Origin: Rickettsia endosymbiont of Lasioglossum villosulum
Lineage (GTDB): Bacteria; Pseudomonadota; Alphaproteobacteria; Rickettsiales; Rickettsiaceae
Assembly: GCF_964026455.1 (NCBI RefSeq)
Contig: NZ_OZ032152.1
Location: 1,178,001 to 1,242,000 of the forward strand
Direction: 5' to 3'
DNA length: 64,000 nt
Shown piece by piece: positions 1-64,000 of the stretch. A program made the translations under genes and the position numbers. Numbering within the stretch: the stretch's first letter is position 1; every line of letters begins with the position of its first letter. A model generated the notes under the pieces. It was not told where the DNA came from, made no database searches, and was given only the letters and a program-made list of their open reading frames with translations.

Positions 1-1520
1 AACACATATATAGATGGATTTTTGAGTAACGTCCTTGCTATGGCAATGCGTTGTTTCTCGCCGCCTGAAAGCTTTAAACCACGCTCACCTACTTGGGTTT
101 CATACCCCTCCGGCAGGCTAGTAATAAACTCATGAATATGGGCGTTCTTTGAAGCAGCTATAACCTCATCATAGCTAGCCGAATTATCACCATAAGCGAT
201 ATTGTAATATATCGTATCATTGAACAAGACAGTATCTTGCGGTACGATTCCAATAGCTTTGCGAAGCGAGCTTTGCGTGACCTTTCTTATGTCCTGCCCG
301 TCTATAGTAATACTGCCACTATTAATATCATAAAACCTAAAAAGCAAACGTGAGATGGTTGACTTACCGGCCCCGCTACTCCCGACTATCGCAAGCGTCT
401 TACCACTATCTATAGTAAAGCTGATATTATGTAAAATTGGACGTTCTTGATTATAAGCAAAATTCACCTCTTTAAAAGCGACTTCGCCTTTTAATATAGT
501 AAGCTCTTTAGCGTCTTTAGCATCCTCTACTTCTTCTGGTATGTCTAAAAGATTAAACATATCCTCCATACCAACTAAGGCATTCTTAATTTCCCTATAA
601 GCAAATCCAAGTATTGAAAGTGGGATTGATAGCTGGAAAAGATAAGTATTAACCATGATTAAATCGCCGACAGTCATTTTACCTTGATTTATTTTAGTCG
701 CCGATAGTATCATAAGAGCGACAAGCCCAAGGGATATTATAACATCCTGCCCTATATTTAAAATGGATAGGCTATTAGTTGTCTTCGTTGCTGATTTTTC
801 ATAAATTTGTAGTGCCTCATTAAATTTAGAGGCTTCATATTCCTCATTACTAAAATATTTAACAGTCTCAAAATTCAGCAGGCTATCGATTGCCCTATTA
901 TTTGCGGTATTGTCGCTTTGATTCATCTCTCGTGCAAACGAAATCCGCCAGGTACTAATTAGAAAAGTGTACAGAACGTAAATTGACATGGTTACTAAAA
1001 TAGTGAAAGAAAACCAAATGCCATATACATACCATAATATCCCGCTTACAAGTATGATTTCTACACTTGTCGGAAGAATATTAAATAGTGAATAACGCAG
1101 CACCGCTTCTATGCCTTTAGTGCCACGCTCTATTGACCTACTTAAGCCGCCGGTTTTTCGTGTAATATGAAAACGCATGCTTAAATTATGCATATGTTTA
1201 AAGACATTAAGAGCAATAAGCCTAGTTGCCTGATGCCCTACTTTAGAGAAAATAATATTGCGTAACTCATTAAATATCTGAACAAATATTTTAGTCCCAC
1301 CATATACCATAATCATGCCGATAATAACCGAAATGGCTAGATTTTTATTCAAGCCATCTATTACGTATTTATAAACTATTGGTACGAAAATATTTATTAC
1401 TTTAGCAAGCAACAAACAAATAAGCGAAGTAACAATCCGCAAGCGTATGTTAAACTCTTTCGACCATAAATAAGGCAGAAGTGAATAGAATGAATTTTTA
1501 TGTTGATTTTGATTAGGCAT
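1..1520 (-). CDS. ATM1-type ABC exporter (permease + ATPase), 3' end beyond window
   Basis: Half-transporter of the ATM1/HMT family, which in alphaproteobacteria and mitochondria exports glutathione-linked sulfur or metal compounds across the inner membrane. Translation starts at an ATG at 1518-1520 (MPNQNQHKNSFYSL) and is open to the window edge, about 506 codons. The N-terminal half has hydrophobic spans and a segment of the ATM1 type (HITRKTGGLSRSIERG). The ATPase half shows Walker A GSSGAGKST, a Q-loop in IVPQDTVLF and the signature LSGGEKQR. Walker B and the C-terminus lie outside the window. A GIY-YIG ORF lies upstream on the same strand. Family assignment is firm; the exact substrate is inferred from family. 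Confidence 0.9.
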   Translation of the reverse strand, partial: MPNQNQHKNSFYSLLPYLWSKEFNIRLRIVTSLICLLLAKVINIFVPIVYKYVIDGLNKNLAISVIIGMIMVYGGTKIFVQIFNELRNIIFSKVGHQATRLIALNVFKHMHNLSMRFHITRKTGGLSRSIERGTKGIEAVLRYSLFNILPTSVEIILVSGILWYVYGIWFSFTILVTMSIYVLYTFLISTWRISFAREMNQSDNTANNRAIDSLLNFETVKYFSNEEYEASKFNEALQIYEKSATKTTNSLSILNIGQDVIISLGLVALMILSATKINQGKMTVGDLIMVNTYLFQLSIPLSILGFAYREIKNALVGMEDMFNLLDIPEEVEDAKDAKELTILKGEVAFKEVNFAYNQERPILHNISFTIDSGKTLAIVGSSGAGKSTISRLLFRFYDINSGSITIDGQDIRKVTQSSLRKAIGIVPQDTVLFNDTIYYNIAYGDNSASYDEVIAASKNAHIHEFITSLPEGYETQVGERGLKLSGGEKQRIAIARTLLKNPSIYV

Positions 1521-1598
1521 TGTTTGATGTATTGTTACGTGGATTAGTTTTGTTCTTGTCATCTCGCGAGCTTGTCCAGCAGTGTTTCATGACTTTTA

Positions 1599-1629
1599 TG
1601 TCATTCCCGCGTAGGCGGGAATCCAGAAA
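1599..1629. repeat. Palindromic repeat, family E, copy 1
   Basis: Contains a perfect hairpin, ATTCCCGC, four-base loop, GCGGGAAT (1603-1622), followed by CCAGAAA. It supplies the stop codon and the last codons of the GIY-YIG ORF. Inverted copies follow at about 1928-1945 (half) and 2067-2098. Confidence 0.85.
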
Positions 1630-1903
1630 TACATTCGCCTAAATCGTTCCATTTAGGATTAATACTTTCTATCAATTTTATTTTCCAGCTACGATTCCAT
1701 TTTTTTAAAGCTTTTTCTCTAGCAAGAGCTTCTTTGATATCAGCAAATTCTTCTGTATAAACAAGTTTTATAATATTATATTTTGATGTAAATCTTTTAA
1801 TCACTTTTTGCTTATGTTCATAAGCACGACGCAATATATTATTAGTAACACCAATATATAAAGTACCATTGCGATCGGAACACAATATATATACCCAATA
1901 CAT
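1601..1903 (-). CDS. GIY-YIG nuclease superfamily protein (UPF0213/YhbQ-like)
   Basis: 100-residue single-domain GIY-YIG protein. The motif is seen as YWVYILCSDRNGTLYIGVT near the N-terminus; an Arg follows in NILRRAYEHK and a Glu in ALAREKALKKW, as expected for the fold's catalytic residues. Small proteins of this type are nuclease-like, with poorly known roles in DNA repair or mobility. The last residues (SGFPPTRE) and the stop are encoded by palindromic repeat E, so the natural C-terminus has probably been replaced by repeat sequence. Repeat copies sit on both sides in inverted orientation. Domain call is strong; function unknown. Confidence 0.8.
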   Translation of the reverse strand: MYWVYILCSDRNGTLYIGVTNNILRRAYEHKQKVIKRFTSKYNIIKLVYTEEFADIKEALAREKALKKWNRSWKIKLIESINPKWNDLGECISGFPPTRE

Positions 1904-1927
1904 TTTTATTGCTATAGTTTTATTTTT

Positions 1928-2098
1928 TTCTGGATTCCCGCCTACAGGCTTTGTTGCATGGCTTAAAAAGCAAGTACAATGTCATCCCTAGCTAAAGGCG
2001 GGGATCCAGCATAAAGCGAGACAAAGCGAGCTTTTAGCTTTAGAAACTTGCTGCTTTTATGTTTATTTTTCTGGATTCCCGCCTACGCGGGAATGACA
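1928..2098. repeat. Repeat block: family E copies 2 and 3 around a unit with internal repeats
   Basis: A half copy of palindrome E (TCTGGATTCCCGCCTAC) begins near 1930. A complete inverted copy with the perfect hairpin lies at 2075-2094. Between them is a stretch with AAAGCGAG repeated (about 2014-2032) and a CTTTGTTGCATGGCT segment that recurs near 27242. The block has no gene. Confidence 0.75.
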
Positions 2099-2109
2099 TA
2101 AATGATCGG

Positions 2110-2152
2110 TGCAGTAGAGTCGACGCTACGCCTCTCCTCGCAATGACGATAG
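2110..2152. repeat. Family C palindrome, partial copy
   Basis: Only the right half of the family C element is present, ending in CTCCTCGCAATGACGAT. It lies just outside the 3' end of the glutaredoxin gene. Confidence 0.6.
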
Positions 2153-2155
2153 GTT

Positions 2156-2470
2156 TTAAGCACCGGCAGCAGCTGAATCTTTCTTGGGCTGTCCTTCTAG
2201 CAACTTATCTAATCTTCCCTCTTTGTCAAGATCATATAAATCATCACAACCACCTATATGCATATTATCTATAAATATCTGCGGAAATGTTAATCTATCA
2301 GGATTATTTAACTTCTTTCTTAATTCTGCTACGTTTGGATCTTGAGAGTTTTGAACTTCGATTTCTTCATAAGCAACTTCTTTTTTATCAAGTAGTGCTT
2401 TAGCTTTCATGCAATAGGGACAACCAGCAAGGGTATAAATAATAATAGCGTGTAATATAGCTTTATTCAT
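2156..2470 (-). CDS. grxC: Glutaredoxin, GrxC type
   Basis: Cytoplasmic dithiol glutaredoxin that reduces protein disulfides and mixed disulfides with glutathione. The active site CPYC lies at about residues 18-21 (YTLAGCPYCMKAK), the cis-Pro in LTFPQIFID and the glutathione-binding GG pair in IGGCDDLYDLD, all at expected spacing. The length of 104 residues exceeds the usual ~85 because of a short N-terminal lead and an Ala/Lys-rich tail (QPKKDSAAAGA). It is divergent from uvrB, about 70 bp away. The neighbouring ATM1-type exporter also works on glutathione chemistry, but nothing here shows co-regulation. Confidence 0.93.
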   Translation of the reverse strand: MNKAILHAIIIYTLAGCPYCMKAKALLDKKEVAYEEIEVQNSQDPNVAELRKKLNNPDRLTFPQIFIDNMHIGGCDDLYDLDKEGRLDKLLEGQPKKDSAAAGA

Positions 2471-2540
2471 AATGTTGTACTCTTTTATTTAATTTTAATA
2501 TATTATCTTAAACTATAATTATTAAAGCAAGAAAAAAGCG

Positions 2541-4526
2541 ATGAGTAACTTTTCTATTATATCAGATTATAAACCAGCGGGTGATCAGCCAAAAGCAATT
2601 GATGAAATTATCAAAGGCTTAAACAACAAAAAGCGTTCGCAGATGTTACTTGGTATTACAGGCTCAGGTAAAACCTTTACTATGGCAAATATCATAGAAA
2701 GAACCAACCGACCGACGCTTATTATGGCACATAATAAAACACTAGCTGCACAAATTTATTCCGAAATGAAATCGATTTTTCCCAAAAATGCAGTTGAATA
2801 TTTTGTCTCATATTATGATTATTACCAACCAGAAGCTTATATCCTGAAAACCGATGTTTTTATAGAAAAAGACTCCTCAATTAACGAGCAGATTGACTTA
2901 ATGAGGCACTCAGCTACAAGATCGTTATTAGAGCGACGTGATGTTATAGTCGTGTCCTCTGTTTCTTGCATTTATGGTCTTGGTTCGCCGGATTTATACT
3001 ATCAAATGACAGTCAATTTAGAGCCTGGTAAAAGCTACCCTCGTGATAAGCTACTTAATGATTTAGTGAATTTACAATATGAGCGTAATGATATTGGTTT
3101 TGAACGTGGTTGCTTTCGGGTTAAGGGGGATAATGTTGATGTTTTTCCATCACACTATAGCGATAAGGCTTGGCGTTTGTCATTTTTCGGTAACGAACTT
3201 GAGTATATTCACGAATTCGATCCGCTAACCGGTGAAAAGCTTGCTAAACTTGATAAAGCTATAATATATGGTAATTCTCATTTCGTAATGCCAAAAGAAA
3301 CAGTAAATAAAGCAATATCGGAAATTGAAGAGGAATTGCAAAAACGTATTGCATTCTTAAAATCGCAAGACAAATTACTGGAAACACAAAGGATCAATCA
3401 ACGCACTCAATACGATCTTGAAATGCTAACCGAAACAGGCAGCTGTAAAGGTGTAGAAAATTACTCCCGCTTTTTCACAGGTCGTAAAGCTGGAGAGCCA
3501 CCACCCACTTTATTTGAATATCTCCCAAAAGATGCGTTATTATTTGTTGATGAAAGCCACGTATCCGTACCGCAAATTAGAGCTATGTATAACGGTGATA
3601 GAGCAAGGAAAGAAGTGCTGGTAGAGCATGGATTTCGTCTACCGTCAGCTCTTGATAACAGACCACTAAAATTTGAAGAATGGGAGAATTTTAGACCGCA
3701 AACTGTTTTCGTATCAGCAACTCCATCACCTTTTGAGTTAAATGAAACTGGCGGCGAAGTTGTAGAGTTAATAATTAGACCTACTGGGCTGCTTGATCCA
3801 GAATGTATTATTAAGCCTGCTACTAATCAGGTTGAGGATTTAGTAGGCGAAATCCAAAGCACGATTGCCAAAGGTTTCCGTGTGTTAGTTACAACTCTTA
3901 CCAAAAAAATGGCAGAAGATTTAACCAATTATTTACAGGAACTTAAATATAAAACCTCTTATTTGCATTCTAACGTTCATACATTAGAGCGTATCGAAAT
4001 ATTAAGGGATTTAAGGCAAGGAACAATTGATATTTTAGTCGGAATTAACTTGCTACGTGAGGGTTTAGACATTCCCGAATGCGGTTTAGTTGCCATACTT
4101 GATGCTGACAAAGAAGGGTTTTTGCATTCGGAAGTATCGCTGATACAAACAATTGGTAGAGCTGCAAGAAATAGCGAGGGAAGAGTTATTCTCTATGCCG
4201 ATAAAATGACTAAGTCCATTGACAAAGCTATTAGCGAAACGATGCGTAGACGGACAATTCAGCAAGAACATAACGAAAAATATGGCATAATTTCAAAAAC
4301 CATCAACCGTACTATCCATGCTTTAGCAGAGCTTGAGAAAGTAGATAGTAAGCTTGATAAAAAACAAACGCATAATTTATTTGAAAATCCAGCTAAGCTA
4401 AAAGCTCATATTGATAAACTAAGAAAAGAAATACTTAAAGCTGCAAGCAATCTTGAATTTGAACAAGCAGCAAAACTTCGTGATCAACTAAAAACTTTAG
4501 AAGAGGCAGCATTAGAATTGAGCTAA
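2541..4526 (+). CDS. uvrB: Excinuclease ABC subunit B
   Basis: Damage-verifying helicase-like subunit of the UvrABC nucleotide excision repair complex. The 661 residues match the family. Walker A is GITGSGKT at 38-45, the beta-hairpin region includes [11 protein letters not shown], the DEAD-like box is FVDESH, and helicase motif VI appears in [11 protein letters not shown]-terminal UVR domain ([22 protein letters not shown]) contacts UvrC. It is transcribed alone, divergent from grxC and convergent with gltP, whose stop lies 3 bp away. All catalytic motifs are intact. Confidence 0.98.
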
Positions 4527-4528
4527 AT

Positions 4529-5734
4529 TTATGACAAGTAAACCTCTTTATCTAATGTCCCTTCGCTATTATCAACAAGCATAGTAATTGTTGCATCACC
4601 TGTTATATTAATGGTAGTGCGTAACATATCAAGAATTCTATCTATTCCGGCAATAATTGCTACACCCTCAATCGGTAAATGTACAGATGAAAGCACCATA
4701 GGCAGCATGATTAACGAAGCTCCAGGAATACCAGCACCGCCAATTGAGCCAAGGGTTGAGGTTAAGATAATCACTAAATAATCATGCGGAGCAAGCGTTA
4801 CGCCCATCATTTGAGCAAAAAAGATAGTAGTAAGCGATAAATTTATAGCAAACCCATCCATATTAATTGAAGCACCTATCGGCAATACAAACGAGGTACT
4901 AGACTCTGAGATCCCAAGTTTCTCACGACAAACTTGCATAGTAGTTGAAAGAGTTGCTTTGCTACTTGAGGTAGAAAAAGCAAGTATTTGATACTCAAAG
5001 CTTTTCTTATAAAAAGGTATAGGAGATACACGACAAAATATATATATAAGCAAACCGAATACTAGATATTGAAATGTCATTGCCACAACAACTGCTATAA
5101 CAAGCTTTGAAAGGCTTATCATTACTTCTATACCTTGCGTGCCTATAATCCAAGCTGTTAAAGCAAAAGCACCATAAGGTGATAATTGAATAACAAAAGA
5201 TATCATTTTTAGTACTAATTTTGACATTAAATGTACTAAATCAGTAATAGGTTCTGCTGCTGCTTTCATTTTATTTAAGGTAATACCAACAAAGACGGCA
5301 AAAAATACTACTTGCAAAACATCACCATTTGCAAAAGCACCGACAGCATTATCAGGTACTATATTTACAAAGAAATCTATTATATTAAAGGATGTTCTCT
5401 CAACCTTGCCAGAGCCAGAAGGAGAAAAATCTATATGCATGCCTACGCCAGGTTTCAATATTGCAGCAACAGCAAGACCAAAAACCGTAGCAAAAAAAGT
5501 AGTTCCTAAAAAGGCTACTACCGCTTTCATGCCTACCCTGCCAAGTGCAGAAGTATCATTCATACTAGTAATGCCTGAAACCAAGCTAAAGAAAATTAGT
5601 GGTGCAATGATCATTTTTATCAAACGTAAAAATATGTCACCGACTGGCTTAATATAATCAACATATTGCGGTAGGTAAATACCGAATATAATACCGAAGA
5701 TTAGACCTAAGGTAACTTTTTGCCATAATTTCAT
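4529..5734 (-). CDS. gltP: Dicarboxylate/glutamate:cation symporter (DAACS family)
   Basis: Inner-membrane symporter bringing in glutamate, aspartate or C4-dicarboxylates with H+ or Na+, a key carbon source for an obligate intracellular bacterium. The 401 residues give the expected multi-span profile. The family's serine-rich re-entrant loop is seen as STSSSKATLSTT and the substrate/cation motif as NMDGFAIN; the second hairpin is in GSIGGAGIPGAS. The start follows a GGAGTAAAAA stretch on the minus strand. Imported glutamate would feed 2-oxoglutarate to sucAB nearby, an inference from pathway. GltP versus GltT/DctA cannot be separated by eye. Confidence 0.93.
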   Translation of the reverse strand: MKLWQKVTLGLIFGIIFGIYLPQYVDYIKPVGDIFLRLIKMIIAPLIFFSLVSGITSMNDTSALGRVGMKAVVAFLGTTFFATVFGLAVAAILKPGVGMHIDFSPSGSGKVERTSFNIIDFFVNIVPDNAVGAFANGDVLQVVFFAVFVGITLNKMKAAAEPITDLVHLMSKLVLKMISFVIQLSPYGAFALTAWIIGTQGIEVMISLSKLVIAVVVAMTFQYLVFGLLIYIFCRVSPIPFYKKSFEYQILAFSTSSSKATLSTTMQVCREKLGISESSTSFVLPIGASINMDGFAINLSLTTIFFAQMMGVTLAPHDYLVIILTSTLGSIGGAGIPGASLIMLPMVLSSVHLPIEGVAIIAGIDRILDMLRTTINITGDATITMLVDNSEGTLDKEVYLS

Positions 5735-5790
5735 TTTTTACTCCACGTATACTTACTTTATTTTTCGATTTAAATTATTCAACCATAGGT

Positions 5791-6105
5791 TTACTTGCTA
5801 TTTTGATTAATCCATTCTAAGTATTTTTGAAGACCGCAGTCAATATTTATTTTTATTATTTGTGGTAATTCATAATTATGAACTTCAAGGATTTTATTTT
5901 CAATCTTTTTATAATTAGAAGATTTTGCTTTAATTATAATTCTGTATTCTTTTTCAAAGTTTACTTTTTTTTCCCATTTAAAGTAACTTTTCACATCATC
6001 AATTTGTATGCAAGCAGCAAGATCTAGCTCTAATAATAGAAAGGCTATTTTTTCAGCAATTTGTAAATCATTAGTCGTAGTTAAGATCAAGGCATAATCC
6101 TGCAT
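5791..6105 (-). CDS. cutA: CutA1-like divalent cation tolerance protein
   Basis: Small trimeric protein of the CutA1 family, linked to tolerance of divalent metals though its biochemical role is unsettled. The 104 residues show the family pattern: an N-terminal strand LILTTTNDLQIA, the central KSYFKWEKKVNFEKEYRIIIKA block, and NYELPQIIKI where family members carry HPYEVPEI. It lies 2 bp downstream of the queD-like gene on the same strand, so the two are probably cotranscribed. Full length, no lesions seen. Confidence 0.85.
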   Translation of the reverse strand: MQDYALILTTTNDLQIAEKIAFLLLELDLAACIQIDDVKSYFKWEKKVNFEKEYRIIIKAKSSNYKKIENKILEVHNYELPQIIKINIDCGLQKYLEWINQNSK

Positions 6106-6107
6106 GC

Positions 6108-6524
6108 TTAGACCTCAATAAAGCAATTAGGTGTCTCGAATAGTTTTATGCTAGTAACAAAGAATTTTTGACTTTCAAAAAGCTTAGGGAAAATCTCATT
6201 TTTTAAATGCAGAACAATATTTTCTGCCGTCGGATTATTCTTTAAATAATATACTTTCTGACCTGTGTGACTTTCAATTTTCTGCCCGATTTCTTTATCA
6301 TCCTGATGCAAGATTAGGCTATGGTCAAAATTTTTATCAACCCAGCCTTTAGCTAAATCTTTAATCAAGCCAAAATCCACTACCATACCAAGTTCATCAG
6401 TATTTTTTGCTGCTATAGTTATCTCGAGAACATAACGATGACCGTGCAGATATTGACATTTATTTTTATGACCGATAATTCTATGCCCTGCATCGAACTC
6501 AATACGACGAGTACATTTTATCAT
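6108..6524 (-). CDS. queD: 6-carboxytetrahydropterin synthase / 6-pyruvoyltetrahydropterin synthase family (QueD-like)
   Basis: Zinc enzyme of the PTPS/QueD family; QueD converts dihydroneopterin triphosphate to 6-carboxytetrahydropterin in queuosine synthesis. Zn ligands are visible as H14 (DAGHR) and the HGH pair H27/H29. The catalytic Cys of QueD is present at C23 (KCQYLHGH), favouring QueD over PTPS-III. The C-terminal E of [10 protein letters not shown] fits the pterin-anchoring Glu region. It precedes cutA in a two-gene unit. Other queuosine genes are not in this window, so substrate choice is inferred. Confidence 0.85.
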
Positions 6525-6544
6525 TAATTATAACTCCAAGCAAA

Positions 6545-7747
6545 CTATAAGTTTAGCAGTAGCTTTTCAGGACTTTCTATTAGCTCTTTAATTTTTACTA
6601 AGAATGAAACAGCTTCCTTTCCATCAATTATGCGGTGATCGTATGATAGAGCTATATACATCATCGGACGTATTTCAATTTTACCATCTATAGCCACTAC
6701 TCTTTCCTCAGTTTTATGTAGTCCTAAAATACCAGATTGAGGCGGATTAATAATAGGAGTAGATAAAAGCGAACCATATACACCACCATTAGAAATCGAG
6801 AATGTGCCACCTGATAAATCAGCCATAGAAAGCTTACCATCTCTTGCTTTTTTAGCGAGTCCCCCTATTGTCTTTTCAATATCAGCAAATCCCATTTTGT
6901 CAGCATCTCTAACAACCGGTACGACAAGACCTTGCTCTGTTCCAACTGCTACACCTATATCGTAATAATTTTTATATACTAAATCATCACCATCTATCTC
7001 AGCATTTACTGACGGAATAAGCTTTAACGCTTCGATAGTTGCTCTAACAAAGAATGACATAAAGCCAAGCTTTACGCCGTGCTTTTTCTCAAACTCATCT
7101 TTATACTTACCACGCAGAGCTATCACTTTTGACATATCAATTTCATTAAAGGTAGTCAAAATAGCAGCTGTATTTTGCGAGTCTTTTAAACGCTGTGCAA
7201 TGGTTTTACGCAAACGTGACATACGCACACGCTCTACTCTTTCTTCACTAGTTTTAGCTGAAGAAGTGGTAGGAGTAGTGGCAGGAATAGGAGCGTTCAT
7301 AGTCTCTAATACATCGCCTTTGGTAATTCTACCATCTTTGCCTGTTCCTTTTATATTATTTGGATCAAGCTTATTTTCAGTAACTAATTTCTGCACAGAT
7401 GGAGCAAGGGTATTATTAGCAACTGCTGGCTTTTCTGGTACTTTTTCTGGAACAGGCTGGGAAGCTGTTTGAGGTTTTGCTGCTTCGTTACTATTTGTTG
7501 CTACAGCTTCCCCCTCATTTATATCGCCTATTTCTTCACCAACTGCAACATTTGCTCCGTCAGCTTTTATTATTTTACCTATAGTACCATTGCACGGGGA
7601 ATTAACTTCTAATGTTACTTTCTCAGTTTCAATTTCCAATAATAATTCATCGGTTTTAACAGCGTCGCCCTCTTTCTTATACCATTTGGCAATAGTAGCT
7701 TCTGTTACCGATTCACCGAGAGACGGCACTATAATTTTAACACCCAT
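6545..7747 (-). CDS. sucB: 2-oxoglutarate dehydrogenase E2, dihydrolipoyl succinyltransferase
   Basis: Core acyltransferase of the 2-oxoglutarate dehydrogenase complex, passing succinyl from lipoate to CoA. The 400 residues hold a lipoyl domain with the lipoylated Lys in ETEKVTLEV (about residue 43), an Ala/Pro/Thr-rich linker, a peripheral-subunit-binding domain ([17 protein letters not shown] to KGDVLETM, about 115-150), and a catalytic domain ending in the SYDHRIIDG motif with H371 and D375. It lies downstream of sucA on the same strand, separated by about 220 bp containing palindromic repeat C. Confidence 0.97.
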
Positions 7748-7813
7748 ATTTGTTTCCTTATTTTTATCCTAAATTATTATATAGTTTATGACTTTGGTGC
7801 GTGGCTTCAATGT

Positions 7814-7906
7814 CGTCATTGCGAGTGACTGCAAGGAACGTGGCAATCTCAGGACTTTTTTACTAGATTGCTTCGTCAATTACTTCGTAATTTCCTCGCA
7901 ATGACG
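7814..7906. repeat. Family C palindrome (sucA-sucB gap)
   Basis: Starts GTCATTGCGAG, ends CTCGCAATGACGG; the arms are inverted repeats enclosing CAATCTCAGG and TAGATTGCTTCGTC. It fills the gap between the two sucAB cistrons, so it would be transcribed as a hairpin between them. Confidence 0.85.
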
Positions 7907-7967
7907 GTAAAACTGATACACACTGGTAAAATCGCCACGGAATGACACCAAATTTCAAAGCTATCTC

Positions 7968-10745
7968 TTAATTTAATGCTTTTTTTAGTATTTCTTCTTG
8001 TTGCTTATTATGTGCTTGTAATGAGCCAACTGCTGGAGATGCTGATTCTTCTCTACCTATATATTTGAATTCATTATTAATTCCTGCTTCTTTTAAAGCA
8101 TTATTTAGGTGAGAGGTTATATATCTCCAAGCTCCCATATTCATTGGCTCTTCCTGACACCAAATAAATTCACTTGCTTTATTATATTTTTTTAACAGCT
8201 CTACTACAACCTTTTTTTCAAATGGGTATAATTGTTCAAGCCTAATAATTGCTATATTACTATTACTGCCACGCATTTCGAATAAATCATAATATACCTT
8301 ACCACTGCATAAAATTACTTTAGTAACATTGCTTGCTTCCAGTTTATTTACTTCATCTAAAACCGGCGAAAAAGTAGTATTACCACCTAATTCATCAAGT
8401 TTAGAAACCACATTCTTATGACGCAACAAGGATTTCGGCGACATCACGATCAATGGTTTTCTAACATTATCAATTATTTGACGACGAAGCAGATGGAAAA
8501 TTGAAGCAGGCGTAGTAGGATATGTAATATACATATTATCCTCTGCTGCTAGCTGCAGGAATCTCTCAAGCCTTGCTGAACTATGTTCCGGTCCTTGACC
8601 CTCAAAGCCATGCGGTAGTAAAACTACTAGTCCGCTCATGCGAAGCCATTTTGTTTCACTGCTTGAAATGAATTGATCGAAAATAATCTGAGCTCCGTTA
8701 GCAAAATCACCAAATTGAGCTTCCCATAAAACTAGATTTTTTGGGTTTGCGAGTGAATAACCATATTCAAAACCAAGCACAGCATATTCGGATAAATTAC
8801 TATCTGCTACTTCATATGTTGCTTGCTCTTTGGACAAGTTATTTAAAGGTATATAGGTAGTATCATCAACTTGGCTATGTAACACTGAATGACGATGTGA
8901 GAAAGTACCACGTCCGCAGTCTTGCCCTGTTAATCTTATATTAGTACCGGATGTAAGCAGGCTTGCAAAAGCGAGCTGCTCAGCTGTTGCCCAGTCAATA
9001 GGCTGATCTGCTGTTAAAGCAACTTTTCTAGCATCAAATAACTTAACCAATTTTGGATTAACAGCAAAATTTTTCGGCATTTCGCATAGCTTAATCCCTA
9101 GATTTTGCAAAGTCTTTTTATCTACCCCAGTTACTGCTGCTTGTGTGCGAGTGCGGGTAATACCTTGCCATAAACCACCTAAGAAATGAGCCTCTGCCTT
9201 ATAATTTTTAGCCTGCTCATATTCCTTATCCAGTTTTGCTTTAAACTGTTCTTTTAATTTAGCAAAATAATTATTATCGATTACGCCATTTTTCACTAGC
9301 TCATTTGCATAAATATTTCCAGGCGTTAGCTTACTCTTGATGATGTTATACATTTTACCTTGTGTATACATCGGCTCATCACCCTCATTATGCCCATATT
9401 TTCGGTAGCAAATGATTTCCACAATAACATCTTTACCGAATTTCTGCCTATATTCCACCGCAATATTTGTAGCTTTTAAGACTGCTTCTATATCATCACC
9501 ATTAACATGCAAAATCGGTGCTGCTATTATTTTTGCAAATTCTGTAGAATATCTGCTGGCTCTGGTATCGGCAGCATTCGCTGTAAAACCTAGTTGGTTG
9601 TTAATTACGAAATGTAGAACTCCACCAATATTATAAGCAGCTAGGGGTGACATAGATAAGCTTTCTGCCACAACTCCTTGACCGCAAAAAGCAGCATCAC
9701 CATGGACTAAAATAGCTTTGACTTTACTGCGTTTAGGATCTTTAAGTATGTCCTGTTTTGCTCTTACTTTACCTGCAACTATTGGGTTTACAGCTTCTAA
9801 ATGTGACGGGTTATCAGCTAGCGACAAATGTATCTTCTTATCACCTATGACCCTGTCCGATGAATAGCCTAAATGATATTTTACGTCACCTGAAACATTT
9901 AGCTCGTCAGGGAATACGCTACCACTTATAAAGCCTGCGATAACCGCTCTATAAGGTTTACCGACTACTTTAGTTAGCGTGTTTAATCTTCCACGATGAG
10001 CCATTCCTATGACGATCTCTTCCACACCTTGATGCAGAGATAAATCAATAGCTTTATTCATGGCAACTATGGAAGCATCACCGCCCTCTACCGAGAAACG
10101 CTTAGCCCCTGGGAATTTTGTATGTAGATATTGCTCAAATCCTTCTACTTCCACTAAGTCATTTAGGATATTTTTCTTTTCTTCCGAGGAAAATGAAATA
10201 ACACCTGATTCTAATTTAGAATATAACCAATTTTTTTCCTCTTCATTTTCTACCTGCTCAAATTCAGTTCCAATAGAACCTGCATAAGTTTTATCAAGAA
10301 AATTAACCAACTCACCTAAGCTATACGTTTTATCTAAAAATTTATGCTCTATTACTTTACCAAGCTGATCATTTGTAAAACCAAAATTCTCTATACCAAG
10401 CTTTAAATCCTCTTTAGTTTTAGTAACTTCAAGCCCTAGAGGGTCTAGCTTTGCAAGATAATGGGCATATTTACGATAATTTTTTATCATCGCACCGACA
10501 TTAAAATTATTTGGGGTGGATGTAGGATTTTCTGAAGTTTTGGACTCTTCTGCGGCAACGGCTTTTAAAATTATTTTAGCAGTACTTTTATTAAGAAGCT
10601 GATTGCTATCCTTAACGCCTACAAAAAACTCTTGCCAAGTTTGATCAACTGAAGCAGGATTTTCTAAATATTGTTTATATAGTTCTTCAATAAAAACAGC
10701 GTTCCCACCGAATAAAAAACCTGTCTTTTTTAAATTTTCTTCCAT
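7968..10745 (-). CDS. sucA: 2-oxoglutarate dehydrogenase E1 component
   Basis: Thiamine-diphosphate-dependent decarboxylase that commits 2-oxoglutarate to succinyl-CoA in the TCA cycle. 925 residues, full length for OdhA/SucA. The N-terminal segment includes [21 protein letters not shown], typical of the E2-binding arm. The ThDP-binding region shows [15 protein letters not shown] and the active-site loops [11 protein letters not shown] and [11 protein letters not shown]; the C-terminal transketolase-like domain has [20 protein letters not shown]. The start lies just upstream of repeat C. It heads the sucA-sucB unit. Confidence 0.98.
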
Positions 10746-10836
10746 ATTATTTTTATGATAATTTAATTTTTTAACGTCATTGCGAGTAGATGTTCTATGT
10801 CATTTCCACATAGGCATCGTTGCGTGAATACTAAGT

Positions 10837-10999
10837 CGTCATTGCGAGCGAATGAAATGAGCGTGGCAATCCAGAAAAAATAATAAAAAATGCTATAAGT
10901 TAGCATTTTTTTTACTAGATTGCTTCGTCAATTACCTCGTAATTTCCTCGCAATGACGGAAAAACTAATCCACGCAACAATGCCGCCACGGCATGACAC
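10837..10999. repeat. Family C palindrome, long form with internal hairpin
   Basis: GTCATTGCGAGCG and CTCGCAATGACGG arms enclose an AT-rich centre with the inverted pair AAAATGCTA / TAGCATTTT. A flanking CGCCACGGCATGACACC tail (to 10999) also follows copies near 7950 and 29170. It lies between the M32 carboxypeptidase and sucA. Confidence 0.85.
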
Positions 11000-11007
11000 C
11001 TCATTTA

Positions 11008-12498
11008 TTACAAATACTTCTCTTCCAAGTACTTAATAAACACTTCAGGATTTATATTCTCCTCACCGCTAGCACTTTTTAGCAAATCAGGCGAATTTTT
11101 TAGTGAACCGAAACTTCTGAAATTTTTATTCAAATAATTATTTAAGTTACTAAAGTCACCTTTTAAAATATCATCTTTTACGTTTTTGTTTATCTCTTTT
11201 ACTTTCTTCATTACCATTGATGCAATAATTGCCCCGTTTGTGTAAGCTGGAAAGTAACCGAACCATCCGCTAGACCAATGAATATCTTGCAAACATCCTT
11301 CGCTAAAACTTCTAGGTTTTATTCCTAAATATTCCTGCATCTTACTATCCCAAAAATTTGGCAATTCATCAAGATTTAATTCACCGCTAATAAGCAATTC
11401 TTCTATTTCAAAACGCAATATTACATGCATTGGGTAAGTTACCTCATCAGCGTTAACTCTGATAAAATCCGGCTCAACTTTCGTAATTGCCCTATATAAA
11501 TTATCTGCCGAATATTCTTCCGACTTAAGGTTAAATTCATCACGAAGTAATTTTGCTAAAAACTCCGTAAACTCTCTTGACCTACCTACTTGCATCTCCA
11601 TAAATAAAGACTGACTTTCGTGAAAAGCCATGCCTTTAGCACGTCCGACCGGCTGCCCCCCCTTGTACATTTCTGGTAAGTTCTGCTCATATAAAGCATG
11701 TCCAGTTTCGTGAATAATCCCCATTAAGCCGCTTATGAAATTATCTTTATCATATCTGGTAGTTAAGCGTATATCATTTGGTGTTCCACCGCAAAAAGGA
11801 TGAGTAGATTCATCAAGCCGCCCTCTGCTCCCATCAAACTGCATAATTTCCATTATACGCTTGCCGATATTTTTTTGTATTTCAGGGCTTAATTCAGTAC
11901 TTTTTACCAGTTCTTTTTGACTTTTCTGCTTTTCTAAAACCTTACCAATAAGCTCAGAAAGATTTTCTTTAACATATGAAAAAACTTTTTTAATCTCGCT
12001 GCTTGTTCTACTTGGATCATACATATCAATTAATGCATCGTAAGGACTGCAATTAAATACACCTGCACGTACTTTAGCAACTTCTCTTGTATAATCTAAA
12101 ACTTTCTGCAAATGAGGCTTAAATAAATTATAATCATTAGTCTTTCTCACTTTTCGCCAAACAAGTTCAGATTTAGTAGTTGCAGCTACTAATCTCTTTT
12201 GTAGCTCCTCATCGATACAATTTGCATCTAATATCTTCCGCTCAATTTCTCTTATATTAGCATTCTGCCATTCATCAAGATTTTTTGCCTCTTCCTTTGC
12301 TCTGCTAACTAACTCTTTAAGCAACGGGGATTTAACCAGAGAATGAACTAGCGAAGTTAAAGATACCATCTCGTTTGTCCTACTTTCCCCTGATCCTATA
12401 GGCATATTTACCGCTATATCCCAATATAATATGCTTAAGATATTTTCAAAATTTGAGATGGTTGAAAGTTCATTTTCTAGTTTTTTGTAATTGTTCAT
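11008..12498 (-). CDS. Carboxypeptidase Taq (M32) metallopeptidase
   Basis: Zinc-dependent cytoplasmic carboxypeptidase of family M32. Seen motifs are HPFCGG, NDIRLTTRYD, the zinc site HETGH (residues 263-267 from this start) and the third-ligand helix HESQSLFMEMQ, in family order. The ATG at 12496-12498 (MNNYKKLENEL) is preceded by AAGGAATAT, a good ribosome binding site. A longer frame exists upstream, but its extra 13 codons read through palindromic repeat C and are unlikely to be native. At 496 residues it matches family length. Its role is probably peptide salvage. Confidence 0.93.
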   Translation of the reverse strand: MNNYKKLENELSTISNFENILSILYWDIAVNMPIGSGESRTNEMVSLTSLVHSLVKSPLLKELVSRAKEEAKNLDEWQNANIREIERKILDANCIDEELQKRLVAATTKSELVWRKVRKTNDYNLFKPHLQKVLDYTREVAKVRAGVFNCSPYDALIDMYDPSRTSSEIKKVFSYVKENLSELIGKVLEKQKSQKELVKSTELSPEIQKNIGKRIMEIMQFDGSRGRLDESTHPFCGGTPNDIRLTTRYDKDNFISGLMGIIHETGHALYEQNLPEMYKGGQPVGRAKGMAFHESQSLFMEMQVGRSREFTEFLAKLLRDEFNLKSEEYSADNLYRAITKVEPDFIRVNADEVTYPMHVILRFEIEELLISGELNLDELPNFWDSKMQEYLGIKPRSFSEGCLQDIHWSSGWFGYFPAYTNGAIIASMVMKKVKEINKNVKDDILKGDFSNLNNYLNKNFRSFGSLKNSPDLLKSASGEENINPEVFIKYLEEKYL

Positions 12499-12514
12499 AT
12501 ATTCCTTGTTTTTT

Positions 12515-12595
12515 GTCATTGCGAGCGAATGAAGCAATAAAAAAACTCCTGAGATTGCTTCGTCAAATTACTTTGTAATTCTCCTCGCAATGACG
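12515..12595. repeat. Family C palindrome (recN-carboxypeptidase gap)
   Basis: GTCATTGCGAGCG to CTCGCAATGACG; a short copy lacking the AT-rich centre. It ends 5 bp from the recN stop codon. Confidence 0.85.
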
Positions 12596-12599
12596 TTTG

Positions 12600-14243
12600 T
12601 CATGAACGCAGTAGTTCCTTAGCCGCCTTTAAGCTTGCCTCAGTAATTGTTTTGCCTGAAATCATGCGGGCAAGTTCCTGCTGTCTTTCGGCTAAATTTA
12701 AAGCTTTTACTGTTACCTTTGTTTCTTTTTCTAATTGCATTTTCTCAATTTTTATATGCAAATCTGCTTTTCCCGCTACTTGAGGCTGGTGCGTTATAAC
12801 TATCACTTGCGTAGCTGAGCTAAGCTTTTTGAGCCTTTCACCAACTTTATCTGCAACCTCACCGCCAATTCCCACATCTATTTCATCGAATATAATAGCA
12901 GGTTTAACCATTTTATTAAATAAGGAAGTTTTTAAAGCAAGCATAAATCTTGATAATTCACCGCCCGAAGCGATTTTATTAATTGCCTCTGGAGACATCC
13001 CCGGGTTGGTGGAAGCTTTAAAAACTATATCATCTATGCCATATGCTGCCGCTTCTTTTCTTTCTGCTATATTAACATGAAAAGTAGCTTTTTCCATTTT
13101 TAATTGCTTTAATTCATAGTGCAGCACCTCTTCTAAACGCTTTGCTGCCGCAAGACGTTTGCCCGATAAATCCTTACCAAGCTTATAATATTCTGTACTT
13201 AATTTTGCTTCTTGCACTTGCAATTCTGCTTGATTTGCTATTTTCCCTTTCAAGCTATTTAGCTGATTTAAAGATTCCTCTAAAAATGTCTTAAGTGTGT
13301 CAGCAGAAACATTATATTTCCGACTAATCGCTTTTATTGCAAATAATCTTTCTTCTATTTCTTCAAGGTTATAATCTAACTTGTTAAAATTTTCTAGAAG
13401 ATTCGATAAATTTTGTCTCGCCTCTTCCAAATTATTATAAGCTTCTTCAAGATTTGTCGAAATATTTACGAATTCTTCATTTTGACTTTGCTTTGCTAAT
13501 AGTTTCTCCGCTTTACTAATTGAGCTATTTATTTCAGGATTATTAACCTGCTCTAGAATATCTTTGATTAGCTGCAAATCCTTATCTTTATTTTGCAAAT
13601 CTTTTCGTATATTTGTTAGCTGCTCTTCTTCACCTATTTGAACATTAAGCTTAGTCAGCTCTTCGGTTACGAAGTTTAAATAATCAATTTCTTGTTCTAT
13701 AGAATTTTGTTTAAGTGCTATTTCGGCTATTTCATTACGGATATTCTGCCACGCTTGATAACACTTGGCAAGCTGCATACGAAGTTCTAAAAGATCTCCA
13801 AAATTATCTAAAATATCACGCTGCGTATTGATTTCTAAAAGGGAAATATTATTGTTTTGTCCGTGAAGTTCAAATAAATAAGTAGCTAATTGTTGCATAA
13901 TAGCTTTATTAACTACTTGATTATTGATAAAGAAATTTTTGCGTCCCTCTGCTTTTTGGACGCATTTTATAAACAGTGATTCTTCTAATTCAATAAAATT
14001 TTGAGTTAGGAAATTTTTTATTTCATCATTTAATGAAAAGACTATATTAACGGCTGCATAATCTTTTCCATGCTTTATTATACCGGCACTTGAAGTTTTA
14101 TAGCCTAAACAAAATAAAATAGCATCAAGTAAAATAGACTTACCGGCACCGGTTTCGCCGGTAATAACGCATAAACCATTAATAAATTCGATTTCTAACT
14201 CGTCTATCAGGATAAAGTTTCTAACTGAAAGACTATGAAACAT
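12600..14243 (-). CDS. recN: DNA repair protein RecN
   Basis: SMC-like ATPase that acts at double-strand breaks in recombinational repair. The 547 residues have Walker A GETGAGKS at 29-36, a central coiled coil rich in Glu, Leu and Asn (about 150-370), the ABC-type signature ASGGELSRFMLALK and Walker B IIFDEIDVGIGG. The ordered motifs and length fit RecN. It is followed on the same strand by the M32 gene across a repeat. No SOS box was recognised in the upstream palindromic repeat. Confidence 0.97.
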   Translation of the reverse strand: MFHSLSVRNFILIDELEIEFINGLCVITGETGAGKSILLDAILFCLGYKTSSAGIIKHGKDYAAVNIVFSLNDEIKNFLTQNFIELEESLFIKCVQKAEGRKNFFINNQVVNKAIMQQLATYLFELHGQNNNISLLEINTQRDILDNFGDLLELRMQLAKCYQAWQNIRNEIAEIALKQNSIEQEIDYLNFVTEELTKLNVQIGEEEQLTNIRKDLQNKDKDLQLIKDILEQVNNPEINSSISKAEKLLAKQSQNEEFVNISTNLEEAYNNLEEARQNLSNLLENFNKLDYNLEEIEERLFAIKAISRKYNVSADTLKTFLEESLNQLNSLKGKIANQAELQVQEAKLSTEYYKLGKDLSGKRLAAAKRLEEVLHYELKQLKMEKATFHVNIAERKEAAAYGIDDIVFKASTNPGMSPEAINKIASGGELSRFMLALKTSLFNKMVKPAIIFDEIDVGIGGEVADKVGERLKKLSSATQVIVITHQPQVAGKADLHIKIEKMQLEKETKVTVKALNLAERQQELARMISGKTITEASLKAAKELLRS

Positions 14244-14246
14244 AGT

Positions 14247-14372
14247 CTACTCGATGAATTTCAAAAATTGGCTTCGTCGTCCTACAAGTACTCCGGTACT
14301 CACGTATTAATATACGCTCCGTTCCTCGTCTTGTGGATTCCTTGCTCTTTTTGAAATTGATCTTCGTATACA
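14247..14372. repeat. Family B palindromic element, copy 1
   Basis: About 125 bp, near-palindromic: TACTCGATGAATTTCAAAAA at one end and TTTTTGAAATTGATCTTCGTA at the other, with an inner arm pair around GTACTCCGGTACTCACGTA. It lies between recN and bamD. Six more copies are in the window. Confidence 0.85.
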
Positions 14373-14378
14373 TACTAT

Positions 14379-15140
14379 TTATTTACCAATATTGTATCCT
14401 TTAATTAATTTATAAGCATAGCTATACCATTTACTATCTGGATAGTTATGACCAAGAACCGAAGCATATTTCATTGCCTCATCCGGTAATCCAAGCATCA
14501 TATAGCTTTCTGTCAAACGATATAAAGCTTCTACGCAATGAGAGGTAGTTTGATAATTTTCGACTACTTCTTCAAATCGATTAATTGCTGCCATTGGATT
14601 CTTTTTCTTTAAATAGAATCTACCAATTGTTAACTCTTTACCAGCTAAATGATCATTTACTAAATCAATTTTTAAAGAGGAATCAATAGCATATTTAGTA
14701 TTTGGGAATTTTGTAATTAGATCTTCAAAACTATCTTTAGCCAAGAAAGTTCTAGATTGATCATGATTCACATCAGAAATTAGCATATAATATGAAAGAG
14801 CTTTAAGGTAATATGCATAAGCAATATCAACATTTGCAGGATGTAGATTAATGAAAATATCGAGTACATCAACTGCCTCTTCATATTGAGCAGCAAGGAA
14901 TAATGAGTAAGCCTGCATCAACTCTGCTTGCGGCGTAAATTCATTACCCGGATGCTGATAAAATATTTTTCCAAATTCTTCAGCAGCATTTTTATACTTC
15001 TTTTTCTCAAGCAGAGTAACACCCTCATTATAAAGAGTAGAAATAGGAGTAACTAAATCATCGTTACTTTTTTTGCTTTTACATCCGTTTAGAATTAGCC
15101 CTAGGCATAAAAGGGCACTTAATATTTTTGCTAATTTCAT
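14379..15140 (-). CDS. bamD: Outer membrane assembly lipoprotein BamD (ComL)
   Basis: Periplasm-facing lipoprotein of the BAM complex that folds outer-membrane proteins with BamA (also in this window). Signal peptide and lipobox LILNGC place the lipidated Cys at residue 20. The rest forms tandem TPR-like helices: AAEEFGKIFYQHPG, AVDVLDIFINLHP, DSFEDLITKFPNT, AINRFEEVVENYQ. 253 residues is normal for BamD. It is unlinked to bamA here (about 16 kb away), and a family B element separates it from recN upstream. Confidence 0.95.
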   Translation of the reverse strand: MKLAKILSALLCLGLILNGCKSKKSNDDLVTPISTLYNEGVTLLEKKKYKNAAEEFGKIFYQHPGNEFTPQAELMQAYSLFLAAQYEEAVDVLDIFINLHPANVDIAYAYYLKALSYYMLISDVNHDQSRTFLAKDSFEDLITKFPNTKYAIDSSLKIDLVNDHLAGKELTIGRFYLKKKNPMAAINRFEEVVENYQTTSHCVEALYRLTESYMMLGLPDEAMKYASVLGHNYPDSKWYSYAYKLIKGYNIGK

Positions 15141-15313
15141 AAGAACTTAAATTCAGTTAATACCTAAATATACATATAGGTTTAAAGGATTTCAAGAATT
15201 CAATTTCTAAAATTTTGTAAACTTATATATTTTTGCTAGGTTTTGTGTGTTTTTGATAAGGGTTTTTATTATTTTAATAGAAACTAGAATTTATAATGTT
15301 TGAGCTTTTAAAT

Positions 15314-15361
15314 CTTAAAAAAAGAAAAAGTACCCATAAGAGCAAATCTTATGAGTACTTT
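15314..15361 (-). terminator. Rho-independent terminator of the VirB2-like gene
   Basis: On the minus strand a 15-bp stem (AAAGTACTCATAAGA / TCTTATGGGTACTTT, one G-T wobble) with a five-base loop is followed by CTTTTTCTTTTTTT. It lies about 25 bp after the virB2-like stop. Confidence 0.85.
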
Positions 15362-15386
15362 ATCTTTAGAACTTAAATGTTAACAA

Positions 15387-15755
15387 TTACGAAGTAACGC
15401 TGGTGGTACCACAATTAGCATTACCAGTACTACCTGATACCATAGATACTATGTCTGGAGCTTTAAATAATATTATAATTGCCGCAACTATAACTAAAGC
15501 TACTTCCCATTGTAGTTTTCCTCTAAGTGTTTGAATACCTAACACGATTATACCAACAACAGCTATACCTCTTGCTGTATTACCTCTAAATATTAAAATT
15601 ACATTACATAATGCCGCACCTACTGGATCACCAACGCTACCTGTAGCTAAACTATCCATGGACATTGTTATAATAGCTAAACCAAGTACCATAAATAATA
15701 GACGTAGCGACATGTTGTAATCAATTAATTCTTCATTTAATTTACGCAAATTCAT
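15387..15755 (-). CDS. virB2: TrbC/VirB2 family pilin-like protein of the rvh type IV secretion system
   Basis: 122-residue membrane protein of the TrbC/VirB2 pilin family. After a hydrophobic N-terminal segment (LLFMVLGLAIITMSMDSLA) come the small-residue loop GSVGDPVGAALCNVILIF, then two hydrophobic spans (GIAVVGIIVLGIQTL and WEVALVIVAAIIILF), as in VirB2 pilins. Rickettsia species are known to carry several virB2 paralogs in their rvh P-like T4SS. The gene stands alone with its own strong terminator and a divergent tail rich in Gly, Ser and Thr. No other vir gene is here, so assembly partners are inferred. Confidence 0.8.
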   Translation of the reverse strand: MNLRKLNEELIDYNMSLRLLFMVLGLAIITMSMDSLATGSVGDPVGAALCNVILIFRGNTARGIAVVGIIVLGIQTLRGKLQWEVALVIVAAIIILFKAPDIVSMVSGSTGNANCGTTSVTS

Positions 15756-15920
15756 ATTTTTTACCTCAATTATGATTAGTTATTTAAAGATTAATGTATA
15801 TTCTATTTACATATAAATCAACCTATAAATATATGTAATTTAGATTAATATACCAAAATATTGCAAAAATACTTGTTTTAAGTAACATTATAATCACATA
15901 TTATGGTCTATAGTCTATGA

Positions 15921-16754
15921 CTAACTACCAAATATATATACAAAAGTAAATAAAAATAACCATACTACATCAACAAAATGCCAATACCATGCTGCAAATT
16001 CAAATCCTAAATGCCCATTATTTTTAATAGCAAAGTCACCTCTTCTCGCCCTGAAATAGCATACTATTAAAAATATAGTACCTATAATTACATGTGCACC
16101 ATGAAAGCCAGTTGCTAAATAAAAATTAGACGGATATATACCATTAGTAAATTTAAAAGCAGCATGGTAATATTCATATGCTTGCATACAAGTGAAGAAT
16201 ATTCCAAGAATTATAGTAAGACCAAGAGCCGTTACACAATCTTTTTGATTACGTTCTTCTAAGGCATAATGAGCCCAAGTAACAGTAGTACCAGATAAAA
16301 GTAATATTAAAGTATTAATAAAAGGAATATCAAATGGATCAAAAACTTTAATGTTAGGTGGCGGCCATACGCCTTGTTTTATTACCCATACACCATCTAA
16401 AAGACCAACAGGTGATAAACTTGATTTAAAGAAAGATGCAAAAAATACTCCAAAAAACATTATTTCAGTTAAAATAAATAAAGCCATCCCAATTCTTAGA
16501 CCATGTCTAACAGGCTCGGTATGACTATGATCTATTATTCCCTCTTTTATTACATCTCTCCACCAAGAATATAAGCAATAAGCTACTGAAATAACTCCAA
16601 AAGCTAGTATGTAATGGTTAAATTTATAGCTATGCATAAATGAAACGCCACCCGCAACTAAAATAAGTAAAGCAAATGAAGTTAAAATAGGCCAAGGGCT
16701 TGGATCAACTATATGAAATAAATGAGATTTAGTATTAGGATGAGAGTTATTCAT
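15921..16754 (-). CDS. ctaE: Cytochrome c oxidase subunit III
   Basis: Integral inner-membrane subunit III of the aa3-type oxidase. 277 residues with seven predicted hydrophobic spans. Family segments seen include YSWWRDVIKEG, the Glu-bearing FILTEIMFFGVFFASFF, GTTVTWAHYALEE, GFHGAHVIIGTIFL and the C-terminal WYWHFVDVVWLFLF. The conserved lipid-contact and oxidase-contact residues appear intact. It is transcribed alone towards the virB2-like gene; subunits I and II are not in the window. Confidence 0.97.
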   Translation of the reverse strand: MNNSHPNTKSHLFHIVDPSPWPILTSFALLILVAGGVSFMHSYKFNHYILAFGVISVAYCLYSWWRDVIKEGIIDHSHTEPVRHGLRIGMALFILTEIMFFGVFFASFFKSSLSPVGLLDGVWVIKQGVWPPPNIKVFDPFDIPFINTLILLLSGTTVTWAHYALEERNQKDCVTALGLTIILGIFFTCMQAYEYYHAAFKFTNGIYPSNFYLATGFHGAHVIIGTIFLIVCYFRARRGDFAIKNNGHLGFEFAAWYWHFVDVVWLFLFTFVYIFGS

Positions 16755-16905
16755 TTTTATTTTTTTATTTCTGATTACACATGTAAATATAAATTATTAT
16801 TTATTTAAAAGCAAATTTTACTACAAAATATCACCCAAAAAATATAAAAAATAGTACTTATTAACTGAAAATTACATTTTTTATCAATATAACAACTAAA
16901 ACCTC

Positions 16906-16933
16906 TTGACTATTTATATTATTCAACTAATAT
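16906..16933 (+). promoter_or_regulatory. Sigma-70 promoter for the structured RNA
   Basis: TTGACT (16906-16911), 16-bp spacer, TAATAT (16928-16933). Transcription would start near 16940, immediately before the structured region. Confidence 0.65.
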
Positions 16934-16939
16934 ATGAAA

Positions 16940-17100
16940 CGCTAATGATGTTTAAGCTCCATTGTTGCAAGACCAATCTGTCAAAAACTTATAAGTCAAG
17001 TTTATGCCAGGGGTCTGTTATTATAAGTGAGTAAAATCATGAAGTATAATGGAGGTTGTTATATTGTAACAACGGAGCTTAACCCCTGGCACCCTATTTT
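16940..17100 (+). ncRNA. Structured non-coding RNA, 6S-RNA-like architecture
   Basis: About 160 nt between ctaE and a small TPR ORF, directly behind a consensus promoter and ending in CCCTATTTTTT. A long outer stem pairs 16950-16970 with 17064-17083 (GCTCC and GGAGC at its core, G-U wobbles, one bulge). Inside are a large open bubble and an apical stem pairing 16987-16994 with 17021-17028. This closing-stem/bubble/apical-stem plan resembles 6S RNA (ssrS). A second pairing, 17006-17014 with 17082-17090 (GCCAGGGGT / ACCCCTGGC), is perfect and crosses the first, and 17055-17061 can pair with 17067-17073. No tmRNA T-loop or SRP RNA core was found. A leader or switch for the next gene is the alternative. 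Confidence 0.5.
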
Positions 17101-17117
17101 TTCTTAATTCCTAATAC

Positions 17118-17411
17118 ATGAAAAGTAAAAAACACGATTTAAGCAATTTAGAGTCATATACTGATGAAGATGCTAACGTAATTTTAGGCTTAACTCTACA
17201 AGAAATTGAAATAATTAAATTTTTTGGTAGCGATAACTATTGCTGCGATATGAAAGAAGCTCTCTCTAAGATTGGGTATTGCTATAAAAAACTTGGGAAT
17301 ATTGAAGAAAGTAAGAAATATTTTGAACAAGCAGAGTTGTATAAACAGCCTACCCAAGACATAGAAAATATATATTCAGAACTTCTTGGATATGATAGCA
17401 TTGAGGATTAA
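17118..17411 (+). CDS. Small TPR-containing protein, unknown function
   Basis: 97-residue acidic protein with one recognisable tetratricopeptide-like repeat: EALSKIGYCYKKLGNIEESKKYFEQAELYK (about 48-77). The N-terminus is charged (MKSKKHDLSNLES), no signal peptide or membrane span. It starts 18 bp after the structured RNA and has no strong ribosome binding site. It ends overlapping the coq7 stop by 4 bp, tail to tail. Likely a lineage-specific protein-interaction module; possibly a fragment of a larger TPR protein. Confidence 0.55.
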   Translation: MKSKKHDLSNLESYTDEDANVILGLTLQEIEIIKFFGSDNYCCDMKEALSKIGYCYKKLGNIEESKKYFEQAELYKQPTQDIENIYSELLGYDSIED

Positions 17412-17947
17412 ATCTTTTTGCTTAGTTTAATAGCAATTCTACAAATCGCTTTTACTACACTACTTGTTGCTTTCGCAAATATTGCTTGCTCGCTATCATT
17501 TATTATAGCCGTGTCTTTATGTTCAATCTCATCTAACCGAAATTTTACAATATTATCTAATAATTCTGGTTCAATGTTTTTATTTTCCAAATAATTTATT
17601 TGCTGTGCATAATGCTTCTCTATTACTTCTTCTACACTCTCCGTAACTAACATTGCTGTTTTTGTACCAATTTTAGAAGATACAGCCCCAAGTAAAAATC
17701 CATAATGATGCCAAAAAGATAATAAGGCAGTAGGTCTTACTTTCTTCTCTAATAATTTTTTCTCAAAATAATTTAGATGCACTTCTTCTTGCTCTAGCAT
17801 CTCTTTAATTAATACATAGTCATTTTGAGATTTAGTATACTTTAACTGTCCTTGATAAATCCTTTTTGCTCCATACTCACCAGCATGGTTAACTCTAATT
17901 ATCTCTTGAATTTGTTTATCAGGATCAGAAAAATCAGGTCTTGGCAT
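17408..17947 (-). CDS. coq7: Demethoxyubiquinone hydroxylase (COQ7 family)
   Basis: Di-iron monooxygenase of ubiquinone synthesis that hydroxylates demethoxyubiquinone. The carboxylate/His di-iron ligands are visible in order: NHAGEYGA, EQEEVHLNYFE, TESVEEVIEKHY and DEIEHKD. About 179 residues with ferritin-like helices. I chose MPRPDFSD at 17947 because AAAGGAATAT lies upstream; a longer frame to 17971 would overlap the holA stop and has no ribosome binding site. It is the last gene of the lptE-holA-coq7 run and supplies quinone to the respiratory chain. Confidence 0.93.
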   Translation of the reverse strand: MPRPDFSDPDKQIQEIIRVNHAGEYGAKRIYQGQLKYTKSQNDYVLIKEMLEQEEVHLNYFEKKLLEKKVRPTALLSFWHHYGFLLGAVSSKIGTKTAMLVTESVEEVIEKHYAQQINYLENKNIEPELLDNIVKFRLDEIEHKDTAIINDSEQAIFAKATSSVVKAICRIAIKLSKKI

Positions 17948-17967
17948 AATGATATATTCCTTTAATG

Positions 17968-18960
17968 TCATTCGTAGCTAAAAGCAGGGATGACATCAAC
18001 GATTTTTTGTAAAAGATCAAACCCAGCAGGATTTAATTTATAATCCACTTCCGCTTGTTGCAATATTCTTAAAGTCTTCAAGCACTCAGCTAGACTAAGG
18101 CTATTTGCTATTTTGGTAAAATCATTAATATACTGATAAAAAATAGGCGGTGATAGCGATTTTATTGCAGAATCAACACGCTCCCCATTTTTTACTTTCG
18201 ACAACACTATATATAAATTTAGATAATGCCTTATTAAGGCTCTAATCATCAGCACTTCATTTATATTTTGCTTTTTTAATATATCTAGTTCTTTTAAAAA
18301 ACTGACGTAATTTTTTTGTGAAAAGTACATTGCTAAATCGCTACCATTAGCTATGATCTCACTACTTAGCACCTCTTTAATGTCATTTAAGGTAACTTCT
18401 TGTTTATCATGCACAAAATATATCAACTTATTTATCTCGTTGGAAACTAACTCATGATCCCCTTTTAAATGATTTTTTAAATAAATGAGTGCTTCCCTAT
18501 CTATAATTTTATTACATTTAGCTAATTTTTCTAAAACTATCTTCTCAATTTTTGCTTCATCATCATGATAACAAGCAAGCGAAGCTAGTGATTCTTCAGT
18601 TTCAAAAAATTTTCTAAAGCTGCTGCTTGAGGTAATATCTTCACCAATAAATACAGGAAAATTAATATAATTATCATTTAGAATTACTTTTAAATTCTTA
18701 TCAATTGAATTTCCCACACCTTTAATTCTAATTAATTCTTTCTGATTGAAGAAATTAGGCGAATTAAGTAATATCTCTAAAGAAGAAATATTAAGGTCAC
18801 TATATTCTATAGAAGTTTGCAGCATGTTAAACTTTTTCACTAAGTGACGGTAAATTTTATCTATATAACCTTTATCAGGACCATATAATAATAGAGCCTT
18901 AACCTTACCACTGGCTATTAATTCAAATAAACGATTAATTTGCAAAAAATAGAATTTCAT
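17968..18960 (-). CDS. holA: DNA polymerase III delta subunit
   Basis: Clamp-loader subunit that opens the beta clamp. The 330 residues show the family's N-terminal ALLLYGPDKGYIDKIYRHLV (degenerate AAA+ fold without functional Walker A), the central LLNSPNFFNQKELIRIKGV strand-turn, and the C-terminal helical collar segment ADYKLNP-like VDYKLNPAGFDLLQKIV. It overlaps lptE upstream by 4 bp, so it is translationally coupled to it, an arrangement common in alphaproteobacteria. The holB-like partner is at 58984-59784. Confidence 0.92.
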   Translation of the reverse strand: MKFYFLQINRLFELIASGKVKALLLYGPDKGYIDKIYRHLVKKFNMLQTSIEYSDLNISSLEILLNSPNFFNQKELIRIKGVGNSIDKNLKVILNDNYINFPVFIGEDITSSSSFRKFFETEESLASLACYHDDEAKIEKIVLEKLAKCNKIIDREALIYLKNHLKGDHELVSNEINKLIYFVHDKQEVTLNDIKEVLSSEIIANGSDLAMYFSQKNYVSFLKELDILKKQNINEVLMIRALIRHYLNLYIVLSKVKNGERVDSAIKSLSPPIFYQYINDFTKIANSLSLAECLKTLRILQQAEVDYKLNPAGFDLLQKIVDVIPAFSYE

Positions 18961-19448
18961 AAATTATTATTTCGAGTAAAGTATAAAATTAGTCTGCTGC
19001 GAATTTCTTCAGCTGCCGCATAGGCAAGGTCTATTCCTGTTTCATCTCTCTCAACACTTGAAGCATAAGGGGTAAAAATAGAATTATATGATGTTGATTG
19101 ATAAAATTTTTCTTTGATTAATATTTTTTGGCTTTCTATATCAACTAATTGATATTTGACTAACTGATTAATATACTCCCTTAAAACATTCGAGTTTTTT
19201 TCTATGGTAGCAGGCGTAGTAGCTCCTGCTAATTCTGCCTTAAGAATATATTTTGCTTTTGTTTTTTGTGGCAAGATACTTGTTAATCGGTGATAAAATT
19301 CAGACCCTTCTATTGTTTTAATAGGCTCTACCTCAATAGATTCTAAATTTTTAACTACCTCACTATTACTATATTCTGTATTATAAACAGGTTTTAAATT
19401 ACAACCATTTACAAATACGAGTAGGAAAACAATAAATAAATAACGCAT
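18957..19448 (-). CDS. lptE: LPS-assembly lipoprotein LptE-like
   Basis: Outer-membrane lipoprotein that plugs LptD in lipopolysaccharide export. Signal peptide and lipobox FVNGC give a lipidated Cys at residue 16, followed by NLKPVYNTEYS, typical of LptE (LRPLY-like). The body has the beta-rich pattern ending in the helix AYAAAEEIRSRLILYF. 163 residues. It overlaps holA by 4 bp; the leuS gene that often precedes it elsewhere is not adjacent. Sequence identity in this family is low, so the call rests on lipobox, size and the lptE-holA pair. Confidence 0.85.
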   Translation of the reverse strand: MRYLFIVFLLVFVNGCNLKPVYNTEYSNSEVVKNLESIEVEPIKTIEGSEFYHRLTSILPQKTKAKYILKAELAGATTPATIEKNSNVLREYINQLVKYQLVDIESQKILIKEKFYQSTSYNSIFTPYASSVERDETGIDLAYAAAEEIRSRLILYFTRNNNL

Positions 19449-19496
19449 AATTTTTTAGACTTTTTTTGATTATAAGATGCTGGTTGGATTATAAGT

Positions 19497-19596
19497 GTCA
19501 TTACGAGCGAATGAAATGAGCGTGGCAATCTCATGAGGTAGTATAATATTCCTGAGATTGCCTCTGCCCTCGGCATTGCCTCTCCTCACAATGACG
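19497..19596. repeat. Family C palindrome (upstream of lptE)
   Basis: GTCATTACGAGCG to CTCACAATGACG with degenerate arms; the inner segment differs from other copies (CTCTGCCCTCGGCATT). It lies 50 bp upstream of the lptE start. The rest of the 376-bp gap holds a promoter for the next gene. Confidence 0.8.
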
Positions 19597-19744
19597 ATTC
19601 CCAATTCACGGGCAACTCTGCTCCAGGATAACAAATAATCCCCTAACATCTTTTTATATTAATATCAGTTTATTTTGCTTTTGTGAAAGGAAATTATGAT
19701 AATTACTTTTTATTAATATTTAATATAAGATTTATTAATTTATG

Positions 19745-19773
19745 TTGACATACTTAAACAAGATTTGTATATT
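19745..19773 (+). promoter_or_regulatory. Consensus sigma-70 promoter
   Basis: TTGACA (19745-19750), 17-bp spacer, TATATT (19768-19773). It lies 51 bp before the start of the following unknown gene and is one of the best promoters in the window. Confidence 0.75.
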
Positions 19774-19824
19774 GCCGACTCGAAATAAATTTAGAGAAAC
19801 ATATGCACTTAAGATCATAATAAT

Positions 19825-20346
19825 ATGGTAAAAACCTTTAACACAACAGGAAAATGGCTTTTTAAGGCTATTAAAAATCTTACTAAACCAAATGATGAAA
19901 TAAAGCTAGTAAATTATAAATTTCAATACGAAAAATTATTTGAAACAAAAAATTCAACAAATAAATTTGAGCTACCGTCATTACCAAAAGAAACAGCAAA
20001 GTTAGTAGTAACAGCAAAACAAGAATTATTGAAAGCACAACAATTAATGGGCTTTGACGCTGATGGTAAGCTCATATATTTTGATGAAATTCAAAATTAT
20101 GCATATGAAGCAAATAGTGAAATAATTAAAATAACTGCTGCTAGCGGAGGTAAAAAAGTAGAAGTAATACAAGATTTTCCTCTACAAACAGCAACTAATA
20201 TAGATTTTATTTCGGAGAGAGTAAAGTTAGTAAAAGAGGCAATGAAGCAGCCAGAAAATTTAATACGAACTGAATCTCATGACGGATATGAAACAAAATT
20301 TTATCAAGTTGAAAATTTAGGCGAAATGCCAGTCACCGAATTATAA
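19825..20346 (+). CDS. Conserved Rickettsia-type protein, unknown function
   Basis: 173 residues, not recognised. Basic N-terminus (MVKTFNTTGKWLFKAIKNL), then mixed alpha/beta, no signal peptide or membrane span. A segment rich in Lys, Glu and Ala (ETAKLVVTAKQELLKAQQL) may be helical. It is driven by a near-perfect promoter and followed by a 16-bp perfect hairpin, so it looks like a well expressed single-gene unit. Codon use resembles the neighbours. No ribosome binding site is obvious upstream of the ATG. Confidence 0.75.
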   Translation: MVKTFNTTGKWLFKAIKNLTKPNDEIKLVNYKFQYEKLFETKNSTNKFELPSLPKETAKLVVTAKQELLKAQQLMGFDADGKLIYFDEIQNYAYEANSEIIKITAASGGKKVEVIQDFPLQTATNIDFISERVKLVKEAMKQPENLIRTESHDGYETKFYQVENLGEMPVTEL

Positions 20347-20351
20347 ATCTA

Positions 20352-20387
20352 CGTATATCATTCCTGTTCTCACAGGAATGATATACG
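20352..20387. terminator. Perfect 16-bp hairpin, probable bidirectional terminator
   Basis: CGTATATCATTCCTGT, loop TCTC, ACAGGAATGATATACG. It lies between convergent genes (ends 20346 and 20424). No U-run on either side, so termination is an inference from position and symmetry. Confidence 0.6.
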
Positions 20388-20423
20388 AACAACCACGATT
20401 TACCTTAGCCGAACTTCAACATA

Positions 20424-20735
20424 TCAGCTATCCACTCCCATAGGCAGGACATAATAATTATTATCATCCATAAAACCTTTTTTATACATATAATTTTCTA
20501 AATCAGGTACTAGTTTTATCATTTCATCAAGTAATACATACTCTTCATTTTTAATTGCTAAACTTAATACCTTATCTAATATTAATTTCTCACTATACTT
20601 TAATTTATCCCTACTATTCTTGGTCATAGAGCATATATAATGCTTACAAAGATACAGTTTATCTTTAAAAAATTGTAACGTATTTTCAACTGTTATCCCA
20701 TCATCACTATTATTTATGTTATATTGCTGTCCCAT
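20424..20735 (-). CDS. Unknown protein, ankyrin-cluster partner
   Basis: 103 residues. Not a named family, but residues LSLAIKNEEYVLLDEMIKLVPDLENYM resemble one ankyrin-like helix pair and match the style of units in the two genes upstream. GGAGGGATTA ahead of the ATG is a strong ribosome binding site, and the frame overlaps the end of the ankyrin gene by 17 bp, so the two are coupled. No signal peptide. Possibly the displaced C-terminal domain of that gene. Confidence 0.65.
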   Translation of the reverse strand: MGQQYNINNSDDGITVENTLQFFKDKLYLCKHYICSMTKNSRDKLKYSEKLILDKVLSLAIKNEEYVLLDEMIKLVPDLENYMYKKGFMDDNNYYVLPMGVDS

Positions 20736-21852
20736 TAATCCCTCCTAAATCATCTATTTTATTATTCCCTAGTAATTCGTCCTCACAATCTACCATTTTT
20801 TCATTAGGCGAATCAGACAAATACGAATTATAACTAATAGCATCTCTCCCATAGTCATTCAGTATTACTTTTATTTTACTAATTTCTTTCTTTGATAGCA
20901 CTTTACTAAAGCCATATTTTTCTCCAAACATAAGAGGAGTCAAATTTTCCTTATTCTTTTCTGTTATTAGTTTAGGTTTACATTGCAGTAATATTTCTAT
21001 CATTTCTGCATCTGCTTTTGCTTTATTTTTAAGTGCTATATGCAGTACATTATGACCTTCCGAATTAGTATAATCTATATATTCAGGATCATAATTTAAT
21101 ATTGTTTTTACTAACTTTTTTTTATTTGACATCACTGCTTGATGAAAAACATCTTTATTCTGTTTTAAATTAACAGCTATATAAAATTTTAAATTTTCTT
21201 CATTTCCTTTATCATATAAATATTGCAAAAACTTTAAACTATCTGGAGTTTCTTTAGTATCTTTAATAAATAATGATTTTGATTCTCTAATAGGTACTTT
21301 ACCGCTAGCAACTTTTTTCTCATAACGTTTTATTACTTTTTTAATTTTACTATTTTGTTCATTTTGAGCTTCTATGCCAAAACCATATATTTCACCGAAC
21401 ATATAAGGATTTAGACTTTGATTGTCTATTCTTTCTACTAAATAAGGTTCATTTTCCAATAATATTTTTACCATTTCTGCATCTACTATACCAGCAAGAG
21501 CTTTATGCAGAATATTATGTCCCTCTAATTTAGTTTTTACGTCTATTAAATCAGAATTTATTGCCAATATATCTTTTACTAATTCTTTCTTATTTTGTTC
21601 TACTGCTTGACAAAAAATACTTTGATTATGTTCATTGATAGACTTAAAATATTTTTTTAATTCATTTTTATTTAAATTTTCACAATCTTTTAAATCTAAT
21701 TCTTTACAATCTGAAAGAATTGGTGCTGAAGTAGGTGTAGTTATTCTATCTTCTTCAGAATTAGGTGGAGGTGGTAAATCTTCTGATTTGCTTTTTTTTG
21801 TAACACTTAAATCTAAACTAGGTACGGATAATTGTTTTTTTTGCTTCTTCAT
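20719..21852 (-). CDS. Ankyrin-repeat protein with internal duplication
   Basis: 377 residues. Basic, low-complexity N-terminus (Pro-rich PPPPN near 27-31), then two copies of a roughly 95-residue block about 156 residues apart. Block 1 spans about 80-175 and block 2 about 236-331, sharing F-QAV--NKK-LVK-IL, EGHN-LH-AL, AEM---LL---P and P-MFGE-YGF. Each contains degenerate ankyrin repeats. Such proteins are often effectors or scaffolds in Rickettsia; secretion is not shown by sequence (no signal peptide). AGGAAAAAAAATG gives a start site. It is coupled to the downstream 103-residue gene. Confidence 0.8.
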   Translation of the reverse strand: MKKQKKQLSVPSLDLSVTKKSKSEDLPPPPNSEEDRITTPTSAPILSDCKELDLKDCENLNKNELKKYFKSINEHNQSIFCQAVEQNKKELVKDILAINSDLIDVKTKLEGHNILHKALAGIVDAEMVKILLENEPYLVERIDNQSLNPYMFGEIYGFGIEAQNEQNSKIKKVIKRYEKKVASGKVPIRESKSLFIKDTKETPDSLKFLQYLYDKGNEENLKFYIAVNLKQNKDVFHQAVMSNKKKLVKTILNYDPEYIDYTNSEGHNVLHIALKNKAKADAEMIEILLQCKPKLITEKNKENLTPLMFGEKYGFSKVLSKKEISKIKVILNDYGRDAISYNSYLSDSPNEKMVDCEDELLGNNKIDDLGGINGTAI

Positions 21853-21914
21853 TTTTTTTCCTAAATTATAATAATTAGAGCTTAAAATAATAAATTATAA
21901 TGGTTTAGGCTTTT

Positions 21915-22298
21915 TTAAACTTGATCTTGCGGGGGTTGGTCATCTCCTACTAATTCGAGTTCTTGTTTTTGGCAAAATCTTACTAATTTAGGTTCTATTT
22001 CCAACATCTTTGCTACTAAATCCTTTTCGCCATTATCATGTGCTTAACGAAAAATATTTTCAATGATTTCTTTATCATAACTAGTAACATAGTGTTTTAG
22101 CATGTTAGAACTTTCAGAATTTTCTTTTTTAAGAAGACTTGCTGTTTTAAGAAATTGTAAATCTAATGGCTGAAATTTTTCTTGTAAAATTAAAGATTCT
22201 ATAATTGCTTCTTCTTTTCTAGGAGTAATTGAATTATAGATATCATTTATATTACTATTGGGGGGTATGTTTAAGTTAGTTATATATTTAGTCATCAT
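21915..22298 (-). pseudogene. Ankyrin-like gene broken by an in-frame stop
   Basis: An 84-codon frame (starting MMTKYITNLNIPPN) ends at a TAA at 22044-22046. The same frame continues for 42 more codons: AHDNGEKDLVAKMLEIEPKLV and so on, to a TAA at 21915-21917. The continuation reads like the F-QA-xN-KK-LV-xIL unit of the adjacent ankyrin gene, so the TAA most likely replaces CAA (Gln). The product would be about 127 residues. A shortened 84-residue protein could still be made. Confidence 0.75.
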
Positions 22299-22433
22299 TT
22301 CTCCTAAATTGATAAAAATTAAATTCTTAGTAATTTAAAGTTTATAAATTTAGAAGAAACAACACAATAACCAGAGTTGAATTTGATATTATTTAATTGA
22401 TTAACGATTGTTAATTTATCACAACTAAATTAG

Positions 22434-23906
22434 TTACTGAAGCTTTATATTTTCTGTATTCCATTCATGAGAAACATTATTATATTTAAGTATATACGGC
22501 TTAGTGTCTATGGAATCTAAAGTTATGTCTGCACTCATTTCATCATGAGACGAAATAATTTCATTGTAACCAAAATGAGCATAATATGGTTGGTAATTTT
22601 TAAACCTTATAGTTATAAATTTATCTTTAGTAATATTCGGCATAAGCTTTATTAAATCATCAAGATTATTTAGCTTTAAATCTTTCATCTCAAAAATTTG
22701 TAGTCTGTAAACATTTTTATAGTCTTTAGTAAAAAATGTTGGTATAGAGCTAAAACTACTACCGGACTGAACAGAAGCTATAGCTAGGGATTTAAGTGGA
22801 ATGCCTGATTTATTACTAAAATAATCATCTACTTCAAAAAATATAGCACCGCCAAAATTTACCATTCTACTGATTTTATTATTATTGACGTTATATAGAT
22901 TTACTGTTTGCTCAAGCTTTTTCCCATCACGGAATATAACAAGTTTCGTAACGGCGTTTTTAGAATTGTCCATTTCTCTATCAAACATCGCTAAATTACC
23001 ACCTAGCTCTTTATCATTAATAGCCCAAATAATATCACCGGCTTTCAAGACTTTTTCAGCAGGCGAACCGGCTAAAACCGTCTTAACGCTTATAACTCTA
23101 TTTCTACTATCGGGAAATTTCTTTATATATTTATCCATTTCTTCTTTAGGGAAATTATTATGTCTAACAGCTTTATTTAATGAATATAGATCGCTTATTA
23201 TTCCCATATGCTGTCTTATCGGTTCTTTATTATTCTTTAAGCTTTCTAAAGTGCGGATTACATAATCGCCGTGCAACGCTAAAGAGTGGGTCTTACCACC
23301 ACCATATAATACGCCTATAGCCTCAATTTTATCATTAAGCACTGGTGAGCCACTAGCACCACCAGTAATATTTAAATTAATTATATAAGTACCTTGCGGC
23401 ATCATACCATCAATATTATATAGATCAGATAAATAACCTGTATGGAAAGAAAAACCTTGTGCTTCGGTGTTACCGACTACAAAAATTTTCTGATTTAATT
23501 TCGGAGATTCGCTAGAAAATGGTATTTCCATTGCCGACTCCGGTATATCGTTACTAACCACTTTTAAAACGGCATAATCTTGCCAAATATCATAATATAT
23601 TAATTTTGCCTCAGCTTGCTCACCATTATAAAAGGTAACAAAATAAGTACCGATTGCACTAAGCCCAATAACGTGAGTGTTAGTAATTATATAACCATTT
23701 TTCTTATCATTAATAAATCCGGTTCCTGTCCAGCTATTTGTATCTTCATAAGCTGATACAGCAATTCTAGTATCAATCGTTACAATCGCTTTCTTAGCTT
23801 TTTCAAATATAGTACTACTTATTTCCGACGACGCTAAAACTATATTATTTAATAAAAATAGATTAACGATAAATAAAATTTTTGGTAAAATTAATAATTT
23901 TTTCAT
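22434..23906 (-). CDS. Exported trypsin-like serine protease with PDZ domain (Deg/HtrA-like)
   Basis: 490 residues from the ATG at 23906, preceded by GAGGTGGGA. Signal peptide MKKLLILPKILFIVNLFLLN. Trypsin-like triad: H78 in ITNTHVIG, D110 in WQDYAVLKV, S185 in GGASGSPVL. A PDZ domain follows at about 230-330 (GSPAEKVLKAGDIIWAINDKELGG), then an approximately 150-residue C-terminal region of unknown fold. It is divergent from dnaK, so it may be a stress-linked periplasmic protease or secreted factor. It is not the standard DegP: the C-terminal half lacks a clear second PDZ. Confidence 0.85.
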   Translation of the reverse strand: MKKLLILPKILFIVNLFLLNNIVLASSEISSTIFEKAKKAIVTIDTRIAVSAYEDTNSWTGTGFINDKKNGYIITNTHVIGLSAIGTYFVTFYNGEQAEAKLIYYDIWQDYAVLKVVSNDIPESAMEIPFSSESPKLNQKIFVVGNTEAQGFSFHTGYLSDLYNIDGMMPQGTYIINLNITGGASGSPVLNDKIEAIGVLYGGGKTHSLALHGDYVIRTLESLKNNKEPIRQHMGIISDLYSLNKAVRHNNFPKEEMDKYIKKFPDSRNRVISVKTVLAGSPAEKVLKAGDIIWAINDKELGGNLAMFDREMDNSKNAVTKLVIFRDGKKLEQTVNLYNVNNNKISRMVNFGGAIFFEVDDYFSNKSGIPLKSLAIASVQSGSSFSSIPTFFTKDYKNVYRLQIFEMKDLKLNNLDDLIKLMPNITKDKFITIRFKNYQPYYAHFGYNEIISSHDEMSADITLDSIDTKPYILKYNNVSHEWNTENIKLQ

Positions 23907-23987
23907 TCCCACCTCTTGTAAAATCATTAGATCAGCACTATATCAAATAAAAAGCAATAAACAAAATAAAAAATTAATAGAGGATTT

Positions 23988-25883
23988 ATGGGAAAAGTAA
24001 TAGGTATAGATCTTGGAACTACCAACTCTTGCGTTGCAGTGATGGAAGGTAAGGAGCCAAAAGTAATAGAAAACTCTGAAGGTGAGAGAACTACGCCATC
24101 GATTATAGCTTTCGCAAATGGTGAAAAGTTAGTTGGGCAGTCCGCTAAAAGACAGGCTGTAACTAACCCACGTAATACTGTATATGCAGTAAAAAGATTA
24201 ATCGGTAGAAATTTTACCGATCCAATGGTTAAAAAAGATCAAGAAATAGTGCCATATAATATAGTTAAAGCTGATAATGGTGATGCATGGGTTGAAGTTG
24301 AAGGGAAAAAACATTCACCTAGCCAAATTAGTGCTTTCATTTTACAAAAAATGAAAGAAACAGCTGAAAATTATTTAGGTGAAAAAGTAACACAAGCAGT
24401 TATTACTGTGCCTGCTTATTTTAATGATGCACAGCGTCAAGCAACAAAAGATGCTGGTAAAATCGCTGGGCTTGAAGTACTTCGAATAATCAACGAACCA
24501 ACTGCGGCAGCTCTTGCTTATGGTTTTGATAAATCAGCAAGCAAAACTATTGCGGTTTATGATCTTGGTGGTGGAACATTCGACGTTTCAATCCTTGAAA
24601 TTGGTGATGGTGTTTTTGAAGTAAAATCAACTAACGGCGATACATTCCTTGGTGGTGAAGATTTTGATACAAGAGTATTAGAGCATTTAATAAATACATT
24701 CAAAAAAGAAAGTGGGATTGATTTACGTAACGATCCACTTGCACTTCAGCGTTTAAAAGAAGCAGCTGAGAAAGCTAAAAAAGAATTGTCATCTGCATTA
24801 ACTACTGATATTAATTTGCCTTATATCACAGCTGATAGTAGCGGTCCAAAACATTTAAATATTAAATTTACTAGAGCAGAACTTGAAAAATTAGTCGATG
24901 ATTTAATTGAGAAAACCATAGAACCTTGCCGCAAAGCTTTAAAGGATGCAGGCTTAAAAGCTGCCGATATTCAAGAAGTAGTGCTAGTTGGTGGTATGAC
25001 TAGAATGCCGAAAGTACAAGAAGCGGTGGAAAAATTCTTCGGGCGTGCTCCACATAAAGGCGTGAATCCTGATGAGGTTGTAGCTCTTGGTGCAGCGATC
25101 CAAGGCGGAGTATTAAACAAAGAAGTAACTGATATATTATTATTAGACGTTACACCTCTATCTCTTGGTATTGAAACTTTAGGCGGCGTATTTACAAGAT
25201 TAATCGATCGTAACACCACAATCCCAAGTAAGAAAAGCCAAGTATTTTCTACTGCCGATGATAATCAGCATGCAGTAACTATTAGGGTATTCCAAGGTGA
25301 GCGTGAAATGGCAAAAGATAATAAAATGCTTGGTCAGTTTAATCTAGAAGGAATCCCTCCTGCTCCACGTGGCGTGCCGCAAATAGAAGTGACTTTTGAT
25401 ATTGATGCAAACGGCATAGTCCATGTTTCGGCTAAAGATAAAGCTAGCGGTAAAGAGCAAAGAGTAACAATACAGGCTTCCGGCGGTCTTAGCGATGCGG
25501 AAATCGAGCAAATGGTTAAAGATGCTGAGAAAAATGCCGATGAGGATAAAAAACGTAAAGAGCTTATTGAAGCAAAAAATGCTGCTGATAGCTTAATTTA
25601 TTCTACTGAAAAAACCTTAACAGATTATAGCGATAAATTATCGTCTGAAGATAAAGGAGCGGTAGAAGATGCTTTATCTGCTTTAAAAGCTGTTTTAGAT
25701 TCAGAAGATGCTGCATTAATTAAAGAAAAAACCGAAAGCTTAACCGCTGCTAGTATGAAAATCGGCGAAGCGATGTATAAAGCACAAAGCGATGCTGGTG
25801 CTGCTGGTAGTGCTTCTGAAGAAAATACTGCTAGCAACGAAAAAGTAGTAGACGCAGACTTTGAAGATGTAGAGAAGAAGTAA
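23988..25883 (+). CDS. dnaK: Chaperone DnaK (Hsp70)
   Basis: Cytosolic Hsp70 ATPase that folds and remodels clients with DnaJ. 631 residues. N-terminal phosphate loop [16 protein letters not shown], ATPase motifs [13 protein letters not shown] and [13 protein letters not shown], connect 2 [13 protein letters not shown], hydrophobic linker [16 protein letters not shown], then the substrate domain and a C-terminal tail ending in [18 protein letters not shown] is the ribosome binding site. A weak CTTGTAAAA element at 23915-23923 upstream could be a heat-shock -35. dnaJ follows across a repeat; grpE is not here. Confidence 0.99.
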
Positions 25884-25891
25884 AGTAGAAC

Positions 25892-25980
25892 GTCATTGCG
25901 AGGAGCGTAGCTTTGTTGCAATCTCATTAAACATCCTGAGATTGCTTCGTCAATTACTTTGTAATTTCCTCGCAATGACG
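25892..25980. repeat. Family C palindrome (dnaK-dnaJ gap)
   Basis: GTCATTGCGAGGAGCG to CTCGCAATGACG, arms inverted. It sits between dnaK and dnaJ and may attenuate or stabilise the shared transcript. Confidence 0.85.
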
Positions 25981-26026
25981 TTTTATTAGTTATACATAGC
26001 CCCAAACAACCATATAATATAATTTC

Positions 26027-27157
26027 ATGTCACAAGATTATTATCAAATCCTTGGAGTTAGCAAAACAGCAAGCAGTGCTGATCTTAAAAAAGCCTATCA
26101 CAAGTTAGCCAAACAATATCACCCTGATAATGCCGCAGCTGGTGATACAAACGCCGAGAAAAAATTTAAAGAAATCAATGCCGCTTATGAAGTTTTAAAA
26201 GACGAACAGAAAAGAGCAGCTTATGACCGATTTGGACATGATGCTTTCCAAAATCAACAAGCAAGAGGCGGAGCTGGCAGTCAGGGCGGTCATCCTTTCG
26301 GTGCTGATATCAACGATATATTTGGTGATTTCTTTAGCGACTTTATGGGCGGTGGTGGCAGAAGAAAGCCAACTTCAAGTAAGGTTAGAGGCTCTGATTT
26401 AAAATATAATCTTACTATTAATTTAGAAGAAGCATTTCATGGCGTAGAGAAAAATATCAGTTTTTCCAGTGAAGTAAAATGCGATACTTGTCATGGTAGC
26501 GGCTCTGAAAAAGGGGAAACTGCAACTACTTGCGATGCTTGTGGCGGCGTAGGTGCAACTAGAGTTCAGCAAGGCTTTTTTATGATTGAACAAACTTGTC
26601 ATAAATGTCAAGGTAATGGTCAAATTATCAAGAACCCTTGTAAAAAATGCCACGGCTTGGGGCGTTACCACAAGCAGCGAAATTTATCTGTAAATATTCC
26701 CGCAGGTGTTGAAAATGACACTCGAATAAGACATCCAGGCGAAGGTGAAGCAGGTATTAGAGGCGGCAATAATGGCGATTTATATGTTGATATCGCAATA
26801 AAACCTCATGATATTTATAAGGTAGATGGAGCAAATTTACATTGCAAACTACCTATTAGTTTTGTAAATGCTGCCCTTGGCGGAGAAGTAGCGGTGCCGG
26901 TAATTGAAGGCGGCAAAGTAAATCTAACCATCCCAGCAGGAACACAAAACGGTGATCAGCTAAGATTACGCGGCAAAGGTATGTCTAAAATAAGGTCAAC
27001 TATTAGAGGCGATATGCTTGCACATGTGCATGTTGAAGTGCCTAAAAATTTATCAAAAAGACAAAAAGAATTATTAGAAGAATTGAGAAAAGAATCCGTA
27101 AATGAAAAAGAAAATGATGGCAGCTTTTTTAACAAAATGAAAAGTTTATGGTCATAA
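26027..27157 (+). CDS. dnaJ: Co-chaperone DnaJ
   Basis: Hsp40 that stimulates DnaK ATPase and delivers unfolded clients. 376 residues. J domain with the HPD motif ([11 protein letters not shown]), Gly/Phe-rich linker ([15 protein letters not shown]), then four CxxCxGxG zinc repeats ([32 protein letters not shown]) and C-terminal client-binding domains. Type I DnaJ, full length. Its partner dnaK lies 143 bp upstream on the same strand. Confidence 0.98.
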
Positions 27158-27264
27158 AATTAAGTTTAACTTTTTTCTAGAAATAAAACCTTTGATGTTA
27201 TAAGATATCTTATATGTCATTCCATTCCCGCTTGATGCTGGTCTTGTTGCATGGCTCAAAAAAC

Positions 27265-27386
27265 GTCATTGCGAACGAACGAAGTGAGTGTGGCAATCCA
27301 GAGAAAATAATAAAAAATACTATAAGTTAGCATTTTTTTACTTCCTTGCTTCGTCAATTACTTCGTAATTTCCTTAGCTCAGACGG
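27265..27386. repeat. Family C palindrome, long form (dnaJ-chaB gap)
   Basis: GTCATTGCGAACG to CCTTAGCTCAGACGG; arms partly degenerate, with the AT-rich centre AAAATACTATAAGTTAGCATTTTTT. A CGGGCAAACCTCACGCTAG tail follows. It fills most of the 299-bp gap after dnaJ. Confidence 0.8.
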
Positions 27387-27456
27387 AAAAACTAATCCAC
27401 ACGGGCAAACCTCACGCTAGAATGACACCAAACAATACTATATATCAGAGGTTTTT

Positions 27457-27684
27457 ATGCCTTACAAAAACAATACCGACCTACCCGATTCAGTCAAAAA
27501 TCATCTTCCAAAGCACGCTCAAGATATTTATCGTGAAGCTTTTAACCATGCATTTGAACAATATAAATCTCCTGAAAAAAGACGGGATAACGATTCTAGA
27601 GAAACCGTTGCACATAAAGTAGCATGGTCAGCTGTGGAAAAGAAATATCATAAAAACGATAAGGGCGATTGGGTAAGTAATTAG
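27457..27684 (+). CDS. chaB: ChaB family protein
   Basis: 75-residue protein of the ChaB family, named for cation transport regulation in E. coli though its mechanism is unclear. Family pattern is visible as MPYKNNTDLPDSVKNHLP, then AQDIYREAFNHAFEQY, and a C-terminal AHKVAWSAVEKKYHKND. Start follows AGAGGTTTTT. It is alone on its strand between dnaJ and an unknown gene. Family membership is clear; function is inferred only by name. Confidence 0.9.
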   Translation: MPYKNNTDLPDSVKNHLPKHAQDIYREAFNHAFEQYKSPEKRRDNDSRETVAHKVAWSAVEKKYHKNDKGDWVSN

Positions 27685-27739
27685 ATTTTAAATTATTTTT
27701 TTCACAGTCCCATAATAACATTTTAGATTAGATTCAATC

Positions 27740-28435
27740 ATGCAAAGAAAAAAAGAAGAATATTCAAAATTAATCTATAACTCTTCCTTAATTTTTAAAA
27801 TTAAAAAAGTAGCACTTCCTACTTTTAAAGTTTTTCAAAAAGAAGTAACTAAGAAATATCCTAATATTTCTATTAAAATTGATACTCAAACTATAATAAA
27901 AGAGATGGTTGACTCATTTTCAAAAGCTTTGTCTTCTTTATTTGAAGAAGATGATATAGAGTTTGATAATTTACGTTATGCCGGAGGATATGTTTTAGGT
28001 TTTTTTTCATCTAATTTATGGACTCATTGGAAAGGTGAATATCTCTATCCTAAAATTCCAGAATATCAAAATCTAATGTTTTTAAGATCAATGTATCTTT
28101 ATAGTAAAATTGATTATATGCTTAATTACCAATATACTGATAAAATACAAAGAATTTATAATTATTTTACTCAATCCGATCAGAGTAATATTATCCATGC
28201 GAATGATTCTAAGGACAACCTAGTATCATTAGAAGATTTTAAAAAGCAAAAAAAAACTTATAATAATCAAAAATTTGCCGATTCGCTTACTAATTATTTA
28301 GAAAATTTACTTTTGCAAGAGCATTACAAAGCTTTTGATAAAATTAATATAGATAATAACTTAAATAACATAAGCAACCTTTTTGAAAGGAATGAGATAA
28401 TGGAATTAATTAGTTCTATTAAATCATCAAATTGA
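27740..28435 (+). CDS. Unknown protein, 231 residues
   Basis: Not recognised. Basic, Tyr/Lys/Asn-rich, no signal peptide. A central Gly/Phe stretch (AGGYVLGFFSSNLWTHW, about residues 82-98) is hydrophobic but short. The C-terminal half (SLEDFKKQKKTY, then LENLLLQEHYKAFDKIN) is helical in character. It begins 55 bp after chaB and its stop abuts a family B element. Unusual lack of a ribosome binding site. No lesions. Confidence 0.7.
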   Translation: MQRKKEEYSKLIYNSSLIFKIKKVALPTFKVFQKEVTKKYPNISIKIDTQTIIKEMVDSFSKALSSLFEEDDIEFDNLRYAGGYVLGFFSSNLWTHWKGEYLYPKIPEYQNLMFLRSMYLYSKIDYMLNYQYTDKIQRIYNYFTQSDQSNIIHANDSKDNLVSLEDFKKQKKTYNNQKFADSLTNYLENLLLQEHYKAFDKINIDNNLNNISNLFERNEIMELISSIKSSN

Positions 28436-28446
28436 ACCGACTATAG

Positions 28447-28574
28447 TATACTCGTTTTATTTGAAAAATTGGCTATGTCGTCTTTGTAACCCTCAGATGC
28501 TCACGTACCTTTGTACGCTCCGCTCCTCGGCTTACAGACTTCATGCCCTTTTCCAAATAAAACTTCGTCTACCC
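28447..28574. repeat. Family B palindromic element, copy 2
   Basis: Ends TATACTCGTTTTATTTG and AAATAAAACTTCGTCTACC are inverted. It lies 11 bp after the stop of the unknown 231-residue gene. Confidence 0.85.
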
Positions 28575-28733
28575 AACTTTTCATTTATTAGCAGTATATC
28601 CTGAATTGAGAGCAGGTAGCTAGTTGTTCGCCAGTTTGCCTATTAGTTATAAGCGTTTGTATTAATGCATGTTGCCAAATCCAATTGAGTTTAATTATGT
28701 AGGATTGTTAATAATTCATCTTGTGTTTAACGG

Positions 28734-28806
28734 TGCCAATGTGGGGATTTGAACCCCAGACCTACGCATTACGAATGCGCCGCTCTACCAGCTGAGCTAC
28801 ATCGGC
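28734..28806 (-). tRNA. tRNA-Thr (anticodon CGT)
   Basis: Full cloverleaf on the minus strand, 73 nt. Acceptor stem GCCGATG / CATTGGC (one G-U), D-arm GCTCAGCTGGTAGAGC, anticodon stem GCGCA / TGCGT with loop TTCGTAA (anticodon CGT, reads ACG), T-arm GGGGTTCAAATCCCC. The discriminator is A and the next bases are CCG, so CCA is not encoded. It is the only tRNA in the window. Confidence 0.97.
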
Positions 28807-28901
28807 AAGAATTTAAAATAAGAAAATTATTTTGAAAGTATTATTGTGGAAGTACTAGGAAATTAATTTAATTTTTTGGTATTACTAACCAAGTATAGAT
28901 A

Positions 28902-28984
28902 TCGTCATAAGCTATGCAACTACAAGGAGCGTGGCAATCCAGGAAAAATAATAAAAATGCTATGCATTTCACTAGATTGCTTCG
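28902..28984. repeat. Family C palindrome, degenerate copy
   Basis: GTCATAAGCTATGCAACT to TAGATTGCTTCGAT; the left arm is decayed. The right end runs directly into family D copy 1. Confidence 0.65.
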
Positions 28985-28986
28985 AT

Positions 28987-29186
28987 GTCATTCCCGCATG
29001 AGGATTTGCTTGCGTGGATCGAAAAACGTCCTAAGGTAGTCATCTAGTTGCTTGGGAACTAGATACAGAAAAACAACTAAAAATATCAATATTATTAATA
29101 TTTTTAACTGGATGCTGTGGTCAAGCAACTAGATGACACCGAGGGCGTTTTCCGATCTACGCAACAACGCCGCCACGGGATGACAA
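28987..29186. repeat. Family D palindromic element, copy 1
   Basis: 200 bp with nested inverted arms: GTCATTCCCG / CGGGATGAC, TTGCGTGGATCGAAAAACG / CGTTTTCCGATCTACGCAA and TCATCTAGTTGCTTG / CAAGCAACTAGATGA. The centre is AT-rich. With the preceding C copy it explains the 483-bp gap between tRNA-Thr and bamA; no gene there. Confidence 0.85.
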
Positions 29187-29289
29187 GGAAAAACTACTTC
29201 ACGCAAGTACAACGACTACGTTAGGATGACATTTTACACTTTTTTCAAGCTATACAATAAAGCCTGAAGTAAACTAGATTACAATACCA

Positions 29290-31596
29290 CTAAAGATGCG
29301 TAGAAAACCTTAAGTGGAAATGCTGCGTATCGTCGTATTTCTTCTTTTTAACCGCAAAACCCCAGTCCATTCTAATTGGTGCAAAGCGTGTTACCCAAAT
29401 AAATCCGAAACCAACTGAAGCCCTAAGTGACTTATCATTATAGATACCATTTGGACTTTGATATTTTGCTTTATTTAAGCCTACTCCCCATAAGCTTCCT
29501 AAATCCATAAATACCGAACCAGTGAGGTTAAATTCTTCAGGTACTGGAGTTGGGAAGTTAAGTTCAGTAGAAAATGTATAATATCTTTTACCGCCTAAAC
29601 CTTCATTAGTAACTTTTTCACGCGGTCCAACACCACCGCTAGCAAAACCTCTTAAGCTATAATCACCTAAATTAAAGCGATCTGAAATTCTAATAACTCG
29701 TCCACCAAGTGCTGCAATATCACCTCCAGAAGCAGATAGTTTTAAAGTAAGCTTATTTTGTATGAAAGATTTATAATATTTACCATCAACTTCATGTTTC
29801 AGATATTTATTATCACCTCCAATACCCGCATATTCTTGACTAATACTTACTAAATAACCATTCTTCGCAATAATTTTACTATCTCTTTGATCATAAGCAA
29901 TAGTGTGACCAATAGCAGAAGTAATAAACTTACCCATTTGCTCCTGTAAAAATATTGAGCTTGATGGAGATGGAGCACTCAAGGTATCACGTTTAATTAA
30001 ATAATCTATTTCGTGGCTTAAATCTTCTTTAATTTCATAACCTAAGGAAGTTTTACCACCTACAGAATGCTGTCTATAATTTTGATCTGTGTTGGAAAGT
30101 ACACTCTGACCACGACCACTTTTATTTATAAATCCGCTTACACCTAGGGATAAATCACGATCTAAGAAATGTGGGTCAGTAATACCACCATAATAGCTAG
30201 TAGTATTTTTACTTACTTGCACACCAGCATTGAGTATTTTACCTGTACCTACTAAGTTACGCTCTAAGAAAGAGAAGCGTCCAAATACCCCACCTGTGGT
30301 GTTATACCCTAAATCAAAACCGACAGAAGAAGTAGATTTTTCATCAACCTCAACATTTAAGTCATATTTATCCTTGGTTTTTGCTTGAGCAAAAGTAATT
30401 CCTATCTTCTCAAAATAATCTAAGTTTCTAAGATTACGCTCTCCTTTTTCAATATAAGAACGGTTAAGTATATCATCTTCTTCAGATTTAAACTCTCTTC
30501 TTATAACATGATCTTCAGTTTTAAGATTATTAATAATATTAATTTTATTAATATAAACCTTATCGGCTTTTTCTATAATAAATTTAATATTAATTGTATG
30601 ATCAGGGTTTTTTACAATATCAGGATAAACATTCACTGCTGGATAGCCTACTGCTGTAAAATATTCTCCAATTTTATCAGCAATATTTTCAACTGTTTTC
30701 ATATTGAAAACACTACCTTGCTTAATATTGACAATTTTATTAACAGGAGTTATATCAATATTGGTTAATTTGTTTTCTATTGTAACATTACCGAAATTAT
30801 ATTTTTCACCCTCTTCAAGAGAATATGTAAGAACGAAATATTCTTTAGTATTATTTAACTCAGCTGATACCGAAATTACTCTAAAATCTGCAAAACCAAC
30901 TGATTGATAGAATTCTTTTAATAATTCTTTATCATATTCAATACGATCAGGTTCATAAGTATCATTACTATCTAAGAAACGAAACCAACGAGATTCTTTA
31001 GTTAAAACAATAGATTTAAGCCCTGAATCGCTATAATTTTCATTACCACTAAAATAAATATATTTAATACCGGTTTTTGGTCCTTCTGCGATATCAAAAA
31101 TAACCTTAACTCTGTTATTTTCTAAATCTTCAATTTTAGGTGTTACTATAGTAGCAAAACGACCGCTACGTTTATAGATTTCTGATATTTTTTTTACATC
31201 TAATTCAATTTTAGCTTGGCTTAAAGACTCACCTGCCATTGTATAAATCTCTTTAGATAGCATATTAGCTTTTATTTTAGAGTTACCTCTAAATACTACG
31301 CTACTTATAAATGGAGTTTCAGTAACGTTAACAATTAAATTACCATCGCTTGACATATCCATTTTGATGTTTCTAAAAAGTGAAGTAGCATATAAGCGTT
31401 TTATTGCTTCGTCTTCTTTTAAACTATTATAGCTTTCACCAGGTTTTAGCTTTAAATAGCTCTCAATAGTAGAGCGTTCAATTCTATGATTACCTTCTAT
31501 AGTTATTTTACGAATAACTGAATCTGCTAAGGAAATGTTATAATAAAAAATTGTTACTGTTAAAATTGCTAATTTAATAATTGACCTGATTATCAC
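29290..31596 (-). CDS. bamA: Outer membrane protein assembly factor BamA
   Basis: Omp85-family barrel that inserts outer-membrane proteins. 768 residues. Signal peptide at the N-terminus, POTRA domains starting at IRKITIEGNHRIERSTIES, and a 16-strand barrel whose end carries FAPIRMDWGFAVKKKK and the terminal aromatic strand FHLRFSTHL. The conserved loop motif of Omp85 proteins appears as LGDYSLRGFASGGVGPRE. BamD of the same complex is at 14379-15140. The rseP gene lies upstream on the same strand, an order conserved in many proteobacteria. Confidence 0.97.
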   Translation of the reverse strand: MIIRSIIKLAILTVTIFYYNISLADSVIRKITIEGNHRIERSTIESYLKLKPGESYNSLKEDEAIKRLYATSLFRNIKMDMSSDGNLIVNVTETPFISSVVFRGNSKIKANMLSKEIYTMAGESLSQAKIELDVKKISEIYKRSGRFATIVTPKIEDLENNRVKVIFDIAEGPKTGIKYIYFSGNENYSDSGLKSIVLTKESRWFRFLDSNDTYEPDRIEYDKELLKEFYQSVGFADFRVISVSAELNNTKEYFVLTYSLEEGEKYNFGNVTIENKLTNIDITPVNKIVNIKQGSVFNMKTVENIADKIGEYFTAVGYPAVNVYPDIVKNPDHTINIKFIIEKADKVYINKINIINNLKTEDHVIRREFKSEEDDILNRSYIEKGERNLRNLDYFEKIGITFAQAKTKDKYDLNVEVDEKSTSSVGFDLGYNTTGGVFGRFSFLERNLVGTGKILNAGVQVSKNTTSYYGGITDPHFLDRDLSLGVSGFINKSGRGQSVLSNTDQNYRQHSVGGKTSLGYEIKEDLSHEIDYLIKRDTLSAPSPSSSIFLQEQMGKFITSAIGHTIAYDQRDSKIIAKNGYLVSISQEYAGIGGDNKYLKHEVDGKYYKSFIQNKLTLKLSASGGDIAALGGRVIRISDRFNLGDYSLRGFASGGVGPREKVTNEGLGGKRYYTFSTELNFPTPVPEEFNLTGSVFMDLGSLWGVGLNKAKYQSPNGIYNDKSLRASVGFGFIWVTRFAPIRMDWGFAVKKKKYDDTQHFHLRFSTHL

Positions 31597-31687
31597 CTAA
31601 AACCTTCTTATAAGATTTATTTAAAATTTTTGCGTTAAACGTACACTATAGTAAATAATATTAACTAGAGCAAGTAAATCTACCCAC

Positions 31688-32746
31688 TTAAGAGAATAAA
31701 TTTTTTATATCGTTAGAAAAAGAAATTACAGTAAGGAAAATTATTATCATTATACCTATTTGTAATAAAATATTTCTAGCTTTAATATTCGGTAATTTAC
31801 CTGTAACTGCTTCATATAATATGAATAATAAATGACCACCATCAAGTACCGGTATAGGTAACAGATTAAGTAGTCCTAAATTTACTGAAAGCATTGCTAT
31901 AAATAGTAAATACATCTCTATACTATGCTCTAAAGTTCTTCCTGATTCTTTTGCAATAGCTACCGGTCCACCTATTTCACTTACTGATCGCTTTCCTACA
32001 ATCATTTGTGATGCTGCTTTTAAAGTTACCGCCGATACATCTATAGTATCAAATATTGCTTCCGATAAACTTGATAATATCCCTATTTTAGTATGAACAG
32101 GTTCATTTTTAGCCATAATACCAATACGCAGTATTTTTCTAGCTTTTTCTACAACTACTTCTTCAGGCATTATACTAACAGTAAATTCTTCACCTTTTCG
32201 CTCTATTAATAAAGTAGAAGAATTTAAACCATTAATTAGTATTTCTTTTTGTACATCACTAAAATCTTTAACTAATTTATTATTAACTTTAACAATTCTA
32301 TCACCCTCTCGCAAATTAGCTTTTTCTGCTGGTGATTCAGCTATTACCTCCCCTATTACAGGCTGAACTTCTATTTTACCAAGACAAAAATAAAATCCAG
32401 CAAATATTATTATGGCAAGTAAATAATTAATTAAAGGTCCTGCTACAACTATTAAAAAACGCTCAAAACAGGATTTAGCATAAAACGCTACTTTTTCATT
32501 TATTTCTTGTGCTTTATCCATAATGTTTCGATCATAACCATAAATCTTAACATATCCCCCAAGCGGCAATAAACAAATTTTCCACCTAACCCCTTTTGAG
32601 TCTGTAATACCGATTAATTCTTTGCCGAAACCTATCGAAAATTCTTCGATTTTTACATTAAAGAATCTTGCAACTGCATAATGCCCTAGCTCGTGGATAA
32701 ACACTAAGATACTAATTGTTATAATAAATCCGACTATAGATAACAT
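31688..32746 (-). CDS. rseP: Site-2 intramembrane metalloprotease RseP
   Basis: Zinc protease in the inner membrane that clips transmembrane regulators and leftover signal peptides. From the ATG at 32746 it has 352 residues. Zinc site HELGH lies in the first membrane span ([15 protein letters not shown]), a PDZ domain in the middle ([19 protein letters not shown]), and the second catalytic motif [11 protein letters not shown] near the C-terminus. A longer frame to 32884 exists, but those 46 codons read through family B copy 3, so I reject it. It precedes bamA on the same strand. Confidence 0.95.
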
Positions 32747-32767
32747 AATTTTTTTATTATTAATATG

Positions 32768-32899
32768 TAGGTAGACGAAGTTTAATTTGAAAAAAGTAAT
32801 CAGTCCATAAGTGCGAGACACGGAGCGTATACTTAAATACGTGAGTACCGCAGTATTTATAGAACGATGTAGCCAATTTTTCAAATTAAACGAGTATAC
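32768..32899. repeat. Family B palindromic element, copy 3
   Basis: GTAGACGAAGTTTAATTTG to CAAATTAAACGAGTATAC, inverted ends. It lies between divergent rseP and nusB and creates a false N-terminal extension of rseP. Confidence 0.85.
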
Positions 32900-32952
32900 A
32901 AATAAGTAGTTTTAAAGTATAGTATACTAAATTTAAAACTTTATTTCTTTTT

Positions 32953-33423
32953 ATGAGTTCAAATAAAATCAATAAGAAGTCGATTGCACGTATTGCAGCA
33001 ATACAAGCTATATATCAACATATGTTACGGAACAATGATAATATAGATGATATAATAGAAAATGTACTTTCTTTTTATCGCAACGATACTTCTATGACTG
33101 ATTCACCCATAAAAATATCACTAACTATAAGCCATTTTAAAATGTTGGTAAAGTTGGTATTTGAAAATATTGATAAAATAGATGAAATTATAAGTAATCA
33201 TCTGGTAAATGATAAAAACCAAAATCACATACCTATTTTGCTACAGGCTTTATTACGCAGTGGTATATGTGAATTATTATTTTTTCCAGATATACCTACT
33301 AAAGTAATAATTAATGAATACACAGATATAGCAAATGATATGCTAAATGATCACGAAATAGGCTTTGTTAATTCTATATTAGATAAAATAGCACACGAAA
33401 ATAAAAGATTTTATGACAAATAA
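32953..33423 (+). CDS. nusB: Transcription antitermination factor NusB
   Basis: RNA-binding helical protein that with NusE helps transcription of rRNA operons. 156 residues. The family start is seen as [19 protein letters not shown], and the C-terminal signature as [14 protein letters not shown] followed by [13 protein letters not shown]. It overlaps rlmE by 11 bp, so the two are coupled; both act on rRNA. Full length for the family in Rickettsiales. Confidence 0.95.
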
Positions 33424-34096
33424 TTTAAGTGGTTATAGAAATAAGTTTGTTAGAGTTAAGACTTCTAAAAAACGCACTGTTTCTTCTAGTAACTGGCTAA
33501 GGCGTCAGTTAAATGATCCTTATGTTGCAAAAGCACGTATTGAAGGCTTTAGATCAAGAGCTGCATATAAACTCCTTGAGATTCATGAAAAATTTAAAAT
33601 TTTCACCCCAAATATGAAAGTAGTTGATTTAGGGGCAGCCCCAGGGGGATGGAGTCAAGTAGCTTCTAAGCTCATTAAAGCTACGGATGGTAATTTAAAA
33701 AATAAAATAATTTCAGTCGATTTACTTGAAATCGAACCAATTCCTGGAGTAGAGTCTTTTCAAAAAGATTTCTTTGAAAAAGATACTGAAGAATTGATTA
33801 TACAAGCTTTAAAAGGCAAGGCTGATATAGTATTGAGTGATATGGCATCAAATACTATAGGTCACAAAACTACCGATCATATAAGAACTCTGCTTTTATG
33901 CGAGCAAGCTTTTGAGTTTGCTTTAAAAGTCTTAAACCCTTCCGGTCATTTTATTGCTAAAATCTTTCGTGGTGGGGCTGAAAATGAGCTTTTAAACAAA
34001 GTGAAACGTGAATTCTCTACTGTCAAACATTTTAAACCATCATCCAGCCGCAAAGAATCAACAGAAATTTACCTAGTTGCTCTAAATAAGAAATGA
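33413..34096 (+). CDS. rlmE: 23S rRNA 2'-O-ribose U2552 methyltransferase
   Basis: SAM-dependent methylase (RrmJ/FtsJ) acting on the A-loop of 23S rRNA in large subunit assembly. 227 residues. Catalytic K-D-K-E tetrad is plausible in [27 protein letters not shown] and KESTEIYLV; the SAM-binding motif is [16 protein letters not shown]. The start lies 11 bp before the nusB stop. Residues before RSRAAYK form a basic leader longer than in E. coli. Confidence 0.96.
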
Positions 34097-34122
34097 ATTA
34101 TTAATAATATTTAACTAAATGG

Positions 34123-34151
34123 TTGACATTTATTTACTTATGCTTTATGGT
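34123..34151 (+). promoter_or_regulatory. Probable sigma-70 promoter
   Basis: TTGACA (34123-34128), 17-bp spacer, TATGGT (34146-34151). It lies upstream of the frameshifted gene at 34216, which also has GGAGAAAG as ribosome binding site. Confidence 0.55.
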
Positions 34152-34215
34152 AGTTTTTACTTAAGCTCTAGAAACCATAAAATATGGTAATTCAACTTAA
34201 CAATGGAGAAAGTTA

Positions 34216-34697
34216 ATGTTTTCTAAAATGTTTAATTATTTTGCTAGTAATAGTAAAACGCACCTTGATAATACTCAAGAATCAGCTATAAATTGTGGTC
34301 AGCATTCTGCTGAAGCAGCAAGTTACGCCGTAAAAACTTTACCACAAATTCTTTTAGGTCTTATTACTTTTAAAGAAATATCTGGATCAGTAATGACAGG
34401 ATATGCCTTTGGGTTTGCTTTACCAGAATTTGCAAAGGTAATAGTAAAAAGTCTTGCTAGTACAATATTTTTCCATCCTACAGCTAGTATGGTAGGTACT
34501 GTAGCAGTTACAGTAGCTGCTAATTCTGAAAATGTAGTAGAGTGCATAAAAAAGCATTATATGACGCAGGATCTACAGTTTATGAAGGTACTTTATGTGC
34601 AGTAAATGGAGCAGCCGCAGCTGTAACTTTTGCTTATGATAATGTTTATAGTACCGACGTGCAATTATCAGGAAATGCTATAGAAGCTGTATTATAA
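34216..34697 (+). pseudogene. Unknown membrane-like protein broken by a poly-A frameshift
   Basis: The first frame runs 129 codons (MFSKMFNYFAS...) to 34605. At the run of six A (34548-34553, reading ATA AAA AAG) a shift of one base opens another frame that reads KKALYDAGSTVYEGTLCAVNG and on to NAIEAVL and a stop at 34695-34697. Both halves are Ala/Gly/Val-rich and fit a single protein of about 160 residues with hydrophobic stretches. One A has probably been lost from seven. Polymerase slippage or a sequencing error are alternatives. Family unknown. Confidence 0.65.
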
Positions 34698-34708
34698 GTT
34701 TTCTATCA

Positions 34709-34749
34709 ATTAAGTAAGGTAAAATTAAAGTTTCTTTACCTTACTTAAT
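34709..34749. terminator. Perfect 15-bp hairpin between convergent genes
   Basis: ATTAAGTAAGGTAAA, 11-base loop, TTTACCTTACTTAAT. It serves the frameshifted gene on the plus strand and overlaps the end of the RatA-like pseudogene on the minus strand. Confidence 0.7.
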
Positions 34750-35181
34750 AATTCCTCTCGCCCTTTCCTCAAAAGCTATAATCGTTTTTTCGGTTATTTT
34801 AATAAAATAGCTACCAACTAATTTCTCAAGCATTCTAGACTTCATTTCGAAATCAATAAAAAATTTTAGCTCAGTCCCTATAGGATGAGAAGTAAATTGT
34901 CAAGTACTGTTTAAATACTTAAAAGGACCCGAAATAGCCAAGGTATTAATGAAATATTCTTTATCATCTATTATTTTATTAGTAACATGAGAACGATAAC
35001 TTTCTGAAAAACCTTTTAACTGAATCACAAGATCCGCGACGATTTCTTCACTATTTTCTGAAATAACTCTGCTAGCTACACACCAAGGTAGAAATTTAGG
35101 ATAAGATTTTATATCCCAAACTAAATTAAATAATTCCTGAGGTTTATAAGGTAAGATTTTTGTTTGTTCAAATGATGGCAT
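34741..35181 (-). pseudogene. RatA/COQ10-type START-domain protein broken by TGA
   Basis: The first 93 codons (MPSFEQTKILPYKPQELFNLVWDI) match the polyketide-cyclase/START family that includes RatA and COQ10, which bind ubiquinone or act on ribosomes. In-frame TGA at 34900-34902 falls in LNST*QFTSHPIGTELKFFIDFEM, where the family has Trp (TGG to TGA). The frame then continues 52 codons to TAA at 34741-34743, giving the full fold of about 146 residues. All other positions look conserved, so inactivation is recent. Read-through of TGA is not excluded. Confidence 0.8.
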
Positions 35182-35276
35182 TATGTAGTTCTTTTCTTTT
35201 AAAATAGCAATTTTATACTCTTTTTAAAAGAAAAGAATAAAAGGAAATGATAATATAAACTTCAATAGAAAAAATA

Positions 35277-35483
35277 TTAATTAACTAATATTTTTTTTCT
35301 CGGCGGGATATATACGGTTTCATCATCTTCTGCATGTGAAATTTTTTCCAAAAGACCAATGAAACGTCCCTTATTAGGCACTAGTTTTACTATTGCCCAG
35401 CCTTCTTCTATTGCTTGTTTTATACGCTCTATATCAGCTTTATGTTCTGAAAAAGATATAAATTTTTGTGTTGGATTTTCCAT
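35277..35483 (-). CDS. Small conserved Rickettsia protein (DUF2674-like)
   Basis: 68 residues from ATG at 35483 (MENPTQKFISFSEHKADIER). I recall a Rickettsia-restricted family of this size (DUF2674), but that match is from memory. The C-terminal part YIPPRKKILVN is basic. A helical stretch IERIKQAIEEGWAIVKLVP dominates. A longer frame would need TTG as start, so I rejected it. No signal peptide. Confidence 0.7.
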   Translation of the reverse strand: MENPTQKFISFSEHKADIERIKQAIEEGWAIVKLVPNKGRFIGLLEKISHAEDDETVYIPPRKKILVN

Positions 35484-35666
35484 CTTGATCAATGAATATG
35501 TTAATAAAAATTAATAGTATAATAAATTTTTCTTAATAAATCAAATTAATTTTATTATTTAGTTTGATTATACTTGAAATAAGAGCATGTTATTATGATT
35601 TAGTCAAGATAATCTAGTTGAAAATTAAAAGTTGCAGCATTAATTTTGTATCGTAATAAAATTTTA

Positions 35667-35695
35667 TTGACTTTTGATCGAAAAAACCCTAAATA
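35667..35695 (+). promoter_or_regulatory. Probable sigma-70 promoter
   Basis: TTGACT, 17-bp spacer, TAAATA, 33 bp before the NB-ARC/TPR gene. The -35 and early spacer TTGACTTTTGAT recur at 38751-38762 in a gene-free region. Confidence 0.55.
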
Positions 35696-35727
35696 TTTAC
35701 ATCTAAAAATTAGAATTAGCAAAGATT

Positions 35728-37962
35728 ATGAAAAAATATATATTACTGACTATCATACTCTTAATGAGTAAGAATATATTCGCAAGAGAACAAATATCTA
35801 ATCTTGTTACACCTGTTAGCTATTTTATAGATCATACATTACAAATAAAAAAGATCAAAAGTAACTTAATCAAATATAAACAATCGGGCATATTAGGTGT
35901 GAGTGGTATGGGTAAAACTCAGGTTGCTAGGATGTACGCTTATGATAATAAGGCTGATTATGATCTTATTTGGTTTATAGATTGTAATTTAGATATTGAT
36001 GGACAGTTAATGAAGCTTGCTAAAGTTATTAATGCTCAAGCAAATTCTGCAATCATTTCAGATAATATTAGTATGGTAAGAAAGGAATTAATGACTTATC
36101 TAGCTAGTAAAGATAAATGGTTATTAGTGTTTGATAATTTAAAAGTAGGCGAGAATAAAAAAATAGCAGATTTTATTAATTGGGAACATAATGGCAATAT
36201 TATATTTTGTTCACAGGACAGTGAATTATTACCAAATATCGTAAAAATTACTGCTTTTGAGGAAAAAGAATCTAAAATGCTTGTAGAAAATATTTTAGAA
36301 AGTAATAACCCGGAATCGATAGAATTTTTAGCCCAAGAATTTAAAGGATATCCGATTCTTATGGTTTAAGGATCACAAATATTAAATCAGGTACAGGGTT
36401 TAAGTTTAAATGAATATAAGAAGCAAATACAAGGAGCTAATGATAAAATTGAGCTAAATATTAGACTTGCTATTAAAGTGTTAAGCCCTTCTGCTCGAAA
36501 ATTACTAAATGAAATAGCTTTAATTAACAATCAAAGTTTTTCAAAAGAATTTTTAAATTGTATCACTTCGGATAAGGATCATTTAGATGACGACATTTAT
36601 AATATTTCCAAATTTGCTTTAATCACTAATATTGAGCCAAATGAAGATAATCCCACATTTGAAATGCATGATGTCATAGCTGAGAAAATACTAAAAATTA
36701 ATGGATATACTAACAATAAAGAATCTATTGACCAGGTCGTTACTAACTATATAAGTTCTGTACCTTCAAGCGTGGTAAAGGCACGTATTTTTAGAAACGC
36801 TAAAACAGTATTAGGTAACATAGATATAATCACAAAAAATGCAGAAAAATATGATATACCCATAAATGTAATTTTAGGACTAAAAATAAATTTGATAACA
36901 CAATATATAAATTCTTTAGATTTATATAGTGCTCAAAAATTAGTAGATTGGTTTAATGAAAATGATAGTAAAGGTAATTTTAAATTATCAAAAATGGATA
37001 ATGATCAAAAATGCGATTATGCCTCATATTTAAGTCTTATAGGTGGATATTATAGGCATCTTGGAAACCATCATAAATCAATTGAATATGATATAAGAGC
37101 TAAAAAAGTTTATGAGGATATTCAAGGATATAATTCTTACCGATGTAATATAAATTATACTTTGGCACTGGCATATATTGAACTCGGTCAGCTTGAAGAA
37201 GCAAAAAATAATATTCAAATTATGGAGGATATGTTTAACGGTGGGTTGGTTGATAAAGCCGATATTATAACTTTATATTCTGCAAGAGCTAGATTGTTCG
37301 CCATGCAAGGTAAATATGATGACGCACTAGAACAAATTAATAATACTATAAATACAGCTGTAGAGAATGGAATAAATCCTCAAGATGTATTTCTAAGCAA
37401 TATATATCTTATTAAAGCAGATATATTAAATAACCTTGGTAAATATGAAGAAGCTTATTCTCAAGCACAACAAATATATGATATGAATAAGTTAGTTAAG
37501 AAAGAAAATCATCTAATATTTGGGCGTGTTTTTACTCAAATTTCAAAAGCAAAACTTGGTCTTGGAAATGCTAAAGAAGCACTAGAATATGCAGAAAAAG
37601 CTAAAACAATTTTTATTAGCGATACAAATAGACCTAATAAGGAAATTATTACATCACCGGATACAAGCTTGGCTAAAGCATTTGTTGCTGAAGGTAATGC
37701 ACTAGCTAGCCTTAATAAAAATGATGAAGCAGTAGAAGCTTATAGCACAGCAGAAAATATATATTGGAATAACTATGGAGAAAATATGAAAAATGTAGAC
37801 GAGATAAGTATTATGTACTTAAACGCTGCTAAAGCAAGCTGCCATGTACCTCTTAGATCTTTCTATAAAAACTTTCGTGATCATCAAATAAAAAAATTCG
37901 GAGAGCAGCATCCAAAAAGTATAGAAATACTAAAGCTCAATTGCCATAATTTAAATAATTAA
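35728..37962 (+). pseudogene. Exported NB-ARC/TPR STAND-type protein with one in-frame stop
   Basis: 744 codons interrupted by a TAA at 36367-36369. The first 213 residues have a signal peptide (MKKYILLTIILLMSKNIFA, likely cleavage after A19), P-loop GVSGMGKT (57-64), Walker B KWLLVFDNL (about 130-138), sensor-like NIIFCSQDSE and the GLPL-type motif FKGYPILMV. The stop comes right after it. The same frame resumes at GSQILNQVQGL and continues with a winged-helix-like stretch and TPRs (YDDALEQINNTINTAVENG, YEEAYSQAQQIYDM, NAKEALEYAEKAK, NDEAVEAYSTAEN). STAND NTPases are normally cytoplasmic; a signal peptide on one is odd. The C-terminal part may be translated from an internal start. Confidence 0.8.
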
Positions 37963-37994
37963 ACTATTTGGTATTACTAACTAAATATAGAATC

Positions 37995-38106
37995 GTCATT
38001 GCGAGGAAAAACTATAAGTTTTGACGAAGCAATCTAGTAAAATGCATAGCATTTTTATTATTTTCCCTAGATTGCCACGCTCCTTACAGTCGTGTAGCTT
38101 ATGACG
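37995..38106. repeat. Family C palindrome
   Basis: GTCATTGCGAGG to CTTATGACGAT; the centre has AAAATGCATAGCATTTT as an inverted pair. It is the first element of the repeat block after the NB-ARC/TPR locus. Confidence 0.8.
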
Positions 38107-38113
38107 ATATCTA

Positions 38114-38372
38114 TATACCGCGAATACTTCAAAAGTTGGTAAGTCAAACAAGCGGTGAGTCTGCACAAGCAGTAGATAAACTACGTGAGCACAGACGAAT
38201 CCCGAAATTTGGCTTATACGAAGATCAGCTTCAAAAAGAGTAATCGGTTCATAAGACGAGGAGCGGCAGCAGTTACTTAATACGTGGCTACCTGCGTACT
38301 TATAGAACATTGTCACCAATTTTTGAAGTTCTATCTGAGTATTTACCAAATCTTGAAGTATTAAAGGTATAC
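38114..38372. repeat. Family A palindrome split by a family B insertion
   Basis: Left part of A at 38114-38214 (ending CCCGAAATTTGGCT), right part at about 38348-38372 (AAATCTTGAAGTATTAAAGG). Between them lies a complete B element. The uninterrupted A copy at 54812-54940 reads straight through GGCTTGCTAAATCTTG at this point, which fixes the insertion site. Confidence 0.85.
38215..38342. repeat. Family B palindromic element, copy 4 (nested in A)
   Basis: TATACGAAGATCAGCTTC to TTTTTGAAGTTCTATCTGAGTAT, the expected ends of B. TAT occurs at both junctions and may be part of the element or a target duplication. Confidence 0.85.
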
Positions 38373-38439
38373 TTAGTTAGTAATGCCGACTATTTAGATA
38401 ATTGTACAAATAGCTTTATTGCGTGGATTGTTTCCTTCT

Positions 38440-38625
38440 GTCATCCTATGGCTTTGTTGCGTAGATCAATTTTTCCTGTGTCATCCTGCGACTTGATCGC
38501 AGAATCCAGCTTAAAATACTAAAATTATTAATATTAAAAGTTGTTTTTCTGGATGCCTTAGGTACAAGCAACTAGATGACTACCTTAGGGCGTTTTTTGA
38601 TCCACGAAACAATCCCTGCACAAGA
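38440..38625. repeat. Family D palindromic element, copy 2
   Basis: Contains GTTGCGTAGATCAATTTTTCC on the left and CAAGCAACTAGATGACTACC / GGGCGTTTTTTGATCCACG on the right. The left arm has been altered by an extra insertion or decay (GTGTCATCCTGCGACTTG). Confidence 0.7.
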
Positions 38626-39047
38626 ATAATAATATAATCCTAATAAATGAAAAGTAGATGACGAAGTTTTGTTTTTATTATATTAATATCATAATAGTAG
38701 CAAAATAAAGCATGTAATTAAACTTTTTTATACAAATTTATATTTAAAAATTGACTTTTGATAGAAAAACTATAAAATTTTTCCCTAAAATGGATGCATT
38801 ATTATATGATTTCGGTTTTTCCTTTATCATTAAAGGATTTAGTCGGCTTTGTTGAAAAGGTAGATTTCTCATTTCTAACTATGGCTCTATTGTGTGGATT
38901 AGTAGAACAACTGCGTCATACCATAACAACATTGTGGCATGGATACCTAATTTTCCTGAGCTTGACAAACGAAATGAGTGTGACAATCCAGTCAACTATA
39001 ATATGTTATCTATTTATGGTATCTTGTGCCATAAGCTGCATCCTAAT

Positions 39048-39215
39048 ATAGAGGGCATTGCCCGTGTGGATCGAAAAGCACCCTAAGGTAGTCATCTAAT
39101 TTCTTGTACCTAAGGCATCCAGAAAAATAATAAAAATACTAATAATATTAGTATTTTTCAGCTGGACCTAGTTCCCAAGCCACAGGGTAAGAAAATGATC
39201 CATGCGGACAATCCT
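39048..39215. repeat. Family D palindromic element, copy 3 (degenerate)
   Basis: GTGTGGATCGAAAAGCACC and CTAAGGTAGTCATCTAA on the left, AGTTCCCAAGCCAC and AAAATGATCCATGCGG on the right, with an AT-rich centre containing AATACTAATAATATTAGTATT. Confidence 0.7.
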
Positions 39216-39327
39216 AAAAGAGACCGCTACAACAAGTGAGCTAATGATATCAAGCGTTTTTTATAAATTGCCCCGTTCTTTTTAGCCGCTCGCAACAACA
39301 CTACTCTAAAATAGATAAAGGTATTTA

Positions 39328-40656
39328 GTGAAACATACTATTATTAAGATAGTTTCTTGTATTATAGCATTTTTGATTTTTCTTATTTTTAATATTTCAG
39401 TTTATTATTGTTTAATATATTATCAAAAAAAAGAATATAAGGGATTACTCAAAGCTTATGCGAGTAGTATATCAAGCTTACTTACACAAGATCTAGAAAA
39501 TGCTCTTAATAGCTCCATACCAAATAAAGAATTCTTCTTATTTAAAGGTTTTGAAGTTATTCCTAAATCTAAAACTACTGTGAATTTAATTACAGTAAGT
39601 GCCAATTCTATAAGAGTAAGAAATAAAAAAGAAGAATACATATTTAATTTACACAACTTAAAAGAAATCATAAATAAAATATTTCCTCCTTTTATAATTT
39701 ATAAATTAAGCTTAAATAATCATGATATCTTTTCCGAAAGAATAAATATAGATCAATATTTAACTGAAAGTAAACTTGTAGAAGCAAATGGTATTTTAAA
39801 TTTAAAATTGGGTATTAAGAAAGACTCACAATTTTATTTAGATGGAGCATATTTATTACGAAGAAATATGTTAATTTATAGTATCAGCTCATTTTTAACT
39901 CTTTCAATATTAGTCTCTATATATTTTAAAATATACAATACCATACAACAGAATTTTAGAATTTTACATCAAGAAATATATGAAGAAACTGAAATAAATA
40001 CAGCATTGATAAATAATAATAAAGCCGATCATGAATTAAGAAAGCTCTTTATAAAAAAATTAACAGAAATATATTTAAAACAAGAATTAGGAGATACATA
40101 CAATCCAAATGATTTTCCATTTAAGAATCAACTTTTTCCTATAAACTTAACTGATTTATCCCTTACTAAAATTAATATTGAAAATTTAATCAAGCTATTA
40201 CAAGGATATTTCGCTCCTTATTTTGCTAAAATTGGTATTAGAACTACTAACAATATAAAAGAGATTGAAATTAACTGTTCTCTTGAAGTTTTTTATCAAT
40301 TAATATTTAGCTTGGTATTTAATTTGGTAAAATTTATAGATAGGCAAAGCAATATTCCTCAAATAATTAAGATAGATTTTAACCAAGATAAAATTACTAT
40401 TACTAACGATTGTTTTTCATTAGATGAAAAGAAAATGATTAAATTATCTGATATTATAATAGAAGAATATACAGATCTTTTTATTTTAAATTGTTACAAG
40501 ATATTTAAATCGTTAAATGAACATAAATTTAAATATAATATCTTCTCGCATGATGGCTCACACTTAATAGAAATAGTGTATCCTCCATTAAATAACTCTA
40601 ATTTAAATACAGGGAAGATATTAGATTTCACTAAATATTTAAACAATAAAAACTAA
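39328..40656 (+). CDS. Two-span membrane protein, degenerate sensor-histidine-kinase-like
   Basis: 442 residues, GTG start. Transmembrane spans at about 6-30 and 181-201 enclose an extracytoplasmic domain of ~150 residues. The cytoplasmic part has an H-box-like KADHELRKLF with H235, where kinases have SHELRTPL, and an N-box-like FSLVFNLVKFID with N332. ITITNDCFSLDE occupies the place of the G1 box but lacks its Asp-Gly signature, and no glycine-rich G2 loop follows. This looks like a decayed or repurposed HisKA/HATPase protein; phosphotransfer may be lost. No response regulator is adjacent. The call is an inference from motif order, not from strong identity. Confidence 0.5.
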   Translation: MKHTIIKIVSCIIAFLIFLIFNISVYYCLIYYQKKEYKGLLKAYASSISSLLTQDLENALNSSIPNKEFFLFKGFEVIPKSKTTVNLITVSANSIRVRNKKEEYIFNLHNLKEIINKIFPPFIIYKLSLNNHDIFSERINIDQYLTESKLVEANGILNLKLGIKKDSQFYLDGAYLLRRNMLIYSISSFLTLSILVSIYFKIYNTIQQNFRILHQEIYEETEINTALINNNKADHELRKLFIKKLTEIYLKQELGDTYNPNDFPFKNQLFPINLTDLSLTKINIENLIKLLQGYFAPYFAKIGIRTTNNIKEIEINCSLEVFYQLIFSLVFNLVKFIDRQSNIPQIIKIDFNQDKITITNDCFSLDEKKMIKLSDIIIEEYTDLFILNCYKIFKSLNEHKFKYNIFSHDGSHLIEIVYPPLNNSNLNTGKILDFTKYLNNKN

Positions 40657-40659
40657 ATA

Positions 40660-41097
40660 TCATATTGAATATTTTTCTTGGACACGCTGATGTAATATCC
40701 ATTCAATAATTTTATTATCAATAGATTCATCAGGTGTAGGACGGTAGTAATTAAATACTTCATTTAAGGTTTAAGAAAATTCTGTTTCAGAAACTACTAG
40801 ATTTAATTTTTTTATTGTTTTTATTATCTCAGGCAAGATTTTTTGAAATAAGATATAATCATCTTGACCAAGGTAATCATTAACTTTAATATTAGGATTA
40901 TATAAATCCTTAATTGAAACACCTAAAGTATCAGCTATTGTTTGTAGAATCTCTGCGGAAGGTTTTCTGGATATACCTTTAATAATGTTATAAACACTAT
41001 TTTTCTTTAGCTCTGCCTTTCTCTCAAGTTCTGTAATTTGAATATTACGTTCCTTTATGAATTTATATAAATTCTTTTGCAATACTGTATCTGACAT
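40660..41097 (-). pseudogene. XRE-family HTH regulator shortened by an in-frame stop
   Basis: From ATG at 41097 (MSDTVLQKNLYKFIKERNIQ) an XRE-type helix-turn-helix is clear: ITELERKAELKKNSVYNIIKG and PSAEILQTIADTLGVSIKDLY. The frame stops at TAA 40771-40773 after SETEFS. It then continues in frame for 36 codons (TLNEVFNYYRPTPDESIDNK to EKYSI) up to TGA at 40660-40662. The tail looks like real protein, so the TAA is probably a recent lesion, but the DNA-binding domain stays intact and a short repressor may still work. A palindrome upstream (41185-41202) may be its operator. Confidence 0.75.
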
Positions 41098-41528
41098 GAG
41101 TTTCAAATTATAGTTGTATTTTTATAACAAATTAAAACTAAAGAAATATTATAGTTGATATTTTATTTTAAAATTGGTTATTATAATTACATGTATGTAA
41201 TTGAGAAACATTATTGCTAAACTATAATCAATTTAGATAAGTTTTAAACTAGCTATAAATTTAATAAGTAAAAGCTAGTATCATTATTTTAACTAAAATA
41301 ATGTTGTTAGAACATATCATATGTCTTTTAAAAAAGGCAAGAAGATAATCATACCTAAATATACTCTAGGTATCAATATATTGCATTTTGTTACGAGAAT
41401 ATAGAAAAACAGAATATCTATACATCAAAATTCATCTCAACTTAATTACTTACTATTTTTTTATGCCTTAGTAATTTAAGCTCTTACTTTAAAGGCACCT
41501 AAATATAGATAATAAGGAGAATATTTTT
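41098..41528. other. 431-bp regulatory gap between XRE and a small acidic ORF
   Basis: AT-rich, no gene seen on either strand. It contains the palindrome at 41185-41202, repeated TTATAGTTG motifs near 41110 and 41150, and AAGGAG just before the next ORF. It probably holds divergent promoters. Confidence 0.5.
41185..41202. promoter_or_regulatory. Perfect palindrome, candidate XRE operator
   Basis: AATTACATGTATGTAATT, 8-bp arms and 2-bp centre. It is about 90 bp upstream of the XRE start and 330 bp upstream of the small ORF. Operator role is an inference. Confidence 0.35.
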
Positions 41529-41735
41529 GTGAATTTTATAAGAAAAAATTTTCTTGGGGTTGGAAAAAATATAGACGTAAATTTAAAAAATATTTTTAGA
41601 CAAGTAAATGAAACAACCGAAATATTTAATACATTTCTTATAGATAGAAATTTTACTGATGAGTGGGATGATGAAGATGATTTTGATGATGGTGTATGGA
41701 TAGAAGTTCCATTAATAGAATCAAAAGAAATCTAA
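41529..41735 (+). CDS. Small acidic protein, unknown function
   Basis: 68 residues with GTG start after AAGGAG at good spacing. Basic first half (MNFIRKNFLGVGKN), very acidic second half (DEWDDEDDFDDGVW, about 44-57). No family recognised. It is separated from the DHA2 transporter by about 140 bp. The good ribosome binding site and charge segregation suggest a real gene. Confidence 0.6.
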   Translation: MNFIRKNFLGVGKNIDVNLKNIFRQVNETTEIFNTFLIDRNFTDEWDDEDDFDDGVWIEVPLIESKEI

Positions 41736-41873
41736 ATCAATATATACTTTTGAAGTATCCGCAGTATATTATCATGTCACTAGTTAATTTAATTTTTAAA
41801 GTAAATTTTTGAAAATTCCTTATGCGTTAATGATAATTTATAATATAATTTAGTTAAACTATATTATTTAATT

Positions 41874-43436
41874 ATGTCAAACGATAATTCTCAAGCTACC
41901 CCTCCTCTTTCTAAGCAACAATTATTTACTTTTTTTGGTATGGTTGTTGGTATGTTTATGTCAGTGCTTGACATCCAAATTGTTGCAAGCTCACTATCCG
42001 TAATAGCAGCAGGACTTGCGGCTTCAAGTGATGAGCTTTCTTGGGTTCAAACATCTTATTTAATAGCTGAAGTTATCATAATTCCGATTACGGGATTCTT
42101 AGCAAGATTACTTTCCACTAGAATTTCTTACTTTGTTGCAGCTCTTGGCTTTACGATTATGAGCGTATTATGCTCACTTGCAACGAATATTGAATCAATG
42201 ATTATCTTTAGAGCGTTACAAGGATTTTTTGGCGGTGCTATGATACCAACAGTTTTTAGTACTGTTTTTATAATTTTTCCACCATCACAACGCCCTAAAA
42301 TTACTATATTAATTGGGCTTGTTGTAACAGTAGCACCAACTTTAGGTCCAACACTTGGAGGATATATTACAGAAATTTTATCATGGCATTTTATGTTTTT
42401 GTTGAATGTTATACCTGGTATTTTTGTATGTAGCGTAGTTTTTTTATATGGGCATTTTGATAAACCAAATTATAACTTATTGAAAAATTTTGATTTCCTT
42501 GGTATAGCAATTATGGTCTTGACTCTTGGTTTACTACAATATGTTTTAGAAGAAGGTAATAAAAAAGGCTGGCTGGAGGATAATTTAATATTATTTTTAA
42601 GTATTGCGGTAGCTTTAGGATTTATTTTGCTAATAATCAGAGAATTAACTTTTATAAACCCGATTTTAGATTTAAAAACATTTCTCTATAAAGATTTTAC
42701 GTTTGGCTGTCTCTACTCTTTTGTTATGGGTATAGGATTATATGGAGCAGTATATATATTACCATTATTCTTATTTACCATAGCAGGTTATGATACGTTG
42801 CAGATCGGTGCTACTATGATGGTAACGGGAATAGCACAATTTTTATCAGCACCACTAGCTGGAAGAATGCTAGGAGCGGGCGTAGATTTACGGCTAATGC
42901 TGATTATAGGGCTTGGAGGCTTTGCACTTGGATGTCATTTAAATAGCTTTCTAACACCTGATTCTAAATTTGCCGAATTTGTATTACCGCAATTTGTCAG
43001 AGGGCTTTCTTTAATGTTTTGCTTCATACCAACTAATAATATTGCTCTTGGTAATATGCCAAGGGAAAAAGTAGGGAATGCAAGCGGTCTTTATAACCTC
43101 ACTCGTAACCTTGGAGGAGCGGTAGGACTAGCAGTAATTAGTACTATACTAACTAATGATACTAAAATTTTTATGCAATATCTATCGGAAAACATCCCCT
43201 CCACTTCTATAATGGCAATGGAGCAATTAGATTCATACACCGCATTATTAAGCGGAAAAGTATTTAATCCAGAAAAAGCCTCATATTTATTATTGGCTAA
43301 TAAAATAAATACGGATGCATTTGTAATTGCAATAAATAATATATTTAATATGATAGCGTTATTATTTATACTTATAATGCTGCTAATTCCTTTCACTTCA
43401 AATATCAAGCTATCAGGAAACACCAATGCCCACTAA
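41874..43436 (+). CDS. MFS transporter, DHA2/EmrB-QacA type
   Basis: Inner-membrane multidrug:H+ antiporter-like protein of the 14-span DHA2 family. 520 residues. Motif A-like residues follow the second span, FLARLLSTRISYF; motif C is VVTVAPTLGPTLGGYI, as in EmrB, and the first span has the DHA2 SVLDIQIVASSLSVIA pattern. It overlaps mnhE by 11 bp. No EmrA-type partner is adjacent, so it may act alone. Substrate is not predictable. Confidence 0.92.
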   Translation: MSNDNSQATPPLSKQQLFTFFGMVVGMFMSVLDIQIVASSLSVIAAGLAASSDELSWVQTSYLIAEVIIIPITGFLARLLSTRISYFVAALGFTIMSVLCSLATNIESMIIFRALQGFFGGAMIPTVFSTVFIIFPPSQRPKITILIGLVVTVAPTLGPTLGGYITEILSWHFMFLLNVIPGIFVCSVVFLYGHFDKPNYNLLKNFDFLGIAIMVLTLGLLQYVLEEGNKKGWLEDNLILFLSIAVALGFILLIIRELTFINPILDLKTFLYKDFTFGCLYSFVMGIGLYGAVYILPLFLFTIAGYDTLQIGATMMVTGIAQFLSAPLAGRMLGAGVDLRLMLIIGLGGFALGCHLNSFLTPDSKFAEFVLPQFVRGLSLMFCFIPTNNIALGNMPREKVGNASGLYNLTRNLGGAVGLAVISTILTNDTKIFMQYLSENIPSTSIMAMEQLDSYTALLSGKVFNPEKASYLLLANKINTDAFVIAINNIFNMIALLFILIMLLIPFTSNIKLSGNTNAH

Positions 43437-43740
43437 AATTTCAATTATATTATATTTTCCTTGGTTATTTTGGGAAATATGCAAGTCAGCTTTTTCAGTT
43501 ATTAAAATAATTTGGCAAAGAAATATAGTTGTAGAACCAGTTTTTGAATGGGTTGATGCAGAAGGATTAAAAGATATCGGTGAAATAATATATAGTAACT
43601 CAATTACTTTAACCCCTGGTACAGTGACATTAGATATAAATAATAATATGTTATTAGTGCATGCACTCGATAAATCATCGATTGATGATTTACACAATGG
43701 TAAAATGATTAAAAAAATTAAAAGAATTTTGAGGATATGA
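43426..43740 (+). CDS. Na+/H+ antiporter subunit E (MnhE/MrpE family), orphan
   Basis: 104 residues of the MnhE/PhaE family. Short N-terminal hydrophobic segment ([18 protein letters not shown]), then the family signature [17 protein letters not shown] and LLVHALD, all clear. In Mrp systems this subunit works in a six- or seven-gene complex; no other mrp gene is here. It overlaps mfs by 11 bp and pyrH by 4 bp, so it is part of a coupled run. Function as a lone subunit is unknown. Confidence 0.88.
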
Positions 43741-44456
43741 CATCAAATTTAAAATATAAACGGGTTTTGTTGAAAGTTTCAGGTGAAGCTTTAATGGGTG
43801 ATAAGCAATTTGGTCATGAATATGACACAATAAAAAAGATTGCTGGAGACATTAAAGAACTTATTGATTTAGGAGTAGAAGTTGCCATCGTAGTTGGCGG
43901 CGGAAATATTTATCGCGGGATTAATGCAGCATTAGTTGGTATGGATCGAGCATCAGCCGATTATATAGGTATGCTCGCAACTGTTATTAATGCTTTAACA
44001 CTGCAAAATGTTATGGAAAGCCTAGACATCTATACAAGAGTTCTATCGGCTATTCCAATGATGAGCGTATGCGAGCCATATATTCGTCGCAGAGCTAAAA
44101 GACATATGGAAAAAGGTCGAGTAGTAATTTTTGCCGGTGGCACTGGTAATCCGTTTTGTACAACCGATAGTGCAGCAGTACTACGTGCAATAGAAATGAA
44201 TTGCGATGTTTTGCTAAAAGCAACGCAAGTTGATGGGGTATATGATTCTGATCCGAAAAAAAATCCGAATGCTAAAAAATATTTCACTATTAACTATAAA
44301 AATGTTATAACTAACAACCTGCAAGTTATGGATTTAGCAGCTATAGCAGTTGCAAGAGAAAATAAGCTACCTATAAGGGTATTTTCAATAAAAGAAAAAG
44401 GTAACATTGCTAAGGTAGTTCAAGATCAAGGGGAATATACTACAATCGAAGAGTAG
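43737..44456 (+). CDS. pyrH: UMP kinase
   Basis: Hexameric amino-acid-kinase-fold enzyme making UDP from UMP and ATP. 239 residues. [37 protein letters not shown] and [17 protein letters not shown] are the family blocks in order. The start overlaps mnhE by 4 bp. A family C repeat separates it from frr, its usual neighbour. Confidence 0.97.
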
Positions 44457-44486
44457 TATATTGCTCGTAAGAATTAACTGGAAAAC

Positions 44487-44575
44487 GTCATTGCGAGGAG
44501 CGAAGCGACGCGGCAATCTTATCAAGCGTCCCGAGACTGCCTCCGCCCTCTACTATGCATATCCTCGCAATGACG
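44487..44575. repeat. Family C palindrome (pyrH-frr gap)
   Basis: GTCATTGCGAGGAGCG to TCCTCGCAATGACG, arms inverted; the centre (CTCCGCCCTCTACTATG) resembles the copy near 19560. Confidence 0.85.
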
Positions 44576-44616
44576 ATAATACCACAACTTATATAATAAC
44601 ATATGGATGAAAAATT

Positions 44617-45177
44617 ATGGATAAAGTAACTCTTAAGAAAAATTTACAAGAAAAAATGGATAAGGCTTTAAAAGTTTTAGATCATGAGCTTAAAGGGCTT
44701 CGTACTGGTAGAGCTTCAGTTAATTTACTTGATAGCGTAACTGTAGAAGCTTATGGCGATAGAATGCCACTCTTACAAGTTGCCTCTCTGACAACTCCAG
44801 ATGCACGAACAATTAACGTGCAGGTCTGGGATAAATCTATGGTATCATCAGTAGAAAAAGCAATTACAGTAGCAAATCTTGGTTTAACTCCATCATCAGA
44901 TGGGCAATTAATTAGACTACCTATACCAGCTTTAACGGAAGAAAGACGTAAAGAACTTGCAAAACTTGCTCATAAATATGGTGAAGATACTAAAATTTCA
45001 TTGCGTAATATTAGAAGAGACGGCAATGAAGAACTTAAAAAAATGGAAAAAGATAATATTATAGCAAAAGATGAACATCATAGTTTAGCAGAACAGGTAC
45101 AAAAACTAACTGATGAATATAGTAGCAAAGTTGATTCGGCGATAAAGCAGAAAGAGCAAGAAATAATGACTGTGTAG
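44617..45177 (+). CDS. frr: Ribosome recycling factor
   Basis: Splits post-termination ribosomes with EF-G. 186 residues, the expected length. Family segments: [39 protein letters not shown], and the helical end [20 protein letters not shown] then [17 protein letters not shown]. It is followed by family B copy 5, whose end overlaps the stop codon region. Confidence 0.98.
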
Positions 45178-45304
45178 TCCGATGAACTTCAAAAATTGGC
45201 TACGTCATCCTACAAGTACTGCGGTACTCACGTAGTTTATCTACGTTCCGTTCCTTGCACTTGTGGATTCCTTGCTCTTTTTGAAGTTGATCTTCGCCTA
45301 CCCT
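45176..45304. repeat. Family B palindromic element, copy 5
   Basis: GTCCGATGAACTTCAAAAA to TTTTTGAAGTTGATCTTCGCC, near-perfect inverted ends. It lies between frr and gatC and begins at the frr stop codon. Confidence 0.85.
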
Positions 45305-45354
45305 AATTATTAAATGAGAATTAGAGACTAAAATATAAGAAAACAAAATAAATT

Positions 45355-45657
45355 ATGATTACAAAAGAAGAAGTAAAAAAAATAGCAAAGCTTGCAAGGC
45401 TTAAATTTGAGGAAGATAAGGTAGAGGAATTCTCTAGCAGGCTTAGCTCTATAATGGATATGATCGATATTCTAAATGAAATAGATTGCACCGATGTTAA
45501 GCCTTTAACTTCTGTTTGTGATATGCAAGCAAGAATGCGACCTGATGAAGTTACAAGCAAAGACCATTCAAATGAATTATTTGATAATGTTCAAGGTGCT
45601 AGCCGGCAGCTTGCTAAAGAAGTGAAATATTTTATTACTCCAAAGGTTGTTGAATAA
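45355..45657 (+). CDS. gatC: Asp-tRNA(Asn)/Glu-tRNA(Gln) amidotransferase subunit C
   Basis: Small subunit that stabilises GatA on GatB. 100 residues, with the family's [17 protein letters not shown] start and C-terminal [24 protein letters not shown]. It opens the gatCAB run; gatA starts 2 bp after its stop. Confidence 0.95.
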
Positions 45658-45658
45658 T

Positions 45659-47140
45659 ATGACGGAATTAAATAAGTTAAGTGTAGCAGATAGCCTAAAA
45701 GGCTTAAAAAATAAAGAATTTACCAGCAAAGAATTAGTTAATGCTCATATTAAGCAAATAGAAAAACATAAAAACCTAAATGCTTATGTTACAGAGACTT
45801 TTGATTTAGCTTTAAAGCAAGCAGAAGCAGCTGATCAAAATTATGCCAAGAATCAGCCGAGAACTCTTGAGGGAATACCTTTCGCTGCTAAAGATCTTTT
45901 TTGTACAAAAGGGATTAGAACCACTGCTTGTTCTAATATATTAAGAGAGTTTATTCCTAATTACGAGTCAGGTGTTACGCAGAATATTTTTAATAAAGGC
46001 GGCGTGATGCTCGGCAAAACTAATATGGACGAGTTCGCTATGGGATCAGCAAATATTACTAGCTGTTTTGGTAATGTAATTAGCCCATTGAAAGCAAACG
46101 ACGATAATGCCGATTTAGTTCCAGGTGGTTCCTCGGGCGGATCAGCTGCGGCAGTAAGCGGCTTTATGGCTACCGCTGTTCTTGGTAGTGATACAGGCGG
46201 TTCGGTGCGTCAGCCAGCAAGCTTTACCGGTTTAGTTGGGTTCAAGCCTACATATGGACGCTGCTCAAGATATGGTATGGTATCGTTTGCAAGCTCTCTT
46301 GATCAAGCTGGTATATTTACTAGAAGCGTTTTAGATAGCACTATTATGCTTGAAGCAATGATGGGTTTTGACGAAAGAGATTCTACTTCTATTAAGGCAG
46401 AAGTACCGCAATTACAACCTGCTATCGGAAGTTCTATAAAAGGCATGAAAATAGGCGTACCTCTAAGTCTTGGAGAGGGCGGAATTATCGAACCTGATAT
46501 TATGAAGATGTGGCACTCTACTATAGAGCTGCTTAAAAATGCTGGTGCTGAAATAATCGATATTTCTCTGCCGCATGCTAAATATGGCGTTGCTGTTTAT
46601 TATGTTATAGCACCTGCTGAAGCCTCTTCAAACTTATCTAGATATGACGGCGTAAGATACGGGCTTAGAGTAGAGAAAGAAAATATGAGCCTAGACGAGA
46701 TGTATGAAATAACGAGATCGTCCGGTTTTGGTGATGAAGTAAAACGCCGTATCATGATCGGGACATATGTACTTTCTTCTAGCTTTATGGATGCATATTA
46801 TTTAAAAGCACAAAAAGTGCGTAGGCTTGTTGCTGATGATTTTAATAATGCTTTTGCAAAAGTAGATGCTATTTTACTGCCATCTGCTCCAACAGAAGCA
46901 TTTAGAATCGGTGAAAAACAAAATGATCCAACTATTATGTATTTAAATGATCTATTTACCATTCCTGCAAGTTTGGCAGGGCTGCCTTGTGTTTCAGTAC
47001 CGGCAGGCTTATCAAACAGAGGGCTACCGCTTGGTATGCAAGTTATAGGTAAGCAATTAGACGAATATAATGTTTTAAGAGTAGCATCTGCTATAGAGTC
47101 AGGTGTTAAACATATTAAATTTGAGCCGAAAGGATTTTAA
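45659..47140 (+). CDS. gatA: Asp-tRNA(Asn)/Glu-tRNA(Gln) amidotransferase subunit A
   Basis: Amidase that frees ammonia from glutamine to amidate mischarged tRNA. 493 residues from ATG at 45659; a TTG four codons upstream overlaps gatC and is less likely. Ser-cisSer-Lys triad is visible: AAKDLFCT (Lys), [12 protein letters not shown] and [11 protein letters not shown] (Ser). Full length, between gatC and gatB. Confidence 0.97.
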
Positions 47141-47142
47141 TT

Positions 47143-48591
47143 ATGGCATATATTGAAGGTAGTAGCGGAAAATGGGAATATGTAATTGGGCTTGAAATTC
47201 ATGCTCAAATTTCCTCAAAATCTAAGCTTTTTTCAGGCAGCGGTACAACATTTACAGCAAGCCCAAATTCACAAGTATCTTACGTTGATGCGGCAATGCC
47301 AGGTATGCTACCAGTGCTTAATGAGTATTGTGTTCATCAAGCGATTAAAACAGGTCTTGGACTTAAGGCAAAGGTAAATAAATATTCGGTATTTGACCGT
47401 AAAAATTATTTTTACGCTGATCTGCCGCAAGGTTACCAGATCTCTCAGTTTTATTATCCGATAGTGCAGGATGGTACTATGGAAATACCAACAAGTACTG
47501 GTGAGCTGAAAACTATCCGTATTAATCGCCTGCATTTAGAGCAAGATGCTGGCAAGTCTATGCATGATCAATCACCGCATTATAGCTTTATAGATTTAAA
47601 CCGTGCAGGTATTGGACTTATGGAAATCGTAACTGAACCTGATATATCTTCACCCGATGAAGCAGCAGAGTTTGTTAAGAAGCTCAGAAGCTTGCTTCGT
47701 TATGTTGGTAGCTGTGATGGGGATATGGAAAAAGGTTCTATGCGTTGTGATGCTAATGTGTCGGTAAGACGCAAGGGAGAGCCGCTTGGGACGAGATGCG
47801 AAATTAAGAATATCAACTCAATACGTAATATTGTCAGAGCTATAGAGTTTGAAGCTAAAAGGCAAGTAGATTTGATTGAAAATGGTGAATCTGTAATTCA
47901 GGAAACACGTTTATTTAATGCTGATAGCGGTGAGACAAGAACTATGCGTTCGAAAGAAGAAGCAGCTGATTATCGCTATTTCCCTGATCCTGATTTATTG
48001 CCGGTTATTCTTTCTGATGAGCTGATAAATGAATTAAAAGCAAGCTTGCCTGAGCTACCGGATCAGAAAATAGATAAATATATAACCAAATTCGGTTTAA
48101 GCAAATATGATGCTGAAGTAATCGTAGCTGATGAGTCGGCTGCTAAATATTTCGAAGAAGCAGCAAATAAATGTGATCCTAAACTGCTTGCTAACTGGTT
48201 AATTAATGAATTGTTTGGACAGCTTAATAAAGCTTCGACCGAAATAAGCGAGTGTAAAATTACGCCTAACGATTTTGCAAAATTAATTAAATTGATAGAA
48301 GATAATACCATATCCGGTAAAATTGCTAAGACTGTTTTCGAAATTATGTTTGAAACCAGTAAAGCAGCTGATAAAATTGTAGAAGAACAAGGCTTAGTAC
48401 AAGTTTCAGACTCTAATGTACTAAATGCTGTAATTGACGAAGTAATCAGCGAAAACCCTGATTCGGTTGAAGGATATAGAGGCGGTAAGGATAAATTATT
48501 CGGCTTTTTCGTTGGTCAAGTAATGAAAAAAACCGGCGGTAAGGCAAACCCTGGGCTTGTGAATGAGCTGTTGAAGGATAAGCTTGGTTAG
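47143..48591 (+). CDS. gatB: Asp-tRNA(Asn)/Glu-tRNA(Gln) amidotransferase subunit B
   Basis: Binds mischarged tRNA and activates it with ATP. 482 residues. The start [12 protein letters not shown] and the signatures [21 protein letters not shown] and [14 protein letters not shown] are diagnostic. The tail contains the YqeY-like helical domain ([14 protein letters not shown], then [18 protein letters not shown]). It lies 3 bp after gatA. Rickettsia needs GatCAB because Gln- or Asn-tRNA synthetase is absent, a known trait of the genus. Confidence 0.98.
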
Positions 48592-48592
48592 C

Positions 48593-48674
48593 GTCATTGC
48601 GAGCGACTAAAAGGAGCGCGGCAATCTCATGAGACTTTCTGAGATTGCTTCGTCGCTACGCTCCTCGCAATGAC
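48593..48674. repeat. Family C palindrome (after gatB)
   Basis: GTCATTGCGAGCG to CTCCTCGCAATGACA. It starts right after the gatB stop and reaches into the untranslated leader of the next gene. Confidence 0.85.
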
Positions 48675-48717
48675 AGGATACACGATAAAAAACATTCAAA
48701 TTAAAATATTACTTTTT

Positions 48718-49443
48718 ATGAATTTTCTTAAAGTACTTTTATTATCTTTATTATTAATTTCTTGTGAAAAAAAAGAGCAAGAAGCAACTTTAATCGTTGG
48801 AACTTCAGCAGACAATCCACCCTATGAATTTATTCAAAATGGTGAAATTGTTGGGATTGATATAGATATTATCAACGCAATAGGCGAGCGTTTAAATAAA
48901 AGAGTCATTATAAAAAACTTTGACTTTAATGGCTTACTTGCAGCTTTGGTAAGCGAAAATATCGATATTGCAGTTGCAGAACTTTCAGTAACACCAGAAC
49001 GTGCGGAATATATCAGCTTTTCCGATAATTATGCTACAGCAAAATTTGCTGTATTATACAGGTTAGAGGACAATGTACAAAGTATTGGTGATTTAGATAA
49101 CAAAATAATTGGTGTGCAATTAGGTAGTGTATTAGAAAAAAAAGCTGAAGAGCTTTCTAAAACAATGAATATTAAAGTTCATTCCTTAGCAAATAGTTTA
49201 ATGTTAGTTGAAGAATTAAAAGCTAAAGTCGTAGATGTTATTATTTCCGAAGAGTTTCAAAATAAAAAGTTACAAGAAGCAAATCCAAATTTAGCAAGTT
49301 ATACTTTAGAGGAATTTTCTTCGGAATTTGCTTTAGGCTTGTCTAAACATTCAGGGTTAATTAAAGAAATTAATGAAGCAATAGATTCATTGAAAAAAGA
49401 TGGTACTATCAATAAAATTATGAAGAAATGGCTGGGACAGTAA
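48718..49443 (+). CDS. Amino-acid ABC transporter substrate-binding lipoprotein
   Basis: Periplasmic solute-binding protein of the family 3 (ArtJ/GlnH-like) type. From ATG 48718 it has 241 residues. Signal peptide plus lipobox LLISC at residue 16. Family blocks: [54 protein letters not shown] and [16 protein letters not shown] longer frame starts 48 bp upstream inside repeat C and is rejected. It overlaps the flavin reductase by 16 bp. No permease or ATPase is adjacent. Confidence 0.92.
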
Positions 49444-49910
49444 CAGAAAATCAATTTAAAGATGCTATGAGCTGTTTCCCTGCCGGAGTGACAATCATAA
49501 CTACTAATTTAAATAATAAGTTTTTTGGCTTTACTGCTAGTTCTTTCACCTCTGTATCTTTAAAACCTCCATTAATATTATTTTGTCTCAATAAAAATTC
49601 TTTTAGCATAAAAGGTTTTGAAAACAGTAGTAAATTTGCCATTAGTATTTTAGCAGACAATCAAGTTGATATTTCAGAACATTTTGCAAAATCACATACT
49701 GATAAACTTGCAGCAATTTCCTATGAACTTGGACCTGCTACTTCTTGTCCTTTAATAAATGGAGCTATTTGTCATATAGAATGCCTAAAACATGCCACCT
49801 ATGATGGCGGTGATCATGTTATATTTATTGGTAAAGTAATAAATACTGCTATTAAAAACGACTCAAAACCTTTAATATATCATCATAAATCTTACATAAA
49901 ATTAATATGA
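49428..49910 (+). CDS. Flavin reductase-like FMN-binding protein
   Basis: 160 residues of the flavin-reductase domain family. [33 protein letters not shown] is broken here into FPAGVTIIT and [16 protein letters not shown], the flavin-contact segments, with [22 protein letters not shown] as the dimer/active-site part. Two-component monooxygenase partners usually take the reduced flavin; none is adjacent. It overlaps the solute-binding gene by 16 bp and dapB by 4 bp, so it is in a coupled run. Confidence 0.88.
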
Positions 49911-50659
49911 TTATAAATATAGGTCTTAGCGGTGCTACCGGTAAAATGGGTAGAACTATTTTAGAGAGAATAGATAACTTTAAAAATTGTAAAATTTCAG
50001 CAAAATTTAATAGCACCCGTGATTTACATGAGCTAAATGATTTATGTAAAAATTCTGACATAGTTATTGATTTCTCTACTCCTGAAATATTAGAAAAATT
50101 GGTTGATAGTGCTTTAAAATATGATACCAAATTAGTAATTGGAACTACCGGTCTTACTTCCTCACAGTTTAAACTTTTAGAAAAAGCAGCAAAAACCTTA
50201 CCTATTTTATATTCTGCAAATATGAGTATAGGTGCTAATTTACTCGGTTATTTAGCAAAAGAAGCAACAAAAATATTGGATGATTACGATATCGAGATTT
50301 TAGAAGCTCATCATCGTGCTAAAAAAGATGCTCCTTCAGGCACTGCTATTATGCTTGCTGAAATGATTACAGCTGAAAAAGAACTAGATATAACATTTAA
50401 CCGAGGTAATAAAACAAGAAGAAATAATGAAATTGGTATTTCTTCGCTTCGTGGTGGTAATGTACACGGCACTCATGAAATATTTTTCTTAGGCGATGAT
50501 GAAACTATCACTTTGAAGCATGAAGCTCTTAACAAGAATTCTTTTGCCGATGGGGCAATAAGGGCGGCAATCTGGCTACAAGATAAACAAGCTGGTTTAT
50601 ATTCTATGCTCGATTTTTATAAAAATTTAATTAATTATCACTTGAAAAAGCCCATTTAA
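49907..50659 (+). CDS. dapB: 4-hydroxy-tetrahydrodipicolinate reductase
   Basis: NAD(P)H-dependent step of diaminopimelate and lysine synthesis. 250 residues. NAD site [13 protein letters not shown], active-site [15 protein letters not shown] with the conserved His-His and Lys, and the C-terminal [14 protein letters not shown]. It overlaps the flavin reductase by 4 bp. dapD, another step of the same pathway, is 2.7 kb downstream; diaminopimelate feeds peptidoglycan. Confidence 0.97.
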
Positions 50660-50702
50660 AGGACTATATTTATACTATATAAACATAATCTTAAGGTTTC
50701 TT

Positions 50703-51416
50703 ATGATCGATTATACAAAAACTTTGACAGCTTCATCATCTAAAAACAAAACTTTTGATGAAGGTCTAAGAAAATATATGCTTAAAGTATATAATTATAT
50801 GGCTTTAGCATTATTACTAACCGGCATAGCTGCGGTAACAACTATATCAGTTGAGCCTTTATATAATTTAATGTTTCAAACAGGTTTTGGAACGCTTATA
50901 ATGTTTGCTCCTCTTGGCATCGCTTTATATTTCTTTATGGGATTTGGGCGTATGAACTTGCAAACAGCACAAATATTATTTTGGGTTTATGCCGCTTTAA
51001 CAGGTATGTCTCTTGCATATTTAGCTCTTGTCTATACTGGTGAGTCAATAGCTCGTACTTTCTTTATTTGTGCTTCTGTTTTTGGAGCAATGAGTCTATA
51101 TGGCTATAGCACAAGTAGAGATTTAACATCTATGGGTTCATTTTGTGCAATGGGTCTTATAGGTCTTATAATTGCTTCATTAGTTAATATGTTCCTAAAA
51201 AGTTCAGGTCTTTCTTTTGCTACTTCTCTCATAGGAATAGTTGTATTTATGGGTTTAATTGCTTGGGATACTCAAAAAATTAAATCTATGTATTACATGG
51301 CAGGAAATGATGAAACAGGACAAAAGCTTTCTATTATGGCAGCTTTTACATTATATCTAGACTTCATAAATCTTTTCTTATATCTAATGAGATTTTTAGG
51401 CAACAGAAGAGATTAA
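50703..51416 (+). CDS. Bax inhibitor-1/YccA family membrane protein
   Basis: 237 residues with seven hydrophobic spans. Family blocks: LRKYMLKVYNYMALALLLTGI and the C-terminal FVYG-like VVFMGLIAWDTQKIKSMY followed by LYLDFINLFLYLMRFLG. The Asp residues in WDTQKI are the pH-sensing pair region of the BI-1 family. It probably acts as a Ca2+ or proton leak channel or helps FtsH control membrane protein quality. It lies 43 bp after dapB on the same strand. Confidence 0.92.
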   Translation: MIDYTKTLTASSSKNKTFDEGLRKYMLKVYNYMALALLLTGIAAVTTISVEPLYNLMFQTGFGTLIMFAPLGIALYFFMGFGRMNLQTAQILFWVYAALTGMSLAYLALVYTGESIARTFFICASVFGAMSLYGYSTSRDLTSMGSFCAMGLIGLIIASLVNMFLKSSGLSFATSLIGIVVFMGLIAWDTQKIKSMYYMAGNDETGQKLSIMAAFTLYLDFINLFLYLMRFLGNRRD

Positions 51417-51495
51417 TATATACTCATTTTATTTGACATTGTCTTTTGCTGATAATCTTCCCCCATGGCGACATTACTTGCGTGGATACCAAATC

Positions 51496-51595
51496 GTCAT
51501 TGCGAGCGACTGTAAGGAGCGTGGCAATCTCATAAAGCAATATTTGACTCATGAGATTGCTTCGTCAATTACTTCGTAATTTCCTCGCAATGACG
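51496..51595. repeat. Family C palindrome (between BI-1 gene and sdhAF4)
   Basis: GTCATTGCGAGCG to CTCGCAATGACGG, arms inverted, with CAATCTCAT / ATGAGATTG inside. Confidence 0.85.
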
Positions 51596-51649
51596 GAAAA
51601 ATTAACCCACACAAGCAATGTCCTAGTTGCTTACTGACCTTAAGTCCAA

Positions 51650-51793
51650 CTAAAAATCTGTTACTTTACCCTTATGCTGCCAATCACCATATCTTGTTGG
51701 CTCTAGACCTTTAGCCCCACCGATTTCCTTTGGCATTTCTTTTTCCTTTGGCAAATTTTCTTCTTCTAATATATTATCTTTTTTATTATCCAT
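51650..51793 (-). CDS. Succinate dehydrogenase assembly factor 4-type protein (DUF1674)
   Basis: 47-residue micro-ORF: MDNKKDNILEEEN start, then KEIGGAKGLEPTRYGDWQHKG and the end KVTDF. The motif KGLEPTRYGDW with a terminal DF is the hallmark of DUF1674/SDHAF4, the factor that helps mature the flavinylated SdhA subunit. Small proteins like this are common in alphaproteobacteria. It is divergent from the rsmE pseudogene, about 12 bp away. sdhA is not in the window. Confidence 0.85.
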   Translation of the reverse strand: MDNKKDNILEEENLPKEKEMPKEIGGAKGLEPTRYGDWQHKGKVTDF

Positions 51794-51804
51794 GATATCA
51801 ATTT

Positions 51805-52559
51805 ATGAAATTTAATCGTATCTATATTAATAACCATCTAGCTGAAAATATCAAGTTAGAATTAGGAAGTGATCACACTCATTATATTAAAACTGTATTA
51901 CGTCTTAAGGTAAATGATCAATTTCAAATTTTTAATTGCACGGATGGAGAATTCCTTGCACAGATTGCTAAATTAGATAGGAATAACCTTGCTATTACAA
52001 TTCAAGAATGCTTGAGAAAACCTTGTGCTGAATCTTCATTAACGCTTGCTATGTCTATAATAAAACAAGATAAGTTAATGCTTGCAATAAATATGGCTAC
52101 GCAGCTTGGTGTAACTAAAATTGTTCCTCTAATTACTGAAAGATGTCAATTTAGATCAGTAAATATTGAGCGTTTGACAAAATGCGTTATTGAAGCAACT
52201 GAACAATCTGAGCGATTAAATCCTCCGGTAATAGAGCCTGCTATTTCTATACAAAATTATCTAAAAAAGAATAATAATTTTGTGTTATATGCAAACGAGC
52301 ATGAAAAAGAAGAAAATTCTATATTAAAGCTTAAATCTTCTAACAAAGATATTACTGATATTTCGATTGTGATTGGACCATAAGGCGGATTTACTAATGA
52401 CGAGATTGCTTTGCTTGCGTCGTATAAGAACGCACATTCTATAAGTTTAGGAAGAATATTTTACGAGCTGAAACAGCAGCCGTAGCAGCCCTTGCTCAAG
52501 TAAATTTAGTTAAAAGCATTCGGTGTCATTCCTTTGTGGTGGGAAACCAGAAAAAATAA
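51805..52559 (+). pseudogene. rsmE: 16S rRNA m3U1498 methyltransferase, inactivated
   Basis: The first 192 residues ([12 protein letters not shown] to ISIVIGP) match RsmE. A TAA at 52381-52383 replaces GAA of the invariant IGPEGG SAM-binding motif; after it GGFTNDEIALLASYKNAHSI reads on. A single-base loss at about 52453-52458 then shifts the frame, and the alternative frame carries ILRAETAAVAALAQVNLV, the conserved SLGxRILRAETA end. The C-terminus runs into repeat C and stops at 52557-52559. Two independent lesions make loss of function near certain. Confidence 0.9.
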
Positions 52560-52624
52560 TAAAAATGCTATGCATTTTACTGGATTGCACGCGTACAAAA
52601 TTTTCAATTTTTCCTCGCAATGAC
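52525..52624. repeat. Family C palindrome, divergent copy overlapping rsmE remnant
   Basis: GTCATTCCTTTGTGG to TTCCTCGCAATGACA; left arm is of the E-like type, right arm of the C type, with AAAATGCTATGCATTTT in the centre. Confidence 0.7.
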
Positions 52625-52628
52625 AAAT

Positions 52629-53324
52629 CTATTCTAATAACAACCCAAGCTTATTTCCCACAGTAACATTGATATATTTTGCAGCAGCTGGAAGCCCTTT
52701 GATTTCCATTTCTACATACGTATCTTGCTTTGGAGGGATTTTTGCTTTGAGCTTTGTAATAGATACATATTCATCCAGAACTCTATTATTATGATCCATC
52801 GCCCTAACTTTAATTAAAGGATTAGATATTAAATAATCAGAGTTATTAGATATTTTATAAAACATTTTTATAGTACCAGCATTATGCGAACTTCCTAATT
52901 TAATTTCCTCTATTTTTAGCTGATCATACTTGCTCAAGGATTTAAAGCTATCTAGCAGTAATATAGCTAAACAAAAAATTATAAAGCTAGTCCACAAGAA
53001 TGGAAAGACGTTATATTTTCGCTTAGGTGGAATATATGGCAAAATCACTGGTACGTTTGCAGAAAATTGATTACCATATCCATTTTTAACAGGTGTTTTA
53101 ACGGCTTCGAATTTATCTTCATCAAAATCACTTAATTTACTGGTATTATAATCTAATTTTTGATACCAGATATGCCTACATTTAGAGCATTTAACACGTC
53201 GTCCGTTAATACCTATTTGATTATTTGAGACAATAAATTTTGTTTGACAATTAGGACAACTAATATACATAGTAAATTTTTTTATATTTGACTTCATGAT
53301 AAAGTTATTTATGATTTTTAGCAA
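52629..53324 (-). CDS. Zinc-ribbon (MJ0042-type) membrane protein
   Basis: 231 residues, start uncertain (ATG at 53324, 53297 or 53270; none has a good ribosome binding site). [18 protein letters not shown] and [14 protein letters not shown] give two CxxC zinc pairs of the MJ0042 ribbon. One membrane span at about 108-127 ([18 protein letters not shown]), then an outside beta-rich domain ([20 protein letters not shown]) like DUF3426. Such proteins are common in alphaproteobacteria, of unknown role. It is divergent from dapD. Confidence 0.82.
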
Positions 53325-53341
53325 TATAACAGTTAAAAATT

Positions 53342-54169
53342 ATGCTCCCATATATCAAAGAAATTGAAGAAGCTTGGCAAATAAAGGACAAGCTATTACA
53401 AGACTCCGTAAAACTTTCAGCATTAAAAAAAATACTGCACGATGTTATAGAAAGCCTAAATAAAGGTACTATTCGTGTTTGTGAAAGACAAGAAAATAGT
53501 TGGCAAGTTACTGAATGGGTAAAAAAAGCAATTCTTTTATATTTTATGACGACTGAATCACAGCTTTATAATAATAATTATAATAGTTGGTATGACAAAG
53601 TTGCCCCTAAATTTCCTTTTGATGCTGAGCTTAACAAGTTTAAAGAAGCCGGCATACGCAAAGTCCCAGGATCGTTTGTTAGAACCGGCACATATATTGC
53701 TAAAAATGTTGTCATTATGCCGTCTTTTATCAATATCGGTGCTTATATAGATGAGGGAACAATGATTGATACATGGGCTACTATTGGTTCATGTGCTCAA
53801 ATCGGTAAAAATTGCCATATTTCAGGCGGTACTGGAATCGGTGGCGTGCTTGAACCACTTCAAGCAAAGCCTGTTATTATTGAAGATAATTGTTTTATTG
53901 GGGCAAGATCGGAAATTGCTGAAGGGGTTATAGTAGAAGAAGGAGCGGTAGTTAGTATGGGTGTCTTTATCGGAGCTTCTACAAAAATAGTTTATAGAGA
54001 TAGTGGTGAGATTATCTATGGTAGAGTACCTCCCTACTCTGTAGTAGTGCCAGGAGTATTACCTAATAAAGAAACAGATAAACCAGGACTTTATTGTGCT
54101 GTTATCGTAAAACAGGTTGATAAAAATACGAGAGCTAAAGTTAGTATTAATGAATTGTTAAGGAGTTGA
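53342..54169 (+). CDS. dapD: Tetrahydrodipicolinate N-succinyltransferase
   Basis: Succinyl-CoA-dependent step of the diaminopimelate pathway. 275 residues. The C-terminal half has left-handed beta-helix repeats: [40 protein letters not shown] and [14 protein letters not shown]. Active-site region [10 protein letters not shown] is present. Succinyl-CoA comes from sucAB in this window. Works with dapB at 49907. Confidence 0.97.
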
Positions 54170-54282
54170 TATCTAAAAATATTATAAAAATAAATAATTA
54201 TAAATCGTTATTATTATTAAATAAAAACTATTTTTTATTTACATATAAAAATTTTGTTTAACTGTTGTTTTTTAACCTTGAC

Positions 54283-54312
54283 TTGAAAAATATTAAGGCG
54301 TAACCTTATAGT
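54283..54312 (+). promoter_or_regulatory. Probable sigma-70 promoter of the ferritin-like locus
   Basis: TTGAAA (54283-54288), 18-bp spacer, TATAGT (54307-54312), 28 bp before the ATG at 54340, which itself has AAGGAGG. Confidence 0.5.
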
Positions 54313-54339
54313 TGCAATAAAATAATTAAGGAGGATAAA

Positions 54340-54781
54340 ATGACAACTTTAGTAGGAATCCAAAATAATTTTGTAGATGCAATAAAGGAACTGATTGAAC
54401 TTGATTATGATGCTATAGAAGCATATGACCATTAATAGAATTACCGATGAGAATTATAAAATACAATTACAAAGGTTTAAGGAAGATCACGAAAGACATG
54501 TAAAAGAATTAAATGAACTGTTATTAAAACATAAAGAAGAAAAAGTAAATGGTCCTAGCAGTAAACAATGGCTAACAAAAGGCAAAGTAGTACTTGCTAC
54601 ACAGATTGGCGATAGAGCTATATTACATGCTATGCTTTCAAATGAAGAAGATACTAACACTGCTTATGAAAGGCTAAATAATCATGCTGATAAATGGCAT
54701 GATGCAGAAAAGGTTTTAGAACAGGGTTTTAAGGATGAACAAAAACATAAAAAATGGATAGAAAAGCAACTTAACGATTAA
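54340..54781 (+). pseudogene. DUF2383/PA2169-like four-helix (ferritin-like) protein, frameshifted
   Basis: A strong ribosome binding site (AAGGAGGATAAA) precedes a 31-codon frame, MTTLVGIQNNFVDA to DAIEAYDH, ended by TAA at 54433-54435. From ATG at 54425 a second frame gives 118 residues starting TINRITDENYKIQLQRF. Joined, EAYD(A)INRITDEN makes one continuous helix bundle: the typical Glu-rich start of DUF2383 plus a KDEQKHKKWIEK-like end (FKDEQKHKKWIEK). One base has been lost near 54429. The second frame could still be translated by reinitiation, since the frames overlap. Confidence 0.78.
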
Positions 54782-54811
54782 CTAAGAAAATAAGGAGAGT
54801 ACAGAGTTAGT

Positions 54812-54940
54812 ATATACCGCAAATACTTCAAAAGTTGGTAAGTCAAATAAGCGGTGAGTCTGCGGAACGTAGATAGACTACGTGAGCAAAGACGAATCCC
54901 GAAATTTGGCTTGCTAAATCTTGAAGTATTAAAGGTATAC
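54812..54940. repeat. Family A palindromic element, intact copy
   Basis: About 129 bp. Left end TATACCGCAAATACTTCAAAAG, right end CTTGAAGTATTAAAGGTATAC, imperfect inverted repeats. It serves as the reference for the interrupted copy at 38114-38372. Confidence 0.85.
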
Positions 54941-54964
54941 ATCTAATAAATGAAGAGTTGGATA

Positions 54965-55092
54965 GACGATAGTATCAATTTGGAAAAGAGCATGGAGTCT
55001 GTAAGACGAGGAGCGGAGCATACAATAAGTACGTGAGCATCTGAGGATTTGCAAAGACTACATAGCCAATTTTTCAAATAAAACGAGTATAC
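54965..55092. repeat. Family B palindromic element, copy 6
   Basis: GATAGACGATAGTATCAATTTGG to CAAATAAAACGAGTATACTC; the right end is canonical, the left slightly altered. It starts 24 bp after a family A copy. Together with it, this explains the 319-bp gap before hemW. Confidence 0.8.
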
Positions 55093-55100
55093 TCTCTATT

Positions 55101-56267
55101 TCAGATTTGTAAAAGCCTTGGAACTATATAACTATGCAGCATTAAACCCTTATAGGTTAGATAGATATTTTCATCTAACCTAATTAAATCTAATTCTTGA
55201 TAGTGGTTAAGGCTGCTAATATCTAAAATATTCTCTAATTTTGCATCTATTTTCTGCTCCAATGCAGAAATATTTATGCCATTTTTAAGGCGTAATCCCA
55301 TCATCAAAATTTCTTCAATTATCTCTTGCTTGGTTAACTTAGAATTAGTTTGAATACCATTATTTTTATTATTAACTGCTTCTAACCATTTTTCCGGCTT
55401 ATGCCACATCATAATTGCCGATACTGAACTAGGATTTTCAATTATTCTACTGTGAGCACCAGGACCTATACCTAAATAATCATTATAATTCCAATAGGTT
55501 AAATTATGCACACATTCTTGTCCTTTTCTAGCATAATTAGATATTTCATATCTAAAATAATTTTGAGATTCTAGATAATCATTCGTCCACTCATACATTT
55601 CAGCTGCTATATCAGAACTTGGAAGGATCAAATTACCATCATGAAACAACTTATAAAACGGTGTACCTTTTTCAATGGTAAGCTGATAAAGAGAAATATG
55701 CCCCGTAACAAGTTCCATTGCTTGCTTTAGTTCTTGCTGCCAATCTTTTAATTCCTGACCGCTACGAGCATATATCAGATCAAACGAAACTCTAGAAAAA
55801 ATTTTATTAGCGGATTCAATCGTTTTAATAGCCTGCAATGAATCATGAGTTCTGCCAAGCTTTTTTAAGTCATCCTCTCTTAAAGATTGTACTCCAATCG
55901 AAACACGATTAATACCGGCGGCTTTAAACGCCTTAAATTTTTCTGTCTCAAATGAAGTTGGGTTAGCCTCTAGTGTTATTTCAGTTTGCTTATCTATTCT
56001 TGCGAGTTCACTAATTTTATTTATTATTCCCTCAACAATTTTAGGATTCATCAAAGAAGGAGTGCCTCCGCCGAAAAAAATAGATTTTATATATTTATTT
56101 TGAATAATATCTTTAAAATATTCTATTTCTTTCTCATAAGATTTAAGCCAATTATCATCATCTATACTATTCGCTATATGGGAATTAAAATCACAATAAG
56201 GACATTTAGACAAACAAAAAGACCAATGAATATATATGCTTAAATCATTCGCCTTAACTTCTTTCAT
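55101..56267 (-). CDS. hemW: Radical SAM heme chaperone HemW
   Basis: Formerly called anaerobic coproporphyrinogen oxidase-like; now seen as a heme carrier that inserts heme into respiratory proteins. 388 residues. Radical SAM cluster CLSKCPYCDFN (CxxxCxxC), GGGTPSLM, and IGVQSLREDDLKKLGR. It lacks the fourth Cys of true HemN (CPYCDFN rather than CxxCxC), as in HemW. It stands alone, flanked by repeats and Rpn remnants. Confidence 0.93.
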   Translation of the reverse strand: MKEVKANDLSIYIHWSFCLSKCPYCDFNSHIANSIDDDNWLKSYEKEIEYFKDIIQNKYIKSIFFGGGTPSLMNPKIVEGIINKISELARIDKQTEITLEANPTSFETEKFKAFKAAGINRVSIGVQSLREDDLKKLGRTHDSLQAIKTIESANKIFSRVSFDLIYARSGQELKDWQQELKQAMELVTGHISLYQLTIEKGTPFYKLFHDGNLILPSSDIAAEMYEWTNDYLESQNYFRYEISNYARKGQECVHNLTYWNYNDYLGIGPGAHSRIIENPSSVSAIMMWHKPEKWLEAVNNKNNGIQTNSKLTKQEIIEEILMMGLRLKNGINISALEQKIDAKLENILDISSLNHYQELDLIRLDENIYLTYKGLMLHSYIVPRLLQI

Positions 56268-56285
56268 AAATATAACTTACTTTAA

Positions 56286-56460
56286 CTACTCAATTTCTGC
56301 TTTAGATAATTTCGTAATTTTTATAACCGACTCTAAGGTAAGTCTTTCTTTCATCATTTCTTTTGCCATAATAATTTTTTCTTCTTTTCTACCTTGTTGT
56401 ATCCAATGATGAGTTATGCTTCCCATAATGTTCTCTCTTTTTTTAGGATTTAATTTTGAC
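56286..56460 (-). pseudogene. C-terminal fragment of an Rpn-family nuclease, second copy
   Basis: On the minus strand KLNPKKRENIMGSITHHW, QQGRKEEKIIMAKEMM and a TAG at 56286-56288 follow the same pattern as the larger remnant upstream (KLNPKKRENVMKSIAHHW, QQGKEEAREEAK). Only about 58 codons remain and no start is evident. It looks like a duplicated tail of the upstream Rpn gene. Confidence 0.7.
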
Positions 56461-56467
56461 GATTGGC

Positions 56468-57031
56468 TTATTTAAGTTTTTTGATTTCGTCTTCATTTAA
56501 ACCAGTTGAGGTAGCAATTAAATCAATTTTTAGACCTGCTTTAATTAAATTTCTAGCTATAGCAATCTTCTCTTCCTGCATTTTCTCTGCCATAATAGCT
56601 TTTGCTTCTTCTCTTGCTTCTTCTTTACCTTGTTGCATCCAGTGGTGAGCTATACTTTTCATAACGTTTTCTCTTTTTTTAGGATTTAATTTTGATTTAA
56701 GTAGTTTTTCTACTTCTATTATATCACTTTGCTTAATCTTGGTCAAAGTGTAGTATAAAATTAGTTCTATATGATCAATACCGATATCAATTTTAGCGAA
56801 TTTAGGCAAAAGATCAGCTGTATACTCGTTTTATTTGAAAAAGAGCTAGGAGTTTATAAGGCGAGGAACGGAAGCAGTTACTTAATACGTGAGTACCGCA
56901 GATCTTATAGAACGACAACGCCAATTTTTGAAGTTCATCGAGTATAAGTGCATCTCAAAAAATTCTTTGGCAACTATTGGATTCTCAAACGCACTTCGGA
57001 TAATTTCGTCGTGCTTAGGCTTTGTAGACAC
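56468..57031 (-). pseudogene. Rpn/PD-(D/E)XK putative transposase, split and partly deleted
   Basis: The start fragment is at about 57031-56944: GTG start, VSTKPKHDEIIRSAFENP then VAKEFFEMHL, typical of Rpn family N-termini. It ends at family B copy 7 (56819-56947). On the other side a 113-codon frame (56468-56809) begins at PKFAKIDIGIDHIELILYY, deep in the protein, and ends ATSTGLNEDEIKKLK. The nuclease core (about 150 residues) is missing, so the locus is dead. Rpn proteins promote RecA-independent recombination; many degraded copies are known in Rickettsia. Confidence 0.82.
56819..56947. repeat. Family B palindromic element, copy 7 (inside Rpn remnant)
   Basis: TATACTCGTTTTATTTG at one end and TTTTTGAAGTTCATCGAGTATA at the other, inverted. 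It has the Rpn N-terminus on one side and C-terminus on the other, so it sits inside the former gene. Confidence 0.85.
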
Positions 57032-57128
57032 TTAATTATTGATACACTGTTAATATAAAAGGAATTATATGTATTTCTACTAATAGTATAATAATATTAT
57101 TTTTTTAATTAAAAGTGGTGATTTGCTT

Positions 57129-58478
57129 TTAGGAAAACAACTTTCCAAGTCCACTGCGAAGCAAGTTTTTAGGATTCATGTTGCTTGCTTTTTTCATCAT
57201 GTCACTTATTTGCTTGAATTGTTTTAATAGAATATTTACTTTCTGTACTGTAGTTCCAGCACCCAAAGCTATACGTTTTCTGCGAGAAGCATTAATAATA
57301 TCGGGATTTCTTCTTTCCTTTGGGGTCATAGATAAAATGATTGCTTCTTGATGCTCGATTATTTTACTGTTTAACTTCGATTGATCTATCTGATCCATAA
57401 TCTTACCGCTACCAGGAAGCATACTAAGTATACTACCAAAACCACCCATCTTTTTTATAATTTTCATTTGTTGCAGGTAATCATTTAAATCAAACTTACC
57501 TTTTTTTAATTTAGCTGCTGTTTTTTCTGCTTGTTCTCTATCTACTATACTTGCTGCTTTTTCAACGAAAGAGATAATATCCCCCATATCAAGTATTCTA
57601 GACGCTATACGTTTAGCATTGAACTCTTCTAAATCGGTTAGTTTCTCGCCACTGCTTAAAAACTTAATTGGTCTTTGCGTAATATATTTTACGCTTAATG
57701 CCGCACCACCCTTAGAGTCACCATCAATTCTTGACAAAATTAATCCTGAAATTTCTAGCTGCTCATTAAAGCTACTAGCCGTAACTACCGCATCTTGCCC
57801 TGTCATGCTGTCGATTACTAACAACGTTTCGGTTGGCTCTACTAGCTTCTTAATAGCTATCGCCTCATTCATCATTTCTTGATCAATTTGCGTTCTTCCG
57901 GCAGTATCATAAATAACTACATCATATGCCGATAATCTGGCTTCAGCCATTGCTCTTTTAACTATATCAAGAGGCTTTTCACCTTTAATAATCGGCAGTG
58001 AATTAATTTTTACCGAATTTGCAAGTATTTCTAGCTGCTCTTGTGCTGCCGGTCTATAAGTATCAAGAGAGACTAATAAAACTTTTTTATTCTGATTTTT
58101 AAGACGCAACGCTAGCTTACCACTTGCTGTAGTTTTACCGCTACCTTGCAAGCCTACCATTAAAAGATTTACCGGCGGTTTTGCATTTAAATTTAGTTTT
58201 ATCTCATCTTCACTAGAGGATAAAATATTTATCATCTCTTCATGAATAATTTTAATTATCATCTGCCCGGGTGAAACGGATTTGATAACTTCCTGTCCTA
58301 AGGCTTTTTGTTTAACTTCTGCTACGAAATTTTTTATTACAGGCAGAGCAACATCCGACTCTAAAAGAGCAACTCTTATATCTCTTAAAGCAGCATCTAT
58401 TTGCTCTTCAGTTAAAAGCCCTGAGCTTACTAGCCGATCAAAAATCTTCGTTAAATTTTGTGTTAAAGTTTTAAACAT
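57129..58478 (-). CDS. ffh: Signal recognition particle GTPase Ffh
   Basis: GTPase of the SRP that sends nascent membrane proteins to FtsY. 449 residues. N-domain helices (LTEEQIDAALRDIRVALLESDVAL), G1 GLQGSGKTTASGKL, G3 DTAGRTQID, and the Met-containing M domain (MKIIKKMGGFGSILSMLPG, ISDMMKKASNM). Full length. Its RNA partner (4.5S) was not found in the window. Confidence 0.97.
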   Translation of the reverse strand: MFKTLTQNLTKIFDRLVSSGLLTEEQIDAALRDIRVALLESDVALPVIKNFVAEVKQKALGQEVIKSVSPGQMIIKIIHEEMINILSSSEDEIKLNLNAKPPVNLLMVGLQGSGKTTASGKLALRLKNQNKKVLLVSLDTYRPAAQEQLEILANSVKINSLPIIKGEKPLDIVKRAMAEARLSAYDVVIYDTAGRTQIDQEMMNEAIAIKKLVEPTETLLVIDSMTGQDAVVTASSFNEQLEISGLILSRIDGDSKGGAALSVKYITQRPIKFLSSGEKLTDLEEFNAKRIASRILDMGDIISFVEKAASIVDREQAEKTAAKLKKGKFDLNDYLQQMKIIKKMGGFGSILSMLPGSGKIMDQIDQSKLNSKIIEHQEAIILSMTPKERRNPDIINASRRKRIALGAGTTVQKVNILLKQFKQISDMMKKASNMNPKNLLRSGLGKLFS

Positions 58479-58744
58479 AAAGATAAATAATTAAATAAAG
58501 TCTTTGTCTAATATATTTCTCTCTTTGCATTTTAGCAACAACAATATTTGTGACTTTTATACAACATATTAGTTTTATGCTAAAAAATATATATTTTAAA
58601 AAACCTTATAAATTAAAGCAATATTATGCAAAAATGTCTTAAAATGAGATAAAAATTTACAAAAATATTAAATTGCTGAAATTACCAAAAAACAAGAATC
58701 TAAAGAACTTGCAAATAACTAAGTAAAGAAAACTTATTAAAAAT

Positions 58745-58978
58745 TTGAAAAAAATAATAAATCCCGAATCTAATCCTAAATCTATAAACGATCAAATAGC
58801 AAAGCTAGCTGTTCAAGATACAGTATTATTAATATGTGAATTACTTAACAATAATACCTCGGATATTATTAGTTGTACTAGGAATTTTAAAGTATCAATT
58901 GAAGTTACTACAGATGATATTAAATATATAGAAGTAATAGGTAACACTGTACTTAGTAACTCCATCTTTGATGAATGA
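58745..58978 (+). CDS. Small unknown protein, TTG start
   Basis: 77 residues (MKKIINPESNPKSINDQIAK start). A central helix KLAVQDTVLLICELLNN and a beta-like end KVSIEVTTDDIKYIEVIG. No family recognised. The only start is TTG without a clear ribosome binding site, so expression is uncertain. It is convergent with holB, 5 bp apart. The 266-bp gap before it (58479-58744) is AT-rich with nothing evident. Confidence 0.45.
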   Translation: MKKIINPESNPKSINDQIAKLAVQDTVLLICELLNNNTSDIISCTRNFKVSIEVTTDDIKYIEVIGNTVLSNSIFDE

Positions 58979-58983
58979 TCTTC

Positions 58984-59784
58984 TTAAGAAAACTCACTCA
59001 TCACTAATATATAACTAGCTTTTAAATCTAAATCATAATCGATTGTATTATATATTAGCTTTTTTATGTCAGCAAATTTTTGAATTAGATAAGAAAGGTT
59101 ACGATTCGGTAATGCATGAAATATTTTATTTTCTAAATCAGAAAACTCAACATCAATATTTGAAGATTTTTTTAGAATTCTATTCATTAATAAGAGTATA
59201 TTATCAGTAAAATCTAACCATAACTCTCTATCTTTAGCATTAAATTGCTTAATAAACTCTAATTTAGAATTTAAGTTTTCATTATCTGCTATAGGCTGAA
59301 TAAATTTATAATATAATTCTTCTTCAGAAATTCTTTCAGACGATTTAGTACTAATTTTAAAACATCTAGATCTGATGGTAGAAATTATACTTGAAGCTCT
59401 TGAAGTAATTAGAAATATATAACTATTTTTAGGGGTGTCTTCTAAAATCTTTAAACATGAATTTGCAGCATTCAGATTCATAAGATCTGCCGAATAAATT
59501 ACGGCAACCTTACAGCCTGAAATTGCAGAGGTTTTACTTAAGAACTCCTGTAATTTTCTTATTTGCTCGATAGAGATATTCTTAGCATTAGACGTAGCAG
59601 AAACTTCTCTAGCAATAAGATGATAATCTGGATTATTTTCAAGAGGAATACTATTCTTTAAAAGCTTTGAACATATAAATTTCTCTATATCTTTTAAAGC
59701 TTGCTCTATATTTTCTGCTTCAATAAGCCAGCTATTATGTAGCTTTTTATGTTTTAAACTAAATTCTAGATGCTCAATTATCAT
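58984..59784 (-). CDS. holB: DNA polymerase III delta-prime subunit-like
   Basis: Clamp-loader subunit. 266 residues, shorter than E. coli HolB. ISIEQIRKLQEFLSKTS, GCKVAVIYSADLMNLNAANSCLKILEDTPKNSYIFLI is split here as VAVIYSADLMNLNAANS and CLKILEDTPKNS: the family's sensor strand and helix (NxxAANALLKxLEEPP). The SRC arginine-finger motif appears as TIRSRCFKI. No Walker A, as expected for delta-prime. The tmk gene usually beside it is not here. Confidence 0.9.
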   Translation of the reverse strand: MIIEHLEFSLKHKKLHNSWLIEAENIEQALKDIEKFICSKLLKNSIPLENNPDYHLIAREVSATSNAKNISIEQIRKLQEFLSKTSAISGCKVAVIYSADLMNLNAANSCLKILEDTPKNSYIFLITSRASSIISTIRSRCFKISTKSSERISEEELYYKFIQPIADNENLNSKLEFIKQFNAKDRELWLDFTDNILLLMNRILKKSSNIDVEFSDLENKIFHALPNRNLSYLIQKFADIKKLIYNTIDYDLDLKASYILVMSEFS

Positions 59785-59854
59785 ATAAACTATATAGTTA
59801 AGGCTTCCTTTAATGCCATGATTCTTGAAGCATAATTATACTACTAAAGCTATA

Positions 59855-59870
59855 GGACTGCTAACAGTCC
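59855..59870. terminator. Short hairpin between HU and holB
   Basis: GGACTG, loop CTAA, CAGTCC, perfect. It lies after the HU stop on the minus strand and before the holB start. No U-run, so terminator role is uncertain; it might also pause holB transcription. Confidence 0.35.
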
Positions 59871-59920
59871 CACGACTGTACCTCAGGCTTAACTGCGGTA
59901 CTATAGGAAAAAAATATAAG

Positions 59921-60247
59921 TTACTTATTATTACAAGCTTCTTTAAGTTTACTTCCAGCTTTAAATACAGGTTGCTTATAAGCAGGTATAGTCATTTTTG
60001 CTCCTGTTTTTGGATTACGACCTTCTCTTGATTTTCTGCTTTGTATTCCAAACGAACCAAAACCTGTGATATTAACACTATGTTGATGTTTAGTAGCAGA
60101 AATTATAGATTCAAGCACCCAATTAAGTGCCTTTTCTGCATCAGCTTTTGTAAATGATTTATGCCCCTGATGTTTATGGTGGTGACCATGCTCAGTCATA
60201 AAAGCAATAAATTCTGTCTTATTCATTTTTTTAGGTTGTGTACTCAT
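59921..60247 (-). CDS. HU-family DNA-binding protein with His-rich insertion
   Basis: 108 residues; bacterial HU is about 90. After MNKTEFIAFMTE comes HGHHHKHQGH (about residues 20-29), then the normal FTKADAEKALNWVLESI. The DNA-binding arm is seen in GRNPKTGAKMTIPAYKQPVFKAGSKLKEA, here as RNPKTG, MTIPAYKQP and FKAGSKLKEA, with the arm-tip proline. It binds and bends DNA, probably a nucleoid protein. The His-rich insertion is unusual and could bind Ni, Zn or Cu; the N-terminal MSTQPKK also extends the protein. Confidence 0.9.
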   Translation of the reverse strand: MSTQPKKMNKTEFIAFMTEHGHHHKHQGHKSFTKADAEKALNWVLESIISATKHQHSVNITGFGSFGIQSRKSREGRNPKTGAKMTIPAYKQPVFKAGSKLKEACNNK

Positions 60248-60543
60248 AAAAAATCAACTCTCTATTTAATGGGTTAATACATTACTGTCGTAGTACAATA
60301 TATACAACTAGCAATAATGCACATCAATATATTTTTTTATTTTTTAACTAGGTTATTTAATTATAACAAACTCTTAGTTTACTGCAAATATCCGTTATTT
60401 ATAAAATTTTAAAGATATATATAATTGTATAATTGATAAAAAAATGTAGCCATTTTACATCAGTTATGCTTTTAAAGCTGGATATAATTAAATAATTCAA
60501 GTAAAAATTTACAATAAATATATCAAAGAGAACATCAAATCAA

Positions 60544-63500
60544 ATGTTATTATCTGAAATTTGCATAAAACGTCCGGTATTTGCAACTGTTTTAAGTTTA
60601 GTTATTTTAGTTCTTGGAACAATTTTTTTCACTAAGCTACAAATTAGAGGTACGCCAGATATTTCAATTCCTATTATAAACGTCAATGCTTTTTATGCTG
60701 GTGCTGATGCTTTATATATGGAAAAAGAAATCACAACCCGAATAGAAAAGGCTTTAAAAACAGTTAAAAATCTAGATTATATAACCTCACAAAGTAGTAC
60801 TGGGCAAAGTAGTATTACTTTATCTTTCTTATTATCTACAGATATTGAAGTAGCATTAAACGATGTACGCTCTAAAATATCAGATATAACTTATATGTTT
60901 CCACAGGATATGAAAGCACCTTCAGTTGCAAAGCTTGATGCTGATAGCTTTCCAAGTCTTTTTATAAGCGTTGAAAGTGAACAATATAATGATTTAGAGT
61001 TAACAAAAATTGTTGAAGATTATTTGCAAACTCCTTTAGATAAACTAGAAAGCGTAGGACAGTCACAAATTTATGGCGGCAATGAATATATAATGAGAAT
61101 AGAGCCTGATCCTAAAAAATTATATCAACATAAAATTTCTTTATTAGATATTGAGGTTGCCATAAGAGAGCAGAATAAAGATTATCCTGCTGGTAACATT
61201 AAAACGGGAGTAAATAATTTTATAGTAACTCTTGAAGGTTCTTTATCTAAACCGGAAGAATTTGGCAATATTATAATAAAAGTCCAAGATAATAGTATAA
61301 TCAAACTACAAGATATAGCTAAAGTATATTTAACTGCTCCAGATAGTGAAGTATTATTTAGGTATAATGGGAAAAATTCTATTGCTCTTGGGCTTATCAA
61401 AGAATCTAAAGCTAACGTTATAGATTTATCAAATGATGTTACAAAAGAGATTGAAAAAGTAAAAGAGTCACTTCCTAAAGTAATAAGCTTAAATATTGCG
61501 TATGATGGAGCAAAACCTGTTAGAGCTTCAATTTATGCAGTATTTCAAACCATTTTTGAAGCTTTAATATTAGTGATTTTAGTAACATATTTATTTCTTG
61601 CCTCTGCTAAAATTACCCTAATTCCATTTGTTACTATTCCTGTATCGTTAATAGGTACTTTCAGCGTAATGTATGCTATGGGGTTTTCTATCAATATCTT
61701 TACGCTACTTGCCATGATCCTTGCAATCGGGCTTGTGGTAGATGATGCAATAGTTATGCTTGAAAATATATTTAGATACAATGAAATGGGTCATAAACCT
61801 ATGGAGGCGGCATTGCTCGCATCTAAAGAAATAGGGTTCGCAATTATTGCAATGACTATTACACTTGCTGCTGTATTTTTACCTGTTGGATTTATAGATG
61901 GGTTTGTTGGGAAATTATTCATAGAATTCGCATGGACTTTAGCATTCTGCGTTTTATTTTCGGGGTTTGTAGCCTTAACCTTAACACCCATGATGTCAAG
62001 CCGTATGATTACTAAGCATAACGCTCCGACTCTTAAATTTTTAGTTAAATTTAATGAGCTTTTACAATTAATACAGGATAGATATATTCATTACCTAAAC
62101 CTAACTTTTGATAATAAAAAGAAATTTGTCCTAATTATTGCTGCGTCGTTTGTGGTATTAATAATCAGTTTTAAGTTTGTGCAAAAAACCTTTATACCTC
62201 AAGAAGATGATGGGTTCTTGCAATTATCTTTTAAAGGACCGGAAGGATCCAGCTTAGAGCATTCCACCGAAATAGTAATAGAAGCCGAGAAAATCCTTGC
62301 TAATTACAAAGATATAGCAGGTTACTTAATGGTAATAGGAGCAGGTGGTAGTGATAATGTCTTTTCTTTCGTACCATTAAAAGATTGGAAGCAGCGTTCT
62401 AGATCGCAAGAAACAATTAAGAATATGCTGAATAAGCAGTTCTCCGAGATAGTAGGTATGCAAGTTTTTGCTATGGATCCTCGCTCAATGGTCAGTAGTG
62501 GCGGAGGTAGCCCTATCGAATTTACTATTCAAACAAATCTTGAGTATGATGATCTAGATAAAATATCGCAGCAATTTATAGATATAATGAAAGCAAACCT
62601 GATTTTTTCTAACGTTAATAGGAACCTACAATCAGCAATGCCAACTATTGCTATCGAAATTAATCGTGATAAAGCTTATTTATATGGAATGAATATGGCA
62701 AATATTGGTAAAACAGTGCAATATTTGCTGGCAGGTCAACAAGTAGGTGATTTTAGAATGGGGAACGATTTATATGAAGTAATTCTGCAATTTAATCAAA
62801 AAGATCGTAGTAGCATTAGTGATTTTAGTAAAATTCTAATACCGACAAAGAATAATAATATGTTGCCCCTTGAATCAATAGCTAATATCACAGAAAAAAT
62901 ATCCGTAAAATCATATAGCCATTATAACAACTCAAAATCTGTTACCATCTCTTCCGACCTTAGCCCTGATAGCAAAATTGAAGATGCGATTAACGAAATT
63001 AATAAAATAGCAGCTAACTTACTTGATTCGAGTAACACTATACTCGAATATATCGGAGAAATTAAACAAATGAAAGAAACAGATAGTAATATGCTTATGA
63101 CATTTGGCTTTGCTCTCATATTCATTTATTTGGTGCTTGCAGCACAATTTGAAAGCTTTGTTGATCCGTTATTAATATTGCTTGCTGTACCTTTTTCAAT
63201 AACCGGTGGGGTGCTTACTCTTTGGATTTCAGGTAACAGCCTTAATATGTATAGTAATATCGGGCTTATTACTTTAATTGGGCTAATCACTAAGAACTCT
63301 ATTATGATAGTAGAATTTGCTAACCAACTAAGGGAAAAAGGAGCAAATATTAGAAATGCTATAATAGAAGCTTGTACTCTTCGCCTGCGACCAATTTTAA
63401 TGACTACACTTGCTGCTGTCGTAGGTAGTATACCACTAATTTTTGCAACAGGTGCGGGAGCTGCTGCCCGTAATTCTATTGGTCTTGTAATAGTTGGTGG

Positions 63501-63570
63501 CTTAAGCATTGGTACTATATTTACAATTTTTGTTATCCCTGTAATATACCAAACATTTAAGAAAAATTAA
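60544..63570 (+). CDS. RND-family efflux pump, AcrB/HAE1 type
   Basis: Inner-membrane trimeric proton-driven exporter. 1008 residues with the internal repeat of RND pumps (two halves of six spans plus large periplasmic loops). The N-terminus MLLSEICIKRPVFATVLSL is diagnostic, and the proton-relay pair is in GLVVDDAIVMLENI (span 4). The second half has FGFALIFIYLVLAAQFESF and GLITKNSIMIVEFANQ with the relay Lys. No membrane fusion or TolC gene adjoins, so partners are elsewhere. A TTGTAAAA / TTTTACAA hairpin follows the stop at 63575-63593. Confidence 0.95.
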   Translation: MLLSEICIKRPVFATVLSLVILVLGTIFFTKLQIRGTPDISIPIINVNAFYAGADALYMEKEITTRIEKALKTVKNLDYITSQSSTGQSSITLSFLLSTDIEVALNDVRSKISDITYMFPQDMKAPSVAKLDADSFPSLFISVESEQYNDLELTKIVEDYLQTPLDKLESVGQSQIYGGNEYIMRIEPDPKKLYQHKISLLDIEVAIREQNKDYPAGNIKTGVNNFIVTLEGSLSKPEEFGNIIIKVQDNSIIKLQDIAKVYLTAPDSEVLFRYNGKNSIALGLIKESKANVIDLSNDVTKEIEKVKESLPKVISLNIAYDGAKPVRASIYAVFQTIFEALILVILVTYLFLASAKITLIPFVTIPVSLIGTFSVMYAMGFSINIFTLLAMILAIGLVVDDAIVMLENIFRYNEMGHKPMEAALLASKEIGFAIIAMTITLAAVFLPVGFIDGFVGKLFIEFAWTLAFCVLFSGFVALTLTPMMSSRMITKHNAPTLKFLVKFNELLQLIQDRYIHYLNLTFDNKKKFVLIIAASFVVLIISFKFVQKTFIPQEDDGFLQLSFKGPEGSSLEHSTEIVIEAEKILANYKDIAGYLMVIGAGGSDNVFSFVPLKDWKQRSRSQETIKNMLNKQFSEIVGMQVFAMDPRSMVSSGGGSPIEFTIQTNLEYDDLDKISQQFIDIMKANLIFSNVNRNLQSAMPTIAIEINRDKAYLYGMNMANIGKTVQYLLAGQQVGDFRMGNDLYEVILQFNQKDRSSISDFSKILIPTKNNNMLPLESIANITEKISVKSYSHYNNSKSVTISSDLSPDSKIEDAINEINKIAANLLDSSNTILEYIGEIKQMKETDSNMLMTFGFALIFIYLVLAAQFESFVDPLLILLAVPFSITGGVLTLWISGNSLNMYSNIGLITLIGLITKNSIMIVEFANQLREKGANIRNAIIEACTLRLRPILMTTLAAVVGSIPLIFATGAGAAARNSIGLVIVGGLSIGTIFTIFVIPVIYQTFKKN

Positions 63571-63702
63571 TAACTTGTAAAATAATTTTACAAATATAAA
63601 AATTTAAATGGACATCTATCTAAAAATAGAAAATTATAATTATATGGTAAATTGTTTTGAAGTCTAGATTTACTTAAACATCAATAATATGGAGAGCAAA
63701 AT

Positions 63703-63939
63703 ATGCTAATAAATACTTCTAGTAATCCACTTATCACTACTATACATTTACTATCTTCTATAGGTGCTATAAATTGGGGGCTAATTGGATTATTCAATTT
63801 TAACCTAGTAACACTTTTATTCGGTTCATTTCCAATTATTGTTAAGTTACTTTATATAATTATTGGTTTTTGTAGGATATATTCATTTTTATGTTTAGGA
63901 AAATTATTCTGTAAACCAGGTGTGGAAAAGGGGAAATAA
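63703..63939 (+). CDS. DUF378 family small membrane protein
   Basis: 78 residues. DUF378 hallmark INWGLIGLFNFNLVTLLFG and a second span KLLYIIIGFCRIYSFL; tail CKPGVEKGK. Two hydrophobic spans. Function unknown. Good ribosome binding site (GGAGAG) before the ATG. It is followed by a strong hairpin at 63950. Confidence 0.85.
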   Translation: MLINTSSNPLITTIHLLSSIGAINWGLIGLFNFNLVTLLFGSFPIIVKLLYIIIGFCRIYSFLCLGKLFCKPGVEKGK

Positions 63940-63949
63940 TTAATAACTT

Positions 63950-63985
63950 TAGTATTATCCGTTGAGAAAAAAGCGGATAATACTA
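63950..63985 (+). terminator. Perfect 12-bp hairpin after the DUF378 gene
   Basis: TAGTATTATCCG, 12-base loop, CGGATAATACTA, then TCTTTAG. It lies 11 bp after the stop codon. Confidence 0.7.
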
Positions 63986-64000
63986 TCTTTAGTCAGTATA

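Follow-up and report, generated by a model that had tools for sequence, protein, structure and literature searches.

A pseudoknotted RNA at the coxC locus of a Rickettsia endosymbiont, most likely a divergent relative of sRNA-Xcc1

The small RNA sRNA-Xcc1 is called a trans-acting sRNA in the title of Chen et al. 2011. In Xanthomonas campestris its length was given as 88 nt by end mapping and as approximately 100 nt on Northern blots (PMC2996969). The most widespread Xanthomonas cassette carries sRNA-Xcc1 upstream of symE (PMC12444791), and seven copies occur in one Xylella genome (PMC12189769). The accessible parts of these three reports from Xanthomonas and Xylella contain no worked-out mechanism. 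For Rickettsia and Rickettsiales, the literature on structured RNAs, pseudoknots, motifs and covariance models does not report the RNA family described here in its titles and abstract openings.

Here, we analyse a stretch of 64,000 nt, called the window (C1:1178001-1242000), from the 1.51 Mb genome of the Rickettsia endosymbiont of Lasioglossum villosulum. The RNA lies in a gap flanked by the COX3 and COQ7 genes (Pfam assignments) with a small TPR ORF downstream, a site referred to as the coxC locus. G-numbers denote genomes, L-numbers denote loci or copies, and R1, R2 and R3 are covariance models built in this analysis; all parts of the RNA are on the plus strand. A sigma70-like promoter was read at 16906..16933 (TTGACT at 16906-16911, a 16-nt spacer, TAATAT at 16928-16933), exactly as in the preliminary description of this DNA, and a -35/-10 pattern stands upstream of 43 of the 68 family copies, compared with 111 of 3400 random stretches. 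The conserved core covers 16942..17093, with the transcript start expected near 16940. It scores 145 bits with R1, by construction since the window copy was in the R1 seed; R3, seeded with six other sequences, returns the same core bounds at 25.5 bits and a rough E-value of 1.3e-4 (without filters). The core had been described as free of ORFs, and no ORF of at least 50 aa overlaps it. As a single sequence, the window copy folds in a moderately unusual way (z -2.48, equalled or surpassed by 2 of 200 shuffles). No Rfam model matches at the RNA at its gathering score, and the sole match there at E<=10 is a microRNA model (E 9.3). The only Rfam gathering match in the window is a tRNA-Thr (CGT) at 28732-28806 on the minus strand.

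Three helices form the core. Helix A joins its 5' strand (16952..16970) to the 3' strand A' (17064..17082); the outer stem of the preliminary description is thereby retained, at about 18 bp instead of 20, as 16952-16960 with 17074-17082 and 16962-16970 with 17064-17072 around one A.C mismatch. Helix B pairs 17005..17014 (TGCCAGGGGT) with B' (17082..17091), which lies directly 3' of A'. Helix C is a hairpin at 17015..17052 (17015-17021 with 17046-17052). As the order is A-B-C-C'-A'-B' and A' runs straight into B', A:A' and B:B' constitute a pseudoknot. The crossing pairing noticed before therefore exists, with 10 bp rather than 9, as the pseudoknot partner of A:A' and not as its competitor; competing pairings do occur in the RNA, the competitors of A:A' being P0, E and D, which are treated below. 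Hairpin E at 17055..17073 (17055-17061 with 17067-17073) had already been recognised as the third hairpin. The placement of both 3' strands is based on pair counts and on a MAFFT alignment of 11 sequences, which agrees with the helix assignment.

Compensatory change in the stems across Rickettsia had been named as a check on the structure, and it is found. In 54 distinct aligned sequences, 91.5% of the pair cells hold standard pairs vs 36-42% in slid controls, where the alignment was fitted to A and C and favours both, B being absent from the model. Both sides change in 27 of 36 pairs (217 cells vs a shuffle mean of 64), and every helix contributes (15 of 18 pairs in A, 6 of 10 in B, 6 of 8 in C). 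The structured RNA at 16942-17093 is thus confirmed. Some positions outside the helices are conserved as well, e.g., UA before B and CC after B'. The T-run at the end, correctly seen in the window copy, does not hold as a general 3' end; it is present in 16 of 68 copies only, and an intrinsic terminator was rejected in that role. In the coxC copies L019 and L020, the latter with lost pairs, a palindrome beside helix B forms a rival hairpin by eye.

A blastn search found matches in 23 of 58 genomes. R1, built from 11 diverse sequences, detects the RNA in 23 of 23 Rickettsia genomes, most of which have two copies and four of which (G000, G058, G014 and G002) have three; the recurring sites are the coxC and the rbfA/Tim44 loci (Pfam, one genome). 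Within the bacterial family, 29 of 85 genomes have a match. R2 matched 31 of 343 Rickettsiales genomes, and its search of the class matched 1 of 385, the endosymbiont's own genome. Between G000 and G003 the RNA differs at 14 of 149 sites and the four-fold sites of coxC at 49 of 96, and between G012 and G007 the figures are 18 of 149 (0.12) and 18 of 111 (0.16). Because of the latter rates, and since several pairs are lost in the copies L017, L101, L020, L100 and L018, constraint appears to be relaxed in some lineages.

A published transcript may correspond to a paralogue of the window RNA. According to the accessible part of PMC5105140, Rc_sR25 of R. conorii (811219-811387, minus strand, 169 nt; Table 1) is listed as trans-acting, both of its neighbours are on the other strand, and RNase P lies 71.5 kb away on the same strand. 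In all six genomes searched, RNase P and the rbfA-type copy share a strand and are separated by 71.8 kb (G007), 71.3 kb (G020), 69.8 kb (G006), 84.9 kb (G017), 64.1 kb (G012) and 42.2 kb (G010). We take the copies in G007, G020 and G006 as the match of Rc_sR25, by position, strand and flanks as given in that part of the source rather than by sequence. Rc_sR25 so placed fits the rbfA-locus paralogue and not the coxC copy, and suggests that the rbfA copy is a discrete transcript. Rc_sR16 was considered as the published transcript and rejected, as the reported RNase P distance and strand fit Rc_sR25 instead.

The relation to sRNA-Xcc1 emerges from a chain of models. R3, seeded with six divergent copies, matches 23 of 343 Rickettsiales genomes, which belong to 18 of 134 genera; a single genome has up to 8 copies. 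It also finds Rickettsia copies in G011, G014, G015 and G002 again. At 4 of the 12 loci scanned, R3 hits overlap sub-threshold matches of the Rfam model of sRNA-Xcc1, RF02221 (34.5-47.5 bits vs 53). Searched directly, RF02221 matches 81 of the 343 genomes at E<=1, 12 of them above the cut-off; 1 of 14 control genomes was also matched, below the cut-off. Among the matches listed, both models coincide at 10 places, e.g., G134:C85 with 55 bits. Conversely, R3 placed all of 9 above-cut-off RF02221 loci correctly (15.2-27.9 bits), 4 of them at E<0.01, these E-values being rough. The window copy itself has no RF02221 match at the gathering score (53 bits) or at E<=10; joined to the family by the model chain while not scoring in RF02221, it is to be seen as a divergent relative. 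Judged from sequence and predicted structure, the window RNA most likely represents a divergent branch of the sRNA-Xcc1 superfamily.

Parts of the layout are shared with the family. A closing helix of about 9 bp around two hairpins is found in the window RNA, as B:B' with C and E, and the RF02221 alignments display the same arrangement, including the trailing CACC. Differences exist as well. The sRNA-Xcc1 model has a conserved AAUACAAUACC where the window RNA, in our own alignment, has UAUUAUAAGUG; the R3 seed sequences carry AUACAA at the equivalent stretch. Unlike sRNA-Xcc1, the window RNA resides at coxC and not in an integron, a phage, a plasmid or other mobile DNA, and a search among plasmids gave no match to it.

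Outside Rickettsia, the RNA has the position of a leader. There, 13 of 17 copies precede a small ORF with a Shine-Dalgarno-like site (at least 29 aa, within 60 nt), with starts at +22 to +35, compared with 1 of 51 copies inside Rickettsia and 214 of 5100 random positions. The 17 copies include two phage contigs, a third G293 copy was omitted at a contig end, and L128 failed the count because of a weak site. Among further R3 copies, 17 of 30 lie before such an ORF. The downstream ORFs encode either small proteins or short peptides, of 30-31 aa in G219 and G293, that are hydrophobic by eye; of ten proteins run against Pfam the TPR ORF of the window alone passes the cut-off. A small hydrophobic ORF downstream, present after some relatives, is absent in the window, and most Rickettsia copies are followed by no ORF. 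Both phage contigs are metagenomic: L116 encodes portal and Mu F-like head proteins and carries the RNA and a small ORF at 3.7-4.1 kb, and L118 encodes a terminase, ParE/ParD and a cytosine-5 DNA methylase, with the RNA and a small ORF at 6.4-6.8 kb.

The small protein family A6 was considered as a fixed partner and dismissed after a scan of 20 further A6 loci gave no R2 match at E<=1; G026 has nine A6 members, and L136, L147, L152, L154 and L156-L160 are among the loci scanned. Two further surroundings were observed. In L075, a group II intron (RF02012, 7249-7385) and a BrnT toxin gene (4654-4932) are near one RNA copy, and in L076 (G263) the RNA and an 81-aa ORF at 3674-4478 lie just upstream of a Cpn10 (groES) gene.

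The preliminary description had offered, as one of its two readings, a switch that controls the TPR gene. That ORF (97 aa, 17118..17411; TPR_8, 26.4 bits vs a cut-off of 25.7) is a neighbour whose membership in the unit is not supported: it has no clear ribosome-binding site, and the partner ORF is inconstant among the coxC-locus copies whose neighbours were read. The copies in G003, G007 and G012 have no TPR-type ORF, those in G014 and G002 have lost its start, and the one in G058 agrees with the window over the 85 nt shown. In G011, the gene order is RNA, a 55-aa hydrophobic ORF and, about 300 nt off, a related TPR-like ORF, its likeness to the window ORF being judged by eye. On the basis of this order, the window copy would have lost the middle gene, so that the TPR ORF now abuts the RNA. 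L079 (G011:C1:1108739-1108817) and L027 consist of only a promoter and the 5' strand of A followed by a TPR-like ORF (weak Pfam match), whose ribosome-binding site is by eye complementary to strand A.

Rival pairings were tested by swapping partners among loci in 20000 permutations, with counts that must not be taken as probabilities because the loci are related by descent, which inflates all tests. P0 (16944..16966; 16944-16950 with 16960-16966) pairs the 5' end with the middle of A and excludes the inner part of A:A'; own partners beat swapped ones, with 2 of 20000 permutations reaching the observed value (n=27). Hairpin E pairs the linker with the inner part of A', which it withholds from A; here none of 20000 does so (n=27). 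A rival hairpin D:B, in which segment D (16971..17004) takes the 5' strand of B, is also supported (18 of 20000, n=27; 39 of 20000 without the coxC-type copies), a signal that is perhaps due only to the resemblance of B to a Shine-Dalgarno site. In the window copy D:B is weak (-3.6 kcal/mol). The P0 and D:B tests omitted the degraded copies L101, L017, L020, L019 and L100, as well as L012, where no B was located.

In ORF-bearing relatives, D is complementary to the Shine-Dalgarno spacer, a partner that the window copy does not have. Across 15 such copies, D pairs with its own spacer at -15.7 vs -10.6 kcal/mol for permuted ones (0 of 20000), and again 0 of 20000 was obtained with 12 copies after dropping three near-duplicates. 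The 15 copies comprise 14 from outside the genus, L128 being retained, and L022, in which D pairs with a stretch other than the Shine-Dalgarno site. In only 5 of 15 copies is the own spacer the best partner, and in one it ranks twelfth. The signal is weak in 17 further copies (648 of 20000) and absent in 8 copies from other genera (6078 of 20000). B' was rejected as the anti-Shine-Dalgarno element, being weaker than D (59 vs 0 of 20000). By eye, the minimum-energy folds contain P0, E, C, B:B' and D:spacer together in 5 of 12 cases; that of the window copy has A:A' instead of the P0/E arrangement.

The Rfam model RF02221 lacks the 5' half of the RNA described here. Most of the RF02221 loci tested have an A-like strand upstream: in 20 hits, pairing between A' and the 95 nt that precede the model reaches -24.9 vs -18.5 kcal/mol for permuted partners (0 of 20000). 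A repeat with another upstream window, in which two near-copies (L204, L205) were dropped and four named records added (n=22), again yielded 0 of 20000, with the own partner best in 12 of 22. The four named records alone give no significant A:A' (1674 of 20000), and in L200, L212 and L216 the pairing is no better than the shuffled mean, or barely. As its hits pair with sequence upstream of the model, RF02221 looks truncated. With the 5' end mapped for the 88-nt RNA, as far as the accessible part of PMC2996969 reports it, the A strand would lie outside the transcript unless processing occurs, which argues against a pseudoknot throughout the family.

Of the 20 hits, 16 are followed by an ORF with a Shine-Dalgarno-like site; three of these ORFs were run against Pfam, and all encode HTH_3 proteins. 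When two such RNAs were used as queries in similarity searches, 7 and 8 records were obtained from plasmids and 22 from phages; four of these, the named records above, score 72-86 bits in RF02221. In 3 of the 4 the RNA is just upstream of an antirepressor-type gene: 40 nt before ant (AntA/AntB) in Escherichia phage Rac-SA53, 45 nt before ant (Bro-N with P22_AR_C) in Haemophilus phage Aaphi23, and 47 nt before the Rha gene in Pantoea plasmid p5_CQ10. In Stenotrophomonas phage Smp131, the RNA overlaps with an ORF that carries an anti-repressor annotation. The library searched yielded no paper on sRNA-Xcc1 together with an antirepressor.

From these data, the RNA in the window probably belongs to a Rickettsiales branch of the sRNA-Xcc1 superfamily; it would be a free-standing member with a pseudoknot core, and its gene-bearing relatives would be translation-controlling leaders with ON and OFF folds. 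What the computation shows is the helices, with pairings that exclude each other on paper, the position as a leader and, in Rickettsiaceae, the complementarity of D; which fold is ON, and the steric exclusion of D by A:A', are what we infer. In the core, the 3' strands of A:A' and B:B' would run on without a break, and hairpin C would sit at the junction. The putative OFF fold would contain P0 and E, together with a pairing of D to the Shine-Dalgarno spacer that extends helix B:B'. In the putative ON fold, A:A' replaces P0 and E; with B:B' in place, D would have to span the stacked helices and could hence not hold the site. Folding kinetics, a protein, a metabolite or an antisense RNA are candidate triggers. 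For copies that still have their gene, the reading that fits best is that of a bistable translational leader with a pseudoknot. In Rickettsia, the retained RNA may be a transcript of about 165 nt that acts alone or, in some lineages, a slowly decaying relic. For the superfamily as a whole, we see an even balance for and against a wider statement: sRNA-Xcc1 would have been modelled as its 3' half only, and the complete RNA would act as a bistable translational switch with a pseudoknot, placed by phages, plasmids and other mobile DNA before antirepressor, helix-turn-helix and small membrane-peptide genes and kept free-standing in Rickettsia after gene loss.

Other readings were weighed against the leader model. 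One that we hold possible, with some doubt, is an orphan riboswitch or protein-binding leader, in which a group of small genes would respond to a single signal through the core, and the free-standing copies would be sponges. Several copies per genome with differing ORFs, as well as the conserved UA and CC outside the helices, would be expected from such an element; the downstream ORFs tested with Pfam share no family, which tells against this reading, and we know of no ligand or protein. Equally tentative is a trans-acting sRNA with incidental gene neighbours. Rickettsia keeps the RNA without an ORF and with a promoter-like pattern upstream, the paralogue fits Rc_sR25, listed as trans-acting in the accessible part of PMC5105140, and sRNA-Xcc1 was mapped as an 88-nt RNA in that of PMC2996969, all of which this reading accommodates. 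The tight ORF spacing outside the genus and the covariation of D with the spacer speak against it.

We judge it rather unlikely that the RNA belongs to a type I-like toxin-antitoxin messenger, whose leader would silence small membrane peptides under the control of an antisense RNA or of folding kinetics. ORFs of 30-62 aa with one hydrophobic stretch by eye and several copies per genome are compatible with this, as are two copies with type II toxin-antitoxin genes nearby (ParE/ParD in L118, BrnT in L075) and the Xanthomonas cassette with sRNA-Xcc1 upstream of symE, as described in the accessible part of PMC12444791; other copies, however, precede antirepressor, helix-turn-helix or soluble ORFs. 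On type I toxin-antitoxin systems with small membrane proteins in Rickettsia, the library searched yielded no paper. The other proposal of the preliminary description, that the locus is the Rickettsia 6S RNA, rested on a long stem with a bubble in about 160 nt and can be dismissed almost with certainty: RF00013 has no match at the locus at E<=10, a separate single 6S gene is present in 8 of 8 genomes searched (in this genome at C1:1467872-1468030(-), 46.5 bits vs a cut-off of 46.4), and the pseudoknot topology differs. The earlier interpretation as a whole is thus partly supported; its structured RNA with competing pairings and its novel switch RNA agree with the covariation and with the leader-like relatives elsewhere.

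If the leader model is true, sRNA-Xcc1 would become a cis-acting switch open to testing, with a link to the antirepressor genes of phages; its full fold would comprise an upstream strand, a pseudoknot and an anti-Shine-Dalgarno segment, the last of these in one bacterial family. In Rickettsia, Rc_sR25, an sRNA that the accessible part of PMC5105140 lists and leaves unexplained, would gain a family by virtue of its position. The model also suggests, for Rickettsia, an RNA that has outlived the gene it once led.

Leaders of hok-type type I toxin mRNAs and pseudoknot riboswitches oppose local hairpins to long-range pairing and sequester the Shine-Dalgarno site, as is proposed here. The likeness of the window RNA family to these systems is one of architecture.
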